Source: Simplicispira psychrophila DSM 11588 (lineage in GTDB: Bacteria; Pseudomonadota; Gammaproteobacteria; Burkholderiales; Burkholderiaceae_C). From it: 64,000 nt of DNA. Location of the stretch: contig NZ_JHYS01000002.1 in the NCBI RefSeq assembly GCF_000688255.1, positions 248,001-312,000 on the forward strand, given 5' to 3'. The notes below the pieces were generated by a model that worked only from the letters and a program-made list of their open reading frames with translations, was not told the DNA's origin and made no database searches. A program made the position numbers and the translations under genes. Shown one piece after another: positions 1-64,000 of this stretch. Within the stretch, counting starts at the first letter, position 1, and each line of letters begins with the position of its first letter.

Positions 1-1365
1 GAACAGTTCGTTGTCCAGGCCGGCATAGCCTGAGGCCATTGAGCGCTTGTTGACGATGATGGTCTTGGCCTTGTACGCCTCCAAAATGGGCATGCCGTAG
101 ATCGGGCTGCCTTTGGTGTGCGCGGCCGGGTTCACCACGTCGTTGGCACCCAAGATGATGGCGACGTCGGCCTGACCGAATTCGCCGTTGATGTCTTCCA
201 TCTCGAACACTTGGTCATACGGCACTTCGGCCTCGGCCAGCAGCACGTTCATGTGGCCGGGCATACGTCCTGCCACCGGGTGGATGGCGTATTTGACGGT
301 GATGCCCTTCTCGGTCAGCTTGGCTGCCAACTCTTTCACGGCGTGCTGCGCGCGCGCCACGGCCAGACCGTAGCCGGGCACGATGATCACGGTTTCGGCA
401 TTGCCCAGCACGAAGGCGGCGTCGTCGGCGCTGCCGGTCTTGACCGGGCGCTGGTCTTTGGCCGCGCCCGCCACGGCGGCGTTGGCCTCGCCACCAAAGC
501 CGCCCAAGATGACGTTGAAGAACGAGCGGTTCATGGCCTTGCACATGATGTAACTCAGGATCGCGCCCGAGCTACCGACCAGCGAGCCAGCAATGATCAG
601 CATGGAGTTGTTCAGGCTGAAGCCAATCCCCGCTGCCGCCCAGCCGGAGTAGCTGTTGAGCATCGATACCACCACTGGCATATCCGCGCCGCCAATCGGG
701 ATGATGATCAGCACGCCGAGCACAAAGCTCAGGGTCAGCATGACGAAGAAGGCGGTCCAGTTTTCGGTCAGCATGAACACCAAACCGAAGCCGACGGTGG
801 CCAAGCCCAGCACCAAGTTGATCATGTGCTGGCCGCCAAACTGCACCGGCGCGCCCTGGAACAGACGGAACTTGTATTTACCGGACAGCTTGCCGAAGGC
901 AATCACCGAGCCGCTGAAGGTGATGGCGCCAATCGCGGCACCCAGGAACAACTCCAGCCGGTTGCCGGCAGGAATCGGATTGCCCTTGGCGACGATGTGG
1001 AACGCCCAAGGCTCGGCCACCGCCGCCACGGCGATGAACACCGCAGCCAAGCCGATCATGCTGTGCATGAACGCCACCAGCTCGGGCATCTTGGTCATCT
1101 CGACGCTGCGTGCCATGTAGGCACCCGCACCGCCACCGACCACCAGCGCGCCCAGCACGTAGGCCATACCGGTGCCAAAGGGAATGTTCAGCAGTTGCGC
1201 CTGGCTGTAGATCAGCCCGACGGTGGTCAGCGCAGCAATCGCCATGCCGATCATGCCGAACAGGTTGCCGCGGATCGAACTGGTCGGGTGCGACAGCCCC
1301 TTGAGCGCTTGAATGAAGCAGACGCTGGCGATGAGATACAGCAGCGTGACAAGGTTCATGCTCAT
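1..1365 (-). CDS. pntB: NAD(P) transhydrogenase subunit beta (partial at left edge)
   Basis: Beta subunit of the proton-translocating NAD(P)+ transhydrogenase in the inner membrane; it couples proton re-entry to hydride transfer from NADH to NADP+. The start is the ATG at 1363-1365, which overlaps the stop of the upstream pntA C-terminal gene as ATGA. The product opens MSMNLVTLLYLIASVCF and continues through many hydrophobic segments (domain II). Near residue 330 comes the domain III NADP(H)-binding motif PGYGLAVARAQ. The last readable residues, YAGLDNELF, are typical of the PntB C-terminus, so only a few residues are lost at the window edge. Translational coupling to the alpha genes is likely. 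The family assignment is secure. Confidence 0.96.
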   Translation of the reverse strand, partial: MSMNLVTLLYLIASVCFIQALKGLSHPTSSIRGNLFGMIGMAIAALTTVGLIYSQAQLLNIPFGTGMAYVLGALVVGGGAGAYMARSVEMTKMPELVAFMHSMIGLAAVFIAVAAVAEPWAFHIVAKGNPIPAGNRLELFLGAAIGAITFSGSVIAFGKLSGKYKFRLFQGAPVQFGGQHMINLVLGLATVGFGLVFMLTENWTAFFVMLTLSFVLGVLIIIPIGGADMPVVVSMLNSYSGWAAAGIGFSLNNSMLIIAGSLVGSSGAILSYIMCKAMNRSFFNVILGGFGGEANAAVAGAAKDQRPVKTGSADDAAFVLGNAETVIIVPGYGLAVARAQHAVKELAAKLTEKGITVKYAIHPVAGRMPGHMNVLLAEAEVPYDQVFEMEDINGEFGQADVAIILGANDVVNPAAHTKGSPIYGMPILEAYKAKTIIVNKRSMASGYAGLDNELF

Positions 1366-1700
1366 GCTTGGCCTCCTTCAGCCACTGCTGTCGCTGCGGG
1401 GGCGACTTTCTTTTCTTTCTTGCGGAACATTTCCAACATGCGACGCGTGACTAAAAACCCGCCAAAGACGTTGACGGCCGCCAGCGCGACCGCCAGCACA
1501 CCCATGCTTTTACCCAGCGTGGTTTCAGTCAAGGCGGCGGCCAACATAGCGCCGACGATGACGATGGCCGAGATGGCATTGGTGACGGCCATCAGCGGCG
1601 TGTGCAGCGCCGGGGTGACGGTCCAGACGACGTGGTAGCCAACGTAAATGGCCAGCACGAAGATGATGAGATTCATGAGGGTGGGGGAAACCAGATCCAT
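1362..1700 (-). CDS. pntAB: NAD(P) transhydrogenase subunit alpha, C-terminal membrane part
   Basis: A 112-residue protein corresponding to the membrane part (domain IIa) of PntA, encoded separately as in many alpha- and betaproteobacteria. It has three to four hydrophobic helices, including LIIFVLAIYVGYHVVWTV, and the conserved VTPALHTPLMAVTNAIS segment, where T-P-A-L-H-T-P-L-M is characteristic. It ends with a short charged tail. AGAGG lies nine bases before the ATG. The gene overlaps pntB by four bases, so the two are probably translationally coupled. It should form the membrane channel together with PntB and pair with the soluble PntA part at 2468-3583. Confidence 0.95.
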   Translation of the reverse strand: MDLVSPTLMNLIIFVLAIYVGYHVVWTVTPALHTPLMAVTNAISAIVIVGAMLAAALTETTLGKSMGVLAVALAAVNVFGGFLVTRRMLEMFRKKEKKVAPAATAVAEGGQA

Positions 1701-1721
1701 GGCGATGTACCTCTTGTTGTC

Positions 1722-2471
1722 TTAATGGGATAGAGCGATGGGGAAAGGAGGAACGGCCAGCATGCCGTCCAGCAAGGCCGTGCTTTGGCGTCCGGCGAGG
1801 GCGAGGGCGTGACTCCAGGCCTGGCCCGGACGACCGGCCGCTAGGAATTCCTGGTTGTTGCTGGTGGGCGGGCGCAGCAGGCGCTGGTCCACCACGGCTT
1901 GGATATCGACATAGGCGCCGCCTTGCGTGGCGTAGCGGTAGTGCAGGTGCGCATACGGCAGGTTGGGCGCCGCGCTGTGACTGCTCAACCACTGCGCCAG
2001 TACCGGCTGGTTTTTCTCCATCCAGCCCTCGTAATTGGCGAGGCGTTTGAAGCGCAGGCAGTCGATGCGTACGTGGCTGGTGAGGGTGCCTTTGGCGGTA
2101 GTCACGGCAGTGGCATCTTCGACCCATACCCCTTGCTGCGCCGGGCAGGTGTCTGTCCAGCGGATCTCCGGGTGCGGGTAGTTGGTGTGGTTGGTTTGTA
2201 CTTGCAGCACCGCCAGCCAGGCGCTGTCCGGCCCGCGCAGCCCGACGGTCCGGGTTTGCAAAGGCAGGGTGGCACCGACTTCCGGCAGCAAGGTCAAGGC
2301 CTGATCAGAGGCCCCCAGATCTACCCACTCGCCGGGCGGCAGCACCAGTTGGGCACGGCCTACGGGGACGGGTGCGGGCGTAGTCTGTAATGGCGCACAG
2401 GCGGTGAGTGCACCCATGGCAGCCCATACGCAGATGCTGCCGGCAGAAGTCAAACCCGGCACGCGCCTCAT
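1722..2471 (-). CDS. Putative lipoprotein embedded in the pnt operon
   Basis: A 249-residue protein whose N-terminus is a lipoprotein signal: charged MRR, a hydrophobic stretch, then the lipobox LTAC with the lipidated cysteine near residue 25. The remainder is soluble and has no family I recognise. It contains two further cysteines (DTCPAQQG and RIDCLRF) that could form a disulfide in the periplasm. Its start overlaps the stop of the pntA N-terminal gene as ATGA, and 21 bases separate its stop from the next pnt gene, so it is co-transcribed with the transhydrogenase. Whether it has anything to do with transhydrogenase is unknown. The gene is clearly real from frame, signal peptide and coupling. 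Confidence 0.8.
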   Translation of the reverse strand: MRRVPGLTSAGSICVWAAMGALTACAPLQTTPAPVPVGRAQLVLPPGEWVDLGASDQALTLLPEVGATLPLQTRTVGLRGPDSAWLAVLQVQTNHTNYPHPEIRWTDTCPAQQGVWVEDATAVTTAKGTLTSHVRIDCLRFKRLANYEGWMEKNQPVLAQWLSSHSAAPNLPYAHLHYRYATQGGAYVDIQAVVDQRLLRPPTSNNQEFLAAGRPGQAWSHALALAGRQSTALLDGMLAVPPFPIALSH

Positions 2472-3583
2472 TTGCGCCGCACCGTGCCTTCGTGCGCCAT
2501 CAGGCAGGCGACGACGATGTCGTCTTCCAAGTCCATGTGCAAGGCGCCTTCCTGGTTGAGCACCAGCTTGAGGAAGTCGAGTACGTTGCGCGCATACAGC
2601 GCCGAGGCATCGGCCGCCACCAGCGCGGGCAGATTGGTTTCACCCACCAGCGTCACGCCGTGTTTGATGACTGTCTGTCCGGCTTCGGTCAGGGGGCAGT
2701 TGCCGCCTTGCGGGGCGGCAAGGTCAATGATCACCGAGCCCGCCTTCATCGACTTGACCATGTCTTCGGTCACCAGCACCGGCGCGGCGCGGCCGGGGAT
2801 CAGCGCGGTGGTGATGACGATGTCGGCCAGCGCTACGCGCTTGGCGACTTCGGCCTTTTGTCGGTCCAGCCAGCTTTGCGGCATCGGACGGGCGTAGCCG
2901 CCGACACCTTCAGCAGCGTCTTTTTCTTCCTGGGTTTCGTAGGGTACGTCAATGAATTTGCCGCCGAGCGATTCGACCTGCTCTTTGACGCTGGGGCGCA
3001 CGTCCGAGGCTTCGATCACCGCGCCCAGGCGTTTGGCGGTGGCAATGGCCTGCAGACCGGCTACGCCGACGCCCAGAATGACCACGCGCGCCGCCTTGAC
3101 GGTGCCAGCGGCGGTCATCAGCATCGGGAAAAAACGCTGGTAGCGGTCGGCGGCCATCATTACCGCCTTGTAACCGGCGATGTTGGCCTGCGAGGACAGC
3201 ACGTCCATGCTTTGCGCGCGGGTGGTGCGCGGTGCGGCTTCCAGCGCGTAGGCGGTGACGCCGGCTGTGGCCAGCAGTTGCAGGCCGGCGGCATCAAACG
3301 GGTTGAGCATGCCGACCACTGTGCTGCCGGCACGCAACTGGGGCGCCTCGGCGGGCGTCGGGCAGCGCACTTTGAGCAGCAAATCTGTCGCCCAAGCCTC
3401 GGCTTGCGACACGATGTCTGCGCCAGCCGCAGCGTAGGCGGCATCGGTGACGCTGGCAGCAATGCCCGCGCCTGCCTGCACGCGCAAGGTATGGCCCTGG
3501 GCCTTGAGTTTCTTGACCGTCTCCGGGGTCGCGGCCACCCGCGTCTCTCCCGGCATGGTCTCGGCAGGCACACCTATCAACAT
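2468..3583 (-). CDS. pntAA: NAD(P) transhydrogenase subunit alpha, N-terminal NAD(H)-binding part
   Basis: A 371-residue soluble domain I of the transhydrogenase. It opens MLIGVPAETMPGETRVAATP, the usual start of the alanine dehydrogenase/PntA fold, and carries the glycine-rich NAD(H)-binding motif VVILGVGVAGLQAIATAKRL near residues 165-185. The conserved stretch DRYQRFFPMLMTAAGT precedes it. GAGGAGACAAC stands directly before the ATG. It is the first gene of a four-gene operon reading towards the left edge (pntAA, lipoprotein gene, pntAB, pntB). The length matches the split form of PntA. Confidence is high. Confidence 0.96.
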   Translation of the reverse strand: MLIGVPAETMPGETRVAATPETVKKLKAQGHTLRVQAGAGIAASVTDAAYAAAGADIVSQAEAWATDLLLKVRCPTPAEAPQLRAGSTVVGMLNPFDAAGLQLLATAGVTAYALEAAPRTTRAQSMDVLSSQANIAGYKAVMMAADRYQRFFPMLMTAAGTVKAARVVILGVGVAGLQAIATAKRLGAVIEASDVRPSVKEQVESLGGKFIDVPYETQEEKDAAEGVGGYARPMPQSWLDRQKAEVAKRVALADIVITTALIPGRAAPVLVTEDMVKSMKAGSVIIDLAAPQGGNCPLTEAGQTVIKHGVTLVGETNLPALVAADASALYARNVLDFLKLVLNQEGALHMDLEDDIVVACLMAHEGTVRRK

Positions 3584-3711
3584 GTTGTCTCCTCGTTTTT
3601 TGAAATGTCAGGGGTATCGCTTACTGACCCTGAGCTTACATGAAGAAATTTTGAGGCTTGAAAATTTGCTGACTGGTGAGGGAACTCTGCCTCTATTTTT
3701 TTGATCCCCAC

Positions 3712-3744
3712 AAAAAAACCCGATAGCTGTATGGCTACCGGGTT
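3712..3744 (-). terminator. Rho-independent terminator after fba
   Basis: Read on the minus strand, the sequence forms an 11-bp stem AACCCGGTAGC/GCTATCGGGTT with one G-T wobble and a 6-base loop, followed by seven T. It lies about 45 bases beyond the fba stop codon and separates fba from the pnt operon. Confidence 0.88.
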
Positions 3745-3788
3745 CTGAGCAGAGTGCGCCAGCGCTGTGATCAGCGCCGAGGACAACG

Positions 3789-4853
3789 TCAGCGCGCCAC
3801 TTGTGCCAGCGCTCCGGACGCGTATTGCGCCGCGATATCTTTCAGGCTGTAGCCTTTGATTTTGCTGGCTTGGCCTTCGCAGCCGAATTCGAGGTAGCGC
3901 TGCTTGCAGATGGCCTTGGCGGCTTCGCGGGCTGGCTTGAGCCATTCACGCGCGTCAAATTTGTCCGGATTTTCTGCTAGGAATTTGCGTACGGCGCCGG
4001 TCATGGCCAGGCGGATATCGGTGTCGATGTTGATTTTGCGCACGCCAAACTGGATGGCCTTTTGGATTTCTTCCACCGGTACGCCGTAGGTCTCTTTCAT
4101 TTGGCCGCCGTACTGGTTGATGATGGCCAGCAAGTCTTGGGGCACCGACGAGGAACCATGCATTACCAAGTGGGTGTTGGGAATGCGCTCATGGATGGCG
4201 CGCACGCGATCGATGGCCAGAATATCGCCGGTGGGCTTGCGCGAGAATTTGTAGGCGCCGTGGCTGGTGCCGATGGCAATCGCCAGGGCGTCGAGTTGGG
4301 TGCGCTTGACGAAATCGGCGGCCTGTTCGGGATCGGTCAGCAGTTGCTCGCGCGTCATCACGGCGTCGGTGCCGTGGCCGTCTTCTTTATCGCCCTGCAT
4401 GGTTTCCAGTGAGCCCAGACAGCCCAGTTCGCCCTCGACCGTGACGCCGACTTGGTGCGCCATAGCGACTACTTTGCGCGTCACTTCAACGTTGTACTCG
4501 TAGCTGGCAATGGTCTTGCCGTCGGCTTCGAGCGAGCCGTCCATCATCACCGAGGAGAAACCCAGATCAATCGCGCCCTGGCAGATGGCGGGACTTTGTC
4601 CATGGTCCTGGTGCATCACCAGCGGGATGTGCGGATAGGCTTCGACTGCGGCCAGAATCAGGTGCTTGATGAAGGATTCGCCGGCGTACTTGCGTGCGCC
4701 TGCACTGGCCTGCAAGATGACTGGAGACCCTGTTTCGTCGGCCGCCGCCATGACGGCCTGCACTTGCTCCAGATTGTTGACGTTGAACGCTGGAATGCCA
4801 TAGCCATTTTCAGCAGCATGGTCGAGCAGTTCGCGCATTGAGACGAGAGACAT
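3789..4853 (-). CDS. fba: Class II fructose-1,6-bisphosphate aldolase
   Basis: A 354-residue zinc-dependent aldolase that interconverts fructose-1,6-bisphosphate with dihydroxyacetone phosphate and glyceraldehyde-3-phosphate in glycolysis, gluconeogenesis or the Calvin cycle. Class II motifs are visible: [19 protein letters not shown] at the start, the metal-binding [30 protein letters not shown] and [12 protein letters not shown]. The length and C-terminal extension resemble the CbbA/Fba group of betaproteobacteria. AAGGA precedes the ATG at a normal distance. It lies on the same strand as pgk and pyk a few kb away, a loose central carbon cluster. An intrinsic terminator follows. Confidence 0.97.
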
Positions 4854-4887
4854 GGGTGGATCCTTTCAGAGGGGGGTCGGACGGGTA

Positions 4888-4915
4888 CTTGGTAACCGCT
4901 TGGTAACCGCTTGGT
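4888..4915. repeat. Short direct repeat upstream of fba
   Basis: The 11-base unit CTTGGTAACCG occurs twice in immediate succession (4888-4898 and 4899-4909) and is followed by a third partial copy, CTTGGT. It lies 35-62 bases before the fba start codon, so it could overlap the fba promoter or serve as a binding site; no regulator can be named. Confidence 0.5.
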
Positions 4916-4926
4916 GTCTGGCGAGT

Positions 4927-6327
4927 TTACCCGGCCGTGCTTGGCTCCAAGGGGGTAAATGCGATGCGGTAACAGGTAGTGAAAGGCGCTGGCGCCGGCA
5001 CCGAGCCAAACTGCGCGCCATGGGCCAGGGCTACCCGCTTGATGATTTCATGCCCCAGGTGCAGGCTGTCTGCGGCGGCGGTTTGCGCCTTGGACACGGC
5101 AGCGGATTGATCTCCGTCCGGCCCATGGCAGGCGCGTGCGCCGTCGTCACACACCTGCACCCAGGCGGCATCCTCGGCGTTCCGGCCCAGCTGCAATTCA
5201 ATGCAGGTGTGCGCTGGGGTGTGCTTGAGGGCGTTTTCCAGCAAATTGCGTAGCGCCATGTCGAGCAGCAGAGCGTGTCCCTGCACCATCAACTGCGTGG
5301 GCCCGATGACTGCGATCTGGTCGCCGCGTTTCCAGGCGGCTTGCGCATGGTCGGCGCACACCGTGCGTGCCACTGCCGCCAGATCCACCGGGGCAGCCGT
5401 CTCATGCATTTGCGCCCGGCTGGTGTGGGCTAGTGCGAGTAACTGGTTTAGGACATGGCCGGCGCGCAAGGCGTCTTGCCCGATGCGTGCCAGTGCCTGG
5501 GTCTGGGCGTCGCCCTGCAGACCACCGCGCAAAGCGCTGGCCTGCAGCGAGATCGAGGACAACGGTGTACGCAGTTCATGTGCCACTTCATGTGCCAGGC
5601 GGCGCTCCCGCGCCAGCGCATCACGTTGGCGATCTAGCAGGGTGTTGATGGAGGCCACCACCGGTTCGAATTCGCTCCAAGCGTGGCGTGATGCCAGGCG
5701 CTGCCCGCTGCTGGCGTCGAGCGCGGTGACGTCGTGCGATAGTGCATAAAGCGGCTGCAAGCCCCGGCGCAGGGCCAAACCCAGCGCCAGCGCCACCACC
5801 GGCAGCAACCACAGGCCGGGTTCGATCATCTGTCCGGCAATGTCGTGTGCCAAGTCGTCGCGTTCGTTCAGATCGAGCAACACCATGATCTTGCGGCTGT
5901 GCGCCGTATCCCACTGCGAGAAGCTGCGCCAGGTGGTGGCATTCGTGCCCAGTGGCAGATCGGCAAAACCTTCTGCTGCGCTGAACAGCGGCAGCGGGGC
6001 GGCGCCGGTGTGCAGCAGCAAGCGCCCTTGCGCATCCCATTCCACCACGCTCAGCGATTGCTGGTAGTCGTGCTTTTTCAGCCCCGGCAGGTCGCGGCGC
6101 GGGGTGGTCTGCGCTGCCTCCATTTCTTGCGTGGTACCCACATTGAGCAGTAAGGCGGTGACACTGGCCAGGTGTCCGTCGGTGAGTTCGTCGGCTTCTT
6201 CGATGCCAGTCTGGTAACCCAGCACAACAAAGCTGAGCCACACCAGCCCCAGCGCGCCCAGCGACCACAGCAGCAGGCGCCGGGTCAGCGAGGGCCGCCC
6301 GGTCGCCTCATCGCGGGCATGGCTCAT
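4927..6327 (-). CDS. Sensor histidine kinase, PmrB/QseC type
   Basis: A 466-residue membrane histidine kinase. The chosen start, MSHARDEATG, overlaps the stop of the response regulator gene as ATGA, although the frame is open further upstream. Two membrane helices (one near residues 15-40, one near 170-195) flank a periplasmic sensor domain of about 130 residues. The phosphoacceptor motif HEVAHELRTPLSSIS follows a short HAMP-like linker, and a HATPase region contains RNLLENALKHTP. The C-terminal G boxes look weak: the usual DNGPGI is replaced by CDDGARACHG. The partner is the adjacent regulator. Closest known relatives by architecture are PmrB, BasS and QseC; the signal cannot be read from sequence. 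Confidence 0.9.
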   Translation of the reverse strand: MSHARDEATGRPSLTRRLLLWSLGALGLVWLSFVVLGYQTGIEEADELTDGHLASVTALLLNVGTTQEMEAAQTTPRRDLPGLKKHDYQQSLSVVEWDAQGRLLLHTGAAPLPLFSAAEGFADLPLGTNATTWRSFSQWDTAHSRKIMVLLDLNERDDLAHDIAGQMIEPGLWLLPVVALALGLALRRGLQPLYALSHDVTALDASSGQRLASRHAWSEFEPVVASINTLLDRQRDALARERRLAHEVAHELRTPLSSISLQASALRGGLQGDAQTQALARIGQDALRAGHVLNQLLALAHTSRAQMHETAAPVDLAAVARTVCADHAQAAWKRGDQIAVIGPTQLMVQGHALLLDMALRNLLENALKHTPAHTCIELQLGRNAEDAAWVQVCDDGARACHGPDGDQSAAVSKAQTAAADSLHLGHEIIKRVALAHGAQFGSVPAPAPFTTCYRIAFTPLEPSTAG

Positions 6328-7034
6328 GCGGGGTTCTCCCAGGGCATGAAATAACCCACCCCGCGCATGGTCAGGATGCAACTGCTGCCCAGTTTGCGGC
6401 GCAGGTGGTGGATATGTACTTCAATCGCATTGCTGTCAATCGACGACTGCCAGTTGTATAAGCGCTCCTCGATCTGCTGGCGCGATAGCACCCGTCCGCG
6501 TGCCTCCAGCAGCACCAGCAAGACAGAAAATTCGCGCGGTGACATGTCGATCAGTTTTCCGCTCAGGCGCACCGTCCGCGCCGCCGGATCGGCTTCGATC
6601 TCGCCGTAGCGAATCGTCGGCGATGCCCGACCTGCCGCTCGGCGCAGCAAGGCGCGCAAGCGGGCGTCGAGTTCATCCACATCAAATGGCTTGGTCAGGT
6701 AATCGTCGGCGCCCTGGTCCAGCCCGGCAATGCGCTGATGGACTTGGTCACGCGCTGTCACGATGAGCACTGGGGTTGACGGATCGGGCAGTGGCGCTAT
6801 TGCCGTCGCCGTGCCGCTGGTCGGCGCACTCAGGCGCAGGCGGCGGAGCAACTCGCTGCCATCGCCATCCGCCAACCCCAGATCAAGCAGTACGGCATCA
6901 AAATATTCGGCGCGCAAGGCGCTCCAGGCGCTGGCCACGCTATCGCACACATCGGCCGCATAACCGCGTTGGCGCAGGTTGCTGCACAGCCCGCTGGCAA
7001 TGCCGGGATCGTCTTCGACTACAAGAATTCGCAT
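6324..7034 (-). CDS. OmpR-family response regulator, PmrA/QseB type
   Basis: A 236-residue two-component regulator. The receiver begins [16 protein letters not shown], has the phosphorylatable aspartate in AVLLDLGLADGDG and the conserved lysine in GADDYLTKPFDVDEL. The winged-helix output domain contains LSPREFSVL-like and SNAIEVHIHHLRRKLG segments, typical of PmrA/QseB. An extra Ala-, Thr- and Pro-rich insertion (about 18 residues, SAPTSGTATAIAPLPDPS) interrupts the receiver before TPVLIVTARD. It is co-transcribed with the kinase and divergent from a PAP2 phosphatase gene; a PmrA-like box lies between the two. Confidence 0.94.
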   Translation of the reverse strand: MRILVVEDDPGIASGLCSNLRQRGYAADVCDSVASAWSALRAEYFDAVLLDLGLADGDGSELLRRLRLSAPTSGTATAIAPLPDPSTPVLIVTARDQVHQRIAGLDQGADDYLTKPFDVDELDARLRALLRRAAGRASPTIRYGEIEADPAARTVRLSGKLIDMSPREFSVLLVLLEARGRVLSRQQIEERLYNWQSSIDSNAIEVHIHHLRRKLGSSCILTMRGVGYFMPWENPA

Positions 7035-7073
7035 TTCGGCATTGTCGCCATCTCGCCGTACCAGCGTGGCGGT

Positions 7074-7090
7074 ATTAAGACGCGGTTAAG
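7074..7090. promoter_or_regulatory. Candidate PmrA/QseB-type operator
   Basis: ATTAAG-ACGCG-GTTAAG is a direct hexamer repeat with five-base spacing. It resembles the PmrA box (two HTTAAD hexamers five bases apart), except that the second hexamer begins with G. It lies between the divergent response regulator and PAP2 phosphatase genes, 40 bases from one start and about 24 from the other. The binding protein is inferred, not shown. Confidence 0.5.
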
Positions 7091-7113
7091 CCCGCCTGCC
7101 TATCGTGCGCTCC

Positions 7114-7839
7114 ATGCAGCGCTCGAACCTCTTACCCGCCCGTCTTCACCGTTTCACGCTTTCCTCTGATCTGGCTTGGACGGTAGCCAGTTTGTTGTGC
7201 CTGCTGGCTTGGGATGCCCTCGGCCTGGATCGTGCGCTGGCCCATGTTTTTGGCAATGACAGCGGTTTTCCGATGCGCCATCAATGGTTTTTTGTGCAGG
7301 TATTGCACGAGGGTCCCCGCCGCCTGGCCTGGCTGCTGGTGCTGTTTCTGGCCCTGGGGGTGTGGTGGCCAACAGGGATATTGCGGCGCATTGACCTGGG
7401 GGAGCGTCTGCAATGGGCTTTGAGTGCTTTGTTGGCCTTGGGGGTGGTGAGTGTGCTGAAAAACCTCAGCAGCACCAGTTGTCCCTGGGATCTGGCGGAG
7501 TTTGGCGGTGTGGCGCGCTATGCCTCGCACTGGGCTTTGGGTGTGTTGGATGGTGGTGGCGGGCGCTGCTTTCCGGCGGGCCATGCCTCGGCCGGTTTCG
7601 CTTTTTTGGGCGGTTACTTTGCCCTGCGCCGGCGCCAGCCGCACGCCGCGCGCTGGTGTCTGGCTGGCGCGCTGGTGGCGGGTCTGATTTTGGGTGTTGC
7701 CCAGCAGGTGCGTGGCGCCCATTTCATGAGCCATACGCTCTGGACCGGCTGGCTGTGCTGGATCAGTGGCTGGGGAGCCAATCAAATGGCTGGCGTACTG
7801 CGCCAGCGCCTTGCCACCCCCCACCGCGGTCTTAGCTGA
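7114..7839 (+). CDS. PAP2-family membrane phosphatase
   Basis: A 241-residue integral membrane protein of the type 2 phosphatidic acid phosphatase superfamily. It has about six hydrophobic segments and the three-part active site in slightly altered form: KNLSSTSCPWDL in place of the first motif, CFPAGHASAGF for the PSGH motif, and VRGAHFMSHTLWTGW for the SR-x5-H-x3-D motif. The arrangement resembles phosphatases acting on lipid A or undecaprenyl diphosphate. The ATG at 7114 is preferred; a GTG nine bases earlier is possible, and neither has a good ribosome site. The stop overlaps the convergent pyk stop by eight bases. Divergence from a PmrAB-like system suggests a role in envelope modification (inference). 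Confidence 0.85.
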   Translation: MQRSNLLPARLHRFTLSSDLAWTVASLLCLLAWDALGLDRALAHVFGNDSGFPMRHQWFFVQVLHEGPRRLAWLLVLFLALGVWWPTGILRRIDLGERLQWALSALLALGVVSVLKNLSSTSCPWDLAEFGGVARYASHWALGVLDGGGGRCFPAGHASAGFAFLGGYFALRRRQPHAARWCLAGALVAGLILGVAQQVRGAHFMSHTLWTGWLCWISGWGANQMAGVLRQRLATPHRGLS

Positions 7840-9268
7840 CGCGGCTGATTTTCAGCATGTTGGTACCACCAGGGGCTCCCATGGGCTCGCCGCAGGTGAT
7901 GGCATACACGTCGCCGGTCTGCACAATGTTGCGGCTCTTGAGGTGGCCTTCGGCCTGCTCCAGGGCGGTGTCGCGGTCGGCGCTGGTGTCCATCAGCAGC
8001 GGTCGTACATTGCGGTACATGGCCATCTTGCGCTGCGTCGCCACCTTGGGTGTGAGGGCGTAGATCGGAATGTGGATGCGGTGCCGGCTCATCCACAAAG
8101 CGGTGGCCCCACTGTCGGTCATGGCGACGATGGCTTTGGCGCCCAGGTGGTGCGCGGTGAACAGCGCGCCCATGGCAATCGACTGGTCAATGCGGCCAAA
8201 CGTCCTGCCCGCAAAAGTGGCGTCCTGCTGGCTGTCTTCGGCGGCCTCGGCCGCCGCGCAGATTTTGGCGACTTCTTCCACCGTTTCCAGCGGATATTTG
8301 CCTGCAGCGGTCTCGGCGCTGAGCATTACGGCATCGGTACCATCGAGCACCGCGTTGGCCACGTCGCTGACTTCGGCGCGGGTCGGCACCGGATTGGTGA
8401 TCATGCTTTCCATCATCTGCGTCGCAGTAATGACGACTTTGTCCATGGCACGCGCCATGCGGATCATCTTTTTCTGCAGTGCCGGCACGGCGGCATTGCC
8501 CACTTCCACGGCCAGATCGCCACGTGCCACCATGATGCCGTCGCTCACGCGCAAAATGGCTTCGAGGTGTGGAATGGCTTCGGCGCGTTCGATTTTGGCA
8601 ATTAGGCCGGGCTTGTGCCGGTACTGTGCGGCGGCAACGTTGCACAGTTGGCGCGCCATTTCCATGTCGGTGGCGTTTTTGGGAAAGCTCACGGCGACAT
8701 AGTCGGCCTGGAAATCCATGGCGGTGCGGATGTCGTCCATGTCCTTGGCCGTCAGTGCCGGCGCCGTCAGACCACCGCCCTGTTTGTTGATGCCCTTGTT
8801 GTTGGACAGCTCGCCACCAATACGTACTGTGGTGTGCACTTCTTCGCCGCGCACCGCCTCAACCCTGAGCACGATCAGGCCATCGTTGAGCAGCAAGATG
8901 TCGCCAGCCTTCACATCGCGCGGCAATTCCTTGTAATCCAGGCCCACGCCGGCCAGATCACCCAGCTCCGTGCGCGAGGCATCAAGGATAAAAGAGTGGC
9001 CTTGCAGCAGCTGAATTTTTCCCTGCTCAAACCGACCCACGCGGATCTTGGGTCCCTGCAGGTCGGCCATGATGGCGACCTCACGCCCGGCGCGCTGGGA
9101 GGCGGCGCGCACGCTGGCCGCGCGGTCGATGTGGTCTTGTGCGCTGCCGTGGCTGAAATTGAGTCGAACCACATTCACTCCGGCCAAAATCATTTGCTCC
9201 AGCAACGCCGGGTCGCTGGAGGCGGGGCCCAGGGTGGCAACGATCTTGGTGGCACGGCGCAGCGTCAT
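7832..9268 (-). CDS. pyk: Pyruvate kinase
   Basis: A 478-residue glycolytic enzyme converting phosphoenolpyruvate and ADP to pyruvate and ATP. Signature stretches are TKIVATLGPASSDP at the N-terminus, GVNVVRLNFSHGS, IMVARGDLAVEVG and VVITATQMMESM, covering substrate, metal and potassium sites of the TIM barrel. The C-terminal alpha/beta domain carries IVAMTDSGATALWMSRHRI. AAGGAG lies seven bases before the ATG, an excellent ribosome site. The length fits the family. It belongs to the loose fba-pyk-pgk group on the minus strand. Confidence 0.97.
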   Translation of the reverse strand: MTLRRATKIVATLGPASSDPALLEQMILAGVNVVRLNFSHGSAQDHIDRAASVRAASQRAGREVAIMADLQGPKIRVGRFEQGKIQLLQGHSFILDASRTELGDLAGVGLDYKELPRDVKAGDILLLNDGLIVLRVEAVRGEEVHTTVRIGGELSNNKGINKQGGGLTAPALTAKDMDDIRTAMDFQADYVAVSFPKNATDMEMARQLCNVAAAQYRHKPGLIAKIERAEAIPHLEAILRVSDGIMVARGDLAVEVGNAAVPALQKKMIRMARAMDKVVITATQMMESMITNPVPTRAEVSDVANAVLDGTDAVMLSAETAAGKYPLETVEEVAKICAAAEAAEDSQQDATFAGRTFGRIDQSIAMGALFTAHHLGAKAIVAMTDSGATALWMSRHRIHIPIYALTPKVATQRKMAMYRNVRPLLMDTSADRDTALEQAEGHLKSRNIVQTGDVYAITCGEPMGAPGGTNMLKISRVS

Positions 9269-9361
9269 GGAAAGCTCCTTAGGTAATCAAGTTTCAATTT
9301 TTACATGGAAGGGGTGTCCTGAGCGCCCTTATTGCCAGAGATATCGCCCCCTCAAGTAGGC

Positions 9362-9387
9362 AAAAAAAAGACCGTCCATCGACGGTC
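9362..9387 (-). terminator. Rho-independent terminator after the FlgO-like gene
   Basis: On the minus strand GACCGTC-GATG-GACGGTC is a perfect 7-bp hairpin followed by eight T, about 30 bases past the stop codon of the FlgO-like gene and before pyk. Confidence 0.9.
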
Positions 9388-9417
9388 CTGGAGTCAGGGA
9401 CGAAGCGCTGGGTGATT

Positions 9418-9972
9418 TCAGCGCTGCACTTGCAGCAGGCGCTGCACGTCACGGTCGTTGGGCAGGGCGTAGTCGTGGCCGCGCACGATGCGGCTGTCTT
9501 CGGTGCGCACCAGCTTGAGGCTGACGTAGGTGTAGTTGGCGGCGGCAGAGTAGGTGCCGACCAGCACCATGGCCGCGTTGTGGTTGCGCGCAATGTCCTT
9601 GATTTCACGCGACAGCAGCAATTCGCCAGCGCCTTCCTTGACGAACACGTCGCCGCGCAGCTTGAGTTCCTTCACGTTGAAGCCCAGGGCCGCCATATGC
9701 GAGGCGTATTGCTCGGACAGCGTGCGCCCCAGCGGTGCCGAGCGGCTCATGTCGTTGACGTTGACCACGGTAGCCACCAGTACCGGGCCGGTGCCCAAAG
9801 TGGCCATTTCAAAGCCGGCGGTCAAGGTGGCGATGGCGTCGCGGCTGCTTTGAATGAACGGGCTGGAGGCCGCCTCCTGGTAGGTGGGCTCGGTGCGCAC
9901 CGGCGGGGCGCTGGCTGTGCAGCCCGCCAGCAGGGCGGCCGCTACAGCAGTGACAAGAACGGGTGTCTTCAT
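9418..9972 (-). CDS. FlgO-family outer membrane lipoprotein
   Basis: A 184-residue lipoprotein with a clear signal, MKTPVLVTAVAAALLAGC, and lipidated cysteine at residue 18. The remainder matches the FlgO domain as I know it from Vibrio: a nucleoside-like alpha/beta fold with VATVVNVNDMSRSAPLGRTLSEQYASHM, KELKLRGDVFV and AAMVLVGTYSAAANYTYVSLKLV. In Vibrio the protein is an outer membrane component needed for the flagellar H ring, but no flagellar genes are visible here, and many bacteria carry FlgO domains outside flagellar loci. Its start overlaps the stop of the upstream lipoprotein gene by four bases, so they form a translationally coupled pair ending at an intrinsic terminator. Confidence 0.85.
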   Translation of the reverse strand: MKTPVLVTAVAAALLAGCTASAPPVRTEPTYQEAASSPFIQSSRDAIATLTAGFEMATLGTGPVLVATVVNVNDMSRSAPLGRTLSEQYASHMAALGFNVKELKLRGDVFVKEGAGELLLSREIKDIARNHNAAMVLVGTYSAAANYTYVSLKLVRTEDSRIVRGHDYALPNDRDVQRLLQVQR

Positions 9973-10655
9973 TGCGTCACCACCTTCATGTTGACGTTGC
10001 GATAAGAGGAGCGCATGAACAGCGGTGCATCGACGTTTTCGAGGTAATACACGTCGGTTTTGCGGGCGATGTATTGGCCATCGCGTGTGACGGTGGTGGT
10101 CAGAATCATCTCGGTGTTGGTCGGTCCACCGGTATGGGTACTGGCGGCGTAGTCCATGGCTGCAGTCACGCCCAGGCCGGCCAGCAATTGCATATCGAGG
10201 TGCTGGTTGCGCAGGCCATAGGCAGCCATCAGGCCGCTGGCCAGCATGGTGAACTGGCCGGGAATGAAGTGGGGCCGATCACTGGTGTGCCGCACCACCT
10301 GGGTGTGGTAGGTCACCTCCAGCAAGGCTTGGTTGGGCATTTGCCGCACGCCAGCGCCGGTTTGTACCAGCTTGGTGATCAGAAACTCACGGAATGCCAG
10401 GTCAAACTCGCTTGGACTGGGCGGCAAGGCCACATGCAGCTGCGTGTTCGGGTCGATACCTGATTTTTCCAGTGTGCCCAGGGTTTGCGCCACGACATCG
10501 CGCGCCAGCAGGTCCCAATGGCCGGCGGAGCGCACTTTGGGCTGGACGGTGAGCTCAAAGTTCTCTGCCAGCGGAATAGGCGCTTTGCTGGCGCAGCCGG
10601 CCAGAACAGCGACTGCGCTGGCCCATATGGCCAGGCGGATGGTTTTTGAAAACAC
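9969..10655 (-). CDS. Putative lipoprotein paired with the FlgO-like protein
   Basis: A 228-residue protein. I chose the GTG start at 10655 because AGGGAAGGA lies seven bases before it and it gives a compact lipoprotein signal ending AVAVLAGC; the frame stays open upstream. The mature part includes ELTVQPKVRSAGHWDLLARD, and a region near the C-terminus reads TEMILTTTVTRDGQYIARK. I do not recognise the family. It is coupled to the FlgO-like gene downstream, which suggests that the two act together at the outer membrane, possibly as a secretion- or envelope-associated pair. Confidence 0.75.
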   Translation of the reverse strand: MFSKTIRLAIWASAVAVLAGCASKAPIPLAENFELTVQPKVRSAGHWDLLARDVVAQTLGTLEKSGIDPNTQLHVALPPSPSEFDLAFREFLITKLVQTGAGVRQMPNQALLEVTYHTQVVRHTSDRPHFIPGQFTMLASGLMAAYGLRNQHLDMQLLAGLGVTAAMDYAASTHTGGPTNTEMILTTTVTRDGQYIARKTDVYYLENVDAPLFMRSSYRNVNMKVVTQ

Positions 10656-10820
10656 GGTGATTCCTTCCCTACGAACAGACATGGTGTGCAGAAAAATCGC
10701 CACCCTGTACAAAACTGAAAATGACTTTCAGTGGGATTTTGCACAAAAACAAGAAAAAAAGCGGCGAAAAAGTTACATAAACAGCTGTTTTGTGGTTTTT
10801 ATCACAGTGCTGGTGCTGGT
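10656..10820. other. AT-rich intergenic gap between pgk and the lipoprotein pair
   Basis: A gap of about 165 bases, clearly richer in A/T than its surroundings, with no coding frame. It contains the perfect 12-bp palindrome AAACAGCTGTTT at 10779-10790. It probably holds the promoter of the lipoprotein pair and the end of the pgk transcript. Confidence 0.45.
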
Positions 10821-12023
10821 TTATGGTGCGCTTGCCGCAGCGCGTTTCTGCAGGATTTCGACAGCCGGTAAAACCTTTCCTTCCAGCATTTCCAAAAAGG
10901 CACCGCCGCCGGTGGAGATATAGCCGATCTGTTTTTCAATACCGTATTTGGCAATGGCGGCCAGCGTGTCGCCGCCGCCGGCAATACTGAAGGCGCTGGA
11001 TTCGGCAATGGCGTGGGCAATGGTGCGTGTGCCATTTTCAAAGGCCGGAAATTCAAATACCCCCACGGGGCCATTCCAGACAATAGTGCCGGCCGATGCC
11101 AATTGCTGCGCCAAGGCGCGTGCGGTATCGGGGCCAATATCCAGAATCAGGTCGTCGTCTTCGACTGCGTTGGCGGCCTTTACGGTGGCCGGTGCATCGG
11201 CAGAAAAAATTTTGGCGGTGACCACGTCGGTGGGAATCGGCACCTCCGCGCCGCGCGCCTTCATGGCGTCGATCACGGCGCGGGCTTCTGGCACCAAATC
11301 AGGCTCGCACAGGCTTTTGCCAATCGGCAGGCCGGCGGCCAGCATGAAGGTGTTGGCAATGCCGCCGCCCACAATCAGTCGATCGACCTTGTCGGCCAGG
11401 CTTTTGAGGATGGTCAGCTTGGTCGATACCTTGGAGCCGGCAACGATGGCGGTCAGCGGGCGCTTCGGGTGCGCCAGCGCCTGGGTGATGGCATCGATCT
11501 CAGCCGACAGCAGCGGGCCGGCGCAGGCGATGGGCGCGTATTGCGCAATGCCATAGGTCGTGCCTTCGGCGCGGTGTGCGGTGCCGAAAGCATCGTTGAC
11601 AAAAATATCGCACAGCGCGGCCAGTTGGCGTGCCAGCGCTTCGGTGTTTTTCTTCTCGCCAATGTTGACGCGGCAGTTCTCCAGCAGCACCACCTGGCCG
11701 GGCTGGACATCAACACCGCCGAGCCAGTTGGAGCGCAGCGGCACCTCGCAACCCAGCAACTCGGACAGGCGCGCGGCCACAACGGCGAGCGAGTCTTCGG
11801 GTTTGAACGCGCCTTCTGTGGGGCGTCCGAGGTGGCTGGTGACCATCACGGCGGCGCCAGCGTCCAATGCCATGCGGATGCACGCCAGCGAGGCGCGAAT
11901 ACGCGTGTCTTCGGTGATGTGGCCTTGTGCGTCGAGCGGCACGTTCAGGTCGGCACGGATAAAGACGCGTTGGCCACGGGGCTGGCCCTGGGCACACAGA
12001 TCAGAAAAGCGAAGAATAGTCAT
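10821..12023 (-). CDS. pgk: Phosphoglycerate kinase
   Basis: A 400-residue enzyme transferring phosphate between 1,3-bisphosphoglycerate and ADP. It begins [17 protein letters not shown]; a TTG 18 bases earlier would add six residues, but the ATG matches relatives better. Conserved stretches are [43 protein letters not shown], the nucleotide-site [12 protein letters not shown] and [17 protein letters not shown] near the end. The length is slightly under that of E. coli Pgk but normal for this group. It stands on the same strand as pyk and fba. Confidence 0.97.
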
Positions 12024-12092
12024 GGCAAAAGAGTCCGGCAAATCAGGGGGAGAGCAGGGCCGCCATTGTAGGCAGGCCCCTGCACGCGAAAC

Positions 12093-12428
12093 TTACCAAC
12101 CCAGAGCGATGTGCAGCGGTAAATAAACGGTCATGCCGACCACGATGGTGCCCAGAATGCCGCGGCGCCAGAAATAGTAAGCACTTGCGCACAGTACGCC
12201 GGGCAGGCGGGCATCTTGCAGGGTATGGATGAGCTGGCCCTGCACCATGGCGATTTCTGGCGCAATGACGGCGGTCAGTGCGGCCAGGGGGGCGTATTTG
12301 AGGCCGCGCCGCAGCCAATCGGGCATGGGAATCTCGCGCTCGGGCAACATGAAGAAGGCGCGCGTGATGAGGGTGATCAGCGCCAGTCCGGCAATCGCCA
12401 CCAGGGGCATCAGCCAGTCCCCGGTCAT
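12093..12428 (-). CDS. azlD: AzlD-family branched-chain amino acid export subunit
   Basis: A 111-residue membrane protein with four hydrophobic helices, of the AzlD/YgaH type. Distinguishing stretches are LALITLITRAFFMLPERE near the N-terminus and LRRGLKYAPLAALTAVIAPEI in the middle. It overlaps the upstream azlC gene by four bases (ATGA). AzlC and AzlD together form a small exporter; in other bacteria it carries branched-chain amino acids. The substrate here cannot be told from the sequence. Confidence 0.92.
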   Translation of the reverse strand: MTGDWLMPLVAIAGLALITLITRAFFMLPEREIPMPDWLRRGLKYAPLAALTAVIAPEIAMVQGQLIHTLQDARLPGVLCASAYYFWRRGILGTIVVGMTVYLPLHIALGW

Positions 12429-13174
12429 GGCGGACTCTCTTCGGGTGGTCTCGGTGTGTGTTTTGGCGTACGGCGCCGTTCGATGCTTTCGACCAGAAGA
12501 CCGGTCACCACGGCAGCAGCAATTGCCACCAAGATGTTGAGTTTCAGCGGCAAGGCAAAGGCGGCAATGGCGACGCTGGCGGCCACACCCATGGCCAGCC
12601 AGGTAGCGCGGTCAAAGACCAGCGAGAGCAGCACGCCGAGCAAGGCCAGCACCCCGGCAAAGCCCAGCCCCCAGGATAGCGGGATCACGTGGGCCAGCAA
12701 GATACCGGCCACCGACGGCACTTGCCACGCCAGCCAGTTGACGCTGGCCGCGCCCCAGAAATAGGGCACCTGGTTCGGCTCAGGCACTGGTTTGGGGTAG
12801 CGCTTCATGAAGGCGACAAAGATGACGTCGCCGCTGAAGTAGCCCAGCGTCACGCGCTGGCGCCGTGGCAGGTGCTGAAAATAGCTGCGCCACATACTGC
12901 TGAAAATCACAAAACGCAAATTGACGCAGGCTGCTGTCAGCCACACTACCCACAGCGGGCCGCCGACGGCCAGCAAGGGAATGACGGCCAATTGGGCGCT
13001 GCCGGCGTACACCAGCAGCGACATGATCAGCGCCAGTGGCACCGACATGCCGCTCTTGACCATGGCCACGCCGGTCACCAGTCCCCAGGCACCGACGCCC
13101 ACGCCGACACTGAACATGTCGGAGACACCGAGGCGAAAGTGCGGGTTGCGCAGGGTGGCGCGCAGCGTCGTCAT
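12425..13174 (-). CDS. azlC: AzlC-family branched-chain amino acid exporter, large subunit
   Basis: A 249-residue protein with multiple membrane helices and the AzlC/YgaZ signature: GVGAWGLVTGVAMVKSGMS, SLLVYAGSAQLAVIPLL and VNLRFVIFSSMWRSYF. The C-terminal tail is proline- and arginine-rich and probably cytoplasmic. It is coupled to azlD by a four-base overlap and should form the exporter with it. Eighteen bases downstream of fmt, it may be transcribed with def and fmt. Confidence 0.93.
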   Translation of the reverse strand: MTTLRATLRNPHFRLGVSDMFSVGVGVGAWGLVTGVAMVKSGMSVPLALIMSLLVYAGSAQLAVIPLLAVGGPLWVVWLTAACVNLRFVIFSSMWRSYFQHLPRRQRVTLGYFSGDVIFVAFMKRYPKPVPEPNQVPYFWGAASVNWLAWQVPSVAGILLAHVIPLSWGLGFAGVLALLGVLLSLVFDRATWLAMGVAASVAIAAFALPLKLNILVAIAAAVVTGLLVESIERRRTPKHTPRPPEESPP

Positions 13175-13191
13175 GGCGCAGGCGGTGCGGC

Positions 13192-14157
13192 TCAGGCGCC
13201 CAGCACGCTGCCCGGCGGCAGATCAAAGCCGCGCAGAAAGTCGGCAGCGGCCAAGCGCTTGCCGCCGGCGCGTTGCAGCACTGTCAGCCGCAAAGCGGTG
13301 TTATCACCGCAGGCCACGGTGATTCCAGCGTCATTTATAGACAAAATGTGCCCGCAGCCCTTTAGATCCGTGTGCTGGTAGCTATCAATTTCATAACTCC
13401 ATAGTTTGATAACGTCAGCGCCGAACGTAGTACTGGCACCGGGGAACGGGTCAAAAGCGCGGATGCGCTGGCCAATGGTGGTGGCGGGCAGCGACCAATC
13501 GATGTTGCTTTCAGCTTTCTCGATCTTGTGTGCGTAGGTGATGCCTTCTGCTGGCTGCACCACGGGTTGCCGCGTGCCTTGGCCCGCTTGCTGCAGCGCT
13601 TCGAGCACCATCGGCCCGCCCAAAGCCGCCAATCGGTCGTGCAGGCTGGCGGTGGTGTCGGTGTCGGCAATGGCCAGACTGCGGGTCAACAACATGGCGC
13701 CGGTGTCCAGGCCGGCGTCCATTTGCATGATGGTGACGCCGGTGGTGGCGTCGCCAGCTTCAATCGCGCGGTGGATGGGTGCGGCGCCGCGCCAGCGCGG
13801 TAGCAGGCTGGCGTGGATGTTCAGGCAGCCGTAGCGCGGCAGGTCGAGCACCCATTGCGGCAGGATCAGTCCGTAGGCGGCGACCACCATCACCTCGGCA
13901 TCGGCTTGCCGCAGGGCGTCGCGCGCAGTAGCGGCATCTTCGGGGTATTTGCCGTCCAAGCGCAGGCTGCGCGGCTGGGCGACGGCAATGCCGTGATCCA
14001 GCGCGCATTGCTTGACGGGTGAGGCCTGCAGCTTCAGGCCGCGCCCGGCCGGGCGGTCGGGCTGGGTCAGCACCAGCGGCACCGAAAAACCGGCGTCCAG
14101 CAGATGCTGCAGGGCGGTACGGGCAAATTCGGGCGTGCCCGCAAAAACAACCTTCAT
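13192..14157 (-). CDS. fmt: Methionyl-tRNA formyltransferase
   Basis: A 321-residue enzyme that formylates initiator Met-tRNA with 10-formyl-tetrahydrofolate. Visible motifs are [35 protein letters not shown], the active-site [20 protein letters not shown] with the catalytic asparagine and histidine nearby (NIHASLLP), and [14 protein letters not shown]. The C-terminal OB-fold domain contains an unusual stretch, about residues 255-270 ([16 protein letters not shown]), which is the translation of a dispersed palindromic repeat copy at 13355-13396; the frame is kept. It overlaps def by four bases (ATGA), the classic def-fmt arrangement. Confidence 0.96.
13355..13396. repeat. Dispersed palindromic repeat, copy inside fmt
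   Basis: The + strand reads CCCTTTAGATCCGTGTGCTG then GTAGCTATCAA, matching the half-element at 55185-55212 and other intergenic copies. It is translated in frame as part of Fmt. Confidence 0.72.
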
Positions 14158-14663
14158 TCAGCGGCCTCGCGCTGCATCTTGACCATCTTGGTCTTGATGC
14201 GGTTGCGCTTGAGGGGGGAGAGGTATTCGACAAACACCTTGCCCAGCAGGTGGTCCATCTCGTGCTGCAGACACACTGCCAGCGTGTCTTCGGCTTTGAT
14301 GGTACGCACTTGGCCGTGCTCGTCGAGCGCGCGCACATGCACGGCAATGGCGCGTTCGACGCCATCGTAAATGCCGGGTACCGACAGGCAGCCTTCATCA
14401 CCGACGTGGGTTTCGGGACTGGCCCAGACGATTTCGGGGTTGATGACCACCAGCGGCTGGTTGCGCTCTTCAGAGACGTCAATCACCACGATGCGCTCAT
14501 GCACGTTGACCTGCGTGGCGGCCAAGCCAATGCCATGGGCGTCGTACATGGTCGCCAGCATGTCGGTGATGATGGCCCGGACACGCTCATCGACGGCCTG
14601 CACCGGTCGTGCGACAGTGTGCAGGCGTGGATCGGGATAACAAAGAATGGGAAGAATGGCCAT
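14154..14663 (-). CDS. def: Peptide deformylase
   Basis: A 169-residue metalloenzyme that removes the N-formyl group from nascent proteins. All three hallmarks are present: [11 protein letters not shown] (motif 1), EGCLSVPG with the metal-binding cysteine (motif 2) and [12 protein letters not shown] with the HExxH-like pair QHEMDH (motif 3). The start [15 protein letters not shown] is preferred; an ATG six bases earlier is in frame. The coupled gene fmt follows with an ATGA overlap, so enzymes that add and remove the formyl group are made together. Confidence 0.97.
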
Positions 14664-14840
14664 GGTCACAAAAAAAAGGTGTCGCTATTTTCGCCACTTT
14701 TGCCTGGGTGCGCCCCGTCAAGCCAATAATCATTGCCCAATCAAGGGCTTGGGCTGAAAATCCCCGGTGATTTGTAACGTATTTAGCCGCATAGCCTGGT
14801 GCCCAGGCGTCCAACGGCGCTAGCCAGGGGCGATTTAGCA

Positions 14841-16082
14841 ATGCATCACACCAACCACCCGCAAGCACATTTTGGCGCTGTGTCGCGCGCCGCCTTGGGG
14901 GCGCTCACCCTGCTGGTCGCCGTGTGCGGCACGGCTTCGGTGCTGGCACACACACCGCCCGCCACGGCCAATGAGCGCGCCACGGCGCAGCAAGTGGCAG
15001 AAAAAGGCCTGCCACTGGCCGAACTGACGCCCAATGCACCCGATCACTACGTGGTCCAGCGCGGCGACACGCTGTGGGGCATTGCCGGCCTGTACCTGCG
15101 CCGTCCCTGGTACTGGCCACAGCTGTGGGGCATGAACCGGCAAGCCATTGCCAACCCGCACCTGATCTACTCTGGGCAGACGCTTACCCTGGAGCGCCAG
15201 GACGGCGTGGCCCGCCTGCGCACCGGTACCCACGGGGCCCAGGGCGCACCGGGCGCGCTGGAAACGGTGCGCATTTCACCCCGTACCCGCAGCGCAAGCC
15301 TGAGCGACACCGCCCTGCCGACACTCAAGCCACACCTGATCGAGCCCTTCCTGGTCGAGCCGCTGGTGGTGGAGGCGATGGTTCTGGAGCAGGCGCCGCG
15401 CATTGTTGCCACGGTGGATGACCGCGTGCTGATGACCACCGGAGACCGTGCCTACGCACGCGGCGAAGCGGCCGATCCGCTGCGCGCCGAGCCCGGCCAG
15501 CCGCGCCTGTACCGCATCGTGCGCCAGGCGGTGCCCCTGAAAGATCCGCTCACCCAGGAGGTGCTGGGCTACGAGGCGCTGTATGTTGGCAAGGCCGAAC
15601 TGGTGCGCGGTGAATCGACCGAAGAAAGTGCCAATGGCAAGGGCGGCAGGGTGTCTGAATATGTCCCGGCGACGATCGATATTCTCTCCGCCAAAGAAGA
15701 AATTCGTGCGGGCGACCGCCTGCTGCCGGAGCCACCCCGCGCCTTCATGAATTACACGCCGCACGCCCCGCAAACCGAGGTCGATGCGCGGGTGGTTTCC
15801 ATTTATGGCAGCGGCGCCGTTGCCAATGCGGCGCAGAACCAGGTGATTGCCATCAATCTGGGCGAGCAGGATGGCCTGCAGACCGGCCATGTGCTGAGCC
15901 TGCTTACCCAGGGTGAGCGCATCAAGGACACCACCGATCCTTCGCGTCCGGTCATTAAACTGCCCAGCGAGAGCAACGGCATGGCGATCGTGTTTCGCAC
16001 CTTCGAGCGCGTCTCGTATGCCTTGATTCTGGATGTGCGCAACACCGTGCGGGTGGGCGACCGGCTCGTCAACCCGCAATAA
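14841..16082 (+). CDS. Exported LysM-domain protein
   Basis: A 413-residue secreted or periplasmic protein. The ATG at 14841, preceded by AGGGG, gives MHHTNHPQAHFGAVSR followed by a hydrophobic segment and an Ala-rich cleavage region (VLAHTPPATA). A LysM peptidoglycan-binding domain follows at about residues 68-112, with HYVVQRGDTLWGIAGLYL and NPHLIYSGQTLTL. The rest is a large region of unknown fold found with LysM in many betaproteobacteria next to dprA. Its stop TAA overlaps the dprA ATG by one base (TAATG), so the two are co-transcribed; they lie divergent from def-fmt. Confidence 0.9.
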   Translation: MHHTNHPQAHFGAVSRAALGALTLLVAVCGTASVLAHTPPATANERATAQQVAEKGLPLAELTPNAPDHYVVQRGDTLWGIAGLYLRRPWYWPQLWGMNRQAIANPHLIYSGQTLTLERQDGVARLRTGTHGAQGAPGALETVRISPRTRSASLSDTALPTLKPHLIEPFLVEPLVVEAMVLEQAPRIVATVDDRVLMTTGDRAYARGEAADPLRAEPGQPRLYRIVRQAVPLKDPLTQEVLGYEALYVGKAELVRGESTEESANGKGGRVSEYVPATIDILSAKEEIRAGDRLLPEPPRAFMNYTPHAPQTEVDARVVSIYGSGAVANAAQNQVIAINLGEQDGLQTGHVLSLLTQGERIKDTTDPSRPVIKLPSESNGMAIVFRTFERVSYALILDVRNTVRVGDRLVNPQ

Positions 16083-17347
16083 TGGCCGATCTGCTGCCGA
16101 TGGCTGCGCTGCCTGAAATAGTTTGTTGCATGGAACGCGATGACCTCTGCGCTTGGTTGCGCCTGACGCTCACGCCCGGCATTGGCAACGCTGCAGCGCG
16201 GCGCCTGCTGCAGGCCTTTGGTCTGCCCCAGGCTATTTTTCAGCAGTCCTTCCATGCCTTGCAGCAGTGCGTGACGGCGGTGCAGGCCCAGGCGTTGTTG
16301 CAAGAGCCCGCCGGATTGGCGGCGCTGCTGGACACCACCTGGCAATGGTTGCATGCGGCTCCCTCAGGCGGGCCAGCGCGCACCCTGTTGGCGCTGGGCG
16401 ATGTCCAATACCCGTCCTTGCTGCTGGAGACAGAAGACCCACCGCTGCTGCTGTACCTGCTCGGCGCTGCGCGCTTTATCGGCCCGGGCGCCGAGCCATT
16501 TCCGCGCGGCACCTGTCTGGCCATCGTAGGTAGCCGCCACCCGACGGCGCAAGGACAGGACAACGCGCGGCAGTTTGCCCGCGCCTTGCGCGCCACCGGC
16601 CTGACGATTGTCTCGGGGTTGGCGCTGGGGGTGGATGCTGCCGCCCATGAGGGCGCGCTGGCCGATGCCCAGGAGAGCGACAGCACGCCGGCCACGCTGG
16701 CCATCGTCGGCACCGGCCTGGACCGGGTGTATCCACGCCGCCACCTCGATCTGGCCCACCGCATTGCCGCCCATGGCCTGCTGGTGAGCGAATACCCACT
16801 CGGCACGCCGCCGCTGCCGGGCAATTTCCCCAAGCGCAACCGCATCATTGCCGGCCTGTCGCAAGGCACGCTGGTGGTCGAGGCTGCGCCCGCATCGGGC
16901 TCGCTGATCACGGCGCGCCTGGCGTCCGAGCAAGGACGTGAGGTGTTTGCCATTCCCGGCTCCATCCACGCGCCGCAGTCACGCGGTTGCCATGCGCTGA
17001 TTCGGCAAGGCGCCAAACTGGTCGAAACGGCCCAGGACGTGCTGGAAGAGTTGCACTTGTCCAGTCCAGTGGGTTTGACCGGCCTCGGTAGCCGGGCTGC
17101 AGCGCCAGCAACTGCCCGCTCCAAGCGTCCCCTGCCGTCCTTGCTGCCACTGCCCCAGCAGCGCCTGGAGGTGCCAGATACTGCGCTGTTGCAAGCGTTG
17201 GGCTACGAGCCGGCGGGGTTGGATGCCCTGCAGGCACGCACCGGCCTGGCCACGGCCACATTGCAGGTGGAGCTGCTGGAGCTGGAACTGGCGGGCGAGA
17301 TAGCACGCCTGCCGGGCGGCTTGTTTCAAAGGCTGGGGCGCGGTTGA
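16082..17347 (+). CDS. dprA: DNA-processing protein A (transformation)
   Basis: A 421-residue DprA/Smf protein that loads RecA on incoming single-stranded DNA during natural transformation. The Rossmann-like core is clear: LAIVGSRHPTAQGQDNAR, GLTIVSGLALGVDAAAHEG, VGTGLDRVYPRRH, LPGNFPKRNRIIAGLSQ, VEAAPASGSLITARLA and EVFAIPGSIHAPQSRGCH. An N-terminal helix-hairpin region lies at about residues 20-50 and a C-terminal winged-helix region near 355-415. The start at 16082 couples to the LysM gene; an alternative ATG at 16130 (MERDDLCAWLRL) fits the usual DprA N-terminus and may be the real one. Confidence 0.95.
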   Translation: MADLLPMAALPEIVCCMERDDLCAWLRLTLTPGIGNAAARRLLQAFGLPQAIFQQSFHALQQCVTAVQAQALLQEPAGLAALLDTTWQWLHAAPSGGPARTLLALGDVQYPSLLLETEDPPLLLYLLGAARFIGPGAEPFPRGTCLAIVGSRHPTAQGQDNARQFARALRATGLTIVSGLALGVDAAAHEGALADAQESDSTPATLAIVGTGLDRVYPRRHLDLAHRIAAHGLLVSEYPLGTPPLPGNFPKRNRIIAGLSQGTLVVEAAPASGSLITARLASEQGREVFAIPGSIHAPQSRGCHALIRQGAKLVETAQDVLEELHLSSPVGLTGLGSRAAAPATARSKRPLPSLLPLPQQRLEVPDTALLQALGYEPAGLDALQARTGLATATLQVELLELELAGEIARLPGGLFQRLGRG

Positions 17348-17377
17348 AGCGCGCTGCCGTCGGCGTTTACCGGGTAT

Positions 17378-19717
17378 TCAACCCAGCAGCCGCTCGGGGT
17401 TGGCGCCGAGTTTGGCCAGCGCGTCGCGGGTGGCACGCACCGTGAGCCCTTCTTCTTCCTGCGCCACCAGCAGCCCCGTCTGCAGATAGGCACCCAGGCG
17501 GTGCAATTGGATCAGGTAGGTACTGCCATCCATGGCAGCAAACAGGTGCAACTGCTTGCGTTGGCTGTGCCAGGCGTACTGCACCTGCGCGCTGGCGCCG
17601 TTGTGGTCCAGCGTGAACCAGGTGCCCAGTGGTAGTTCATACGCCCACTGCACCATGCCCTCTTCGACCGGGGAATCGTTGTCAGCGATGACGTGGATGG
17701 AAGAGGCGTCGATGCCGAGCATCATCTCGATGCTGTCGGCGTCCAGCGGAAAATCACCCATCACGGCGTCGTCAATGAAGTCTTCCAGATTTTCCAGGCG
17801 CTTGGCCATGGCTTCGATGTGCTCCTGGGGAATCGCCGCTGTTTTAGACAGGAAAGCTTCTGCCAGCGTGTCGGTCAGTATCTTGAGCTGGGTGTCTTGC
17901 GCCGTTCCGGCGACACCTGTCAGGGCCAGACCCTGGCGCAGGCGCTGCAGCAGCCCCGGCAGCCCCTGGATGACCTGGGTCCGATCGCTGCGACTGGGCT
18001 TGGCACTGGCCGCCCACACCAGATCGGCGGCCGTGCGTTTGAACACCACGGTATCGGCGTGATGGGCGCCATCGCGTACGGCCGACAAGGCCAGCACTTC
18101 AGCCCAGAACTTGAACAGAAAATCCCGGATCTCCTCGCGCACCGGCATGTCTTTGAGCATGGTGCGCAGCTCGATGGTGTACTGGATGGCCAGGGTTTCG
18201 CGCTGTTCAATCTGCTGCGCTACGCTGACCAGCTGCGAGGTGGATTTTTTCTCGGTCAGGAAATGCGCCAGAAATTTCTCAAACTCATCCAGTACCAATT
18301 GAAATACACGTCGCCCGGTTTCCGGGTACTGCTCGATGACCTGCACCACGCGGCGGATTTCGGCCTCCAGCGCCCCACCGCTGACGGCGGTGGTATCAAA
18401 GCCCAGCACACACGATCCCATGCGGTCGATCAGCTGGCGTGCCGGGTGGTTGAGATTGCTGAAAAACTCGGGCTCGGCCAGCGCAACCCGCAGCACCGGC
18501 ACCTGCAGGCGAGCAAACCATACCCGCACCGCGGACGGTATGCGGTCTTCTGCAAGAATGCTTTGAAACATGAGCGCCACCACCTCGATGATGGCTTTTT
18601 CGCTGTCGGTCGAGGCGGTCTGCTTGAATTTTTCCGAGCGCTGGCGCATGACCCCGGAGAGATGCGCCATGGCCGCCGGGCTGTAATCTTCGATGAACGA
18701 ACCCATGGTGCTGTAGTAGGTTTCTGCCTGCACCCGGTGCGCAGCCAGGGCATGTACCAGCGCACTCGATGCAGGCGGCGGATGGACCATGTCATAGCCG
18801 GTGGCTGGCTGCGTCAGAAAACGGCGCAACTGGCCCATGACGCCCTGCGCGCGCTGGCGTGCGCGCGCTAGCGGCGTCAGGCCCGAGGGCTGCGGGTACG
18901 GCGCGCCTAGCTGGCCGCCCGTGGGACGTTGGCTGTGTTCTGGCAACAGGCGGCCGTATCCCGAAGCCATGGTCGCGGGGTGCGCTGGCGCCCGTGCGGC
19001 CTGCGACTGCTCCAGTGGCTGTGACACCAGACCGCCAAATCCGGTGCCTGACGGGCCCGCTGCTGCGGACCCCGCTGGACGCTGCACCCGTACGCGCAAA
19101 TCCTGCTGGGGAGTGATGCCTTGTGCGGCCAGAAAATCGTTGCACTTCTGGTAGATGCGCTGCAACAGCTCTGCCAGGCTGCGCTGTAAAGGATCGATCA
19201 CCAGTTGCAACTCGGCGCGTGTCAGCGCCACCTGTATCCATTGTTCTACCAGCGTCAGGCAGATGGCCTCGGGTCGCAGAATATCGGTGCTGACCAGTTC
19301 CCCTTCTAGGACTTGCATGCGCAGGCGCAAGGGGTCAAAAGTGGTGCTGACATGCTCCATCACGATCAGAGCGATGCGCGAGGCAATGATCTTGTTTTCC
19401 ACCACATCGTCGCTGAGCAACGCAAAGTCCAGGGGGGGCGGAGCGTTCTGGCGTGAGTCTATGGCAGGCGCTAAACAAGCTTGCCAGGCTTTGGTCATAC
19501 CTTGCACCCAGTTGGCACGGTGCTTCTGGTACGCCGACCAAGCGTCGCGGCGCTCCTGCATGTCGCGCTGCGTGCCGGTTTGCGACATCAGCTCAGTCAA
19601 AAAATCCAGAATTGCTTGGTCCACGCCAGCCATGCCGCCGCACAGCCCCTCCACCACCTGCTGGCGCACGGTGCTGGCCAGACGGCGCTGTAAAGGAGAG
19701 GGGGCGGGTGGGTGCAT
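17378..19717 (-). CDS. DUF1631-family protein
   Basis: A 779-residue protein of the DUF1631 family, common in beta- and gammaproteobacteria and of unknown function. It opens MHPPAPSPLQRRLASTVRQQ and is rich in predicted helices. A linker of about 90 residues near positions 210-300 is rich in Ala, Gly, Pro and Ser. The region around 300-560 (MVHPPPASSALVHALAAHRV onward to LAHFLTEKKSTSQLVSVAQQ) carries the family pattern. The C-terminal part contains a PilZ-like stretch (GTWFTLDHNGASAQVQYAWH). I saw no signal peptide or membrane helix, so it is cytoplasmic. Convergent with dprA, 30 bases apart. Confidence 0.88.
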   Translation of the reverse strand: MHPPAPSPLQRRLASTVRQQVVEGLCGGMAGVDQAILDFLTELMSQTGTQRDMQERRDAWSAYQKHRANWVQGMTKAWQACLAPAIDSRQNAPPPLDFALLSDDVVENKIIASRIALIVMEHVSTTFDPLRLRMQVLEGELVSTDILRPEAICLTLVEQWIQVALTRAELQLVIDPLQRSLAELLQRIYQKCNDFLAAQGITPQQDLRVRVQRPAGSAAAGPSGTGFGGLVSQPLEQSQAARAPAHPATMASGYGRLLPEHSQRPTGGQLGAPYPQPSGLTPLARARQRAQGVMGQLRRFLTQPATGYDMVHPPPASSALVHALAAHRVQAETYYSTMGSFIEDYSPAAMAHLSGVMRQRSEKFKQTASTDSEKAIIEVVALMFQSILAEDRIPSAVRVWFARLQVPVLRVALAEPEFFSNLNHPARQLIDRMGSCVLGFDTTAVSGGALEAEIRRVVQVIEQYPETGRRVFQLVLDEFEKFLAHFLTEKKSTSQLVSVAQQIEQRETLAIQYTIELRTMLKDMPVREEIRDFLFKFWAEVLALSAVRDGAHHADTVVFKRTAADLVWAASAKPSRSDRTQVIQGLPGLLQRLRQGLALTGVAGTAQDTQLKILTDTLAEAFLSKTAAIPQEHIEAMAKRLENLEDFIDDAVMGDFPLDADSIEMMLGIDASSIHVIADNDSPVEEGMVQWAYELPLGTWFTLDHNGASAQVQYAWHSQRKQLHLFAAMDGSTYLIQLHRLGAYLQTGLLVAQEEEGLTVRATRDALAKLGANPERLLG

Positions 19718-19756
19718 GGCTGGACAGGATAAACGCAGAAACGCCCAGAGCCGCGA

Positions 19757-20716
19757 TCAGACGGTGGCGCCGGCGTTCGGGTCATCCGGATCTTGTGGTT
19801 CGCCTTCCTTGCGTACCGTTTTGACCAAATCTTCGCGCTTGACGCCCAGCCACATGGCAATCGAGGCGGCGACAAATACCGACGAGTAGATGCCAAACAG
19901 AATGCCCACCGTCAGCGCCAGTGCAAAGTAGTGCAGGCTCGGGCCACCAAAGAAGAACATCGACAACACCATCGCCTCGGTCGAGGCGTGGGTGATGATG
20001 GTGCGGCTCATGGTGCTGGTGATGGCGTGATCGATCACCTCGTGGGTGTTCATCTTGCGGTAGCGCCGGAAGGCCTCGCGGATCCGGTCAAAAATCACCA
20101 CCGACTCGTTCACCGAATAGCCCAGCACCGCCAGCACGGCCGCCAGCACCGAGAGCGAAAACTCCCACTGGAAGAAGGCAAAAAAGCCCAAGATGATGAC
20201 CACGTCGTGCAGATTGGCAATGATGGCGGCAACGCCAAACTTCCACTCGAAGCGCATTGCCAGATACACCACGATGCCGATGATCACCATGCCCAGTGCC
20301 ATCAGGCCGCCATGCACCAGTTCTTCGCCCACCTGCGGGCCGACAAACTCGGTGCGGCGCAACGTGGCTTCGGCGTCCGCTGCCTTCAGCGCGCCAATCA
20401 CCTGCTCGCTTTGCTGTGCCGAGGTCACGCCCTTTTGCACCGGCAGGCGAATCATCACGTCGCGCGCAGTGCCAAAATTTTGCACCTGCACATCGTTGTA
20501 GCCCAGCGCCGAGACGGTCGAGCGCACCTTGGCCAAGTCGGCCGGCTGGCTGTAAGCCACCTCCAGCACCGTGCCGCCGGTGAACTCCACCGACAGGTGC
20601 AGGCCGCGCGAGAACAGGAAGAACACGGCCAGCGCAAAGGTAATGAAGGAGATCGCGTTGAAAACCAACGCGTGCTTCATGAAAGGGATATCTTTTTTGA
20701 TGCGGAAGAATTCCAT
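19757..20716 (-). CDS. secF: Protein translocase subunit SecF
   Basis: A 319-residue inner membrane component of the SecDF-YajC complex, which uses the proton gradient to help Sec-dependent export. It opens MEFFRIKKDIPFMKHALVFN, followed by the first membrane helix, a periplasmic domain with LSVEFTGGTVLEV, and the conserved C-terminal membrane block including GYSVNESVVIFDRIREAFR and SMSRTIITHASTEAMVLSM. AAGGAGG stands eight bases before the ATG, an almost perfect ribosome site. It lies 12 bases after secD. The family and order are standard. Confidence 0.97.
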   Translation of the reverse strand: MEFFRIKKDIPFMKHALVFNAISFITFALAVFFLFSRGLHLSVEFTGGTVLEVAYSQPADLAKVRSTVSALGYNDVQVQNFGTARDVMIRLPVQKGVTSAQQSEQVIGALKAADAEATLRRTEFVGPQVGEELVHGGLMALGMVIIGIVVYLAMRFEWKFGVAAIIANLHDVVIILGFFAFFQWEFSLSVLAAVLAVLGYSVNESVVIFDRIREAFRRYRKMNTHEVIDHAITSTMSRTIITHASTEAMVLSMFFFGGPSLHYFALALTVGILFGIYSSVFVAASIAMWLGVKREDLVKTVRKEGEPQDPDDPNAGATV

Positions 20717-20728
20717 GGTCTTCCTCCT

Positions 20729-22624
20729 TTAGTGAGACTTGGCCACGGCCGTGGTGGTCGTGGTGTCGGCGTCGGGTTTCCAGATCTGACCGATGGACAC
20801 GCTCTTGAGTTTTTTCTTGCCGCCGTACCAGAGGTTGACCAGCCCGCGCGAGAAGAACACCGCCGAGAACATGCTGGTCAAAATACCAATGCAGTGCACC
20901 ACGGCAAAGCCGCGCACCGGGCCGGAGCCAAAGGCCAGTAAGGCCAGGCCGACGATCAGTGTGGTCACGTTCGAGTCCAAGATGGTGGCCCAAGCGCGCT
21001 CGTAGCCGGCATGGATGGCCATCTGCGGTGAGGCGCCTTCGCGCAGCTCTTCGCGGATGCGCTCGTTGATCAGCACGTTCGAGTCAATCGCCACACCAAT
21101 CGCCAGCGCCATGGCGGCAATGCCGGGCAGGGTCAGCGTGGCTTGCAGCATCGACAGCACCGACAGCAGCATCAGCACGTTGACGCCCAGTGCAAGGGTG
21201 GAGATCACGCCAAACAGCAGGTAGTACAGGCACATGAAAGTCGCCACCGCCAACAAGCCCCAGACCACGCTGTTGATACCGCGCTCAATATTGTCGGCAC
21301 CCAGGCTCGGGCCAATGGTGTATTCCTCAATGATTTCCATCGGCGCAGCCAGCGAGCCAGCGCGCAGCAGCAAGGAGGTGTCGTTGGCTTCGGTCGAGGA
21401 CATGCGGCCAGAAATCTGTACACGGCCACCGCCAATTTCGGCGCGGATCACCGGAGCCGTCACCACTTCGCCCTTGCCCTTTTCAAACAGCACGATGGCC
21501 ATGCGTTTGCCGACGTTCTCGCGCGTGATGTCTTTGAAGATGCGCGAGCCCTTGGCGTCCAGCGTCAGGTTGACGGTGGCTTCCTGGGTCTGGCTGTCAA
21601 AGCCGGGCTGGGCGTCGGTCAGGTTCTCGCCGGTCAGCACCACCTGCTTCTTGACGATCACCGGCTGGCCATTGCGGTCGAGGTATTTTTCATCGCCAAA
21701 CGGTACCGGGCCGGAGCCCATTTCCGCCGCGCGTGCCTCGGTACCTTCGTCCACCATGCGCACTTCCAGCGTGGCGGTACGGCCCAGAATGTCTTTGGCC
21801 TTGGCGGTGTCCTGCACGCCGGGCAGCTGCACCACGATGCGGTCCAGGCCCTGCTGCTGGATCACCGGCTCGGCCACGCCTAGCTCGTTGATACGGTTGT
21901 GCAGCGTGGTGATGTTCTGCTTGAGCGCCTGGTCCTGCACACGGCGTAGGGCTTCGGGCTTGATGGTGGCGGTGAGTCGGAACTCGCTGCCGTCGGCGCT
22001 GCTGGTGCTTTGCAGATCGGGGAACTGGTCGGCGATCAGATTGCGCGTGGCCAGTTGAGTGGCCTCATCGCGCACCCGTATGTCAATGGTCTGGCCATTG
22101 CGGCTGATGCCGCCGTGGCGAATATTCTTGTCGCGCAAGGCGCTGCGGATATCGCCAGCGTACGACTCGGCCTTTTTGGTCAGCGCCGCCTGCATGTCCA
22201 CCTGCAGCATGAAATGCACGCCACCGCGCAAGTCCAGGCCCAGGTACATCGGCGCGGCATGGATGGCGGTCAGCCAGGCGGGCGAACGCGATACCAGATT
22301 GAGCGCGACGATATACATCGGGTCCGACGGATCGGGCACCAGTGCCTTCTGAATGGCGTCCTTGGCCTTGAGCTGGGTGTCGGGCGTGTCAAAACGCGCC
22401 CGCACCGAGGTGCCTTCCAGACCGATCAGGTCGGGCTTGACGCCGGCGGCGTCCAAGGCGGACTGCACGCGTTGCAGCACCGCCGTATCGACCTTGACGG
22501 TGGCTTTGGCCGAAGACACCTGCACAGCTGGCGCCTCACCAAAAAAATTGGGCAGGGTGTACAAAATCCCCACCAACAGCGCGACCACAATGATCGCGTA
22601 CTTCCAGACCGGGTAACGGTTCAT
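20729..22624 (-). CDS. secD: Protein translocase subunit SecD
   Basis: A 631-residue inner membrane protein of the SecDF-YajC complex. It opens MNRYPVWKYAIIVVALLVGILY, giving the first helix, and has the large periplasmic region with LGLDLRGGVHFMLQVDM, RVDELGVAEP-like RINELGVAEPVIQQQG and VQLPGVQDTAKAKDILGRTA. The C-terminal membrane block contains MALAIGVAIDSNVLINERIREELREG, with the conserved D-x-N motif (given here in part). The short C-terminal tail is rich in threonine. It lies between yajC and secF. Confidence 0.97.
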   Translation of the reverse strand: MNRYPVWKYAIIVVALLVGILYTLPNFFGEAPAVQVSSAKATVKVDTAVLQRVQSALDAAGVKPDLIGLEGTSVRARFDTPDTQLKAKDAIQKALVPDPSDPMYIVALNLVSRSPAWLTAIHAAPMYLGLDLRGGVHFMLQVDMQAALTKKAESYAGDIRSALRDKNIRHGGISRNGQTIDIRVRDEATQLATRNLIADQFPDLQSTSSADGSEFRLTATIKPEALRRVQDQALKQNITTLHNRINELGVAEPVIQQQGLDRIVVQLPGVQDTAKAKDILGRTATLEVRMVDEGTEARAAEMGSGPVPFGDEKYLDRNGQPVIVKKQVVLTGENLTDAQPGFDSQTQEATVNLTLDAKGSRIFKDITRENVGKRMAIVLFEKGKGEVVTAPVIRAEIGGGRVQISGRMSSTEANDTSLLLRAGSLAAPMEIIEEYTIGPSLGADNIERGINSVVWGLLAVATFMCLYYLLFGVISTLALGVNVLMLLSVLSMLQATLTLPGIAAMALAIGVAIDSNVLINERIREELREGASPQMAIHAGYERAWATILDSNVTTLIVGLALLAFGSGPVRGFAVVHCIGILTSMFSAVFFSRGLVNLWYGGKKKLKSVSIGQIWKPDADTTTTTAVAKSH

Positions 22625-22697
22625 GATCGCGCTTCTACCTCAGGAACAATGGACGCAGCGTACCGGCTGGCGCGCCGCAAAAACAGGGCGCAGCCCT

Positions 22698-23033
22698 TTA
22701 TTTGAGGGAGCCTTTGGGCAGCACTTGGGCCACGGCCTGGCGCTGCATTTGCACTTCGACGCCATTGGCAATTTCGACATACACATATTGGTCAGTGATG
22801 CGCGCAACCCGGCCCATGATGCCGCCGCCAGCCACCACTTCATCGCCCTTGCCCAGCGCATCGATCATGGCGCGGTGCTCTTTCTGGCGTTTCATCTGGG
22901 GCCGGATCATGACGAAGTACAGCACCAGAAACATCAGCACCAGCGGCAACATGCCGGTGATGGTGGACATCATGTCGCCGCCTGCCGCCGCAGCAGCAGG
23001 GGCAGTTTGGGCAAAAGCAGAAGAAATCAGCAC
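22698..23033 (-). CDS. yajC: Preprotein translocase subunit YajC
   Basis: A 111-residue small inner membrane partner of SecDF. The chosen start is the GTG at 23031-23033, because GTTGGAG precedes it and the length then equals that of known YajC proteins; the frame is open much further upstream. The product begins (M)LISSAFAQTAPAAAAAGGD, contains a single membrane helix (LPLVLMFLVLYFVMIRPQMK) and the conserved LGKGDEVVAGGGIMGRVARI stretch. First gene of the yajC-secD-secF operon; tgt and queA, often upstream, are absent. Confidence 0.94.
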   Translation of the reverse strand: MLISSAFAQTAPAAAAAGGDMMSTITGMLPLVLMFLVLYFVMIRPQMKRQKEHRAMIDALGKGDEVVAGGGIMGRVARITDQYVYVEIANGVEVQMQRQAVAQVLPKGSLK

Positions 23034-23184
23034 GGGGGAACTCCAACAGAGGGGGCTAAACGAAAAACGCCTGACCCGACTGGCGTGGGAACGCCGGCCG
23101 GGCCGGAAAGGAAAGATTGTATGCGGCGCCCTGCACGCTGTCGCCGGGCACCCCTGGCGACCGGATGGAGGGACAGAAAAATAG

Positions 23185-23256
23185 GTCAAAAAGGCTTGTA
23201 TCCCTTATTTAGCAAGCGCTCATAGCTATTTTTTTAATAGCTTGTGGTGCTTGCTC
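23185..23256. repeat. Dispersed palindromic repeat copy
   Basis: Two adjoining partial arms (GCAAGCGCTCATAGCTATTT and AATAGCTTGTGGTGCTTGC) between yajC and the indolepyruvate oxidoreductase gene. The family core ATAGCT next to a GCGC-like sequence is present in both. Confidence 0.65.
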
Positions 23257-23263
23257 CTGGCGC

Positions 23264-26200
23264 TCAGGCTGCAGCCTGCAGGGGTGTTGGCTGGCGCCAC
23301 TGTGCCATCAGGCCGACCCATTTGGCGCGTGCGGCGACCAGATGGCGCTCCTTGACATGGCCGTAGCCGCGAATGTCTTCGGGGATGCGCGCAATGCTTG
23401 CCGCCAGCGCCAGCCGCTCGGCGGTGAGGCCGGTCAGCAGTTCGTCGATACAGGCGCGGTATTCGGCAATCAGCGCACGCTCCATTTGGCGTTCCTCGGT
23501 TTTGCCGAAGATATCGAGTGCCGTGCCACGCAAACCTTTCAGGCGCGTCAGCACGCCAAAGGCGCTGCGGACCCAGGGGCCAAACGACTTTTTGACCAGC
23601 TCGCCCTGGTCGTTCCTCTTGGCTGTCAGCGGCGGCGCCAGGTGGTGGACGATCTTGTAATCGCCCTCGAACAGGTCGGCGATCTTGTCGGTGAAGGCTT
23701 GATCGGTGTGCAGCCGCGCCACCTCGTATTCGTCCTTGTAGGCCATCAGCTTGAACAGGTAGCGCGCCACGGCTTCGCTGAACTGCGTGCTGCTGCCGAG
23801 TTTGGCTTCGGCGGCTTGGACCTTGGCCACAAACGCCACATAGTCGGCCGCATAAGCGGCGTTCTGGTAGCCGGTGAGGAATTCGGTGCGCAGCGCCACG
23901 GTGCTGGCCAGCGTCGGTTTTTTGACGAACGCGATGACTTGCGTCGGTTGCAGTAGTTTTTGCACCGCCGCCAAGTCGTTCGCGCAGCGCCGGCCCCACT
24001 CAAACGCTGCCTGGTTATTGGCGACCTGCACGCCGTTCAACTCCATCGCACGCATCAGCGCGGCGAGCGACAGCGGAACACGGCCCTTTTGCCAGGCAAA
24101 GCCGAGCAGCAGCGGGTTGGTGTAAATGCTGTCGCCCAGCGCTTGTACTGCTACCTGCTCGGCATCAAAACTGCCCACTCCTTCAGCGCCGACTGCAGCG
24201 GCGACGGCGCTCTCGCACTGGCCACCGGGAAACTGCCAGTCCGGATTGGTCACAAAGGCCGCGGTCGGCGTGCCATGCGTGTTCAGCGCCACATAGGTGC
24301 GGCCCGGTTGCATCACCGCCAGCGTGGCTTTGTTGGCGGCGACGATGGAGTCGCAGCCAATCACCAGGTCGGCCTTGGCGGTATCGACCTTGGTGGTGTA
24401 GATGGCTTCGGGCGTGTTGGCGATCTGGATATGGCTCCAGGTGGCGCCGCCCTTTTGCGCCAAGCCGCCAGCGTCTTGCGTGATCACGCCCTTGCCGTCC
24501 AAGTGCGCCGCCATGCCCAATAGCGAGCCAATGGTGATGACACCGGTGCCGCCGACACCGCCGACGACGATGCCCCAGGCCGCGTCAGCGTTGGGCAGCG
24601 TGGGCAGGGGGATGGCCGGCAGACTGGATAACAAGTCGCTCTTCTTTTCCTTCTTCGGCTTTTTCAGTTGGCCGCCTTCGATGGTGACAAAGCTGGGGCA
24701 AAAACCGTTGACGCAGGAATAGTCCTTGTTGCAGGTGCTTTGGTTGATGCGGCGCTTGCGGCTCAGTGGGGTTTCGACCGGCTCCACGCTCAGGCAGTTG
24801 CTTTTAGTCGAGCAGTCGCCGCAGCCCTCGCACACCGCCTCGTTGATGACCACCACCTTGTCGGGTGTGGCGAGCTGGCCGCGTTTGCGGCGCCGGCGCT
24901 TTTCGGTGGCGCAGGTCTGGTCGTAGATCAGTACGCTGCAGCCTTGAACCTCGCGCAGCTCGCGTTGCAGGCGGTCCAGCTCATCGCGGTGGTGCACCGT
25001 GACGCCGGTGGCTAGCGGCGCGCCGGCGTATTTCTCCGGTTCGTCGGTGACGATGAGGAGTTTTACGGCGCCCTCGGACAGCACGCTGTTCATGATCTGC
25101 AGCACCGAATGGCCCTCGGGCCGCTCGCCGACCTGTTGGCCGCCGGTCATGGCGACGGCGTCGTTATAGAGAATCTTGTAGGTGATGTTGACGCCGGAGG
25201 CAATGCTCTGGCGGATCGCCAGCAGGCCGCTGTGGAAGTAGGTGCCGTCGCCCAGATTGGCGAACACATGCGCCTCCTTGGTGAACGGTGCCTGACCCAC
25301 CCAGGTCACGCCCTCGCCGCCCATTTGTGTGAAGGTGCTGGTCGATCTGTCCATCCACACCGTCATGTAGTGGCAACCAATGCCGGCCACGGCGCGGCTG
25401 CCTTCGGGTACGCGCGTGCTGGTGTTGTGCGGACAGCCGCTGCAAAACCAGGGCGCGCGCTCGGTGCTGGTCTGGCTTTGCACCTCAATCAGCGCGCGCT
25501 CCTTGGCGTCCAGGACAGCCAGACGGCTGTCCATGCGCGCAGCAATGTCGCTGGGCACGCCCAGCTTGTGCAGGCGCTTGGCAATGGCGCGCGCAATGAT
25601 GGCCGGCGTCAGATCGGCCTTGGCGCGCAGCAGCCAATTTTCGCTAGGATTTGAGCGCGACCATTCGCCGCCGGAGGCATCGCCTTCTGGCTCATCAAAC
25701 TTGCCCAGCACCGTGGGGCGCACATCAGCGCGCCAGTTGTACAGCTCTTCCTTGAGCTGGTATTCGATGACCTGGCGCTTTTCTTCGACCACCAAAATCT
25801 CTTGCAGACCTTGGGCAAAGTCACGCGTGATGGTGGCTTCGAGCGGCCAGACCACGTTGACCTTGTGCAGGCGGATGCCCAGCTGGCGGCAGGTGGCGTC
25901 GTCCAGCCCCAGATCGACCAGCGCTTGGCGCGTGTCGTTGTAAGCCTTGCCGCTGGCGATGAGGCCGAAGCGATCCTGCGGGCTTTCAATGACGTTGTAG
26001 TTCAGTTTGTTGGCGCGCACATAGGCCAGCGCCGCGTACCACTTGTAGTCCATCAGCCGTGCTTCTTGTTCCAGCGGCGCGTCCGGCCAGCGGATGTGCA
26101 GGCCGCCGGGCGGCATGGCGAAGTCTTCGGGTAGGACGATCTTGACCCGGTCGGGATCGACCAGGATGCTGCTGGACGACTCCACCACCTCCTGAATCGT

Positions 26201-26833
26201 CTTCATGCCCGACCACAGGCCGGAAAAACGGCTCATGGCAAAGGCGTGCAGCCCCATGTCGAGGATGTCTTGCACATTGCTCGGGAAGAACACCGGCGTG
26301 CCACAGGCCTTGAAGATATGGTCGCTTTGGTGCGCCGCCGTGCTGCTCTTGCTGATGTGGTCGTCGCCGGCAATGGCAATCACACCACCGTGCTTGGCCG
26401 TGCCGGCCATGTTGGCGTGCTTGAACACGTCCGAGCAGCGGTCCACGCCTGGGCCTTTGCCGTACCAGATGCCAAACACGCCATCGTATTTTTTGCTCTG
26501 CGGGTACAGATCGAGCTGCTGCGTGCCCCAGACGGCGGTGGCGCCCAGTTCTTCATTCACGCCCGGCTGAAAGACGATGTGGTTGTCGGCCAGGTGTTTT
26601 TTGGCGGCCCACAGCGCTTGGTCGTAGGTGCCGAGCGGGCTGCCGCGGTAGCCGCTGATGAAGCCGGCGGTGTTGAGGCCTGCGGCGGCGTCGCGCTGGC
26701 GCTGCAGCATCGGCAGACGCACCAAGGCTTGCACGCCGCTCATGAAGGCGCGGCCTTGCGGCAGGGCGTATTTGTCGTCGAGCGAGACGGTTTCGAGGGC
26801 CTTGCGGACGGATTCGGGCAAAGGGGCGTTCAT
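23264..26833 (-). CDS. Indolepyruvate ferredoxin oxidoreductase, fused alpha-beta
   Basis: A 1189-residue 2-oxoacid oxidoreductase that would decarboxylate aryl or branched 2-oxoacids to acyl-CoA with thiamine diphosphate and ferredoxin. The start MNAPLPESVRKALETVSL is preceded by GGAG at eight bases. In order: pyrimidine-binding domain (FISGYRGSPLGTYDQALW near residue 50), thiamine diphosphate domain with GDGTYFHSG and NDAVAMTGGQ around 560-600, a ferredoxin-like cysteine cluster CEGCGDCSTKSNC plus CNKDYSCVNGFCPSF around 685-735, and a gamma domain GVGGTGVITIGSLLGMAAHL from about 770. This fused form is typical of proteobacteria. A divergent Lrp-family gene probably regulates it. Confidence 0.95.
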   Translation of the reverse strand: MNAPLPESVRKALETVSLDDKYALPQGRAFMSGVQALVRLPMLQRQRDAAAGLNTAGFISGYRGSPLGTYDQALWAAKKHLADNHIVFQPGVNEELGATAVWGTQQLDLYPQSKKYDGVFGIWYGKGPGVDRCSDVFKHANMAGTAKHGGVIAIAGDDHISKSSTAAHQSDHIFKACGTPVFFPSNVQDILDMGLHAFAMSRFSGLWSGMKTIQEVVESSSSILVDPDRVKIVLPEDFAMPPGGLHIRWPDAPLEQEARLMDYKWYAALAYVRANKLNYNVIESPQDRFGLIASGKAYNDTRQALVDLGLDDATCRQLGIRLHKVNVVWPLEATITRDFAQGLQEILVVEEKRQVIEYQLKEELYNWRADVRPTVLGKFDEPEGDASGGEWSRSNPSENWLLRAKADLTPAIIARAIAKRLHKLGVPSDIAARMDSRLAVLDAKERALIEVQSQTSTERAPWFCSGCPHNTSTRVPEGSRAVAGIGCHYMTVWMDRSTSTFTQMGGEGVTWVGQAPFTKEAHVFANLGDGTYFHSGLLAIRQSIASGVNITYKILYNDAVAMTGGQQVGERPEGHSVLQIMNSVLSEGAVKLLIVTDEPEKYAGAPLATGVTVHHRDELDRLQRELREVQGCSVLIYDQTCATEKRRRRKRGQLATPDKVVVINEAVCEGCGDCSTKSNCLSVEPVETPLSRKRRINQSTCNKDYSCVNGFCPSFVTIEGGQLKKPKKEKKSDLLSSLPAIPLPTLPNADAAWGIVVGGVGGTGVITIGSLLGMAAHLDGKGVITQDAGGLAQKGGATWSHIQIANTPEAIYTTKVDTAKADLVIGCDSIVAANKATLAVMQPGRTYVALNTHGTPTAAFVTNPDWQFPGGQCESAVAAAVGAEGVGSFDAEQVAVQALGDSIYTNPLLLGFAWQKGRVPLSLAALMRAMELNGVQVANNQAAFEWGRRCANDLAAVQKLLQPTQVIAFVKKPTLASTVALRTEFLTGYQNAAYAADYVAFVAKVQAAEAKLGSSTQFSEAVARYLFKLMAYKDEYEVARLHTDQAFTDKIADLFEGDYKIVHHLAPPLTAKRNDQGELVKKSFGPWVRSAFGVLTRLKGLRGTALDIFGKTEERQMERALIAEYRACIDELLTGLTAERLALAASIARIPEDIRGYGHVKERHLVAARAKWVGLMAQWRQPTPLQAAA

Positions 26834-26969
26834 GGGTGTGTCTCCGGGGGGGGCGTGCGGGGTAACGGCCTTGTAGGTCGGTGGTGGGCACGCAAATAGG
26901 CGCAGATAAGGCAAGGAGTTTAGGCAGCTTGGCGCGACAAGTGCTTGCGTTTTCGTGCCATGTTTACCC

Positions 26970-26997
26970 TTGTTTTGGCAATAATCTTTCTTAAAAT
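26970..26997 (+). promoter_or_regulatory. Possible promoter of the Lrp-family gene
   Basis: TTGTTT at 26970 and TAAAAT at 26992 are 16 bases apart and resemble -35 and -10 boxes. The start codon at 27007 follows so closely, without a ribosome site, that the message may be leaderless. Also visible is the spaced inverted pair TTGGC/GCCAA. Confidence 0.35.
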
Positions 26998-27006
26998 AGC
27001 CAAATA

Positions 27007-27480
27007 ATGAACAGTCTTGACAAATTTGACATCGCCATCCTGCACGAGCTACAGCAGGATGCGCGCCTGACCAATGCCGAACTGGCGCAGCGCGTCGGCC
27101 TGTCGGCTGCGCCCTGCTGGCGCCGCGTGCGTGCGCTGGAGCAGGCCGGCTACATCCGCGGTTACCGCGCTGAAATCGACCGCCACAAGATCGGTCTGGG
27201 CGTGCTGGCCTTTGTGCGCCTGGACGCCGACCGCAGCACCGGCAACCTGACCCGCGCCATGGAAGAGGCCATCCGCCAAATCCCCGAAGTGGTGTCGTGT
27301 CACTACATCAGCGGTACCGGCACTTTTGAGCTACAGGTAGTGGCACGCGACTTGGCGAGCTTCTCGCAGTTCGCGCGCGAGGTGCTGCTGAACTTGCCGA
27401 ACGTGAAAGACATGCACACCAGCTTCTCGCTCGGTGAAGTCAAGGCCGGCGGCGCGCTGCCGCTGGCGCATCTTTTTTGA
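27007..27480 (+). CDS. Lrp/AsnC-family transcriptional regulator
   Basis: A 157-residue regulator. The N-terminal winged helix-turn-helix is at residues 5-60 (LDKFDIAILHELQQDARLTN, then LAQRVGLSAAPCWRRVRALE), and the C-terminal RAM ligand-binding domain contains VVSCHYISGTGTFELQVVARD and LPNVKDMHTSFSLGEVK. Proteins of this type next to 2-oxoacid oxidoreductase genes usually respond to amino acids and control the neighbour. It is divergent from the fused oxidoreductase gene, with about 170 bases between them. Its TGA stop lies at the edge of a dispersed repeat that fills the gap to mltA. Confidence 0.93.
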   Translation: MNSLDKFDIAILHELQQDARLTNAELAQRVGLSAAPCWRRVRALEQAGYIRGYRAEIDRHKIGLGVLAFVRLDADRSTGNLTRAMEEAIRQIPEVVSCHYISGTGTFELQVVARDLASFSQFAREVLLNLPNVKDMHTSFSLGEVKAGGALPLAHLF

Positions 27481-27533
27481 TAGCTGCTAGCGCAGGTATC
27501 AAAAGGGCTACAGGCCCATTTGACGCAAAATTA
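27478..27533. repeat. Dispersed palindromic repeat copy filling the gap to mltA
   Basis: Begins TTGATAGCTGCTAGCGCAGG and runs to the CAAAATTA end. It supplies or abuts the stop codons of both the Lrp-family gene and the convergent mltA gene. Confidence 0.78.
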
Positions 27534-28676
27534 CCGCGGCCACAGCGCCCACAGCCGCAGCCCTTGCTTGAGCCGCCCAGCAATGTCACCGGCTTCTCGC
27601 CCCCAGCCGGTGAAATAGTCGGCGCGCACGGCGCCGATGATGGCGCTGCCGGTGTCCTGCGCCAGCACCAGACGCTGGAACTGGCCAGCCGGGCCGCTCG
27701 AGGCCAACCACACCGGCGTGCCGTAGGGAATGCTTTGCCGGTCCACGGCAATCGAGCGCCCGGGCGTCAGTGCCACGCCCTGCGCGCCTTTGGGGCCGAA
27801 CTGGGTGTCCAGCCCGGTCAGCGGCTCTTCCCGAAAGAACACATAGCGCGGGTTGCTCCACAGCAGTTCGTTGACGCGATCCGGATTGGTGGCGATCCAG
27901 GCGCTGATGCCGGGCCAGGTGGCGTCGCGGACCAGATTTTGGTCGAGTAGCCAGCGGCCAATGCTTTTATAGGGCTGCTCGTTGGTGCCGGCAAAGGCCA
28001 CCCGCACCAGCCGCACACTGCCATCGGGCTCAGCGATGCGCAGGCGTCCCGAGCCTTGGATGTGCAGCACCATGGCCTCGACCGGGTCGGCCAGCCAGGC
28101 AATGGCGCGACCCTGCAAGGCGACTTGTGCCTGCGGCAGGGTCTCGATTTCCTGGCGCGTGTACCAAGGCTGGCGTGCCATCAGTCCAGGCGGCAGGCGG
28201 TACAGCGGTATGTTGTAGCCATTGCCGGGCAGGCGTGCGGCGTCCAGTTGTGGTTCGTAATAGCCGGTCAGCAGGCCATCGGCACTGCCGCTGGCGGCTT
28301 CGACCCGGTAAGGCTGCAGCCGCTGCAGCATCCAGGCGCGCTGTTCCTGGGCCGAGCCAATGCTCAGGCGCCGCACCTCGGGGCACAGCCGGGCAAAGGC
28401 AGCGGGCGGGCGTTCGCAACTGCGCACCCAGGCATTCCAGGCTTCGTGCAGCGCGTCGTCGGAGAACCCTGGGAGCTCCTCCCAGCCCACCGCCACCCAG
28501 CGGCTGGCGGGTTGGCCGATGGTGGGTGGCAGGCGCCCGGTGGTCAACGGTGCAGGCACCGAGGGTGCCGCAGGAAACAGGGGTGCTGAGGGCGAAGACG
28601 GTGGCGGCGTTGAGCAGGCGGCCAGCGTTCCTACAATCAAGGCTGCTAGGACATGGCGCAGGAGTGCAAATTTCAT
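27531..28676 (-). CDS. mltA: Membrane-bound lytic murein transglycosylase A
   Basis: A 381-residue outer membrane lipoprotein that cleaves peptidoglycan glycan strands. The start MKFALLRHVLAALIVGTLAAC gives a compact lipoprotein signal with the lipobox LAAC; the frame is open 27 codons further. The MltA domain contains LLTGYYEPQLDA, the substrate-groove region VLHIQGSGRLRIAEPDG, and the C-terminal 3D domain with VDRQSIPYGTPVWLAS and LAQDTGSAIIGAVRADYFTG, where the last conserved aspartates are those of the active site. No clear ribosome site precedes the ATG. A tiny ORF starts divergently within the same CATG. Confidence 0.95.
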   Translation of the reverse strand: MKFALLRHVLAALIVGTLAACSTPPPSSPSAPLFPAAPSVPAPLTTGRLPPTIGQPASRWVAVGWEELPGFSDDALHEAWNAWVRSCERPPAAFARLCPEVRRLSIGSAQEQRAWMLQRLQPYRVEAASGSADGLLTGYYEPQLDAARLPGNGYNIPLYRLPPGLMARQPWYTRQEIETLPQAQVALQGRAIAWLADPVEAMVLHIQGSGRLRIAEPDGSVRLVRVAFAGTNEQPYKSIGRWLLDQNLVRDATWPGISAWIATNPDRVNELLWSNPRYVFFREEPLTGLDTQFGPKGAQGVALTPGRSIAVDRQSIPYGTPVWLASSGPAGQFQRLVLAQDTGSAIIGAVRADYFTGWGREAGDIAGRLKQGLRLWALWPR

Positions 28677-28824
28677 GGTTCTGATTTTGCTTGAAGCGCT
28701 GCTGGCGCTGTTGGTTCTGGTGCTGATCGTCTGGTGGACGATGTTTTCCGGCCGCAAAGGCGGCGAGCCGACGGTGCTGCCCCGAGACGATTCCCCGCCA
28801 CCACCCGCGCCACCACCGCACTGA
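28675..28824 (+). CDS. Small single-span membrane protein (tentative)
   Basis: A 49-residue frame: MVLILLEALLALLVLVLIVWW forms one membrane helix (given in part), followed by a short basic loop and a Pro- and Asp-rich tail ending PPPPAPPPH. AGGAG lies about ten bases upstream of the ATG, better than the site for the divergent mltA, whose start codon shares the same CATG. The frame is short, so a chance hydrophobic ORF is possible. Confidence 0.45.
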   Translation: MVLILLEALLALLVLVLIVWWTMFSGRKGGEPTVLPRDDSPPPPAPPPH

Positions 28825-28958
28825 TGCGGCGTTGAGGCGGCGCCGTGGTTGCGCCGCTGTCCTACAGATCGGTAGGCCGGGCAGCGTTACATTTTTTGTT
28901 ATCTACAGGGGCAGTTTGCTTCCTGAACCGCTATTTCATATCCGACAGGAGTCTCCCC

Positions 28959-29609
28959 ATGCGTACAAAAATGATTCTCGGCGCTGCCGCAGCAGCTATC
29001 TTCATCAGTGGCTGCGCCGACATGAACATGAGCGACACCCAACGGCGCACCGCCACGGGCGCCGGTGTGGGCGCGCTGGCCGGCGCGGTGCTCAGTTCTG
29101 CTACCGGTGGCCGCGCTGGCACCGGCGCTCTGGCCGGTGCTGCAGTGGGGGGCCTTGGCACCTACATCTGGTCGCAAAACATGGAAAAGCAAAAGCGCGA
29201 AATGGAACAGGCTACCCAGGGCACCGGCATCAACGTGTCGCAGACAGCTGACAACCAGCTGAAGATGGACATCCCCAGCGACATCTCGTTTGACACCGGT
29301 CGCTCGGACATCAAGGGCAACTTTGCCCCGATTCTGGACCGCTTTGCCGCGGGCCTGCGCGACAACCAGAACACCGATCTGCGCATCGTGGGTCACACCG
29401 ACAACACCGGCAGCGACGCCATCAACAACCCGCTGTCGGTCGAACGTGCTGTCAGCACGCGCAACTACCTGACGATGCGCGGCGTCAGCGGTTCGCGCAT
29501 TCACGTCGATGGCCAAGGCTCGTACCAGCCGATTGCTTCCAACGCCACGGCCAGCGGCCGCGCACAAAACCGCCGTGTGGAAATTTTTGTCGGCGAACGT
29601 CAGCGTTAA
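28959..29609 (+). CDS. OmpA-family lipoprotein
   Basis: A 216-residue outer membrane lipoprotein. AGGAG stands eight bases before the ATG. The signal MRTKMILGAAAAAIFISGC ends in a lipobox with cysteine at residue 19. A glycine- and alanine-rich segment (about 30-75) resembles the glycine-zipper seen in YiaD- and Pcp-type lipoproteins. The C-terminal OmpA-like peptidoglycan-binding domain (about 105-216) has ISFDTGRSDIKGNFAPIL and the NTDLRIVGHTDNTGSDAINN motif, with the aspartate and arginine that hold diaminopimelate. A strong terminator follows. Two truncated copies of its last 76 and 192 bases lie downstream at 32031-32106 and 33919-34110. Confidence 0.95.
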   Translation: MRTKMILGAAAAAIFISGCADMNMSDTQRRTATGAGVGALAGAVLSSATGGRAGTGALAGAAVGGLGTYIWSQNMEKQKREMEQATQGTGINVSQTADNQLKMDIPSDISFDTGRSDIKGNFAPILDRFAAGLRDNQNTDLRIVGHTDNTGSDAINNPLSVERAVSTRNYLTMRGVSGSRIHVDGQGSYQPIASNATASGRAQNRRVEIFVGERQR

Positions 29610-29634
29610 ATATTTTCCGGCTGATTTTTAGCCA

Positions 29635-29665
29635 GCGCGCCACTTTTTGAGTGGCGCGCTTTTTT
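29635..29665 (+). terminator. Rho-independent terminator after the OmpA-family gene
   Basis: GCGCGCCACT-TTTTG-AGTGGCGCGC is a perfect 10-bp stem followed by six T, 26 bases past the stop codon. Confidence 0.92.
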
Positions 29666-29696
29666 GTGTGTGCACCCCAACGGCTCAAGCCAAGGC

Positions 29697-30286
29697 TGGA
29701 GTTGCCTCCCTTTCACGGACACCTTCTTGTTTCTCAAGAAGGTGTCCAAGAGGCCTCATCCCAAGCCACCATATTCAGCGCAATTTCGCCAAGGAGTTCA
29801 ACTGCCACACCACCTGCATCTGCAGTTGGGTGCGCAAATCCGGCACCATCGCTCCCCTGGCTGTGCCAAGTGCAAAGGGAGCGTGACCTATGGGCAAAGG
29901 CTACGGCCTGCCGCATCCGTGCTGAACGGGCCGACGCTGGCATAACGGCCAGTCGCAAACGCATTGCACGCCTGCTGCGCAACGGTTGAATCCGCCCAAT
30001 ACATCCGCATCGCCTTTGGCAACCGGTGCAAGGAGATGGGAGGGCGCCCCTCCATGGCACGGTGGGCGATGCCTATGACAACGCCATGGCCGATAGATTC
30101 TTTGCCAGCTTGGAATGTGAGCGCATTGCGCGGCGTACCTGCAAGACCAAGACCGAGGCCAGATGGGCTGTGTTGACTGGGATTGAAACTTGGTACAACC
30201 CACGCCGACAATCATTACCCGATTCAGTCCAAGAAAAGGATTGAGATCCAGAAGTCACATGTGTCCGTGGAAACGGGGTAACTCCA
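29697..30286 (+). mobile_element. IS3-family insertion sequence, internally deleted
   Basis: Imperfect terminal inverted repeats of 26 bases bound the element: 29697-29722 and the complement of 30261-30286 agree at 21 of 26 positions, both beginning TGGAGTT and ending CACGGACAC. The element is about 590 bp, roughly half the size of an intact IS3 member. Inside are remnants of both transposase frames. A second perfect 13-bp inverted repeat (GGACACCTTCTTG, loop TTTCT) starts in the left end at 29717-29747. No target duplication was seen. Confidence 0.78.
29735..30244 (+). pseudogene. IS3-family transposase OrfA/OrfB remnants
   Basis: Broken transposase coding sequence in several frames. An OrfA helix-turn-helix fragment is legible (FAKEFNCHTTCICSWVRKSG, about 29785-29850). 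It is followed by an OrfB N-terminal piece (ITASRKRIARLLRNG, ending at 29989) and an OrfB catalytic-domain tail (GDAYDNAMADRFFASLECER then KTKTEARWAVLTGIETWYNP, about 30063-30200), which holds the final glutamate region of the DDE triad. Large internal segments are missing and frameshifts separate the pieces, so it cannot transpose by itself. Confidence 0.8.
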
Positions 30287-30329
30287 AATGCATGTTGGAT
30301 GGACTTGCCAAGTCGCTGTATTTGCTTTG

Positions 30330-31397
30330 TCAGGGCGATATTATTTTAAGAAAAGGAATTTTTCTTAAAATAATAATAAATACGTATGATAATAAAAATG
30401 TAATAAGCGCGGTCGCGGGTATGCTAATGGCCGGATTTCCGCTAAATCCACTTATGGTAAATCCCAAGTCACCTTTTTTAAGCAGATAGATAAAAATGAC
30501 ATGGATTAGATAAATCCCTAAACTGGCCGAAGACAATGAATTTATTATAAGTAATAGCTTTTCGTTAGAGAGAAATTTTACTTTGCCAACTGAATATTTT
30601 ATAAGTATAAATGTGGCTGCAGACGTCAAGATAACGTTCGGCGTCAGATAGCCATAAAAATAATCATTAAAAATCCCCTTGTTTCTTAAGGTGAGAAAAT
30701 AGGTCCCCAGGGCAGTAATAGCAATGCTTGTAAAGAACAGCAAGGCGGCATACAGCGCTCTTGTTTTTATTATTTCTATTTTTCCTAAAAAAAATCCAAG
30801 AACTAAATATCCGGAATATCCTGATATAGCTAAAAAATCAATTCTACTTTTAATCCCTGTGGCTTGCTCTAAAAATGGAATAATTGCTACGGCAATAAAC
30901 CATACTACAAGATAATAATGAATGAGGCCGCTATAAGAATTTCCTACCATCACTCTCAAAATAGGTAAAAATAAATAAATACCGATAATTACGTATAAAA
31001 ACCACAAATGGTAGTAGGTTGGAGATAAAGCCAGACTATAAAAAGAATAATAAGATATTTCCCCCATGCCTTCGTAGTATTTTTTCCAGAAAATGTAAAT
31101 AATTGACCAAGCGACTAAAGGTATAAGAACCTTGTTGACTCGCTTTATAAAAAACATCTTTAATGGTTCTATTTTTTCAAGTAAAAGACAGCCTGAAATC
31201 ATTAGAAATAAAGGAACGCTCATTCGCACTATGGAATCATATATATTCCCTGTCATCCAGTGTGCTGCTGGTATTTCATTGTGCTGGTAGAGCAATGGCG
31301 CAGCAGAATGCAGAAGAACAACGCTGAAGGTTGCCACGACTCTGATGTAATCAATCCAAATATATTTATTGTTTGAGGTCACTTGAGATACCTTCAT
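30330..31397 (-). CDS. Acyltransferase-3 family membrane protein, AT-rich
   Basis: A 355-residue integral membrane protein with about ten hydrophobic helices, of the acyltransferase 3 family (OafA, WecH, NodX), which usually O-acetylates surface sugars. The family opening is clear: YIWIDYIRVVATFSVVLLHS with the catalytic histidine, then RMSVPLFLMISGCLLL. Later comes YYHLWFLYVIIGIYLFLPIL with the H-x-W-F-L pattern. The chosen ATG lacks a good ribosome site; a GTG 18 bases inside (VTSNNKYIW), preceded by GAAGG, may be the real start. Base composition is far more AT-rich than the surroundings and it lies beside the IS3 remnant, so it was probably acquired horizontally. Confidence 0.85.
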   Translation of the reverse strand: MKVSQVTSNNKYIWIDYIRVVATFSVVLLHSAAPLLYQHNEIPAAHWMTGNIYDSIVRMSVPLFLMISGCLLLEKIEPLKMFFIKRVNKVLIPLVAWSIIYIFWKKYYEGMGEISYYSFYSLALSPTYYHLWFLYVIIGIYLFLPILRVMVGNSYSGLIHYYLVVWFIAVAIIPFLEQATGIKSRIDFLAISGYSGYLVLGFFLGKIEIIKTRALYAALLFFTSIAITALGTYFLTLRNKGIFNDYFYGYLTPNVILTSAATFILIKYSVGKVKFLSNEKLLLIINSLSSASLGIYLIHVIFIYLLKKGDLGFTISGFSGNPAISIPATALITFLLSYVFIIILRKIPFLKIISP

Positions 31398-31630
31398 TTT
31401 GTCAAGCGCTTGGAGTTTTAGATTATGGTAGTAGCACATACCGTTGTTTTTGGCGGATGGCTGCTGCAGATCGTACTGGCCCCGCGTTGTGGTGATGTCT
31501 CTTGATATGCTTTGTTGCATAAATTCATTCTTTGCCACCGATAAGTGGCTTGGATGCGTAAACACCAGAAGATGTAAACACGCTCAGCGCAAGACAACTA
31601 CAAGACAAATAAAAGGACCGACCACTGCAA

Positions 31631-31893
31631 GTGGCAAGTCCGATCAGCTGCTCTGGGGCCCGCTCTACGCGGGCATGGTGCTGCACAGCAGTGCCAGCGT
31701 GCCGGCCACCTTTGGTGCGCGCCTGCTGTTTGAGGCCGAGCTGCTGGTGCGCGGCAAAAGTGCCGCTATCAACCAGGCCAAAACGCCCATGCAGGTGCTC
31801 GCCGCCATGGACCAGGTCATTCCCTTTATCGAGCTGCCCGACCTGATCGTGCAGGCGCCGTCCAAGCTGAAGCAAGCCGGTCGGTCGGGGTGA
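31631..31893 (+). pseudogene. 3' fragment of an unidentified GC-rich gene
   Basis: An open frame without a suitable start whose GC content and codon use resemble native genes, unlike the AT-rich acyltransferase beside it. It reads SDQLLWGPLYAGMVLHSSAS, then a helical stretch ending PSKLKQAGRSG. No ribosome site or ATG precedes the coding-like part, which suggests the tail of a gene cut off by the insertion of the neighbouring foreign block. I do not recognise the family. Confidence 0.4.
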
Positions 31894-31938
31894 TCCAGGG
31901 GTGTCTCTCGGTCTGCATGGCTGGTTGAACTCCTAAAT

Positions 31939-32027
31939 AAATAGCTGCAAGCGCAGGTTAAATCGGCATTTCAAGCATATTCACTACTGAATTGATTGAT
32001 AGGCGTGCGGTTATAGCTATTAATTTT
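31939..32027. repeat. Dispersed palindromic repeat, full copy
   Basis: Both arms are present: AATAGCTGCAAGCGCAGGTT at the left and GCGTGCGGTTATAGCTATT at the right, about 50 bases apart. Its right edge touches an OmpA gene fragment. Confidence 0.8.
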
Positions 32028-32030
32028 GTA

Positions 32031-32106
32031 TTGCCTCCAACGCCACCGCCACCGGCCATGCGCAAAACGGCTGCGTGGAAATTTTCGTCGGCGAGCGTCT
32101 GCGCTG
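32031..32106 (+). pseudogene. Truncated copy of the OmpA-family gene 3' end (short)
   Basis: Seventy-six bases that translate to IASNATATGHAQNGCVEIFV and end GERLR-stop, against IASNATASGRAQNRRVEIFV and GERQR in the intact gene at 28959-29609. The frame is preserved to the stop but there is no start; the left edge abuts a dispersed repeat copy. Confidence 0.85.
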
Positions 32107-32202
32107 AAATCCGCAGACAGAGCGATCGAATGGGCGCTTGGCTGCGATTGTTTGGTCTCCATTTGATGGAGATCAGCCGGACGGGGTGGGGGATGCTGCA
32201 AA

Positions 32203-32229
32203 TGCCGGGTTACGCTGCGATAACCCGAT
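32203..32229. repeat. GGGTTA...TAACCC palindromic element (partial)
   Basis: CCGGGTTACGCTGCGATAAC followed by CCGAT is half of the element family seen in longer form at 35357-35442. Confidence 0.55.
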
Positions 32230-32257
32230 CCCGCGAGATGCGTGTAGATCCTGAATT

Positions 32258-32339
32258 GATAGCTGCAACCGCACGTTAAATCGCGCTTTGGAGCATTTCT
32301 ACTACTAGAATTATTGAGATGCGTGCGGTTGCAGCTATC
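32258..32339. repeat. Dispersed palindromic repeat, best-preserved copy
   Basis: A perfect 18-bp inverted repeat, GATAGCTGCAACCGCACG at 32258-32275 and its complement at 32322-32339, separated by 46 bases. It lies about 80 bases before the symporter gene and ends in a T-run, so it could also act as a terminator. Confidence 0.88.
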
Positions 32340-32419
32340 TTTTTTGCACTCCGATCACCAGACTCGCGCCATCGCACACCGCAATGCGTCAGCCGACGCA
32401 CCTTCACCGAGACACTCCC

Positions 32420-33772
32420 ATGGAAGCCTTGACCCAACTCGTCACCGCCATCAACGATTTCGTATGGGGCCCGCCCATGCTGGTTGCCATTTTGGGCACT
32501 GGCCTGTTTTTGCAATTGCGGCTGAAATTTATGCCGATTACCAAAATTGCCATCGGCTTCAGGATGATCTGGCGGGGCAGAAAACCTTCGGCCGATGCCC
32601 CTGGCGAAATCACGCCCTATGCCGCCTTGATGACCGCTTTGGCGGCCACGGTGGGCACTGGCAACATCGCGGGCGTGGCCACGGCCATCGCCATCGGCGG
32701 GCCGGGCGCGCTGTTCTGGATGTGGATGACCGCCTTGGTAGGAATGGCCACCAAGTACGCCGAAGTGCTGTTGGCCGTCCACTACCGCGAAAAGGATGAC
32801 CAAGGTGAATATGTCGGCGGCCCGATGTACGCCATCAAGAACGGCCTGGGCCGCCACTGGCGCTGGGTTGGCACCGCCTTTGCACTCTTTGGCGGTTTGG
32901 CCGGTTTTGGCATTGGCAACATGGTGCAGTCCAACAGCGTGGCCCACGTCTTGCAAGCCAATTTCGGCATCAACCCCTGGGTTTCCGGTGTCGTGATGAT
33001 GGCGCTGACCGGCTTCGTCCTGCTCGGTGGCATCAAGCGGATTGGCGCGGCGGCAGAAAAGCTGGTGCCTTTCATGTGCATCGGCTACATCGCCGTGTCG
33101 CTGGTGGTGCTGGGCCTCTATGTCGATCAAATCCCGGCGGCGTTAGCGCTGATTTTTCACAGTGCTTTCAATCCCACTGCGGCCACGGGTGGTTTCGCTG
33201 GCGCCGCCATCCTGCTGGCCATGCGCTATGGCGTGGCGCGCGGTATTTTCTCCAACGAAGCCGGCCTCGGCACGGCCGGCATTGCCCAGGCTGCGGGCCA
33301 GACCAAGAGTTCGGTCGAATCGGGCTTGGTCGGCATGATGGGCACCTTCATCGACACCATCATCGTCTGCACCATGACCGGCCTGGTGCTGATCGTCACC
33401 GGCGCCTGGAACAGTGGCCTCACCGGTGCGGCGCTCAGTTCCAGTGCGTTTGCGCTGGCCTTCCCGGGCATCGGGCCGTATCTGCTGGCGATCCCGCTGG
33501 CGGTGTTTGCCTTCACCACCATTTTGGGCTGGTCTTATTACGGTGAGAAATGCTGGGCGTACCTGCTGGGCAGCGCCGTGGAAAAGCCCTACCGTATCTT
33601 GTGGACGCTGTTTGTCCTGATGGGCTCGGTCACGCAGCTGGACTTTGTCTGGCTGGTGGCGGATACCTTGAATGCCTTCATGGCGGTGCCGAACTTGATT
33701 GCGCTGCTGCTGTTGTCGCCGGTGGTGGTGCGGTTGACGCAGGAGTATTTTGTGGAGCAGCGCAATACCTGA
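32420..33772 (+). CDS. Alanine/glycine:cation symporter (AGCS family)
   Basis: A 450-residue inner membrane transporter that imports alanine or glycine with sodium or protons. The start MEALTQLVTAINDFVWGPPM has GAGACA upstream; the frame continues 12 codons earlier. Signatures are TALAATVGTGNIAGVATAIA, the GGPGALFWMWMTALVGMATK segment and GIFSNEAGLGTAGIAQAA. The family usually has about eleven helices, consistent with what is seen. GC content is like the core genome. It is flanked on both sides by OmpA gene fragments and palindromic repeats, so it lies in a rearranged zone. Confidence 0.94.
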   Translation: MEALTQLVTAINDFVWGPPMLVAILGTGLFLQLRLKFMPITKIAIGFRMIWRGRKPSADAPGEITPYAALMTALAATVGTGNIAGVATAIAIGGPGALFWMWMTALVGMATKYAEVLLAVHYREKDDQGEYVGGPMYAIKNGLGRHWRWVGTAFALFGGLAGFGIGNMVQSNSVAHVLQANFGINPWVSGVVMMALTGFVLLGGIKRIGAAAEKLVPFMCIGYIAVSLVVLGLYVDQIPAALALIFHSAFNPTAATGGFAGAAILLAMRYGVARGIFSNEAGLGTAGIAQAAGQTKSSVESGLVGMMGTFIDTIIVCTMTGLVLIVTGAWNSGLTGAALSSSAFALAFPGIGPYLLAIPLAVFAFTTILGWSYYGEKCWAYLLGSAVEKPYRILWTLFVLMGSVTQLDFVWLVADTLNAFMAVPNLIALLLLSPVVVRLTQEYFVEQRNT

Positions 33773-33847
33773 GCTGCAATTGTTGGGGTTGGATGCCAAT
33801 GAGCGCGATGGCGGTGGCATTGGGCGGCTGGATGGGGCGGGCCGCCC

Positions 33848-33882
33848 GTAGGTCGGGTTAGCCCCAAAGGCGTAACCCGACA
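33848..33882. repeat. GTAGGTCGGGTTAGC palindromic element
   Basis: GTAGGTCGGGTTAGCCCC, then AAAGGCGTAACCCGACA, forming TCGGGTTA/TAACCCGA arms. Same family as 35357-35442. Confidence 0.72.
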
Positions 33883-33918
33883 GGTTTTCTGAATCAAAGG
33901 CCACCCACTTCAGTTGGC

Positions 33919-34110
33919 GCCATCAACAATCCGCTGTCAGTTGAATGCGCTGTTAGCACATGCAACTCCCTGACGATGCGTGGCGTCAGCGTGATGCGTA
34001 TCCACGTGGATGGCCAAGGCGCCTACCAGCCGATTGCGTCCAATGCCACTGCCAGGGGCTGCGCACAAAACCGCCACGTTGAGATTTTTGTCGGTAAGCG
34101 TCCGCACTGA
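33919..34110 (+). pseudogene. Truncated copy of the OmpA-family gene 3' end (long)
   Basis: This stretch of 192 bases aligns without gaps to 29418-29609 of the intact OmpA-family gene. It reads AINNPLSVECAVSTCNSLTM, then RGVSVMRIHVDGQGAYQPIA and so on to VGKRPH-stop. The frame is intact, but there is no start and several conserved residues have changed (R to C twice, Y to S), as expected of a decaying copy. Confidence 0.9.
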
Positions 34111-34343
34111 GGCACTCACCACGGTTCAATCTGTTTTTCTAACTTGCGCTGGCGCGCGTTGTATTTTGAAAGCTGCACACCCTAAGTCGATATTTTTTAC
34201 GTTGCCGATAAAAATATCAGCACATTTTATTTTAATTGATTGATTTAAAAGGGAAAATTTAATTGGTATAAAAAATGCTTTAGCCATGTGTGCAACCACA
34301 GTTGCAGCCTGCAAGGGTTTACTTGCTATTAGTGAGGTAACAC

Positions 34344-35162
34344 ATGAAAGCATTTTCTTGGAAGCACATGGCTGGTGCTTTTGCACTCGCCTGCACGCCG
34401 CTTTTGACGCAAGCAGCACCGATTTATTACACAGACTGGGCTCCTGCACAATCAGTCAGTTTCTCTGCACTTCCGCCACCAGACATTTCTGGACGGATTG
34501 CCGGCTACATGTGGTACTGCGACCCTGCAATTCCCAACGGCACTTGTTCTGGCACCCATGCTTTTCCCGACATGGCGGAATTCCGATACGCTTTTAACTT
34601 GCCCAGTAGGGCAGATTTTGGTCTTCCGCTTTATATCCAGAATGCCTACATCTCTGTGGCTGCCGACGATTACTTCTCACTCTACGTCAACGGTAACCTA
34701 AAAACACCCAACGGCGTGTGGCATGACGATACGGGAGGCAGTGAGGTTACTTTCGATTTAACGAGCTCTCTCATCCTCGGGGCACCGAATGAAATTCTCA
34801 TTTTTGCTTGCGATGGCAATCCGCCTAATCCGCGCGTTGCCGCCGGCGCAACGCCTGCGGGAGGCTGGGGCGGGTGCCCGAAAGCCTCGGATCGGGTGAA
34901 CAGTTGGCTGCTGACGGATGGGCTGATCGAGGTTAATTACAACACCCCAGGAGGCGCGACTGTCTTCCGTACCACCTTAAACAGCACGAGTGCAGAAGAG
35001 CTTACCAATTGGGAAGCGCGCGGCGCTTTCACGGTACCTGAACCGGGCAGCGTCTTCTTGGTCATTGCGGGGGTGGGCTGGCTGCTAGTGCGGCGCAAGG
35101 GAGGCAGCATGGCTGCCAAAGGATCTCAGGCAGCGCAGACGCAGGTCTTCCCAGTGGTGTAA
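34344..35162 (+). CDS. PEP-CTERM exported protein
   Basis: A 272-residue secreted protein. GAGGTAACAC precedes the ATG. The signal peptide is MKAFSWKHMAGAFALACTPL to about residue 27 (TQAAP). The middle is a beta-rich region with aromatic residues and DDYFSLYVNGNLKTPNG, which resembles carbohydrate-binding or PA14-like sandwiches only loosely. A PEP-CTERM sorting signal lies near residues 232-255: VPEPGSVFLVIAGVGWLLVR then RK. In known systems an exosortase cuts there to release the protein to the envelope or exopolysaccharide matrix. Here 20 more residues (Ser-, Ala- and Gln-rich) follow the basic cluster, which is unusual. No exosortase gene lies in the window. Confidence 0.88.
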   Translation: MKAFSWKHMAGAFALACTPLLTQAAPIYYTDWAPAQSVSFSALPPPDISGRIAGYMWYCDPAIPNGTCSGTHAFPDMAEFRYAFNLPSRADFGLPLYIQNAYISVAADDYFSLYVNGNLKTPNGVWHDDTGGSEVTFDLTSSLILGAPNEILIFACDGNPPNPRVAAGATPAGGWGGCPKASDRVNSWLLTDGLIEVNYNTPGGATVFRTTLNSTSAEELTNWEARGAFTVPEPGSVFLVIAGVGWLLVRRKGGSMAAKGSQAAQTQVFPVV

Positions 35163-35356
35163 AGCTGTTTTTGGATCAAAAAAGCTGTGTTATTGGGGGT
35201 CGGATTTCAATTGGCGCGATGGCTCTGTATTCCGCCCACGGGGATAGAGCACGAGTTTTTTGTCTGCAAGCGTCCAAAAAATTGTGATCCAACCCCATGA
35301 CCTGCTGTTGTGGGTTATCAAACTATTGAATTCACGGTGTGCGATGGCGGCAGGTT

Positions 35357-35442
35357 GTAGGTCGGGTTAGCCCAAAGGGCGTAACCCGACAGGTTTTTCG
35401 GCTCCGGAAATGTCGGGTTACGCTGCGCTAACCCGACCTACG
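35357..35442. repeat. GTAGGTCGGGTTAGC inverted-repeat element, full copy
   Basis: Outer arms GTAGGTCGGGTTAGC and GCTAACCCGACCTACG are complementary; inside are GTAACCCGACA and TGTCGGGTTACG, also complementary. The 86-bp unit can thus fold as one long hairpin or two smaller ones. Confidence 0.82.
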
Positions 35443-35461
35443 CGATAAACGCAATCCTGAT

Positions 35462-35547
35462 TTGATAGCTGCTACCGCACGTTAAATGGCTGTTTCAAGC
35501 CTATTAAACGCTGAGTTTATTGAAATACGTGCGCTAGTAGCTATCAA
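35462..35547. repeat. Dispersed palindromic repeat, full copy
   Basis: Arms GATAGCTGCTACCGCACGT and ACGTGCGCTAGTAGCTATC pair along their whole length with few mismatches, separated by about 45 bases. Confidence 0.85.
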
Positions 35548-35567
35548 TTTTGCATGGCGCCCACGTC

Positions 35568-36392
35568 TCACAGCACGCGGTGCTGTAGCGCTGGCAGTTG
35601 CATCCGCACTTGCTGCACGCGCGTGGCGTGCAGCTCGCTCAGGACCACGCCGGTGCCTTGGGCTTGCAGCGCCAGCACCTCGCCCCACGGATCGATGGCC
35701 AGGCTGTGGCCCCAGGTGTGGCGGCCGTTGTCGTGCACGCCGCCTTGGGCTGCGGCCAGCACGTAGGCCTGGTTTTCAATGGCGCGGGCGCGCAGCAGCA
35801 GTTCCCAGTGCGCCTGGCCGGTGGTGTAGGTGAAGGCGCTGGGCACCAGCAGCAGGTCGGCGCCGGCGCGGGCGTGTTGGCGGTACAGCTCGGGAAAGCG
35901 CAGGTCATAGCAGACGCTTAGACCGATGCACCAGCGGTGGCCGTCGCCGGACGGCAGGTGAAACTGCACCGGCGCCGTGCCGGCCTCGATGGTGTGGCCT
36001 TCGTCGTAGTGCTCGCGGCCATTGTCGAAACGGAATAGGTGGATTTTGTCGTAGCGCGCCACGCACTCGCCGGTGGGGGCATACACCAGACTGCTGTTGC
36101 GCACGCGCTGCGCGTCGCCACTGTCCGTGCAGGCCAGCGGCAGTGTGCCGCCGACCAGCCACAGGCCCAGTTCGCGGGCGGCGCTGGCCAGAAAATCTTG
36201 CACTGGCCCGTGGCCGAAGGGCTCGGCCAGCGCCAGTTTGTCGCTGTCGCGCAGCCCCATCACCGAGAAATATTCGGGCAATACCGCCAGTTCGGCGCCC
36301 AGGGCGGCGGCCTGCTCCAGCAGCGTGCGCGCTTGCGCCAGGTTGTCGGTCAGGCGAGGGGACGAGACCATCTGGATGGCGGCAATTTTCAC
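35568..36392 (-). CDS. Carbon-nitrogen hydrolase (Nit1/omega-amidase-like)
   Basis: A 274-residue amidohydrolase of the nitrilase superfamily. The Glu-Lys-Cys triad is visible: ELAVLPEYFSVMG (Glu), RYDKIHLFRFDNG (Lys) and GLSVCYDLRFPELYRQHARA (Cys). The opening MKIAAIQMVSSPRLTDNLAQ is typical. Proteins of the Nit1 and YbeM groups repair deaminated glutathione; that is a reasonable but unproven role here. Its ATG overlaps the stop of the yhdP-like gene by four bases, so it is translated as the second gene of that operon. Confidence 0.93.
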   Translation of the reverse strand: MKIAAIQMVSSPRLTDNLAQARTLLEQAAALGAELAVLPEYFSVMGLRDSDKLALAEPFGHGPVQDFLASAARELGLWLVGGTLPLACTDSGDAQRVRNSSLVYAPTGECVARYDKIHLFRFDNGREHYDEGHTIEAGTAPVQFHLPSGDGHRWCIGLSVCYDLRFPELYRQHARAGADLLLVPSAFTYTTGQAHWELLLRARAIENQAYVLAAAQGGVHDNGRHTWGHSLAIDPWGEVLALQAQGTGVVLSELHATRVQQVRMQLPALQHRVL

Positions 36393-39300
36393 GGGGCAAC
36401 TCCTTCTGCGCTCGGCGCTGTGGGTGATGTGGGTGATATGGGTGATATGGGTGATGGTGCTTTGTCGGCTGCGGCGGCGGCCTTGCTGCCGCGTGCGATG
36501 CGCTCGACGCGCGGATCGGCCCAGGTGCCGTCAATGCGAAATTCTTGCGTCGCCGCCTGCATCAGTGGGCCGCGCAAAAACATCTGTGCCAGAAAGCTGC
36601 CCAGGCCAATCACCGGGTTGATGGCGGTGGCTACCAGCGAGGCGGTCATGGCGTTGATCTCGGGCACGACGACGACGTGCAGGTTTTGCGTTTCGTCGGC
36701 CACGTTGGCGCTGCCTTCCATCAGTACGGCGGCGTTGACGCCTTTCATTTGCAGGTTGTTGGTGCTGGCCACGCCATCGGTCAGGGTGACGTCGCCGCGC
36801 ACAAAGTCAAAGGCAAAGCCCTGGCTGAAGACGTCGCGGAAATCCAGCGTCAGCCGCCGCGGCAGGGATTGCAAACTGAGCACGCTGAGCAGTTTGGCCA
36901 AGCCGGGGTCGGCCTTTAAAAACTGGCCGGATTCGATGTCTAGGTGGATCTGCCCGTTCATTGAGGTGTAGTCGGGACTCAGGGGCGCGCCGCGCCAGGC
37001 CACCTGTCCCTGCATTTGTCCCTTGCCCCGGCGCACCACGTCGGCCATGCCAAAGCGTTGCAGTAGCGCGCCCGTGTCGCGGATGTCCAACTGAAAATTG
37101 AGCGCGGTACGCCGCTGTGCGCCCTGGGCCGTAGCGGGGGTGGTCGGGTTCGGTAACGCCCAGTTGCCGGAGGCGCTCAGCGCAGCGTCGGGCGTGGTCA
37201 GGTTGAATTTGCTCAGGCGCCATTCGCGCTGTGCGCCTTCGCCGGCGCGGTTGTGGGCCTCCACCTCCAAGCGGCCCAGGGCGTGGCCGCGCAGGTGCAG
37301 GTCGTTGACCACAATGTCCAGCGCTGGCAGGGTGCCGGGCTGTTCGTTGAGCAAGGCTTCCACCTCGGTGTCGGCGCTGGGTGGCACCGTCAGGTGCGAC
37401 AGGCGGGCCAACAGGCGTCCGTTGGCAGCTTGCGGCGCGCCGGCCTGGTGGTATTCCAGGTAGCCACTCAATTCGCTGGCGTCCAGATTGGCGCGCCACA
37501 CCCCGCCCTCGTGCGCACCGCCGGCCACCACGTTGTGCAGGGTGCGGCCCTGCACCGTGAGCGCGGGGGTGCGCAGCGCCAGTACGGTCGGCAGGTAGTC
37601 GGTGCTGGGGGCGGTGGCGGGGGCGGACGCCGTGGTCGCTGTGCCGGTGTTTTTATCGACTGGCAACAACACCGCCTCCCAGGCATCGACATCGACCAGC
37701 GCGGTATGGACGTTGGCTGCCACGCCGTGCGCCGGCATTGGCGCGGCCTCGTCCGGCGCCAGCCCGATGGCGATGGCGCCGCGCAGCACGCGTGACGCAG
37801 CGCCGCTGATGTCGCGCACATAACGCACGTGGCCCAGCGCGCCGGCGTCCAGCGTCAGCTGGTCTTGCAGCGCAGCGTCGGATGCCAGCGACTCGGGCGT
37901 CAGCTCGGTGGTGTAGCGCATCGGCAGGGCGCTGTCGGCGCCTTTACTGAGCGGCGCGGGCAAGGACAGGGCCAGGCCTTGCAGGCTGGTGTGGACCACT
38001 ATTTCTGGCACGCCCCGGCGCATCGTCAGGGCCAGCGTATAGGGCGTGCTGCCGTTGGCGTGGCGTGCCAGTTGCGATAAAAAGCCCAGCTCGCGGGCTT
38101 GGGCCAAGCCTTCGGCGGAGGCCACACCCTGCGCGCGCATTTGCAGTGCGCTGGCGCTGGGTGGGGCGTTGGCGGCTAACACTTGCATACCGCCTTCGAG
38201 TCGCACTTCGCCGCCCAGTGCCTGGGCTTGCACGCCTTGCAGGGTAAAGCCGTTGTCGGTGAACTGCACCACGCCGCGCGCGCGGGTCAGCGCCGGCGTG
38301 TCGGGTGTCATGCGCACGTCGCTGCTGGCCAGCGTGACGCCGCCGCGCACTGTGGACTGGTGCAGGTCGCTGATCGGCAGGCGCAAGTCCAGTTGCAGGT
38401 CGGCGCTGCCGCTGCCCGTGGCTTGCGCCAAGGCATGGTGGATCAGGCCGTCGATGGGCGAGCTTTTGACGATGTCCAGGAACTCCGGCAGCGGCCCCCG
38501 CGCTTGCGCCGAGACTTCGACCACCGGATGGGCGAGATCGGCAATCTGCGTCTGTGCCTTGCGGATGTGGATATTGCGCGCACCGGTGAATAGGCCGGTG
38601 GCACCGATGACGTGCATTGACGAGCGCTCAAACACCAGTTGACCGCTCAAGCGCGTCAATGCTGGCCAGGGCCGTTCGCCTTTGGGTTGCACGCTGGGCG
38701 GCACAAAGGCGTAAGTGGCGTTTTGCACCTGCGCAGCAATGCGAAATTCGCCCTGTTTCGGGTCGTTGAAGGGGATGTCGTGCAGGTCGCCCTTGACGCG
38801 AAAGGCCACGCTGCTGGTGTTGCCGGCGAGTACCGCGTCGCGCACATAGTGGCGCGCATCGGCCGGGATGACCAGGGGCAGGTAGCGGTGCACGCGCGTG
38901 CCATCGCCGCGTGTCAGCGTGCCGTTCAAATCGAGCACCCCCGGAAAGCGCGACCCACTGCCCGAGCGCGCTGGGTCACTGGTGCGCCAAGTGGCGCGCA
39001 ACTGGCCCTGGGCGTCGGCGTTGGCAAAGCGTGTCTCGCCCACTTGCACGCTGATGTGCGGGCCGTCTTTAGCGTCCTTGCCGTCTTGGTTTTCGATCTT
39101 CCAATGCACTTCGGACGCTAGCTGGTGCAGCGCCAGCACCGGGTCTTCAAAAATGCCCGGCAGCAGCAGCGCGCCATCGGCCATGCGCAGGGTGGCTTTG
39201 CCGCCGGCTTGTGTCATCTCGGCATCGACCGTTGCGCCGCGCAGGCCGATAACGCCAGCGCTGGCGGCCTCGGGCGTGTCGGCCACTGCCAGTCCGCGCA

Positions 39301-40576
39301 CGCGGGCCTTGATTTGGTAGCGGCCCTGCGCATTGAACGGGCCTTGCCATGTCGCCTGCAGCGCCTCGACCTGGCCTTGGGGTGCGTAGGTGCGCAGGGC
39401 GTTGTGGGCGGCGTCGCCCAGTGGCAGGCCCTGTGCAATCCGGGCCAGCGCGGCCAGATCCAGGCGGTCGGCGGTCAGTTCGCTGCGCTCTTGGCCGGCG
39501 CGCCCGCCGCCGTCGCTGTGTTGCAGGCGCAGATTGCCGCCCGGCCAGCGCAGGCCGTCGTCGGTCACAAACTGCAGTCCCTGGGTCGAGGCTTCAAAGC
39601 CGCCGTCCAGCCGGCGCCCGGTGACCCGGCCTTGCACCTGCGGCAATGCCAGCGGCTGCAAATTCTGGCCCAGCGTGGCGCGCACCTGGGCCAGCGCGAT
39701 GTCGGCACTGCCGCCGACGACTTGGCCACGCGCCACGTCCACCCAGGCGCGCACGGCGCCGTGGCCTTGGGCCAGATCGATGCCGGGGTCGAGCTTCAAG
39801 TGATGGCGCAGCTGCGCGGCGTCGATGCGCGTGAAATCGGCAAACAGCTGACCGCTCCATTGCTGCCAATCGCCGCGGTGGGTGGACAGCAAGGGCTGTC
39901 GAAAGCGACCCATCAACGTAAAGCGCTCACCCCAGGCGGCTGGCGGTGTGGCGTCGATGCGCAGGCGGTGGCGCCAATTGCCGTTGCGCAGCAACATATC
40001 CACCGCGTCCAGCGCCAGCGGTGGGGCGCCGCGCAGTTCGTCCGTCCAGCGCAAGGTGCCGCCGCGCACCACCACTTCGGTCTGGCCAAACAGCCAGTCG
40101 GCGGCGCGGGTGTCGCCGGAAGAGGTGTCGGAAAACAGCAATCCGGCGATAAAGATGCGCCCGTCGGCGGTGCGGCGAATGTCCAGTTCGGGGCGCTCGA
40201 TGTAGAGCTGTTCAAACCCCAGGCGCCACAGCGAGCGCGGCGACAGGGCGACCACCACCCGGGGCAGGCGCAGCGCTTCGCGGCCTTGCGCGTCCAGCAG
40301 CGCCACGTCGCCCAGTTCGACCGCCGGGATCAGGCCGTCGCTGCGCGCGCTCAAAGTGCCTATGCGCACCGGTATCCCCAAGGCGTGTCCGGCCTGCTCT
40401 TGCAGCTGCACGCGGTAGTCGCCGATACGCGGCACAATCCAGCCGTGAAGTGCCCCCCAGGCTGCTGCCAGCACCAGCAGAACCACCAGCATCAATCCCA
40501 GAGACCACCGCGCCAACCATGCCGCTGATTTCAGCAGGCGTGAGGGGTGCGAAGAAGGTGGCAAGGGGTCATGCAT
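36389..40576 (-). CDS. YhdP-family AsmA-like envelope protein
   Basis: A very large protein, about 1395 residues, of the YhdP/DUF3971 family of AsmA-like bridges thought to carry phospholipids from the inner to the outer membrane. It has a single N-terminal membrane helix (LGLMLVVLLVLAAAWGALHG) followed by a long, beta-rich periplasmic body, and the C-terminal AsmA-like segment includes FDFVRGDVTLTDGVASTNNL. The extreme C-terminus is a low-complexity tail SPISPISPTSPTAPS encoded by nine-base tandem repeats at 36420-36456. The start MHDPLPPSS is chosen; no strong ribosome site is seen. It is divergent from glnE, with the start regions overlapping. Confidence 0.92.
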   Translation of the reverse strand: MHDPLPPSSHPSRLLKSAAWLARWSLGLMLVVLLVLAAAWGALHGWIVPRIGDYRVQLQEQAGHALGIPVRIGTLSARSDGLIPAVELGDVALLDAQGREALRLPRVVVALSPRSLWRLGFEQLYIERPELDIRRTADGRIFIAGLLFSDTSSGDTRAADWLFGQTEVVVRGGTLRWTDELRGAPPLALDAVDMLLRNGNWRHRLRIDATPPAAWGERFTLMGRFRQPLLSTHRGDWQQWSGQLFADFTRIDAAQLRHHLKLDPGIDLAQGHGAVRAWVDVARGQVVGGSADIALAQVRATLGQNLQPLALPQVQGRVTGRRLDGGFEASTQGLQFVTDDGLRWPGGNLRLQHSDGGGRAGQERSELTADRLDLAALARIAQGLPLGDAAHNALRTYAPQGQVEALQATWQGPFNAQGRYQIKARVRGLAVADTPEAASAGVIGLRGATVDAEMTQAGGKATLRMADGALLLPGIFEDPVLALHQLASEVHWKIENQDGKDAKDGPHISVQVGETRFANADAQGQLRATWRTSDPARSGSGSRFPGVLDLNGTLTRGDGTRVHRYLPLVIPADARHYVRDAVLAGNTSSVAFRVKGDLHDIPFNDPKQGEFRIAAQVQNATYAFVPPSVQPKGERPWPALTRLSGQLVFERSSMHVIGATGLFTGARNIHIRKAQTQIADLAHPVVEVSAQARGPLPEFLDIVKSSPIDGLIHHALAQATGSGSADLQLDLRLPISDLHQSTVRGGVTLASSDVRMTPDTPALTRARGVVQFTDNGFTLQGVQAQALGGEVRLEGGMQVLAANAPPSASALQMRAQGVASAEGLAQARELGFLSQLARHANGSTPYTLALTMRRGVPEIVVHTSLQGLALSLPAPLSKGADSALPMRYTTELTPESLASDAALQDQLTLDAGALGHVRYVRDISGAASRVLRGAIAIGLAPDEAAPMPAHGVAANVHTALVDVDAWEAVLLPVDKNTGTATTASAPATAPSTDYLPTVLALRTPALTVQGRTLHNVVAGGAHEGGVWRANLDASELSGYLEYHQAGAPQAANGRLLARLSHLTVPPSADTEVEALLNEQPGTLPALDIVVNDLHLRGHALGRLEVEAHNRAGEGAQREWRLSKFNLTTPDAALSASGNWALPNPTTPATAQGAQRRTALNFQLDIRDTGALLQRFGMADVVRRGKGQMQGQVAWRGAPLSPDYTSMNGQIHLDIESGQFLKADPGLAKLLSVLSLQSLPRRLTLDFRDVFSQGFAFDFVRGDVTLTDGVASTNNLQMKGVNAAVLMEGSANVADETQNLHVVVVPEINAMTASLVATAINPVIGLGSFLAQMFLRGPLMQAATQEFRIDGTWADPRVERIARGSKAAAAADKAPSPISPISPTSPTAPSAEGVAP
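36420..36456. repeat. Nine-base tandem repeat in the 3' end of yhdP-like gene
   Basis: About four units of RTGGGTGAT (for example GTGGGTGAT, ATGGGTGAT) give the Ser/Thr-Pro-Ile repeats at the protein C-terminus. A change in copy number would keep the frame. Confidence 0.7.
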
Positions 40577-40601
40577 GGCGGGCTTGGGGGAGGCAGGAAT
40601 T

Positions 40602-43436
40602 ATGACCCGCGCTCCTAGTGTGGGTTCCATGCGACCCCGGTCGTTTTACATGCGGCTTACCCTGGCCGCGCAGGCCATGCAGACAGCTCACCTTGACAGC
40701 ACCGCCCCCGAAGTTCACTGCCCCGCAGCAGCCTATTCGCGATTTTTTCAGCGCCTGCACCGCCGTTATGGCGCGCAACTGTCCTTTCTGGAGCCCGGCG
40801 CGCCGGTGCGCTCGCGCATGGCCAGCACCCTGGCCGCGTTAGAGGCCCGCGGCAACGACGTCGGCACCGCCCTGCGCATCCTGCGCCAGCTGGTGCTGGA
40901 GCGGCTGATGTGCCTCGATTGCGCCGAGCAAGCCCCGCTAGAGACCATCACCCGCGCCATGACCGATCTGGCCGAGCTGGCGCTGGACCGGGCCTGCCAG
41001 CAGGCGCGTGCCGACCTGGATGAGCGCTACGGCCCCCCCTGCGGGCCGCAGGGCCAGGAGGTGCAGTTGTGGGTGATCGGCATGGGCAAGCTGGGCGCGC
41101 GTGAACTCAATGTGTCTAGCGACATCGACCTGATCTACGTCTATGAGCACGACGGCGAGACGCGTGGCCGGCCCGATGGGCGTGGGCGCATCTCGCACCA
41201 CGAATACTTTGCCTATGCCGTCAAGACCATCTACAGCCTGATTGGCGACACCACCGAGCACGGCTTTGTGTTTCGCGTCGATCTGGCGCTGCGCCCGAAC
41301 GGCAACTCCGGCCCGCCCGCCGTGTCGCTGGCCGCGCTGGAGGAATACCTGCAGGTGCAGGGGCGCGAATGGGAGCGTTTTGCCTGGCTCAAAAGCCGCA
41401 TCGTGGCGCCCGCTGCCAGCATTGCCAGTCCGGCGGTGCAGGCGCTGCGCGCGGTGGTGCTGCCGTTTGTCTTTCGCCGTTACCTAGACTACAGCGTGTT
41501 CGACGCACTGCGTGCGCTGCACCAGCAAATCCGCGACCACGCGGCCAAGCGCAGCGCCGGCCGGCCTGAGCGCGCCAACGACGTCAAGCTCTCGCGCGGC
41601 GGCATCCGCGAGATCGAGTTCACCGTGCAGTTGCTGCAGGTGGTGCGCGGCGGCCAGTTCCCTGAATTGCGCCGGCGTCCGACGCTGGAAGCCCTGCAGC
41701 GCCTGGCCGAGGCCGGGCTGATGCCGCAGCAGACCGCACAGGCGCTGGCCGAGGCTTACACCTTTTTGCGCCGCGTCGAGCACCGCATCCAGTACCTTGA
41801 CGACCAGCAAACCCATGTCCTGCCGACACGCGACGACGATTTGGGCTGGATTGCGCAGACCCTGGGCTGCGCCGACAGTTGCAGCTTTTTGCACCAGTTG
41901 GACGCACACCGCGAATTGGTGGCGCAAGAATTTGACACCTTGCTGGGCGGCAACGATAAAAAAACATGCCAGGGCGGTGGCTGCGGCGCGCAAAAAAACG
42001 GCTCCGCTGCCCCGCCCGAGCTGCAATCGCTGCTCGATACGCTGCCGCCGTTGCTGCGCGAGCGCGTGGCCGAATGGCGCAGCCATGCGCGTGTGCTGGC
42101 GCTGCGCGACGAAGCGCGCGCGCGCCTGTTTCGCGTGGTACAGCGCACCGCACAATGGGTCAAAGAGGGTACGGTCAACGAAGCGGCCGCCGTGCGCCTG
42201 GTCGATTGGCTCGAACCGCTGTTGCGCCGCGAAAGCTACTTGGCGCTGCTGCTGGAGCGTCCGGCCGTCCATGAGCAAATGCTGCACCTGCTGGGTGCGG
42301 CGCGTTGGTCGGCGCGCTACCTGCTGCAGCACCCTGGTGTGATTGACGAACTGGCGGGCAATTCGCTGCTGTCCGAGCGCTTTGTCGCCGCCGACTTTGA
42401 GCGCGATTTGCAGCTGCGCCTGGCCTCGGTGCGCTCGACGCAGGAAGACGACACCGAAACCCTGCTCAATCTGCTGCGCCGTGCCCACCACGCCGAAACT
42501 TTTCGCACCTTGGCACGCGACGTCGAAGGGCGCCTGACGGTCGAACAGGTGGCCGACGACCTGAGTGCGCTGGCCGACAGCGTGCTGCGCATCACCGCGC
42601 AGTGGTGCTGGGCCCGCCTGAAAAACCGCCACCGCGACGAGCCGCAATTCGCCATCATTGGCTACGGCAAGCTGGGGGGCAAAGAGCTCGGCTACGGTAG
42701 CGACCTGGACATCGTGTTTGTCTTTGACGATGACGACGAGCGTGCCCCTGAGGTCTACGCCGCCTTTGTGCGCAAGCTGATCAACTGGCTGGCCGTCAAG
42801 ACCGGTGAGGGCGATCTGTTCGAGATCGATACTGCGCTGCGCCCCAACGGCAGCTCGGGCCTGCTGGTCACCAGCTTTGAGGCCTACGCCAACTACCAGC
42901 AGCAGCGCGGCAGCAACACCGCCTGGACCTGGGAACACCAGGCCATGACGCGCGCGCGCTTTGTGTTGGGCAGCGAGGCCCTGCGCGCTCGCTTTGATGT
43001 GGTGCGCGAGGCCGTCATCAGTGCCCCGCGCGATGCAGCGGCGCTGCGCGCAGAAATTGTTGCCATGCGCGAGCGCGTGCGCCAGGCCCACCCGGTGCAC
43101 AGTGACAAATTTGACGTCAAGCACAGCCCCGGTGCCATGGTGGACGCCGAATTTGCCGTGCAGTACCTGGTGCTGTCGCAATCGGGCACACACCCGCAAT
43201 TGCTCGGCAACGTCGGCAATATCGCCCTGTTGCAACGCGCCGAAGAAACTGGACTGCTGCCCGCTGGCGTGGGCAATGCCGCTGCCGCTGCCTATCGCCA
43301 GCTGCGCAGCGTGCAACACAAGGCGCGGCTCGATGAGGCGTCGCTGGAAGTCGAGCCGGCCACGCTGGAGCCAGAGCGCCGCGCCGTGCTGGCGCTGTGG
43401 ACGGCGGTATTTGGCGCTCCTTTCGCTGTGGCTTGA
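40602..43436 (+). CDS. glnE: Glutamine synthetase adenylyltransferase/deadenylase
   Basis: A 944-residue bifunctional enzyme that adenylylates and deadenylylates glutamine synthetase in response to PII. The start MTRAPSVGSMRPRSF follows GGAGGCAGGAATT, a good ribosome site; other ATGs in frame lie at 40575 and 40677. The N-terminal nucleotidyltransferase (deadenylylase) has MGKLGARELNVSSDIDLIYV at about residues 160-180, and the C-terminal one has GYGKLGGKELGYGSDLDIVF at about 690. Each is followed by a GlnD-like helical domain. A Cys-Gly-rich insert (CQGGGCGAQKNGS) separates the halves near residue 460. It stands alone, divergent from the yhdP-like gene. Confidence 0.95.
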   Translation: MTRAPSVGSMRPRSFYMRLTLAAQAMQTAHLDSTAPEVHCPAAAYSRFFQRLHRRYGAQLSFLEPGAPVRSRMASTLAALEARGNDVGTALRILRQLVLERLMCLDCAEQAPLETITRAMTDLAELALDRACQQARADLDERYGPPCGPQGQEVQLWVIGMGKLGARELNVSSDIDLIYVYEHDGETRGRPDGRGRISHHEYFAYAVKTIYSLIGDTTEHGFVFRVDLALRPNGNSGPPAVSLAALEEYLQVQGREWERFAWLKSRIVAPAASIASPAVQALRAVVLPFVFRRYLDYSVFDALRALHQQIRDHAAKRSAGRPERANDVKLSRGGIREIEFTVQLLQVVRGGQFPELRRRPTLEALQRLAEAGLMPQQTAQALAEAYTFLRRVEHRIQYLDDQQTHVLPTRDDDLGWIAQTLGCADSCSFLHQLDAHRELVAQEFDTLLGGNDKKTCQGGGCGAQKNGSAAPPELQSLLDTLPPLLRERVAEWRSHARVLALRDEARARLFRVVQRTAQWVKEGTVNEAAAVRLVDWLEPLLRRESYLALLLERPAVHEQMLHLLGAARWSARYLLQHPGVIDELAGNSLLSERFVAADFERDLQLRLASVRSTQEDDTETLLNLLRRAHHAETFRTLARDVEGRLTVEQVADDLSALADSVLRITAQWCWARLKNRHRDEPQFAIIGYGKLGGKELGYGSDLDIVFVFDDDDERAPEVYAAFVRKLINWLAVKTGEGDLFEIDTALRPNGSSGLLVTSFEAYANYQQQRGSNTAWTWEHQAMTRARFVLGSEALRARFDVVREAVISAPRDAAALRAEIVAMRERVRQAHPVHSDKFDVKHSPGAMVDAEFAVQYLVLSQSGTHPQLLGNVGNIALLQRAEETGLLPAGVGNAAAAAYRQLRSVQHKARLDEASLEVEPATLEPERRAVLALWTAVFGAPFAVA

Positions 43437-43556
43437 GGGCGTCCGATAGGCCCCCGATGGCGATGCCCATAAACTTCTGCGCTCGGGTGTCAGGGAATTC
43501 CCTTGGCGCATTGCCAGTGACGTATCGCCACACGGTCTGATAATTCGCCCATTACC

Positions 43557-44759
43557 ATGAAACTCATTGCCCTCAATATCGAGTCCATTCAGCTCGGCCA
43601 GCCGCTGCCGTTTGCGCTGCGCGCCGCCAGTGGCGCTTTGTTGGCGCGAAGAGGTTATGTCATCCGCTCGCGCTCAGAGTTGGACTCGTTAATTACGCGC
43701 GGCGTCGAGCTGTGCATCGATACCACCGAGTCCGGGGACAGCCATCGCCACTATTTGGCCCGTTTGCAAGGTTTGTTGCTGTCGGATAAGTCGTTGGGCC
43801 ACATTGCTTCTGTCAAATTGGCGGCGGCCGGCCAAAGCCCGCGTGGCAGCGCCTTGGGCGCTGCGCTGGACTGGACGGGCCAGCAAACGCGTGCCACGCA
43901 GCTGCTGCGCTCGCCTCAGTCGGCAGACTTCAGTTCACGATTTTGGGCGCTGCATGAAGACCTGGTGCAATCGAGCCAGCAAGTGCCCGACGCCACGCTG
44001 TTGGCACTGGTGCATATCTCGGCGCAGGAAACCCGCATGTACAGCGCCACGCACAGCATGTTGGTGGCCTGCGTCTGCATGATCGTGGCGCGCAGCACGC
44101 TGCGCTGGCCCGAAGCGCAGGTGCGGCGTGTCGGCTGTGCCGCCCTGGGCATGAACCTGGCCATGACCGAGTTGCAAGACCAGTTGGCGCTGCAGACCGA
44201 GCCGCTGGACGCGGGGCAGATCGCCGCCGTCGAAAGCCACGCGCTGCGCTCGGCTGATTTGCTGCAGCAGATGGGCTTTGACGACCCGGTGGTGCTCGAA
44301 GCCGTGCGCCACCACCACCACCGTGCACCCGGCTCGCTGGCCAACAAGACCGAAACCCAGCAGGTCGCGCGCCTGTTGCAGCGCGCCGACATTTTTGCTG
44401 CCCGCTTGGCGCCGCGTGCGGCGCGTACCCCCATGCCGGTCACGGCCGCCATGCAGGCCTGTTACTACGACGAAGAACAGCAGGTGGACGAAGCCGGCGT
44501 GGCCATCGTCAAGACGCTGGGCGTGTATCCGCCCGGCGCTTTTGTGCGCTTGACCAGCCAGGAGGTGGGGCTGGTATTCAAGCGCGGCAGCACCGCCACC
44601 ACGCCGCGCGTGGCCGTACTGCTCAACCGCGACGACATGCCCACCGGCGAGATGATTCCGCGCGACACGGCGTTGCCCGCCTGGAAGATCACCGGCGCGG
44701 TGGCACAGCGTGACGTGCGGGTCAGTATTTCCCTCGAGCGCCTGCTGGCCCTGGTGTGA
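43557..44759 (+). CDS. Degenerate HD-GYP-like protein
   Basis: A 400-residue protein built like an HD-GYP phosphodiesterase but without the catalytic residues. An N-terminal region (about 1-110) resembles the domain found before HD-GYP in many betaproteobacteria. The helical core around residues 140-275 keeps the spacing (YSATHSMLVACVCMIVARST and VLEAVRHHHHRAPGS), yet the HD pair is replaced by GMNLAM and GYP by PGS. A C-terminal beta region (VYPPGAFVRLTSQEVGLVF) completes the usual architecture. It probably no longer hydrolyses cyclic di-GMP and may bind ligand or partner proteins instead. No signal peptide or membrane helix. Confidence 0.82.
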   Translation: MKLIALNIESIQLGQPLPFALRAASGALLARRGYVIRSRSELDSLITRGVELCIDTTESGDSHRHYLARLQGLLLSDKSLGHIASVKLAAAGQSPRGSALGAALDWTGQQTRATQLLRSPQSADFSSRFWALHEDLVQSSQQVPDATLLALVHISAQETRMYSATHSMLVACVCMIVARSTLRWPEAQVRRVGCAALGMNLAMTELQDQLALQTEPLDAGQIAAVESHALRSADLLQQMGFDDPVVLEAVRHHHHRAPGSLANKTETQQVARLLQRADIFAARLAPRAARTPMPVTAAMQACYYDEEQQVDEAGVAIVKTLGVYPPGAFVRLTSQEVGLVFKRGSTATTPRVAVLLNRDDMPTGEMIPRDTALPAWKITGAVAQRDVRVSISLERLLALV

Positions 44760-46432
<1,673 letters not shown>

Positions 46433-46458
46433 GGTAGCGTAATTTTAAGTATTTTTGG

Positions 46459-46499
46459 TCTCAAGCGCTTATGCTGTAAGCGCTGATAGCTATCATTTT
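46459..46499. repeat. Dispersed palindromic repeat copy
   Basis: TCAAGCGCTTATGCTGTAAG then CGCTGATAGCTATCATTTT, between the purB stop and its terminator. Confidence 0.7.
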
Positions 46500-46531
46500 C
46501 AATGCCCTGGCCCCCCAGGGCATTGCTTTTT
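46500..46531 (+). terminator. Rho-independent terminator after purB
   Basis: CAATGCCCTGG-CCCC-CCAGGGCATTG is a perfect 11-bp stem followed by CTTTTT. Confidence 0.93.
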
Positions 46532-46563
46532 ACGGACCCCCGTCCACCCCTTTGGGACTGCCC

Positions 46564-47124
46564 ATGGCCATCAAATCCACCATCTTCAAGGCGAACCTGC
46601 AAATCGCCGACATCGACCACGGCTACTACGCCGACCACGCGCTGACCCTGGCACGCCACCCGAGCGAGACCGACGAACGCATGATGGTGCGGCTGGTCGC
46701 CCTGGCGCTGCACGCGCACGAACTGCAGGACACCTGCCACGGCGACGGCACGCTGGCGTTTGGCGCCGGCTTGTCCGACCCGGACGACCCGGATGCCTCG
46801 TTGACCGACTTCACCGGTCGCAAGCGCCTGTGGATCGAGGTCGGCCAGCCGGAGGACAAATCGATCAGCAAAGCCTGCAGCAAGGCCGATGCCGTGGTGC
46901 TGTACGCCTTCAACCACGCCGCCGAAGTCTGGTGGAAGGGCATTGAAACCAAGCTCTCGCGCCTGGAGAAGTTGCAGGTCTGGCGCATCCCGTCCGAGGC
47001 CGCGCAAGAACTGGCGCAATTGGCCCAGCGCAGTATGCAATTGCAGGCGACGGTGCAGGAGGGCGCCATCACCCTCAGCAGCACGCAGGGCAGCGTGCAT
47101 GTGGAGCCGTTGCGCTGGAAGTGA
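46564..47124 (+). CDS. yaeQ: YaeQ-family protein
   Basis: A 186-residue protein of the YaeQ family, whose structure is a variant of the restriction-endonuclease-like fold, with no agreed function. The chosen start is MAIKSTIFKANLQIADIDHG; another ATG lies 12 bases upstream. Characteristic are ETDERMMVRLVALALHAHE and LWIEVGQPEDKSISKACSKA, which hold the Asp/Glu-x-Lys-like residues of the fold. The stop is convergent with the nuclease gene at 47141. Probably a single-gene unit. Confidence 0.93.
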   Translation: MAIKSTIFKANLQIADIDHGYYADHALTLARHPSETDERMMVRLVALALHAHELQDTCHGDGTLAFGAGLSDPDDPDASLTDFTGRKRLWIEVGQPEDKSISKACSKADAVVLYAFNHAAEVWWKGIETKLSRLEKLQVWRIPSEAAQELAQLAQRSMQLQATVQEGAITLSSTQGSVHVEPLRWK

Positions 47125-47140
47125 GCCGATCGGCCGCGCG

Positions 47141-48031
47141 CTATAGCGCCGCCTTGGGCAGCAACTCCATGCCGATGCGCTGTGTCAGTTCGCTGTAGCT
47201 GATGGGCGGACCGACGCGCGCGTCGGCGCTGTTGGCCTGCCAATGCGCCCAAGCCTTGTGTGTGCTCGGGTCGTACACCAGCTTGAACAAGTGCGTCGGC
47301 ACGGCCACCTGGCCGGAGCCGATGGCCGGGCTGCCGGGCGCAAACACCGGACCGGTGATGACATACACCTCACCCTGGGCACGCAGCGCGTACTGGCGCG
47401 TGTCGTTTTCAATTTTTGCCCACGGCCCAGAATTTTGCTTGGGATTCTGCGGAATCATGTTGGCCAGGCTGAACGACTGCGCCATGGCACTGGCGCTGGG
47501 CATATTGCCCGCCGGCGCCATGTGGCCCCGGGCGTAGCCGCTGCCTTTGTAGTCGCTCAGTTCGGCGCGCTCGGCGCGCGGCAGGCGGGCGTCGGCAAAA
47601 AAGCGGTCGGTGCGCTTTTCGCCGCGCGCCGCCAGGGTCGATTCCCGGCTCAAGCGCTCGGCGACAAACACCGGTGTGCGTGTGTTGCCGCTGTGCAGCA
47701 CGGCAAAAGCGTCGTAGCACAACTCGCGCAGCCGGGGCGCGGGCGGGGTGCGCGGTGTGACGCCACCGGCAAAAAATTGCGGACAGTCCTTGAAGCTGGT
47801 CGGCACCAGCGCTGCCGTGGACTTGCTGACCGCGCCCGTCTTATGCGCCGGGGCGCTGGCGCTGGGGCGCTCGAAGCCGGGCAGGGGGAGGGAGGGCAGC
47901 ACGCCGCAGCTAGAGGCCTGGAACAGCACCACGCCGCTGGTGACCAGCCACACGCTGGTGCGCCGCAACAGCGGCCAAGGCAGACGCGATTTTGTTGCCT
48001 GACGGCGTGGAGATTTTTTGGGGAGAGCCAT
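47141..48031 (-). CDS. Exported DNA/RNA non-specific endonuclease
   Basis: A 296-residue protein of the NUC1/Serratia nuclease (beta-beta-alpha metal) family. A basic N-terminus (MALPKKSPRRQATKSR) is followed by a hydrophobic helix (LLRRTSVWLVTSGVVLFQAS), so it is exported or membrane-anchored. The catalytic motif, usually DRGH, appears as YARGHMAPAGNM, with general-base histidine kept and the aspartate replaced by alanine. The metal-binding asparagine region is ANMIPQNPKQNSGPW. The cytoplasm-facing tail is basic. It may degrade extracellular nucleic acid or feed DNA uptake; either is inference. Confidence 0.88.
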   Translation of the reverse strand: MALPKKSPRRQATKSRLPWPLLRRTSVWLVTSGVVLFQASSCGVLPSLPLPGFERPSASAPAHKTGAVSKSTAALVPTSFKDCPQFFAGGVTPRTPPAPRLRELCYDAFAVLHSGNTRTPVFVAERLSRESTLAARGEKRTDRFFADARLPRAERAELSDYKGSGYARGHMAPAGNMPSASAMAQSFSLANMIPQNPKQNSGPWAKIENDTRQYALRAQGEVYVITGPVFAPGSPAIGSGQVAVPTHLFKLVYDPSTHKAWAHWQANSADARVGPPISYSELTQRIGMELLPKAAL

Positions 48032-48495
48032 AGGAAAAAAGCAGTGCGTGAAGAAAAAATCACCAGCGCCGCCGCTGCGCAGGCACTCCGGACAGCGAAC
48101 AGCCCGGAGTGCTCAGACCGGGGGCAGGCGTGGCACGGCAACGCTGGCGCCTGGCCCTGGCGCAAAGCGCAGGGAGTGAGAGGTGCAGCGGGGGGGGGGA
48201 GAGAAACCGGGCGCGCGCGGCGCCGTTACATGAAGAAAGGCATCAAAAGTGGCTTTTTCGCTTACCAGTCAAGCGCTTTAAGCTATGAATTCAATAGTTG
48301 TCGAAGCGTAGCGCTTTGTGCATCAACGTGCAGCTGCAGAGGTGAATAGACCTTCTTGGCGCTGCCGTATACGCTCTCCTGCAGAGGCGCCCTTTCATGC
48401 CGTACGCACATAACCTTGAAAGTGTCTGGCCTTGGACAACTGCCCCGCATCCTTCTAAGCTGGCTGTCTCGACTTATTGCCTCAAGGACTCCGCC
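48032..48495. other. Intergenic region between the nuclease and gdhA
   Basis: A 460-base gap with no credible gene. It holds a run of ten G at 48190-48199 and a copy of the dispersed repeat (48241-48300). The divergent promoters of the nuclease gene and gdhA must lie here; no clear -10/-35 pair was found. Confidence 0.5.
48241..48300. repeat. Dispersed repeat copy (diverged)
   Basis: GTCAAGCGCTTTAAGCTATG with flanking T- and A-rich arms. A weaker match to the family. Confidence 0.5.
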
Positions 48496-49803
<1,308 letters not shown>

Positions 49804-49887
49804 GATAGGACTGTCCGGCCAACGCAGCCGGCACTTTCGCCAACCCCACCGCCTCTGGCGCCCGCCCAACGGAGCCCGGGGCTTTTT

Positions 49888-51048
49888 TCAGCCGGTGGCG
49901 TCTTCGGCGGGCCGGCCTGACAGGGCCTCCCGCACCGCCCTGGGTGCGCCAACCGGTGCGGCCACGCTCATCTCCAGGCAGAACGGCTGGGCGCAGGACG
50001 CGCGCAAGGCGTAGGGGCAGCCCACGGTTTGGCACAGACCGGCTTCGCGCTCGCGCTCGCGGGCGATCTCTTCTTCCTTGGCTAGCTGTCCACTGGCTTG
50101 CAACTGCGCCTGCTGCACCCAGGGGTCATGGCGCGCTTGCAACATGTCGCGGCCATACACGGCCGCTCCTGCCGCCGCCAACAGTGGCTGAAAATCCAGC
50201 ACCAGCAGGGCACTGGTGCGCGCCGCCGCCGGCTCCATGCCCTGCAGCACCAGCGCCAACACCCCCGACTGCAAGTTTTGCGCCGCGCCGGTGTAGGCCG
50301 TCTGCAGCGACCCGGTTGCTGCCGTGGCAGGTGCTGCGGCTTGGGTGGCCTGCGACGCCAGCCAGGACGCGGGCACGCGCAGCGTCAGCGCCAGACCGCG
50401 CAGGCCGTCGGCGGTTTGCACCGTGCCTTGGCGCACCAGCCAGGTTTGCATGGGGGAGGCTTCGCCACCCTCGGCGCCACTTTCCAGTGCGTGCGCCAAC
50501 GCCAGCGGCCAGACCTGCGCCGCCACCACGCGCTGCGGCCCGACCTGTGCCGTCAGCTGCTGCACCAAGCTGTGCACCATCTGGCGCAGTGGCGTCTCCA
50601 GCCCCGCCGCCGGCCAGGCGGCAGTCGCGAGGGAAGCGCTCGCGAGTGCACCCGACAACCCGGCTGCCGCACCGGCACCGGCCGCCCCCATTGGCAGCGG
50701 TACCCCCGCACCACCGGGCAAGCCGCCCGCCCGTGCGCCGGCCGACAACAGCGCCGCACCACGCGGATCAAAACCTGCTCCCAGTGCCTCGCGCGCCTGC
50801 GCAGAAATATGTGTTTGGTCGGCCTGCGGCAGCACCGGTATTGGCAGGGCGGTGGACGTTGGCGCTGGCGCCGCCGTCAGCCATGGCACCGCGGCCGCTC
50901 CGGCCGCGCCACTGATCGCCGGTGCCAGCGTCGCCGCTCCCAGCCCTTGGACGCCCAACAACGTGCTCTGGCGCTGCAAGGCCGCCTCGGCCAGCACCTG
51001 CGCGATCGGCGGCAATGGGCCAGCGGAAGAGGGGAGGTTGACGCTCAT
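49888..51048 (-). CDS. Alanine-rich protein of unknown function
   Basis: A 386-residue protein very rich in Ala, Gly, Pro and Leu. It has no signal peptide and no obvious membrane helix. The middle, around residues 155-230, is the most ordered-looking part, with LRQMVHSLVQQLTAQVGPQR and ALALTLRVPASWLASQ-like sequences, and the C-terminus holds LCQTVGCPYALRASCAQPFC, with four cysteines. The composition and the central stretch recall flagellar hook-length control (FliK-like) proteins, but I see no FliK motif and no flagellar genes nearby. It has native GC content and a complete frame. Confidence 0.65.
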   Translation of the reverse strand: MSVNLPSSAGPLPPIAQVLAEAALQRQSTLLGVQGLGAATLAPAISGAAGAAAVPWLTAAPAPTSTALPIPVLPQADQTHISAQAREALGAGFDPRGAALLSAGARAGGLPGGAGVPLPMGAAGAGAAAGLSGALASASLATAAWPAAGLETPLRQMVHSLVQQLTAQVGPQRVVAAQVWPLALAHALESGAEGGEASPMQTWLVRQGTVQTADGLRGLALTLRVPASWLASQATQAAAPATAATGSLQTAYTGAAQNLQSGVLALVLQGMEPAAARTSALLVLDFQPLLAAAGAAVYGRDMLQARHDPWVQQAQLQASGQLAKEEEIAREREREAGLCQTVGCPYALRASCAQPFCLEMSVAAPVGAPRAVREALSGRPAEDATG

Positions 51049-51054
51049 GGAAAT

Positions 51055-51110
51055 TTAAAAAACAGAGCTATAAGCGCTTGCTGCATAAAGGCTGGAGCCA
51101 TTTTTGACTC
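51055..51110. repeat. Dispersed repeat copy
   Basis: AGAGCTATAAGCGCTTGCTG, then CATAAAGGCTGG, with A- and T-rich flanks between the Ala-rich gene and the MetH module gene. Confidence 0.65.
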
Positions 51111-52190
<1,080 letters not shown>

Positions 52191-52303
52191 GGGGACGATT
52201 GTAGGAAGGGCGCCTCGGTCCGGTGGGGCGCGCGGGTTTGAAAAAATGCACCACCGCGCAGAAACGACATGCGCTGTCAGGGCCGCCACTTACGATCGCT
52301 CAC

Positions 52304-53326
52304 ATGCAGCAACACTTTGATTTGTTGCCCGCTCCACCCCACCAAGCATCTGCCATGACCCGTACGACCCGCAAGACAGCTATCGCCGACACCATTGCCT
52401 ACCGCCTGACGCAAATTTTGCGCCGCCTGAATGAAGGAGAAAAACTCGATCCGCTGGCGCTGGTGGAGGACTTCAAAGTCAACCTGCGCACTATCCAGCG
52501 CGATTTGAACCAGCGTTTTGCCTTTTTGGGGCTGGAGAGAAAAGACGGCCGCTACAGCGTCAATCGCGCCCGCCTGGGCACGCTGAGCTTGGCCGATGTG
52601 GAGCGCTTTGCCAACTTGGCCGGCCTGCAAGGCATGCACCCGCGCCTGTCCTCGGGGTTTTTGAAAGACATTCTGGACAGCCGCCTGCAGCGCGTACTGC
52701 TGATTCGCGGCGTCCATTACGAAAACCTGGGCGACAGCCAGCCGCTGTTTGAGCAGCTCAAGCACGCCACCCAAGAGCACCACGTGGTCAGCTTTGCCTA
52801 CCAAAAAGCCGACGGCGCCAAGCTGGTCGAAGCGGCGCAACCCTATGGCCTGGTGCTGCAAGACGGCATTTGGTACCTGGCCGCCACCGACGCCGGCCGG
52901 CTCAAGTCCTACGCCATCACCAAAATCAGCCGCCTGCTGGTGGCGCCCGAGACCTTCACGCCCGACGCCGATGTCGCCAAAAAAGTGCTGGAAGAAGACA
53001 GCATCTGGCTGAACCTGCAAAAGTCCGAAGTGGTGCTGGAAGTCGCGCCGCCGGCGGCCGATTACTTTCTGCGGCAAAAGCTCATTGGCGGGCAAAAAAT
53101 TGAAAAGCGCCTCGAAGGCGGCAGCCTGATCGTCTCCGGCCAGATCGCCCACCCGAACCAGATCCTGCCCATCGTGCGCCAGTGGATTCCATCGATTCGC
53201 ATCATCAGCCCCGACGGCATGCAGGCTGAACTGGAAAGCCAGCTGCGCGCTTATTTGGGTGCTGTGCCTGACGCCGACCCGCAGGTGAACCATGGAGAGT
53301 CATCCGCCCTGTGCTCTGCTCCCTGA
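52304..53326 (+). CDS. WYL-domain transcriptional regulator
   Basis: A 340-residue DeoR-like regulator with a WYL ligand-sensing domain. The winged helix occupies about residues 28-80 (IADTIAYRLTQILRRLNEGE, then VEDFKVNLRTIQRDLNQRF). The WYL core lies near residues 150-220 with HHVVSFAYQKADGAKLVEAA, QPYGLVLQDGIWYLAATDAG and LKSYAITKISRLLV; W-Y-L is intact. The C-terminal extension (about 235-320) is the WCX domain. I took the ATG at 52304; MTRTTRKTAI at 52355 is equally plausible, and neither has a strong ribosome site. WYL proteins often respond to nucleic-acid damage or phage; no partner operon can be recognised here. Confidence 0.9.
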   Translation: MQQHFDLLPAPPHQASAMTRTTRKTAIADTIAYRLTQILRRLNEGEKLDPLALVEDFKVNLRTIQRDLNQRFAFLGLERKDGRYSVNRARLGTLSLADVERFANLAGLQGMHPRLSSGFLKDILDSRLQRVLLIRGVHYENLGDSQPLFEQLKHATQEHHVVSFAYQKADGAKLVEAAQPYGLVLQDGIWYLAATDAGRLKSYAITKISRLLVAPETFTPDADVAKKVLEEDSIWLNLQKSEVVLEVAPPAADYFLRQKLIGGQKIEKRLEGGSLIVSGQIAHPNQILPIVRQWIPSIRIISPDGMQAELESQLRAYLGAVPDADPQVNHGESSALCSAP

Positions 53327-53373
53327 AACCCCAACGCGCATCTTGTCCATCCATCACCGAAAAAGCAAAAACC

Positions 53374-53538
53374 ATGTACCACAGCATCTCGCCCCTGGAA
53401 ACCCTGGCTGCCTTTGCCTTTGCCTTTGCCTTTGCCTTTGCCTTTGCCTTTGCCTTTGCCTTTGCCGCCGGCGCCCTTTCCACCGCTGCCTTGGGCACCT
53501 ACATCCAGCGCCTGCGCCAAGCGGCCCGCACCGCCTGA
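53374..53538 (+). CDS. Small membrane protein with an Ala-Phe repeat helix
   Basis: A 54-residue protein: MYHSISPLETLA, then an alternating Ala-Phe stretch of nine Phe-Ala units, then AGALSTAALGTYIQRLRQ. The central 25 or so residues form one hydrophobic helix, and the C-terminus is basic (QRLRQAARTA), so the protein should span the membrane with the tail inside. The helix is encoded by a (TTTGCC)9 microsatellite. No strong ribosome site is seen and no homologue is known to me, but the sensible composition on both sides of the repeat and the basic tail argue for a real gene. Confidence 0.55.
   Translation: MYHSISPLETLAAFAFAFAFAFAFAFAFAFAAGALSTAALGTYIQRLRQAARTA
53413..53466. repeat. (TTTGCC)9 microsatellite
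   Basis: Nine perfect tandem copies of the six-base unit TTTGCC. Copy-number change by replication slippage would add or remove Phe-Ala pairs without changing the frame of the small gene that contains it. Confidence 0.95.
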
Positions 53539-53706
53539 CGTGAGCACCTGGGCCTGAGCCGCCCGGTCGCACCTTTCTGCCCCGTACCGCCGATTGAACT
53601 TGTGCCCAGCGCACAGGCAGGGCGCAGCTTGGCCAGAAACAGCGCGCTGCCGTGTTTTGTTTGGCCCTCTGACGCATCTCCTTCCACTCTCTGAAAGCTT
53701 TTGAGC

Positions 53707-54072
53707 ATGACTTTTTGTATCGGCTGCGGCCACCAGATCCATGAAACCTCGTTCAGCTGCTCGCAGTGCGGCGCTGTCAACCAGAGAGCGGTCGCGCAGC
53801 ACACGGTTGCCATGGCCGCTGCCGGGACCTTGTGGCTGCCGGTACTGGCGTTGGTGTGCGGACTGCTGTCCACCCTGAGCCTGTTCAGCGCTGCGCCGTG
53901 GACGCCAGACCAGGCGGTCGGCGTGTGCCTGTTTGCCGCTGTCGCTCTCTTGCTGGGTGGCGCCGCTCTGGCCAGGCAAAAGCGCGGCCACGACCTGTCC
54001 ATCGCCGCCGTCGTGCTGGGCCTTATCAGCCTGCTGGGTGCACTGGGCGCTCTGACGGCACTCCTGCTATGA
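53707..54072 (+). CDS. Zinc-ribbon membrane protein
   Basis: A 121-residue protein. The N-terminus is a zinc ribbon, MTFCIGCGHQIHETSFSCSQ, with two C-x2-C knuckles (FCIGC and FSCSQC). Three hydrophobic helices follow (LPVLALVCGLLSTLSLF, VCLFAAVALLLGGAAL and IAAVVLGLISLLGALGALTA). It matches the common type with zinc_ribbon_2 plus DUF4190-like helices, whose function is unknown. A TTG six bases upstream is an alternative start. The next gene also encodes a zinc ribbon and starts within one codon of this stop, so they form a unit. Confidence 0.72.
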   Translation: MTFCIGCGHQIHETSFSCSQCGAVNQRAVAQHTVAMAAAGTLWLPVLALVCGLLSTLSLFSAAPWTPDQAVGVCLFAAVALLLGGAALARQKRGHDLSIAAVVLGLISLLGALGALTALLL

Positions 54073-54096
54073 ATGCATTCCAAGAAAGCACCCACC

Positions 54097-54294
54097 ATGT
54101 CCACCTCCACGGCGCCTTGCCCTCACTGTAAAAAACCCATGTCTATCCACACCAAGACATGTCCCCATTGCAGCGTCAGGCTGATGCGGTTTCCAGCAGA
54201 GACTGCGGCCATAGCGGCAAAGAACGACAAAAAGCGACTGCCTGGTAACCTGATGATGCGGCTATTGAAGTGCCTTGGGATAGGTAAGGGGTAG
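54097..54294 (+). CDS. Small zinc-ribbon protein
   Basis: A 65-residue basic protein: MSTSTAPCPHCKKPMSIHTK, then TCPHCSVRLM, giving a CPHC-x11-CPHC double knuckle that should bind one zinc. The tail is basic (KNDKKRLPGNLMM, ending CLGIGKG). The frame also opens at an ATG at 54073, directly after the stop of the preceding zinc-ribbon gene. No family can be assigned. The double CxxC and the neighbour suggest a shared role. Confidence 0.6.
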   Translation: MSTSTAPCPHCKKPMSIHTKTCPHCSVRLMRFPAETAAIAAKNDKKRLPGNLMMRLLKCLGIGKG

Positions 54295-54344
54295 CTGTGC
54301 TGGCGCTGGCTGATGCCGGACTGACTCCAACACCCCCGTAAAAG

Positions 54345-55022
54345 TCAGCGCACCGTAATCGCCCTGGGCGCACACCGCCCCCGCGCCATCCGAAACGTCA
54401 AATTCCACCGCTCGCTGCGCAGCAGGTCGTGGTGGCCGTCCTTGAGCGGATTGACGCCGTGGTAATGCATCCGCGACGGGCCGCCCCAGACCAGCACATC
54501 GCCGTGCTGTAGCGGCAGGCGCTGCACCGGATCGCTGCGGTGCAGGCCGCCCCACAAAAAAGTGGCGGGCAGGCCGAGCGACACCGAGACGATGGGCGCG
54601 CTCAGGTCGGCCTCGTCTTCGTCGCGGTGCGGCGTCAGCTTGGCACCGGGCCGGTAGCGGTTGATCAGGCAGGCGTCGGGCACAAAGCCGGGGTAGCCGG
54701 CGGCGTCGGCAGCGGCTTGGGCTTGGTGCTGCAACCACTCGGGCATGGCGGGCCACAGCTGGCCGGTCAGCGGGTCGGTGGCCGAGTAGCTGTAGCGCTG
54801 CGCGTCCGACACCCAGCCATAAGCGCCGCAGTTGCTCATCGCCACCGACAGCGGCGCGCCGCCGGGGCGCTGCATCACGCGAAACGGCGCCTGCGCGGTC
54901 ACGGCGCGCACGTGCGCTATCCACTGCGCTGCCTGCCCCCGCGCCCAGCCGCGCAGTAGCACCGCACCGGGGGACAGGGTTTGCGGGCCGGGGTCGGGCG
55001 TGTCGAACAGGGGCTGGGTCAT
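54345..55022 (-). CDS. alkB: Alkylated DNA repair dioxygenase AlkB
   Basis: A 225-residue Fe(II)/2-oxoglutarate dioxygenase that removes methyl lesions such as 1-methyladenine and 3-methylcytosine from single-stranded DNA and RNA. Diagnostic are NRYRPGAKLTPHRDEDE with the iron-binding H-x-D, the substrate-lid-like SNCGAYGWVSDAQRYSY, and the C-terminal HGDVLVWGGPSRMHYHGV with the second histidine, followed by RWNLTFRMAR where the arginines hold 2-oxoglutarate. Length equals that of E. coli AlkB. It stands alone, with no ada nearby. Confidence 0.96.
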   Translation of the reverse strand: MTQPLFDTPDPGPQTLSPGAVLLRGWARGQAAQWIAHVRAVTAQAPFRVMQRPGGAPLSVAMSNCGAYGWVSDAQRYSYSATDPLTGQLWPAMPEWLQHQAQAAADAAGYPGFVPDACLINRYRPGAKLTPHRDEDEADLSAPIVSVSLGLPATFLWGGLHRSDPVQRLPLQHGDVLVWGGPSRMHYHGVNPLKDGHHDLLRSERWNLTFRMARGRCAPRAITVR

Positions 55023-55155
55023 AGCGGAAATAAACGGGTGGGATGGGTGGAGCGATTGTAGGAATCGCCCTCCAGCGGCACGGCGGTTTGCGGTGGCTCA
55101 CAGCGCACAATAGCCGCCCAGCGCTGCGGGAGCGCTTTACGCTCCCGTTTTCAGC

Positions 55156-55217
55156 AAAAATACCAGTCAAATCAGCCTCTAGGCCTTTAAATACGTGCGC
55201 TAGTAGCTATTAAATAA
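55156..55217. repeat. Dispersed repeat copy upstream of recQ
   Basis: Contains AATACGTGCGCTAGTAGCTA, then TTAAATAAAGAG; the right edge runs into the start region of recQ. Confidence 0.75.
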
Positions 55218-55220
55218 AGA

Positions 55221-57092
55221 GTGATCGCCTTGTCCTCCGCACAACACACTGTCCTGCAAGATGTCTTTGGCTACGAGCAGTTTCGCGGGCCGCAGGAGGC
55301 CATCGTCGGGCATGTGATTGGTGGCGGCGATGCGCTGGTGTTGATGCCTACCGGCGGCGGCAAATCGCTGTGCTACCAGGTGCCGGCCATCGTGCGCCAG
55401 CAAAGCGGGCAGGGCGTGGCGATTGTGGTGTCGCCGCTGATTGCGCTGATGCACGACCAGGTGGGCGCGCTGCATGAGGCCGGGGTGAGTGCGGCGTTTC
55501 TCAATTCCAGCTTGGATTACGAGGCGGCGCAGGACGTGGAGCGGCGCTTGCAAACCGGCGCCATCACGCTGCTGTACGTGGCGCCCGAGCGGCTCAATAC
55601 CCCGCGCTTTCTCGGCTTGCTGGATGACTTGTACCAGCAGCAAAAACTGAGCCTGTTTGCGATTGACGAGGCGCATTGCGTCAGCCAGTGGGGGCACGAT
55701 TTCCGGCCCGAGTACCGGGCGCTGTCGGTGCTGCATGAGCGCTACGCCGGCGTGCCGCGCATTGCGCTCACGGCCACGGCCGACGACCTGACGCGCGCCG
55801 ACATCATTGAGCGCTTGCAGCTGGAAGGCGCGCGGCTGTTTATCAGCAGTTTTGACCGGCCGAACATCCGCTACACCATCGTTGAAAAGAAGGTCGCCAC
55901 GACACAATTGCTGCGCTTTATTGAGCGTGAACACTTGGGTGATGCCGGCGTGGTGTATTGCCAATCGCGCAAACGCGTCGAAGAGCTGGCCGCCACGCTG
56001 GTGGGCGCGGGCATCAATGCGCTGCCGTACCACGCGGGTTTATCCAACGACATTCGCCAGAACAACCAGAACCGTTTTTTGCGCGAAGAAGGCATCGTCA
56101 TGGTGGCGACGATTGCCTTTGGCATGGGCATTGACAAGCCGGATGTGCGCTTTGTCGCGCACGTTGATATGCCGAAAAACATCGAGGGCTATTACCAAGA
56201 AACCGGCCGTGCGGGCCGCGATGGCTTGGCGGCGGACGCCTGGATGGCCTACGGTCTGAACGATGTGGTCAACCAGCGCCGCATGATTGACGAAAGCCCG
56301 GCGGGGGAAGAATTCAAGGCCGCGCTGCGCGGCAAGCTCGATGCCCTGCTGGGCTTGGCCGAGGCGATTGACTGCCGGCGCGTGCGCCTGTTGGCCTACT
56401 TTGGCGAGGCGTCCACGCCGTGCGGCAACTGTGACAACTGCATCAGTCCGCCAGCGGTCTGGGACGCGACCGATTGCGCGCGCAAGCTGCTATCGACCAT
56501 TTACCGCGTCCATGCGGCCAGCGGTATCAGCTTTGGTACCGGGCACATCATGGATATTTTGCGCGGCCAGAAAACCGAGAAGGTCGAGCAGTACGGCCAC
56601 GATCAGCTCTCGACCTTTGGCATTGGCGCCGAGTTCAGCGAAGCGCAATTGCGCAGCGTGCTGCGCCAGCTGCTGGCCACCGGCGCGGTGGGCTTGACCA
56701 AGGTACACCTGGACAACGGCCACAGTTTTGACACGCTGTGTCTGAGCGAAGGCTCGCGTGCCGTGCTGCGCGGTGAGGTGCCAGTGCAGTTGCGCGAATC
56801 GGTCGCGGCGCCGCGTGAGCGCAAGCGCCGCAGCCCGGCGGGGACGCTGTCTCCCGCCGCTGCCGCGCTCAATCAAGACGCCCAGGCGCGCTTCATCAAC
56901 CTCAAGGCCTGGCGCGCGGAAGTGGCGCATGAGCACAGCTTGCCGGCGTATGTGATTTTTCATGATGCGACGCTGGCGGCGATTGCGCAGCAGTGCCCGC
57001 GCACGCTGGGCGAACTGCACGGCATCAGCGGCATGGGGGCGAAGAAGCTGGAGGCCTATGGGGCGGAGGTGCTGCGGGTGTGTGCTGCCTAG
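55221..57092 (+). CDS. recQ: ATP-dependent DNA helicase RecQ
   Basis: A 623-residue 3'-to-5' helicase for recombination and repair. Domains in order: DEAD-type helicase with LMPTGGGKSLCYQVPA (Walker A, about residue 45) and AIDEAHCVSQWGHDFRPEY (motif II plus aromatic loop); helicase C with GRAGRDGLAADAW; the RecQ zinc domain with CRRVRLLAYFGE and CGNCDNCI; winged helix; and a C-terminal HRDC domain (ARFINLKAWRAEVAHEHSL onward, about 545-620). The start is a GTG preceded by AAAGA; a TTG nine bases downstream is possible. A dispersed repeat lies directly before it. Confidence 0.96.
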   Translation: MIALSSAQHTVLQDVFGYEQFRGPQEAIVGHVIGGGDALVLMPTGGGKSLCYQVPAIVRQQSGQGVAIVVSPLIALMHDQVGALHEAGVSAAFLNSSLDYEAAQDVERRLQTGAITLLYVAPERLNTPRFLGLLDDLYQQQKLSLFAIDEAHCVSQWGHDFRPEYRALSVLHERYAGVPRIALTATADDLTRADIIERLQLEGARLFISSFDRPNIRYTIVEKKVATTQLLRFIEREHLGDAGVVYCQSRKRVEELAATLVGAGINALPYHAGLSNDIRQNNQNRFLREEGIVMVATIAFGMGIDKPDVRFVAHVDMPKNIEGYYQETGRAGRDGLAADAWMAYGLNDVVNQRRMIDESPAGEEFKAALRGKLDALLGLAEAIDCRRVRLLAYFGEASTPCGNCDNCISPPAVWDATDCARKLLSTIYRVHAASGISFGTGHIMDILRGQKTEKVEQYGHDQLSTFGIGAEFSEAQLRSVLRQLLATGAVGLTKVHLDNGHSFDTLCLSEGSRAVLRGEVPVQLRESVAAPRERKRRSPAGTLSPAAAALNQDAQARFINLKAWRAEVAHEHSLPAYVIFHDATLAAIAQQCPRTLGELHGISGMGAKKLEAYGAEVLRVCAA

Positions 57093-57109
57093 CCCCCTTT
57101 CTACTGACT

Positions 57110-57172
57110 TATTTTTAATAGCTTAAAGCGCATGTCCCATAAGGGTTTGATGTGCTTTTGAAGGCTATTTTT
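57110..57172. repeat. Dispersed repeat copy after recQ
   Basis: AATAGCTTAAAGCGCATGTC..., ending AAGGCTATTTTTCTG. It carries the stop codon of the convergent M14 peptidase gene (TAG at 57165-57167). Confidence 0.65.
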
Positions 57173-58130
57173 CTGTGGGTCGGTTATTTTGCGCTTGCGG
57201 TACGGCGGGTGGCGTATCGGAATGCAGCAGGCGCGCATCCATCCAGCCCAGCAGGTCGTTCCACATCGCGCGCACTTCGGCCTCGCGCGGCATCTTCAGG
57301 GCGTGGTCCAGTTCGATGGTGACCACCGGCATGCCTTGTTGTATGCCGCCGTAATGTCCCAGTGAGCCGGGGAACACCCCGACCCGGTCCAGGCGCAGGC
57401 GCCCCAATCGCTGCGGTGGCTCGTGCGGGCCGTCGAAGTCGAGCACGCCGTAGGGGGCGTGGATGCTGACCACCAGTTGGGGCTGAAAGGCATCCATTTG
57501 CGCGTGCAGAAATTGCGACTCGGGCTCGGACAGCGGCGCCGGGCCGGGCCAGCGGCGCGGATCTTTGCGGGTGCGCTTTTCCCAGTAGAGGGGCGCGTCG
57601 CGCCGCCATTGTGGGGTATTGAAGTTGCGGTTCAGATCGACACCGCGCGCATTGACGCGGCTGGGCTTGGACGCCAGCAGGCCGTCGGGGTTGAGCACCG
57701 GGATAAAGCGCCAGTGCACGGCTTGGCCCAGGGTCTGCATTTTTTCTGCCAGCCCGATCCAATGTAATGCCAGCGAGGCCGAGGTCAGTTCATCGCCATG
57801 GATGGCGCCCACCACCAGCACGCGCAGCGGTGCCGCGGTGTTGTGCGCTGCAGCTGGAACGGTGGCCGGTGTGTGCACGTCGCGCCAGAACAAGGGCACG
57901 CCCTGGCGTGAGCGGGCGCCGCTGGGCACCAGTTGCGCGGCTTGGCAGCGCTGCGGGCCCACATCGGGCAGGCGTGCCAGAAACAGGGCGCAGGCGCTGG
58001 TGGGCGCGCTGTGTGCGCCGGGCGTGACCAAGGCCGAGGCCTGTGCCTGTGGCAAGGCGCTGGCCAGCAGCAGCGCTGCCATGGCAGCGCTGCGCCAAGA
58101 GAATTTAGCGTGCTGTATCAGGGAGTTCAA
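57165..58130 (-). CDS. Exported M14-family zinc carboxypeptidase
   Basis: A 321-residue protein of the M14 zinc carboxypeptidase family, in the group with MpaA-like murein peptide amidases. Catalytic motifs: [20 protein letters not shown] (H-x2-E zinc ligands), [39 protein letters not shown] (third zinc ligand) and [16 protein letters not shown] with the general-base glutamate. A signal peptide is present: hydrophobic [17 protein letters not shown]. The start is uncertain: I prefer TTG at 58130, which adds a basic leader but overlaps minE by 26 bases; an ATG at 58082 gives a short leader. Likely acts on muropeptides in the periplasm. Confidence 0.83.
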
Positions 58131-58365
58131 TTTTGACTTCGAGCACTTCAAGGTTGTCCTGGCGCTCGAAATTGACGCTGATATCGGTGAGATCGATGGC
58201 GACGTATTTGGAGATGACGGCCAGCAGTTCGCGTTGCAGGGCCGGCAAGTAATCGGGCGTGGTGGTGTTGCGGCCATTGCGCTCGTGCGCCAAGATGATT
58301 TGCAGGCGTTCGCGCGCCACGTTGGCGGTTTTTTTCTCTCCCATGAACAAAGATAGCAGGGACAT
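58105..58365 (-). CDS. minE: Cell division topological specificity factor MinE
   Basis: An 86-residue protein that stimulates MinD ATPase and confines MinCD to the cell poles. The N-terminal MinD-binding part reads [20 protein letters not shown], followed by IILAHERNG and the C-terminal topological domain [20 protein letters not shown], ending in a beta strand ([15 protein letters not shown]). It directly follows minD, one base apart, in the standard minC-minD-minE order reading leftward. Confidence 0.96.
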
Positions 58366-59184
58366 TTATTTACCTCCGCCAAAGATGCGTTTGAAGAAGC
58401 CGACTTTTTGTGCCTCGGTAAAGCGCAGCGGTCGATCTTCGCCCAGAAAGCGCGCCACCAAGTCTTGATACGCCTCGGCCACGTCGGTGCCTTTGAGGTG
58501 GATCGCCGGCAGGCCCTGGTTGGACGCCTCCAGCACCGCCTCGGACTCGGGGATCACGCCAATCAGTTTGATGCGCAGGATGTCCTGGATGTCTTCCACG
58601 GACATCATGTGCCCGTCTTCCACCCGGTTGGGGTGGTAGCGCGTGATCAGCAGGTGCTCGAGGATGGGCTCGCCGCCGTCAATGGCGCGCTTGGTTTTGG
58701 AGCCGAGCATGCCCAGAATGCGGTCGGAGTCGCGCACCGAGGAGACTTCCGGGTTGGTCACCACCAGCGCTTCATCCGCGAAGTGCATCGCCATCAGGGC
58801 ACCGCTTTCGATGCCGGCGGGTGAGTCGCAAATGATGAATTCAAACTCCATCGCCGCCAGGTCTTGCAGTATCTTGCCTACGCCCTCGAGCGTGAGTGCA
58901 TCCTTGTCGCGCGTTTGCGAGGCCGCCAGCACAAACAGGTTGTCGCTGTGCTTGTCCTTGATCAGCGCCTGGCTCAGGTTGGCTTCGCCCTGGATGACGT
59001 TGATGATGTCGTACACCACGCGCCGCTCGCAACCCATGATCAGGTCGAGATTGCGCAGGCCGACGTCAAAGTCGATCACGGCCGTTTTGTGGCCGCGCAG
59101 CGCTAGGCCCGAGGAAAAAGCGGCGCTGGTGGTGGTCTTTCCGACCCCCCCCTTGCCAGACGTCACGACGACGATTTTGGCCAT
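58366..59184 (-). CDS. minD: Septum site-determining ATPase MinD
   Basis: A 272-residue membrane-associated ATPase of the ParA/MinD type. It has the deviant Walker A VVTSGKGGVGKTTTSAAFSS, the Walker A' VIDFDVGLRNLDLIMGCERR and Walker B-like FIICDSPAGIESGALMAMHF. The C-terminal amphipathic helix (FTEAQKVGFFKRIFGGGK) is the membrane-targeting sequence. It lies between minC and minE, with tight spacing, so one transcript is likely. Confidence 0.97.
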   Translation of the reverse strand: MAKIVVVTSGKGGVGKTTTSAAFSSGLALRGHKTAVIDFDVGLRNLDLIMGCERRVVYDIINVIQGEANLSQALIKDKHSDNLFVLAASQTRDKDALTLEGVGKILQDLAAMEFEFIICDSPAGIESGALMAMHFADEALVVTNPEVSSVRDSDRILGMLGSKTKRAIDGGEPILEHLLITRYHPNRVEDGHMMSVEDIQDILRIKLIGVIPESEAVLEASNQGLPAIHLKGTDVAEAYQDLVARFLGEDRPLRFTEAQKVGFFKRIFGGGK

Positions 59185-59213
59185 GTGTTGCTACCCTCTT
59201 TTGAAATTGAAAA

Positions 59214-59987
59214 TCACAGCCGCTCAATCAGCAGCTTTTCGCCGTCGAGACGCACCTGGGCGGGCTGGCCGAGGATCTCGACAGGAATGGCCACTTCGGT
59301 GGTGCGATAGATCCCGGCAATGGACACCAGCTGGGGCTCCATGCAGGTGGTAAAAATGCGCGCATGGATGTTGCCCCGTGCGCCGGCCATGGCACGGCCA
59401 CGCAGCGGTGCATAGACGTGGATGTTGCCATCGGCAATCACTTCGGCACCAAAGCTGACCATTGCCAGCACCACCAGATCGGCGCCACGCGCATAGACCT
59501 GCTGGCCTGAGCGCAGGGGTTTGTCGATCACCACCGTGTGTAGTCCAACCACCGGGGGCTCCGACAGGTCCTGGGATGGCTGCTCTTGTGGCCCGGGGGC
59601 AGGCGCTGGCACCGGGGCAGAGGCGACCGGGGCCCGGCGTTCGGTGCGCACTGGGCCGGCTTCGGGCGCCGCCGTCAGTCCCGCAGCCAATGCGGCCTGC
59701 ATTTGCGCCGTATTGCCGCCGCGCACCGCCACCGGCATGGTGCGGTGGCTGCGCAGCAACGCCATGATGGCCGGGAAATCGAGCGGGCTGTCCGCCTCGC
59801 GCACCGGCCCCAGATCGATCAGCACGGGGTCGTTGTCAAAAAAACCGGGTGCATCAGCCATGCGCAGCGCCAACTCCGCCGTCAGTACCGCGGTGTCGGT
59901 GGTCTTGAGCACGACGGCCACCACGGGCAGCGAAGCGCTCTTGAGATCAAAGCTGGTGCGCGTGGTACGCACAGTTTCAATGGCCAT
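59214..59987 (-). CDS. minC: Septum site-determining protein MinC
   Basis: A 257-residue inhibitor of FtsZ ring assembly. The N-terminal domain starts MAIETVRTTRTSFDLKSASL, as in betaproteobacterial MinC, with ADSPLDFPAIMALLRSHR. A Pro/Ala-rich linker occupies about residues 115-150. The C-terminal beta-helix domain begins VIDKPLRSGQQVYARGADLV and contains GNIHVYAPLRGRAMAGARGN and IHARIFTTCMEPQLVSIAGI, the MinD-binding face. First gene of the minCDE operon. Confidence 0.95.
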   Translation of the reverse strand: MAIETVRTTRTSFDLKSASLPVVAVVLKTTDTAVLTAELALRMADAPGFFDNDPVLIDLGPVREADSPLDFPAIMALLRSHRTMPVAVRGGNTAQMQAALAAGLTAAPEAGPVRTERRAPVASAPVPAPAPGPQEQPSQDLSEPPVVGLHTVVIDKPLRSGQQVYARGADLVVLAMVSFGAEVIADGNIHVYAPLRGRAMAGARGNIHARIFTTCMEPQLVSIAGIYRTTEVAIPVEILGQPAQVRLDGEKLLIERL

Positions 59988-60083
59988 GGGGGTTGCAGGG
60001 TGTGAAAGGTTCAAAGTGTACCGTGGCCCTGTGGGCGGTTTGTCTCTGAACGTGTCGCTGCACCAGAGGACAGTGCGGCTGCG

Positions 60084-60242
60084 ATGCCTTGGATACTGCC
60101 GCAGGTGTTCTTCACGCAAGACACCCCCTGGAGGGGGTTGGCGATTGCGCTGTTGCTGGGCTGTGGCCTGTTCTGGGTTTGCCCGCAGGTGCTGGTGGCG
60201 CTGGGGATCGGGTGGGTCAACCGGCGCCCACGCAGCGCCTGA
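60084..60242 (+). CDS. Possible small membrane protein
   Basis: A 52-residue frame, MPWILPQVFFTQDTPWRG, then one hydrophobic segment LAIALLLGCGLFWVCPQVLV, ending WVNRRPRSA with a basic tail. AGAGGA lies about 15 bases before the ATG, rather far. The single helix with positive residues at the end is sensible for an inner membrane protein, but the frame is short and unsupported by homology known to me. Confidence 0.38.
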   Translation: MPWILPQVFFTQDTPWRGLAIALLLGCGLFWVCPQVLVALGIGWVNRRPRSA

Positions 60243-60416
60243 AGCGGGGGGGGCAAAAATTTCTTGCACCGCTGCTACGTGCTGTAGGTGGACGGCCGAC
60301 AGGGGGTACGGCGCTTGCCTGACGGCGCTGGTGTCCTGTTGCGAGCACAGTCAAGCCCATGGCTTGGCGCGCCATGCGCCTGCTCTTTCTACTTCTACAT
60401 TGGCAAAGGATTTTCC

Positions 60417-60803
60417 ATGGCCCACAGTAACCTTTTGGGGGGTGATCCGCTGCCCGCCCAACCCAGCGGCACTGACACCGAATCGCTGGGCACCAGCGAC
60501 AATTCCGATAGCGGCAGCGATGTGGTCGGCGCCCTGAGCCGGGCCGAGTTGCGCAGTGACACCGACTCCACCGGCACCGGCGAGAGCGCGGACGTGGAGC
60601 GCGATGATGCGGCCAGTGCCAGCGATATCCGGCCCGACCACCTGCTGCGCAGCGCACAGGACCGCGGTGATGGCGCTGCCCTGGACCGCTTTGAGCGCAC
60701 TGCGCTGCTGGACGACGCGCGCGAACAGATCGACACCCTGGCCAGTGACGATGACGCCGCGCCCGGCGATGCCGCCGGCCAGGATGCTGGCGACGGCGAC
60801 TGA
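60417..60803 (+). CDS. Highly acidic protein with a DNSDSGSD motif
   Basis: A 128-residue protein, strongly acidic (Asp and Glu far outnumber Lys and Arg) and with no Cys or Trp. It begins MAHSNLLGGDPLPAQPSGTD and contains ESLGTSDNSDSGSDVVG. I recall proteins with a similar GxSDxSDSGSD start in other Burkholderiales, annotated without a firm function. The middle has a helix-like stretch (HLLRSAQDRGDGAALDRFER). It is probably disordered or a cation-binding soluble protein. It is convergent with pssA, with 17 bases between. Confidence 0.7.
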   Translation: MAHSNLLGGDPLPAQPSGTDTESLGTSDNSDSGSDVVGALSRAELRSDTDSTGTGESADVERDDAASASDIRPDHLLRSAQDRGDGAALDRFERTALLDDAREQIDTLASDDDAAPGDAAGQDAGDGD

Positions 60804-60820
60804 CGCCCTATGCCTCTGCT

Positions 60821-61450
60821 TCAGAATTTTGGAATGCGGATGCGGCTGATCATCAGTGAGCCCGACAGGGCGAACAGCAGCACCAGCGGATGCAGCGTGA
60901 AGCCGCCCAGATGCAGCGCGCCGCCCCACAACTGCGCGCCCAAGGCGCCTTGCCACGCCGCCAGTGCCAGCAGGCCGACCAGCACGATGGACGTAGGAAT
61001 GGGCGTGCCCTCGAAATACTTCACCTTGTCGCCCCCGTCCGACAGCGCCTCGGCGGTGACGTTGAAGCGCGCCAGGCGCGAGACGCCGCAGGCGACAAAG
61101 TAGGCCAGCACGATGCGGTCGTACAGGCCCTGCATACCGCAGCCGTAGGCAATCACGGCCGGCGCGACGCCAAACGAGATCACGTCGGCCAGCGAATCCA
61201 GCTCGCGTCCCAAGGTGGAGCTTTGCTGGCGCCAGCGCGCCACGCGGCCGTCGAGGACATCGAATATCAGCGCTGCCAGCACCAAGGCGCAGGCGTAGTA
61301 GACATGCTGCACGCGCCCTTCCTGCAAATAGGAGAGCATGGAAAACAGCGCGCCGGTGCCGCACACGGCGTTGCCCAGCGTCACCCAGTCGGCGAGGTGG
61401 AATTCGCGGATCATGGCAAAGCGTTTTTTACGCGCGTCGGATGTGGTCAT
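60821..61450 (-). CDS. pssA: CDP-diacylglycerol-serine O-phosphatidyltransferase
   Basis: A 209-residue membrane enzyme making phosphatidylserine, the precursor of phosphatidylethanolamine. The start MTTSDARKKRFAMIREFHLA is chosen; the frame is open 30 codons further up. The CDP-alcohol phosphotransferase signature is complete: FDVLDGRVARWRQQSS then TLGRELDSLADVISFGVAPA (D-G-x2-A-R-x8-G-x3-D-x3-D). Five to six hydrophobic helices follow. It is somewhat shorter than most relatives. No psd gene is adjacent in the window. Confidence 0.92.
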   Translation of the reverse strand: MTTSDARKKRFAMIREFHLADWVTLGNAVCGTGALFSMLSYLQEGRVQHVYYACALVLAALIFDVLDGRVARWRQQSSTLGRELDSLADVISFGVAPAVIAYGCGMQGLYDRIVLAYFVACGVSRLARFNVTAEALSDGGDKVKYFEGTPIPTSIVLVGLLALAAWQGALGAQLWGGALHLGGFTLHPLVLLFALSGSLMISRIRIPKF

Positions 61451-61611
61451 GGGCAGGGCTCCTGGATCGTTTGCGCCAAGGCGCCGCCAAGCTGCGGACC
61501 GGTTGCCATGGCCCGGGGCCTGGTCGGGCGCCGCTGCCATTGATTATGAAGAGCCCCTCTGCCATCCGGTGTAGGTCTGGACCGGACGTTGGCGGCGCAG
61601 TGCGCCTTTCA

Positions 61612-61670
61612 AGCCAAAAGAGCCTCCAGCGCTTATGGAGTATGCGCTGAAAGCTATTTTTTCAATAGCA
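61612..61670. repeat. Dispersed repeat copy
   Basis: AAAGAGCCTCCAGCGCTTAT, then GGAGTATGCGCTGAAAGCTATT and CAATAGC, just after the HIU-hydrolase-like gene on its 3' side. Confidence 0.7.
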
Positions 61671-61712
61671 ATAGGCCAAGCCAGCGTTGCCGCAGGTCTG
61701 GCCGGGTGGCCA

Positions 61713-62126
61713 TCAGTTGCCGCGGTAGGTCGAGAAACCGTAGGGGCTCAGCAGCAGCGGGATGTGGTAGTGCGGCACGGTGCCGTCCACCGCAAAGATC
61801 ACCGGCACTTCAGGGAAGAACGTGGCCGTTTTGTGCTCGGCAAACCACTCACCGGTTTTGAAGGTGACGCGGTAGTTGCCCTTTTCCAGCGCCTTACCTT
61901 CGGGGAACAGTGCCGGGATGCGGCCCTGTTCATTGGTGGTGCCGGTGTTCAGCTGCGTCCAGTCCTTGCCGTTCTGCTTTTCCAGCAGCACTTTGACGCC
62001 GGGCGAAGGCAGGCCGTCTTGCAGGTTCAGCACGTGCACGCTCAGCGGGTTGCCGGCAGCAAAAGCGATGGCCGAAGCGCCGCACAAAGCAATACCGGCG
62101 CACAGGGATTTGAAAGTCATGCTCAT
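61713..62126 (-). CDS. Exported 5-hydroxyisourate hydrolase-like (transthyretin-related) protein
   Basis: A 137-residue protein with a signal peptide (MSMTFKSLCAGIALCGASAI, cleaved near residue 23, FAAGN). The mature domain is the transthyretin-related 5-hydroxyisourate hydrolase fold, with LSVHVLNLQDGLPSPGVKV, an arginine in NEQGRIPALFPEG, a histidine in GTVPHYHIPLLLSPYGFSTY and the end tetrapeptide YRGN (YRGS in most enzymes). The three catalytic residues (His, Arg, His) are present. E. coli HiuH is also exported and lies beside the hprRS genes, like this gene beside a CusRS/HprRS-type system. It is downstream of the GlcG-like gene on the same strand, so probably one operon. Confidence 0.88.
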   Translation of the reverse strand: MSMTFKSLCAGIALCGASAIAFAAGNPLSVHVLNLQDGLPSPGVKVLLEKQNGKDWTQLNTGTTNEQGRIPALFPEGKALEKGNYRVTFKTGEWFAEHKTATFFPEVPVIFAVDGTVPHYHIPLLLSPYGFSTYRGN

Positions 62127-62167
62127 GGTGAATAGTCCTTGTCAGTGGTTAAAAAAATCGTTAAAAA

Positions 62168-62713
62168 TCAAGGGGCTGGCGCGGGTAATGCCGCCGGCAA
62201 AATTTTGGCAATGGCTTGCAGCGCGCAGCTTTCGTCTTGCACCGCGCCGCCCGCGCCGCCGACGCCCATCGCGCCAATCACCTCGGTGCCGATGCGCAGC
62301 GGCACACCGCCGCCAATCAGCAACAGTGCATCGACGGTGTTGAGGTTCTGCGAATCCGGGTTGGCGCGCGCATTGGTCGCCAGTTGGCGCGTCAGGCTCT
62401 TGGTGGACAGCGCGGTGAAAGCTTTGCGCACAGCCGCATCGGTGTTGTGCGGGCCGACGTTGTCGTCGCGCTGCACCGCAACCAGGTTGCCGCCCCGGTC
62501 CACCACCACGGCGACGGCCGAGCGGCCTTCGGCGTGGCAGGCGGCCAGTGTGGCGTTGATCAGATCATTGGCCAACGCCAGCGACACATTGGGCTGCTGC
62601 AGCACTTGGGCGGGCAACACTGCGGCGGGCGATGCGGCGAAAGCGCTGGAGGCAGCCGTGGCGTACAAAGCAAAAGCCGTCAGGGAAGAGCGGGCAGATA
62701 GGCGAAATGACAT
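62168..62713 (-). CDS. Exported GlcG/HbpS-family protein (DUF336)
   Basis: A 181-residue protein of the GlcG/HbpS family. A signal peptide MSFRLSARSSLTAFALYATA with cleavage near AFAASP places it in the periplasm. The domain reads SLALANDLINATLAACHAEG, VAVVVDRGGNLVAVQRDDNV, KAFTALSTKSLTRQLA, and ends with GGVPLRIGTEVIGAMGVGGA. In HbpS the relatives bind haem or iron and sense redox stress. Here it precedes the transthyretin-like gene and is divergent from a two-component system, with a strong palindromic box between. Haem binding is inference. Confidence 0.85.
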   Translation of the reverse strand: MSFRLSARSSLTAFALYATAASSAFAASPAAVLPAQVLQQPNVSLALANDLINATLAACHAEGRSAVAVVVDRGGNLVAVQRDDNVGPHNTDAAVRKAFTALSTKSLTRQLATNARANPDSQNLNTVDALLLIGGGVPLRIGTEVIGAMGVGGAGGAVQDESCALQAIAKILPAALPAPAP

Positions 62714-62782
62714 GGACGAATTCCTTGGGGCGGTACGAATGACAGAACCGCAATGGTGCGCCGCCGCCCCCGTCAAAACCAT

Positions 62783-62816
62783 GGCGTGTGGATGACAAAG
62801 TTGTCATCCACACGCC
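62783..62816. promoter_or_regulatory. CusR/HprR-type operator: perfect 16-bp inverted repeat
   Basis: GGCGTGTGGATGACAA, two bases (AG), then the exact complement TTGTCATCCACACGCC. The centre reads TGACAA-AG-TTGTCA, the core of the box bound by CusR and HprR in E. coli. It lies between the GlcG/HIU-hydrolase-like operon and the divergent regulator gene, about 44 bases before the regulator start and 70 before the operon start. Its symmetry makes a binding site very likely; which protein binds is inferred from the neighbour. Confidence 0.8.
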
Positions 62817-62859
62817 AGCGGTTTGCGCCTACGCTTGCTGGCTCTGGAGGCACACGTAT

Positions 62860-63531
62860 ATGCGGATATTGGTAGTGGAAGACGAGGTCAAGGCAGCGGA
62901 CTATCTGCGCAAAGGCCTGGGTGAATCAGGCTATGTGGTCGAGGTAGCGCACAACGGCATCGACGGCCAGTTTTTGGCACAAGAGAGCGAGTTCGACCTG
63001 ATCATTTTGGATGTGATGCTGCCCGGTATTGACGGCTGGCAGCTGCTGCAAATCATCCGGCGCAAGAGCCAAGTGCCGGTGCTGTTTCTGACCGCGCGCG
63101 ATGCGGTGGAAGACCGCGTTAAAGGGCTGGAACTGGGCGCTGACGACTATTTGGTCAAGCCGTTTTCGTACGCCGAACTGCTGGCGCGGGTGCGCACGCT
63201 GCTGCGCCGGGGCCCGCCGCGCGAGGTCGAGCAGTTCCAAGTGGCGGATTTGCAGCTGGATGTGCTGCGTCGCCGGGTGGTGCGCGGCACCGAGCGCATC
63301 ACGCTGACCAACAAAGAATTTGCCTTGCTGCAGCTGCTGATGGAGCGCAGCGGCGAGGTGTTGTCGCGCACGCAGATTGCCTCGCAGGTGTGGCAGATGA
63401 ACTTTGACAGCGACACTAATGTGGTGGATGTGGCGATTCGCCGGCTGCGCGCCAAGGTGGACGACCCGTTTTCACCGAAGCTGATCCATACCGTGCGCGG
63501 CATGGGTTACACGCTGGAGGCGCCGGAATGA
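62860..63531 (+). CDS. OmpR-family response regulator, CusR/HprR type
   Basis: A 223-residue heavy-metal or peroxide response regulator. The receiver begins [20 protein letters not shown], with the phosphorylation aspartate in [19 protein letters not shown] and lysine in [18 protein letters not shown]. The DNA-binding wing reads [20 protein letters not shown] and [20 protein letters not shown], then [11 protein letters not shown]. The whole is closest by eye to CusR, CopR, CzcR and HprR. It overlaps the kinase gene by four bases (ATGA). The palindromic box in the upstream gap suggests autoregulation. Confidence 0.94.
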
Positions 63532-64000
63532 AGAAGCGGCTGTGGCTGCGCGCGCTCAGCCTGCGCCTAGCGCTGATGTTTGCGCTGGTCAGTGTGTTGT
63601 TGCTCGGCGCGTTGGGCTTTTATCTGTACCAGTCGCTGGAGCGCGAGATTGCCTGGCGCGATGACCAGGCGCTGGTCGGCCGTGTCGAGCGGATGCGCAC
63701 GCTGATTGGCGACAGCGCCAGCATCGAGGCGCTGCGCCAGCGCCCGCAGCTCTACGCCAACATGCTGGGCAACCGCGACAACCTGCTGTGGGTGCTGAAC
63801 GGCGCCGGCCAGCCGCTGATCGAGATCAACCCGGTACAGATGGCGGTACCGGCGCTGCCACCCGGCAGCGGCGTACAGCTGCAGGACCACGCGGGCGCTG
63901 AGCCGGCGCGGCTGGCTTGGCAACACGTCCTGCACGAGGGCCAGCCGTTGACGTTGGTCGCTGGCAAGCTGCTGGCTGAGCGTCGGCAAATGCTGGCGGA
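63528..64000 (+). CDS. Heavy-metal-type sensor histidine kinase (partial at right edge)
   Basis: The first 157 residues of a membrane histidine kinase. The start [20 protein letters not shown] overlaps the regulator stop as ATGA. A membrane helix ([20 protein letters not shown]) is followed by a periplasmic region including [19 protein letters not shown] and [16 protein letters not shown], typical of the CusS, CopS and HprS sensor domain. The HAMP, HisKA and ATPase parts lie beyond the window. It is the partner of the adjacent regulator. Whether the signal is copper, silver or hydrogen peroxide cannot be told. Confidence 0.92.

Follow-up and report, generated by a model that had tools for sequence, protein, structure and literature searches.

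A conserved glcG-hiuH and regulator-kinase unit in Simplicispira psychrophila, an apparent variant of the HprRS-hiuH system of Escherichia coli

Genes and operator at the locus

The window, that is, the whole stretch of 64,000 nucleotides of Simplicispira psychrophila DSM 11588 that was analysed, ends in four genes arranged as two divergent pairs. On the minus strand lie the gene of HiuH (or UraH), an exported 5-hydroxyisourate hydrolase of the transthyretin family of 137 aa (61713..62126; PF00576, 3.7e-37; TIGR02962, 135.2 bits with a cut-off of 87.45), and, upstream of it, that of an exported GlcG/HbpS-like protein of 181 aa (62168..62713; PF03928, 8.5e-30, 103.9 bits with a cut-off of 25). 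The plus strand encodes an OmpR-family response regulator of the CusR/HprR/CopR subfamily, 223 aa long (62860..63531; TIGR01387), and the 5' part of a sensor histidine kinase with HAMP, HisKA and HATPase_c domains (63528..64000); the complete kinase has 467 aa and ends beyond the window, at L009:6931 (L009 is the organism's own locus, extended). Both exported proteins have N-termini that, read by eye rather than with a predictor, resemble signal peptides. The Pfam and TIGR profiles are in agreement with the first-pass annotation of this DNA, which had proposed an exported GlcG/HbpS-like and HiuH pair divergent from a regulator-kinase pair of the CusR/HprR family. Directly 3' of the kinase there is a xanthine/uracil-type permease (PF00860; L009:6984-8342), which does not recur beside the unit in other loci.

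The two pairs are separated by an intergenic region with a 34-bp palindrome at 62783..62816, GGCGTGTGGATGACAA-AG-TTGTCATCCACACGCC, in which the arms match in 16/16 positions around a 2-bp centre, precisely the perfect 16-bp inverted repeat that had been described; the arms can be stretched to 25 nt at 88% identity (62774-62825). The 14-bp core TGACAANNTTGTCA (TGACAA-N2-TTGTCA) occurs with 0 mismatches in only one place in the 3.6-Mb genome. The putative core operator, ATGACAAAGTTGTCAT, occupies 62792..62807 and corresponds to the consensus ATKACANNNNTGTMAT that was reached by alignment of the unit loci. On the glcG side it is accompanied by a third half-site, GCCAT, a direct repeat 11 bp farther out and in phase with the box (62781..62785, minus strand), and by the presumed -10 element of the glcG-hiuH promoter, CACCAT (62753..62758, minus strand), while the presumed -10 element of the regulator-kinase promoter, TACGCT, is found at 62830..62835 on the plus strand. 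The GlcG-like reading frame is listed from 62782, and an ATG at 62713 is preceded by AAGGA; since the longer frame opens inside the third operator half-site, the ATG at 62713 is very likely the start.

Conservation of the unit and of its promoter geometry

A HiuH scan of the genome_contigs collection, which covers 84,980 species, returned 92 relatives, and the best 80 of these 92 were kept and combined with the organism's own locus and two family members (L040 and L041) in a set of 83 loci. As this sample is rich in Pseudomonas, a non-redundant set of 45 rows was counted in addition. All four genes are found together in 74 of the 83 loci, belonging to Pseudomonas, Stutzerimonas, Comamonadaceae, Oxalobacteraceae, Pandoraea, Acinetobacter, Aeromonas, Iodobacter and Deefgea, and the full set is missing in the other nine, namely L044, L092 (cut at its contig end), L102, L105, L108, L109, L112, L120 and L121. 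Among these, the regulator pair of L120, like that of E. coli, has no glcG next to it, and in L044, L112 and L121 no such pair adjoins glcG-hiuH. No recurrent fifth gene was found in flanks of up to about 6 kb, the next commonest cluster being present in 7/83 loci. Membership of glcG in the unit, already proposed from the sequence, is sustained by the 74 complete loci and by a case of swapped gene order on a Pantoea plasmid that is described below. The unit is patchy among relatives of the organism: with the organism itself counted, GlcG at 78% identity or more is present in 3/26 genomes of the genus, HiuH at 56% identity or more in 3/250 genomes of the family, and HiuH at E 1e-30 or better in 3/321 genomes of the class, in all three of which a GlcG match lies directly upstream. 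Other members of the genus contain a second GlcG-like family, 46-48% identical (G254:C2:3662138, G257:C1:2621193, G251:C28:74264 and others).

The box ATKACANNNNTGTMAT was found with at most 1 mismatch within 210 bp in 73/74 of the regulator/glcG intergenic regions, and with 0 mismatches in 11/74; the exception, L082, shows 4 mismatches within 210 bp, its box lying farther from the estimated regulator start, and once the search was widened all 74 regions carried the box. In control windows of 210 bp, drawn from the rest of the same loci after exclusion of the unit and of 300 bp to either side, the box occurred with at most 1 mismatch in 3/3230 and with 0 mismatches in none. Its distance to the regulator start is constant within 1 bp in 51 of the 74 loci. 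The first-pass annotation had read the palindrome as an operator of the CusR/HprR type and had made this reading depend on a search for the box in orthologous loci; its presence in all 74 argues for such an operator. Across the genome, 12 sites with at most 1 mismatch were counted, against 4 for the reversed pattern, and these include the unit's own site and that of a second regulator, on contig C8. Evidence to the contrary comes from L044, L102, L105, L109 and L121, which encode an exported HiuH but have no box with 0 or 1 mismatch near it; glcG is present in two of them, L044 and L121.

What is conserved across the loci, however, is only the central 16 bp (62792-62807) together with the third half-site on one side, and not the full 16-bp arms that had been taken for the operator. 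In fact, the 16-mer is flanked by 10 contiguous pairs in the Simplicispira locus versus at most 5 in the other 73, so that the outer arms are a peculiarity of this locus and probably do not belong to the site in general. Through them, most of the third half-site is repeated in mirror image on the regulator side (GCCAG), where it might strengthen autoregulation. The 25-nt arms (88% identity) look as if one flank had recently been copied, inverted, onto the other, and the near relatives L045 and L046 do not have them; template switching that carried the glcG-side flank over to the regulator side could have produced the extra arms, a suggestion for which these two near relatives are too small a sample. 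Two other readings of the palindrome, as a terminator or as part of a mobile element, were rejected, since its core is an operator conserved in place between the two promoters.

The spacing of the promoter elements is as conserved a trait as the box. Toward glcG, positions G22 and A25 are invariant in 74/74 loci, and the motif G[CT][AC]AT begins at offset 22 in 40 of the 45 non-redundant sequences; at other offsets from 16 to 44 it was not found in four or more of these 45, nor was it on the regulator side. A -10-like xAxxxT stands at index 49-54 on the glcG side in 70/74 loci (41/45 non-redundant), and on the regulator side the A and T of xAxxxT stand at index 38-43 in 65/74 (36/45), i.e., 11 bp closer to the box. 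The same layout is present on both sides in E. coli, where hiuH has GTAAG at 22 and TATCCT at 49 and hprR has TATGAT at 38; E. coli cusC, whose box half-sites are identical to those of the unit, has the glcG-side layout, with the third half-site and the index of the -10 element, but on the cusR side the layout differs from that of the regulator side. The box and the -10 element at 49-54 are kept also where no regulator pair is adjacent, before hiuH in Rahnella and, with 1 mismatch, before glcG in Serratia, the glcG reading frame of which has only 112 aa, and box and -10 are likewise kept in the locus of Massilia norwichensis, which is without glcG. In this last locus (L120, 5139-6339) the regulator and hiuH flank the same box and glcG was not found, an E. 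coli-like layout without adjoining msrPQ. The promoter geometry on both sides, equal to that of E. coli hprR-hiuH, supports the proposal that the box would control both directions, and this comparison strongly supports the regulatory part of the first-pass annotation. Judged in this way from sequence conservation, the four genes and their operator appear to be a real, conserved and well-delimited regulatory unit.

Sensor, outputs and the probable signal

The reading that we favour, and consider probable, is that of a self-contained HprSR-type module for envelope stress, activated by oxidants and driving both the regulator-kinase genes and glcG-hiuH. The inner-membrane kinase, with its short periplasmic loop, would be activated by the oxidation of periplasmic methionines by reactive chlorine species or peroxide and would transfer phosphate to the OmpR-family regulator; the latter would bind one shared operator, made up of the inverted repeat and the in-phase third half-site, and would activate both its own genes and glcG-hiuH, from a promoter, in this second direction, that is presumably of class II, with a -10 element exactly 11 bp further out. 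HiuH would hydrolyse 5-hydroxyisourate, or some imide like it, that arises outside the cytoplasm, the GlcG-like protein may bind or quench a small ligand or a metal through a Cys/His site, and both exported products would deal with small molecules derived from oxidants in the periplasm.

The regulator itself is placed between the known families. It scores 355.7 bits with TIGR01387 ('heavy metal response'; cut-off 279.2), remains below the cut-offs of both the CusR equivalog NF007346 (311.8 bits, cut-off 420) and the HprR equivalog NF008567 (306.8 bits, cut-off 353), and is 55.0% identical to HprR versus 59.6% to CusR. In a tree of 28 regulators, which has several weak forks and long branches, including that of HprR, and leaves 8/25 inner forks open, the 21 unit members do not form one clade: fifteen of them, including that of the window, form one branch (support 92/90), four, from Acinetobacter, Pandoraea and two Comamonas, form a separate one (86/59), and those of L040 and L041 group with HprR and CusR (84/88). 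The identities and the split tree count against the favoured reading; the unit thus seems to work like HprSR without being filed as HprR.

For the kinase, HprS (9EPN) is the second-best PDB sequence match, and its Met79 and Met155 occupy the positions of HprS Met72 and Met153, which we take to be the sensing methionines (the numbers 72 and 153 are reportedly those of El Hajj 2022). The column of Met72 holds Met in 75/75 aligned kinases and that of Met153 in 68/75, one of the 75 being incomplete there; at HprS Cys165, presumably the membrane cysteine, the window kinase has Leu, and none of the 75 loci has Cys, a point against the HprSR-type reading. On the other hand, at the CusS histidines, which we assume to be positions 42 and 176, His is found in 0/75 and 1/75 kinases, respectively, with Glu and Arg in the window, and the columns of the His/Met-rich loop of CusS are gaps in all 75. 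As far as the passages available from these sources go, HOCl is sensed by two methionines in the periplasmic loop of HprS, for whose signalling a membrane cysteine is of importance (PMC10151825, a review), oxidant sensing by periplasmic methionines of HprS is described also in PMC10296692, and CinS has two loop histidines that are conserved in CusS as well (PMC3140484). Because the HprS methionine positions are kept and CusS-type histidines are missing, oxidants are likelier than copper as the signal, and the label 'metal-responsive' that had been attached to the unit is disfavoured.

The same genome contains a second CusR/CopR-like regulator-kinase pair (G000:C8:85650-86373; L149:7651-8383), whose regulator is 66-67% identical and which has the box ATTACAAATTTGTTAT upstream and a divergent operon with an RND pump (by Pfam) and, by eye, outer-membrane-factor and membrane-fusion genes; on the RND-pump side of this box, CACCAT is present at index 49-54. 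The kinase of this C8 pair has His in both CusS columns. In E. coli, according to the parts of PMC9302797 consulted, two signals induce hiuH-msrPQ, HOCl acting through HprSR and copper through CusSR, and cross-talk of the unit with the C8 regulator is possible for this reason.

In HiuH, the family's His31, Arg69, His119, His121 and Tyr134-Arg135-Gly136, presumably the catalytic residues, are conserved in at least 95% of the 83 loci, and the C-terminus is YRGN in the window and in 76/83 loci and YRGS in 6/83. A second HiuH was not found in the genome with the window protein as query (E 1e-12), nor, in this genome rated 100% complete, were an OHCU decarboxylase and a MoCoBD_1 protein, for which the controls were positive in 4/14 and 5/14 genomes; in the search for allantoicase the control was silent. 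With a single HiuH and neither of these two proteins found, a complete endogenous urate pathway appears unlikely. The GlcG-like protein has solved relatives in HbpS (3FPV/4BMW), 4NKP and 2A2L, and it has C59 and H89 in 77/77, C163 in 76/77 and H60 in 71/77 sequences. The iron motif E78XXE81 of HbpS is not kept (D92/V95 in the window; Leu in 44/77 and Gln in 67/77), and the haem site Thr113 is replaced by Leu130, in 75/77; His18, the axial ligand of the haem-binding PduOC domain, for which the aligned range is 49-171 on 15-141, falls near Ile52 by an offset counted by hand, where there is no His, and is probably absent as well. As the HbpS ligand positions are not kept, the haem- or iron-linked role once proposed for the GlcG-like protein is unsupported, and a disulfide or a metal/ligand site may be the alternative.

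These data bear unequally on the other explanations of the unit. A copper/silver-responsive unit of the CusRS/CopRS type, in which the kinase would bind Cu+ and HiuH and GlcG would be copper-tolerance proteins, agrees with the 'heavy metal response' family of the regulator and its slightly greater nearness to CusR, with the cusC half-sites in the box, and with the passages of PMC9302797 in which copper raises the hiuH mRNA of E. coli about 190-fold and CusSR is required for the induction of msrP by copper. Nevertheless, we regard it as improbable, given the near absence of His from the two CusS columns, the complete absence of the His/Met-rich loop from the 75 kinases, the lack of any gene beyond the four that recurs in more than 7/83 loci, and the separate CusR-like pair beside an RND pump that the genome already has. 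More doubtful still is a three-component sensor like HbpS-SenS-SenR, in which the GlcG-like protein would bind the periplasmic loop of the kinase and modulate it: PF03928 does include HbpS, which works with a two-component pair in redox stress (PMC4991794), and glcG stands beside the kinase pair in 74/83 loci, but the HbpS iron (E78XXE81) and haem (T113) residues are not conserved, the regulator-kinase pair occurs without glcG beside it and glcG-hiuH without such a pair beside them, and glcG sits in the output operon. The family of HiuH and the PF00860 permease directly after the kinase could also recall a purine-use unit, in which HiuH would serve urate breakdown and GlcG and the permease would belong to it; this we hold to be very unlikely, as the permease is not recurrent beside the unit and the OHCU decarboxylase and MoCoBD_1 protein were not found in a genome rated 100% complete, with positive controls.

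To return to the oxidant-activated HprSR-type module, we propose tentatively, as an idea that is more likely to prove wrong than right, that HiuH and the Cys/His-containing GlcG are a periplasmic oxidant-defence pair that would detoxify oxidised purine or related electrophiles rather than act in a urate pathway, with GlcG possibly tuning the HprS-like kinase. The unit bears on the question why E. coli induces a periplasmic 5-hydroxyisourate hydrolase in response to HOCl and copper: it points to a partner protein, and the question can be tested directly in this genome, where the other urate genes looked for were not found.

Comparison with known systems

The nearest known system is HprSR-hiuH-msrPQ of E. 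coli, in which, as had been stated beforehand, hiuH adjoins hprRS and glcG is absent from the locus. Both have a regulator-kinase pair divergent from an exported hiuH around an ATTACA-N4-TGTAAT-type box, both -10 positions and the periplasmic sensor methionines; the box of the E. coli intergenic region is given as CATTACAAAATTGTAATG in the consulted part of PMC9302797, and a recognition sequence common to HprR and CusR is described in that of PMC8249747. Unlike the E. coli system, the unit has no msrPQ and carries glcG between the box and hiuH, its regulator falls under the HprR equivalog cut-off and its kinase lacks Cys165. The genome does contain msrP and a gene with an MsrQ-like ferric-reductase domain elsewhere, on contig C1; since no box with 0 or 1 mismatch was found on this contig, there is no clear sign that the organism shares the repair arm of the regulon of E. 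coli, and the unit suggests that msrPQ may be a replaceable output of the HprR-type regulon.

The operator has a close counterpart in the AgrR box of Cupriavidus metallidurans (PMC7380067, in the passages compared), where the operator and the direct repeat were footprinted and mutated: it is ATKACANNNNTGTMAT, letter for letter, joined by an in-phase direct half-site, and AgrR shows type II activation and autoregulation, as the unit would be predicted to do. The AgrR targets in these passages, in contrast, are silver/copper-resistance genes, with no glcG-hiuH. CusRS-cusCFBA of E. coli has a core box of the unit's type and, on the cusC side, its third half-site and -10 index, but differs in the -10 index on the cusR side and in the copper-ligand positions of the kinase, which are absent in the unit. 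Streptomyces HbpS-SenS-SenR also joins an exported PF03928 protein to a two-component pair in redox stress, but the haem and iron ligands of HbpS are absent from the GlcG-like protein of the unit.

GlcG matches were found in 69 plasmid records, of which 37 are from Pantoea and 28 from Escherichia. One of the 69, a plasmid of Pantoea agglomerans, bears a regulator-kinase pair divergent from uraH and a 'heme-binding protein' gene around the same box with 1 mismatch. Its regulator passes the HprR equivalog cut-off (397.4 bits, cut-off 353), TATAAC is present at 49-54, and its GlcG-like protein has, by eye, the same conserved Cys/His residues (C59, H60, H89, C163). It differs from the unit in being plasmid-borne and in the order hiuH-glcG, which makes an accidental co-inheritance of the two genes less likely. 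The glutathione peroxidase gene that follows hiuH-glcG on this plasmid (L163:4665-5159), and that the unit does not have, hints at a role in oxidative stress.

No title or abstract on a glcG-hiuH-HprRS unit came up in the literature searched, whose coverage takes in few subscription papers. Taken together, these comparisons indicate that the unit is, in all appearance, not a system of a new kind but a widespread variant of HprRS-hiuH as known from E. coli.
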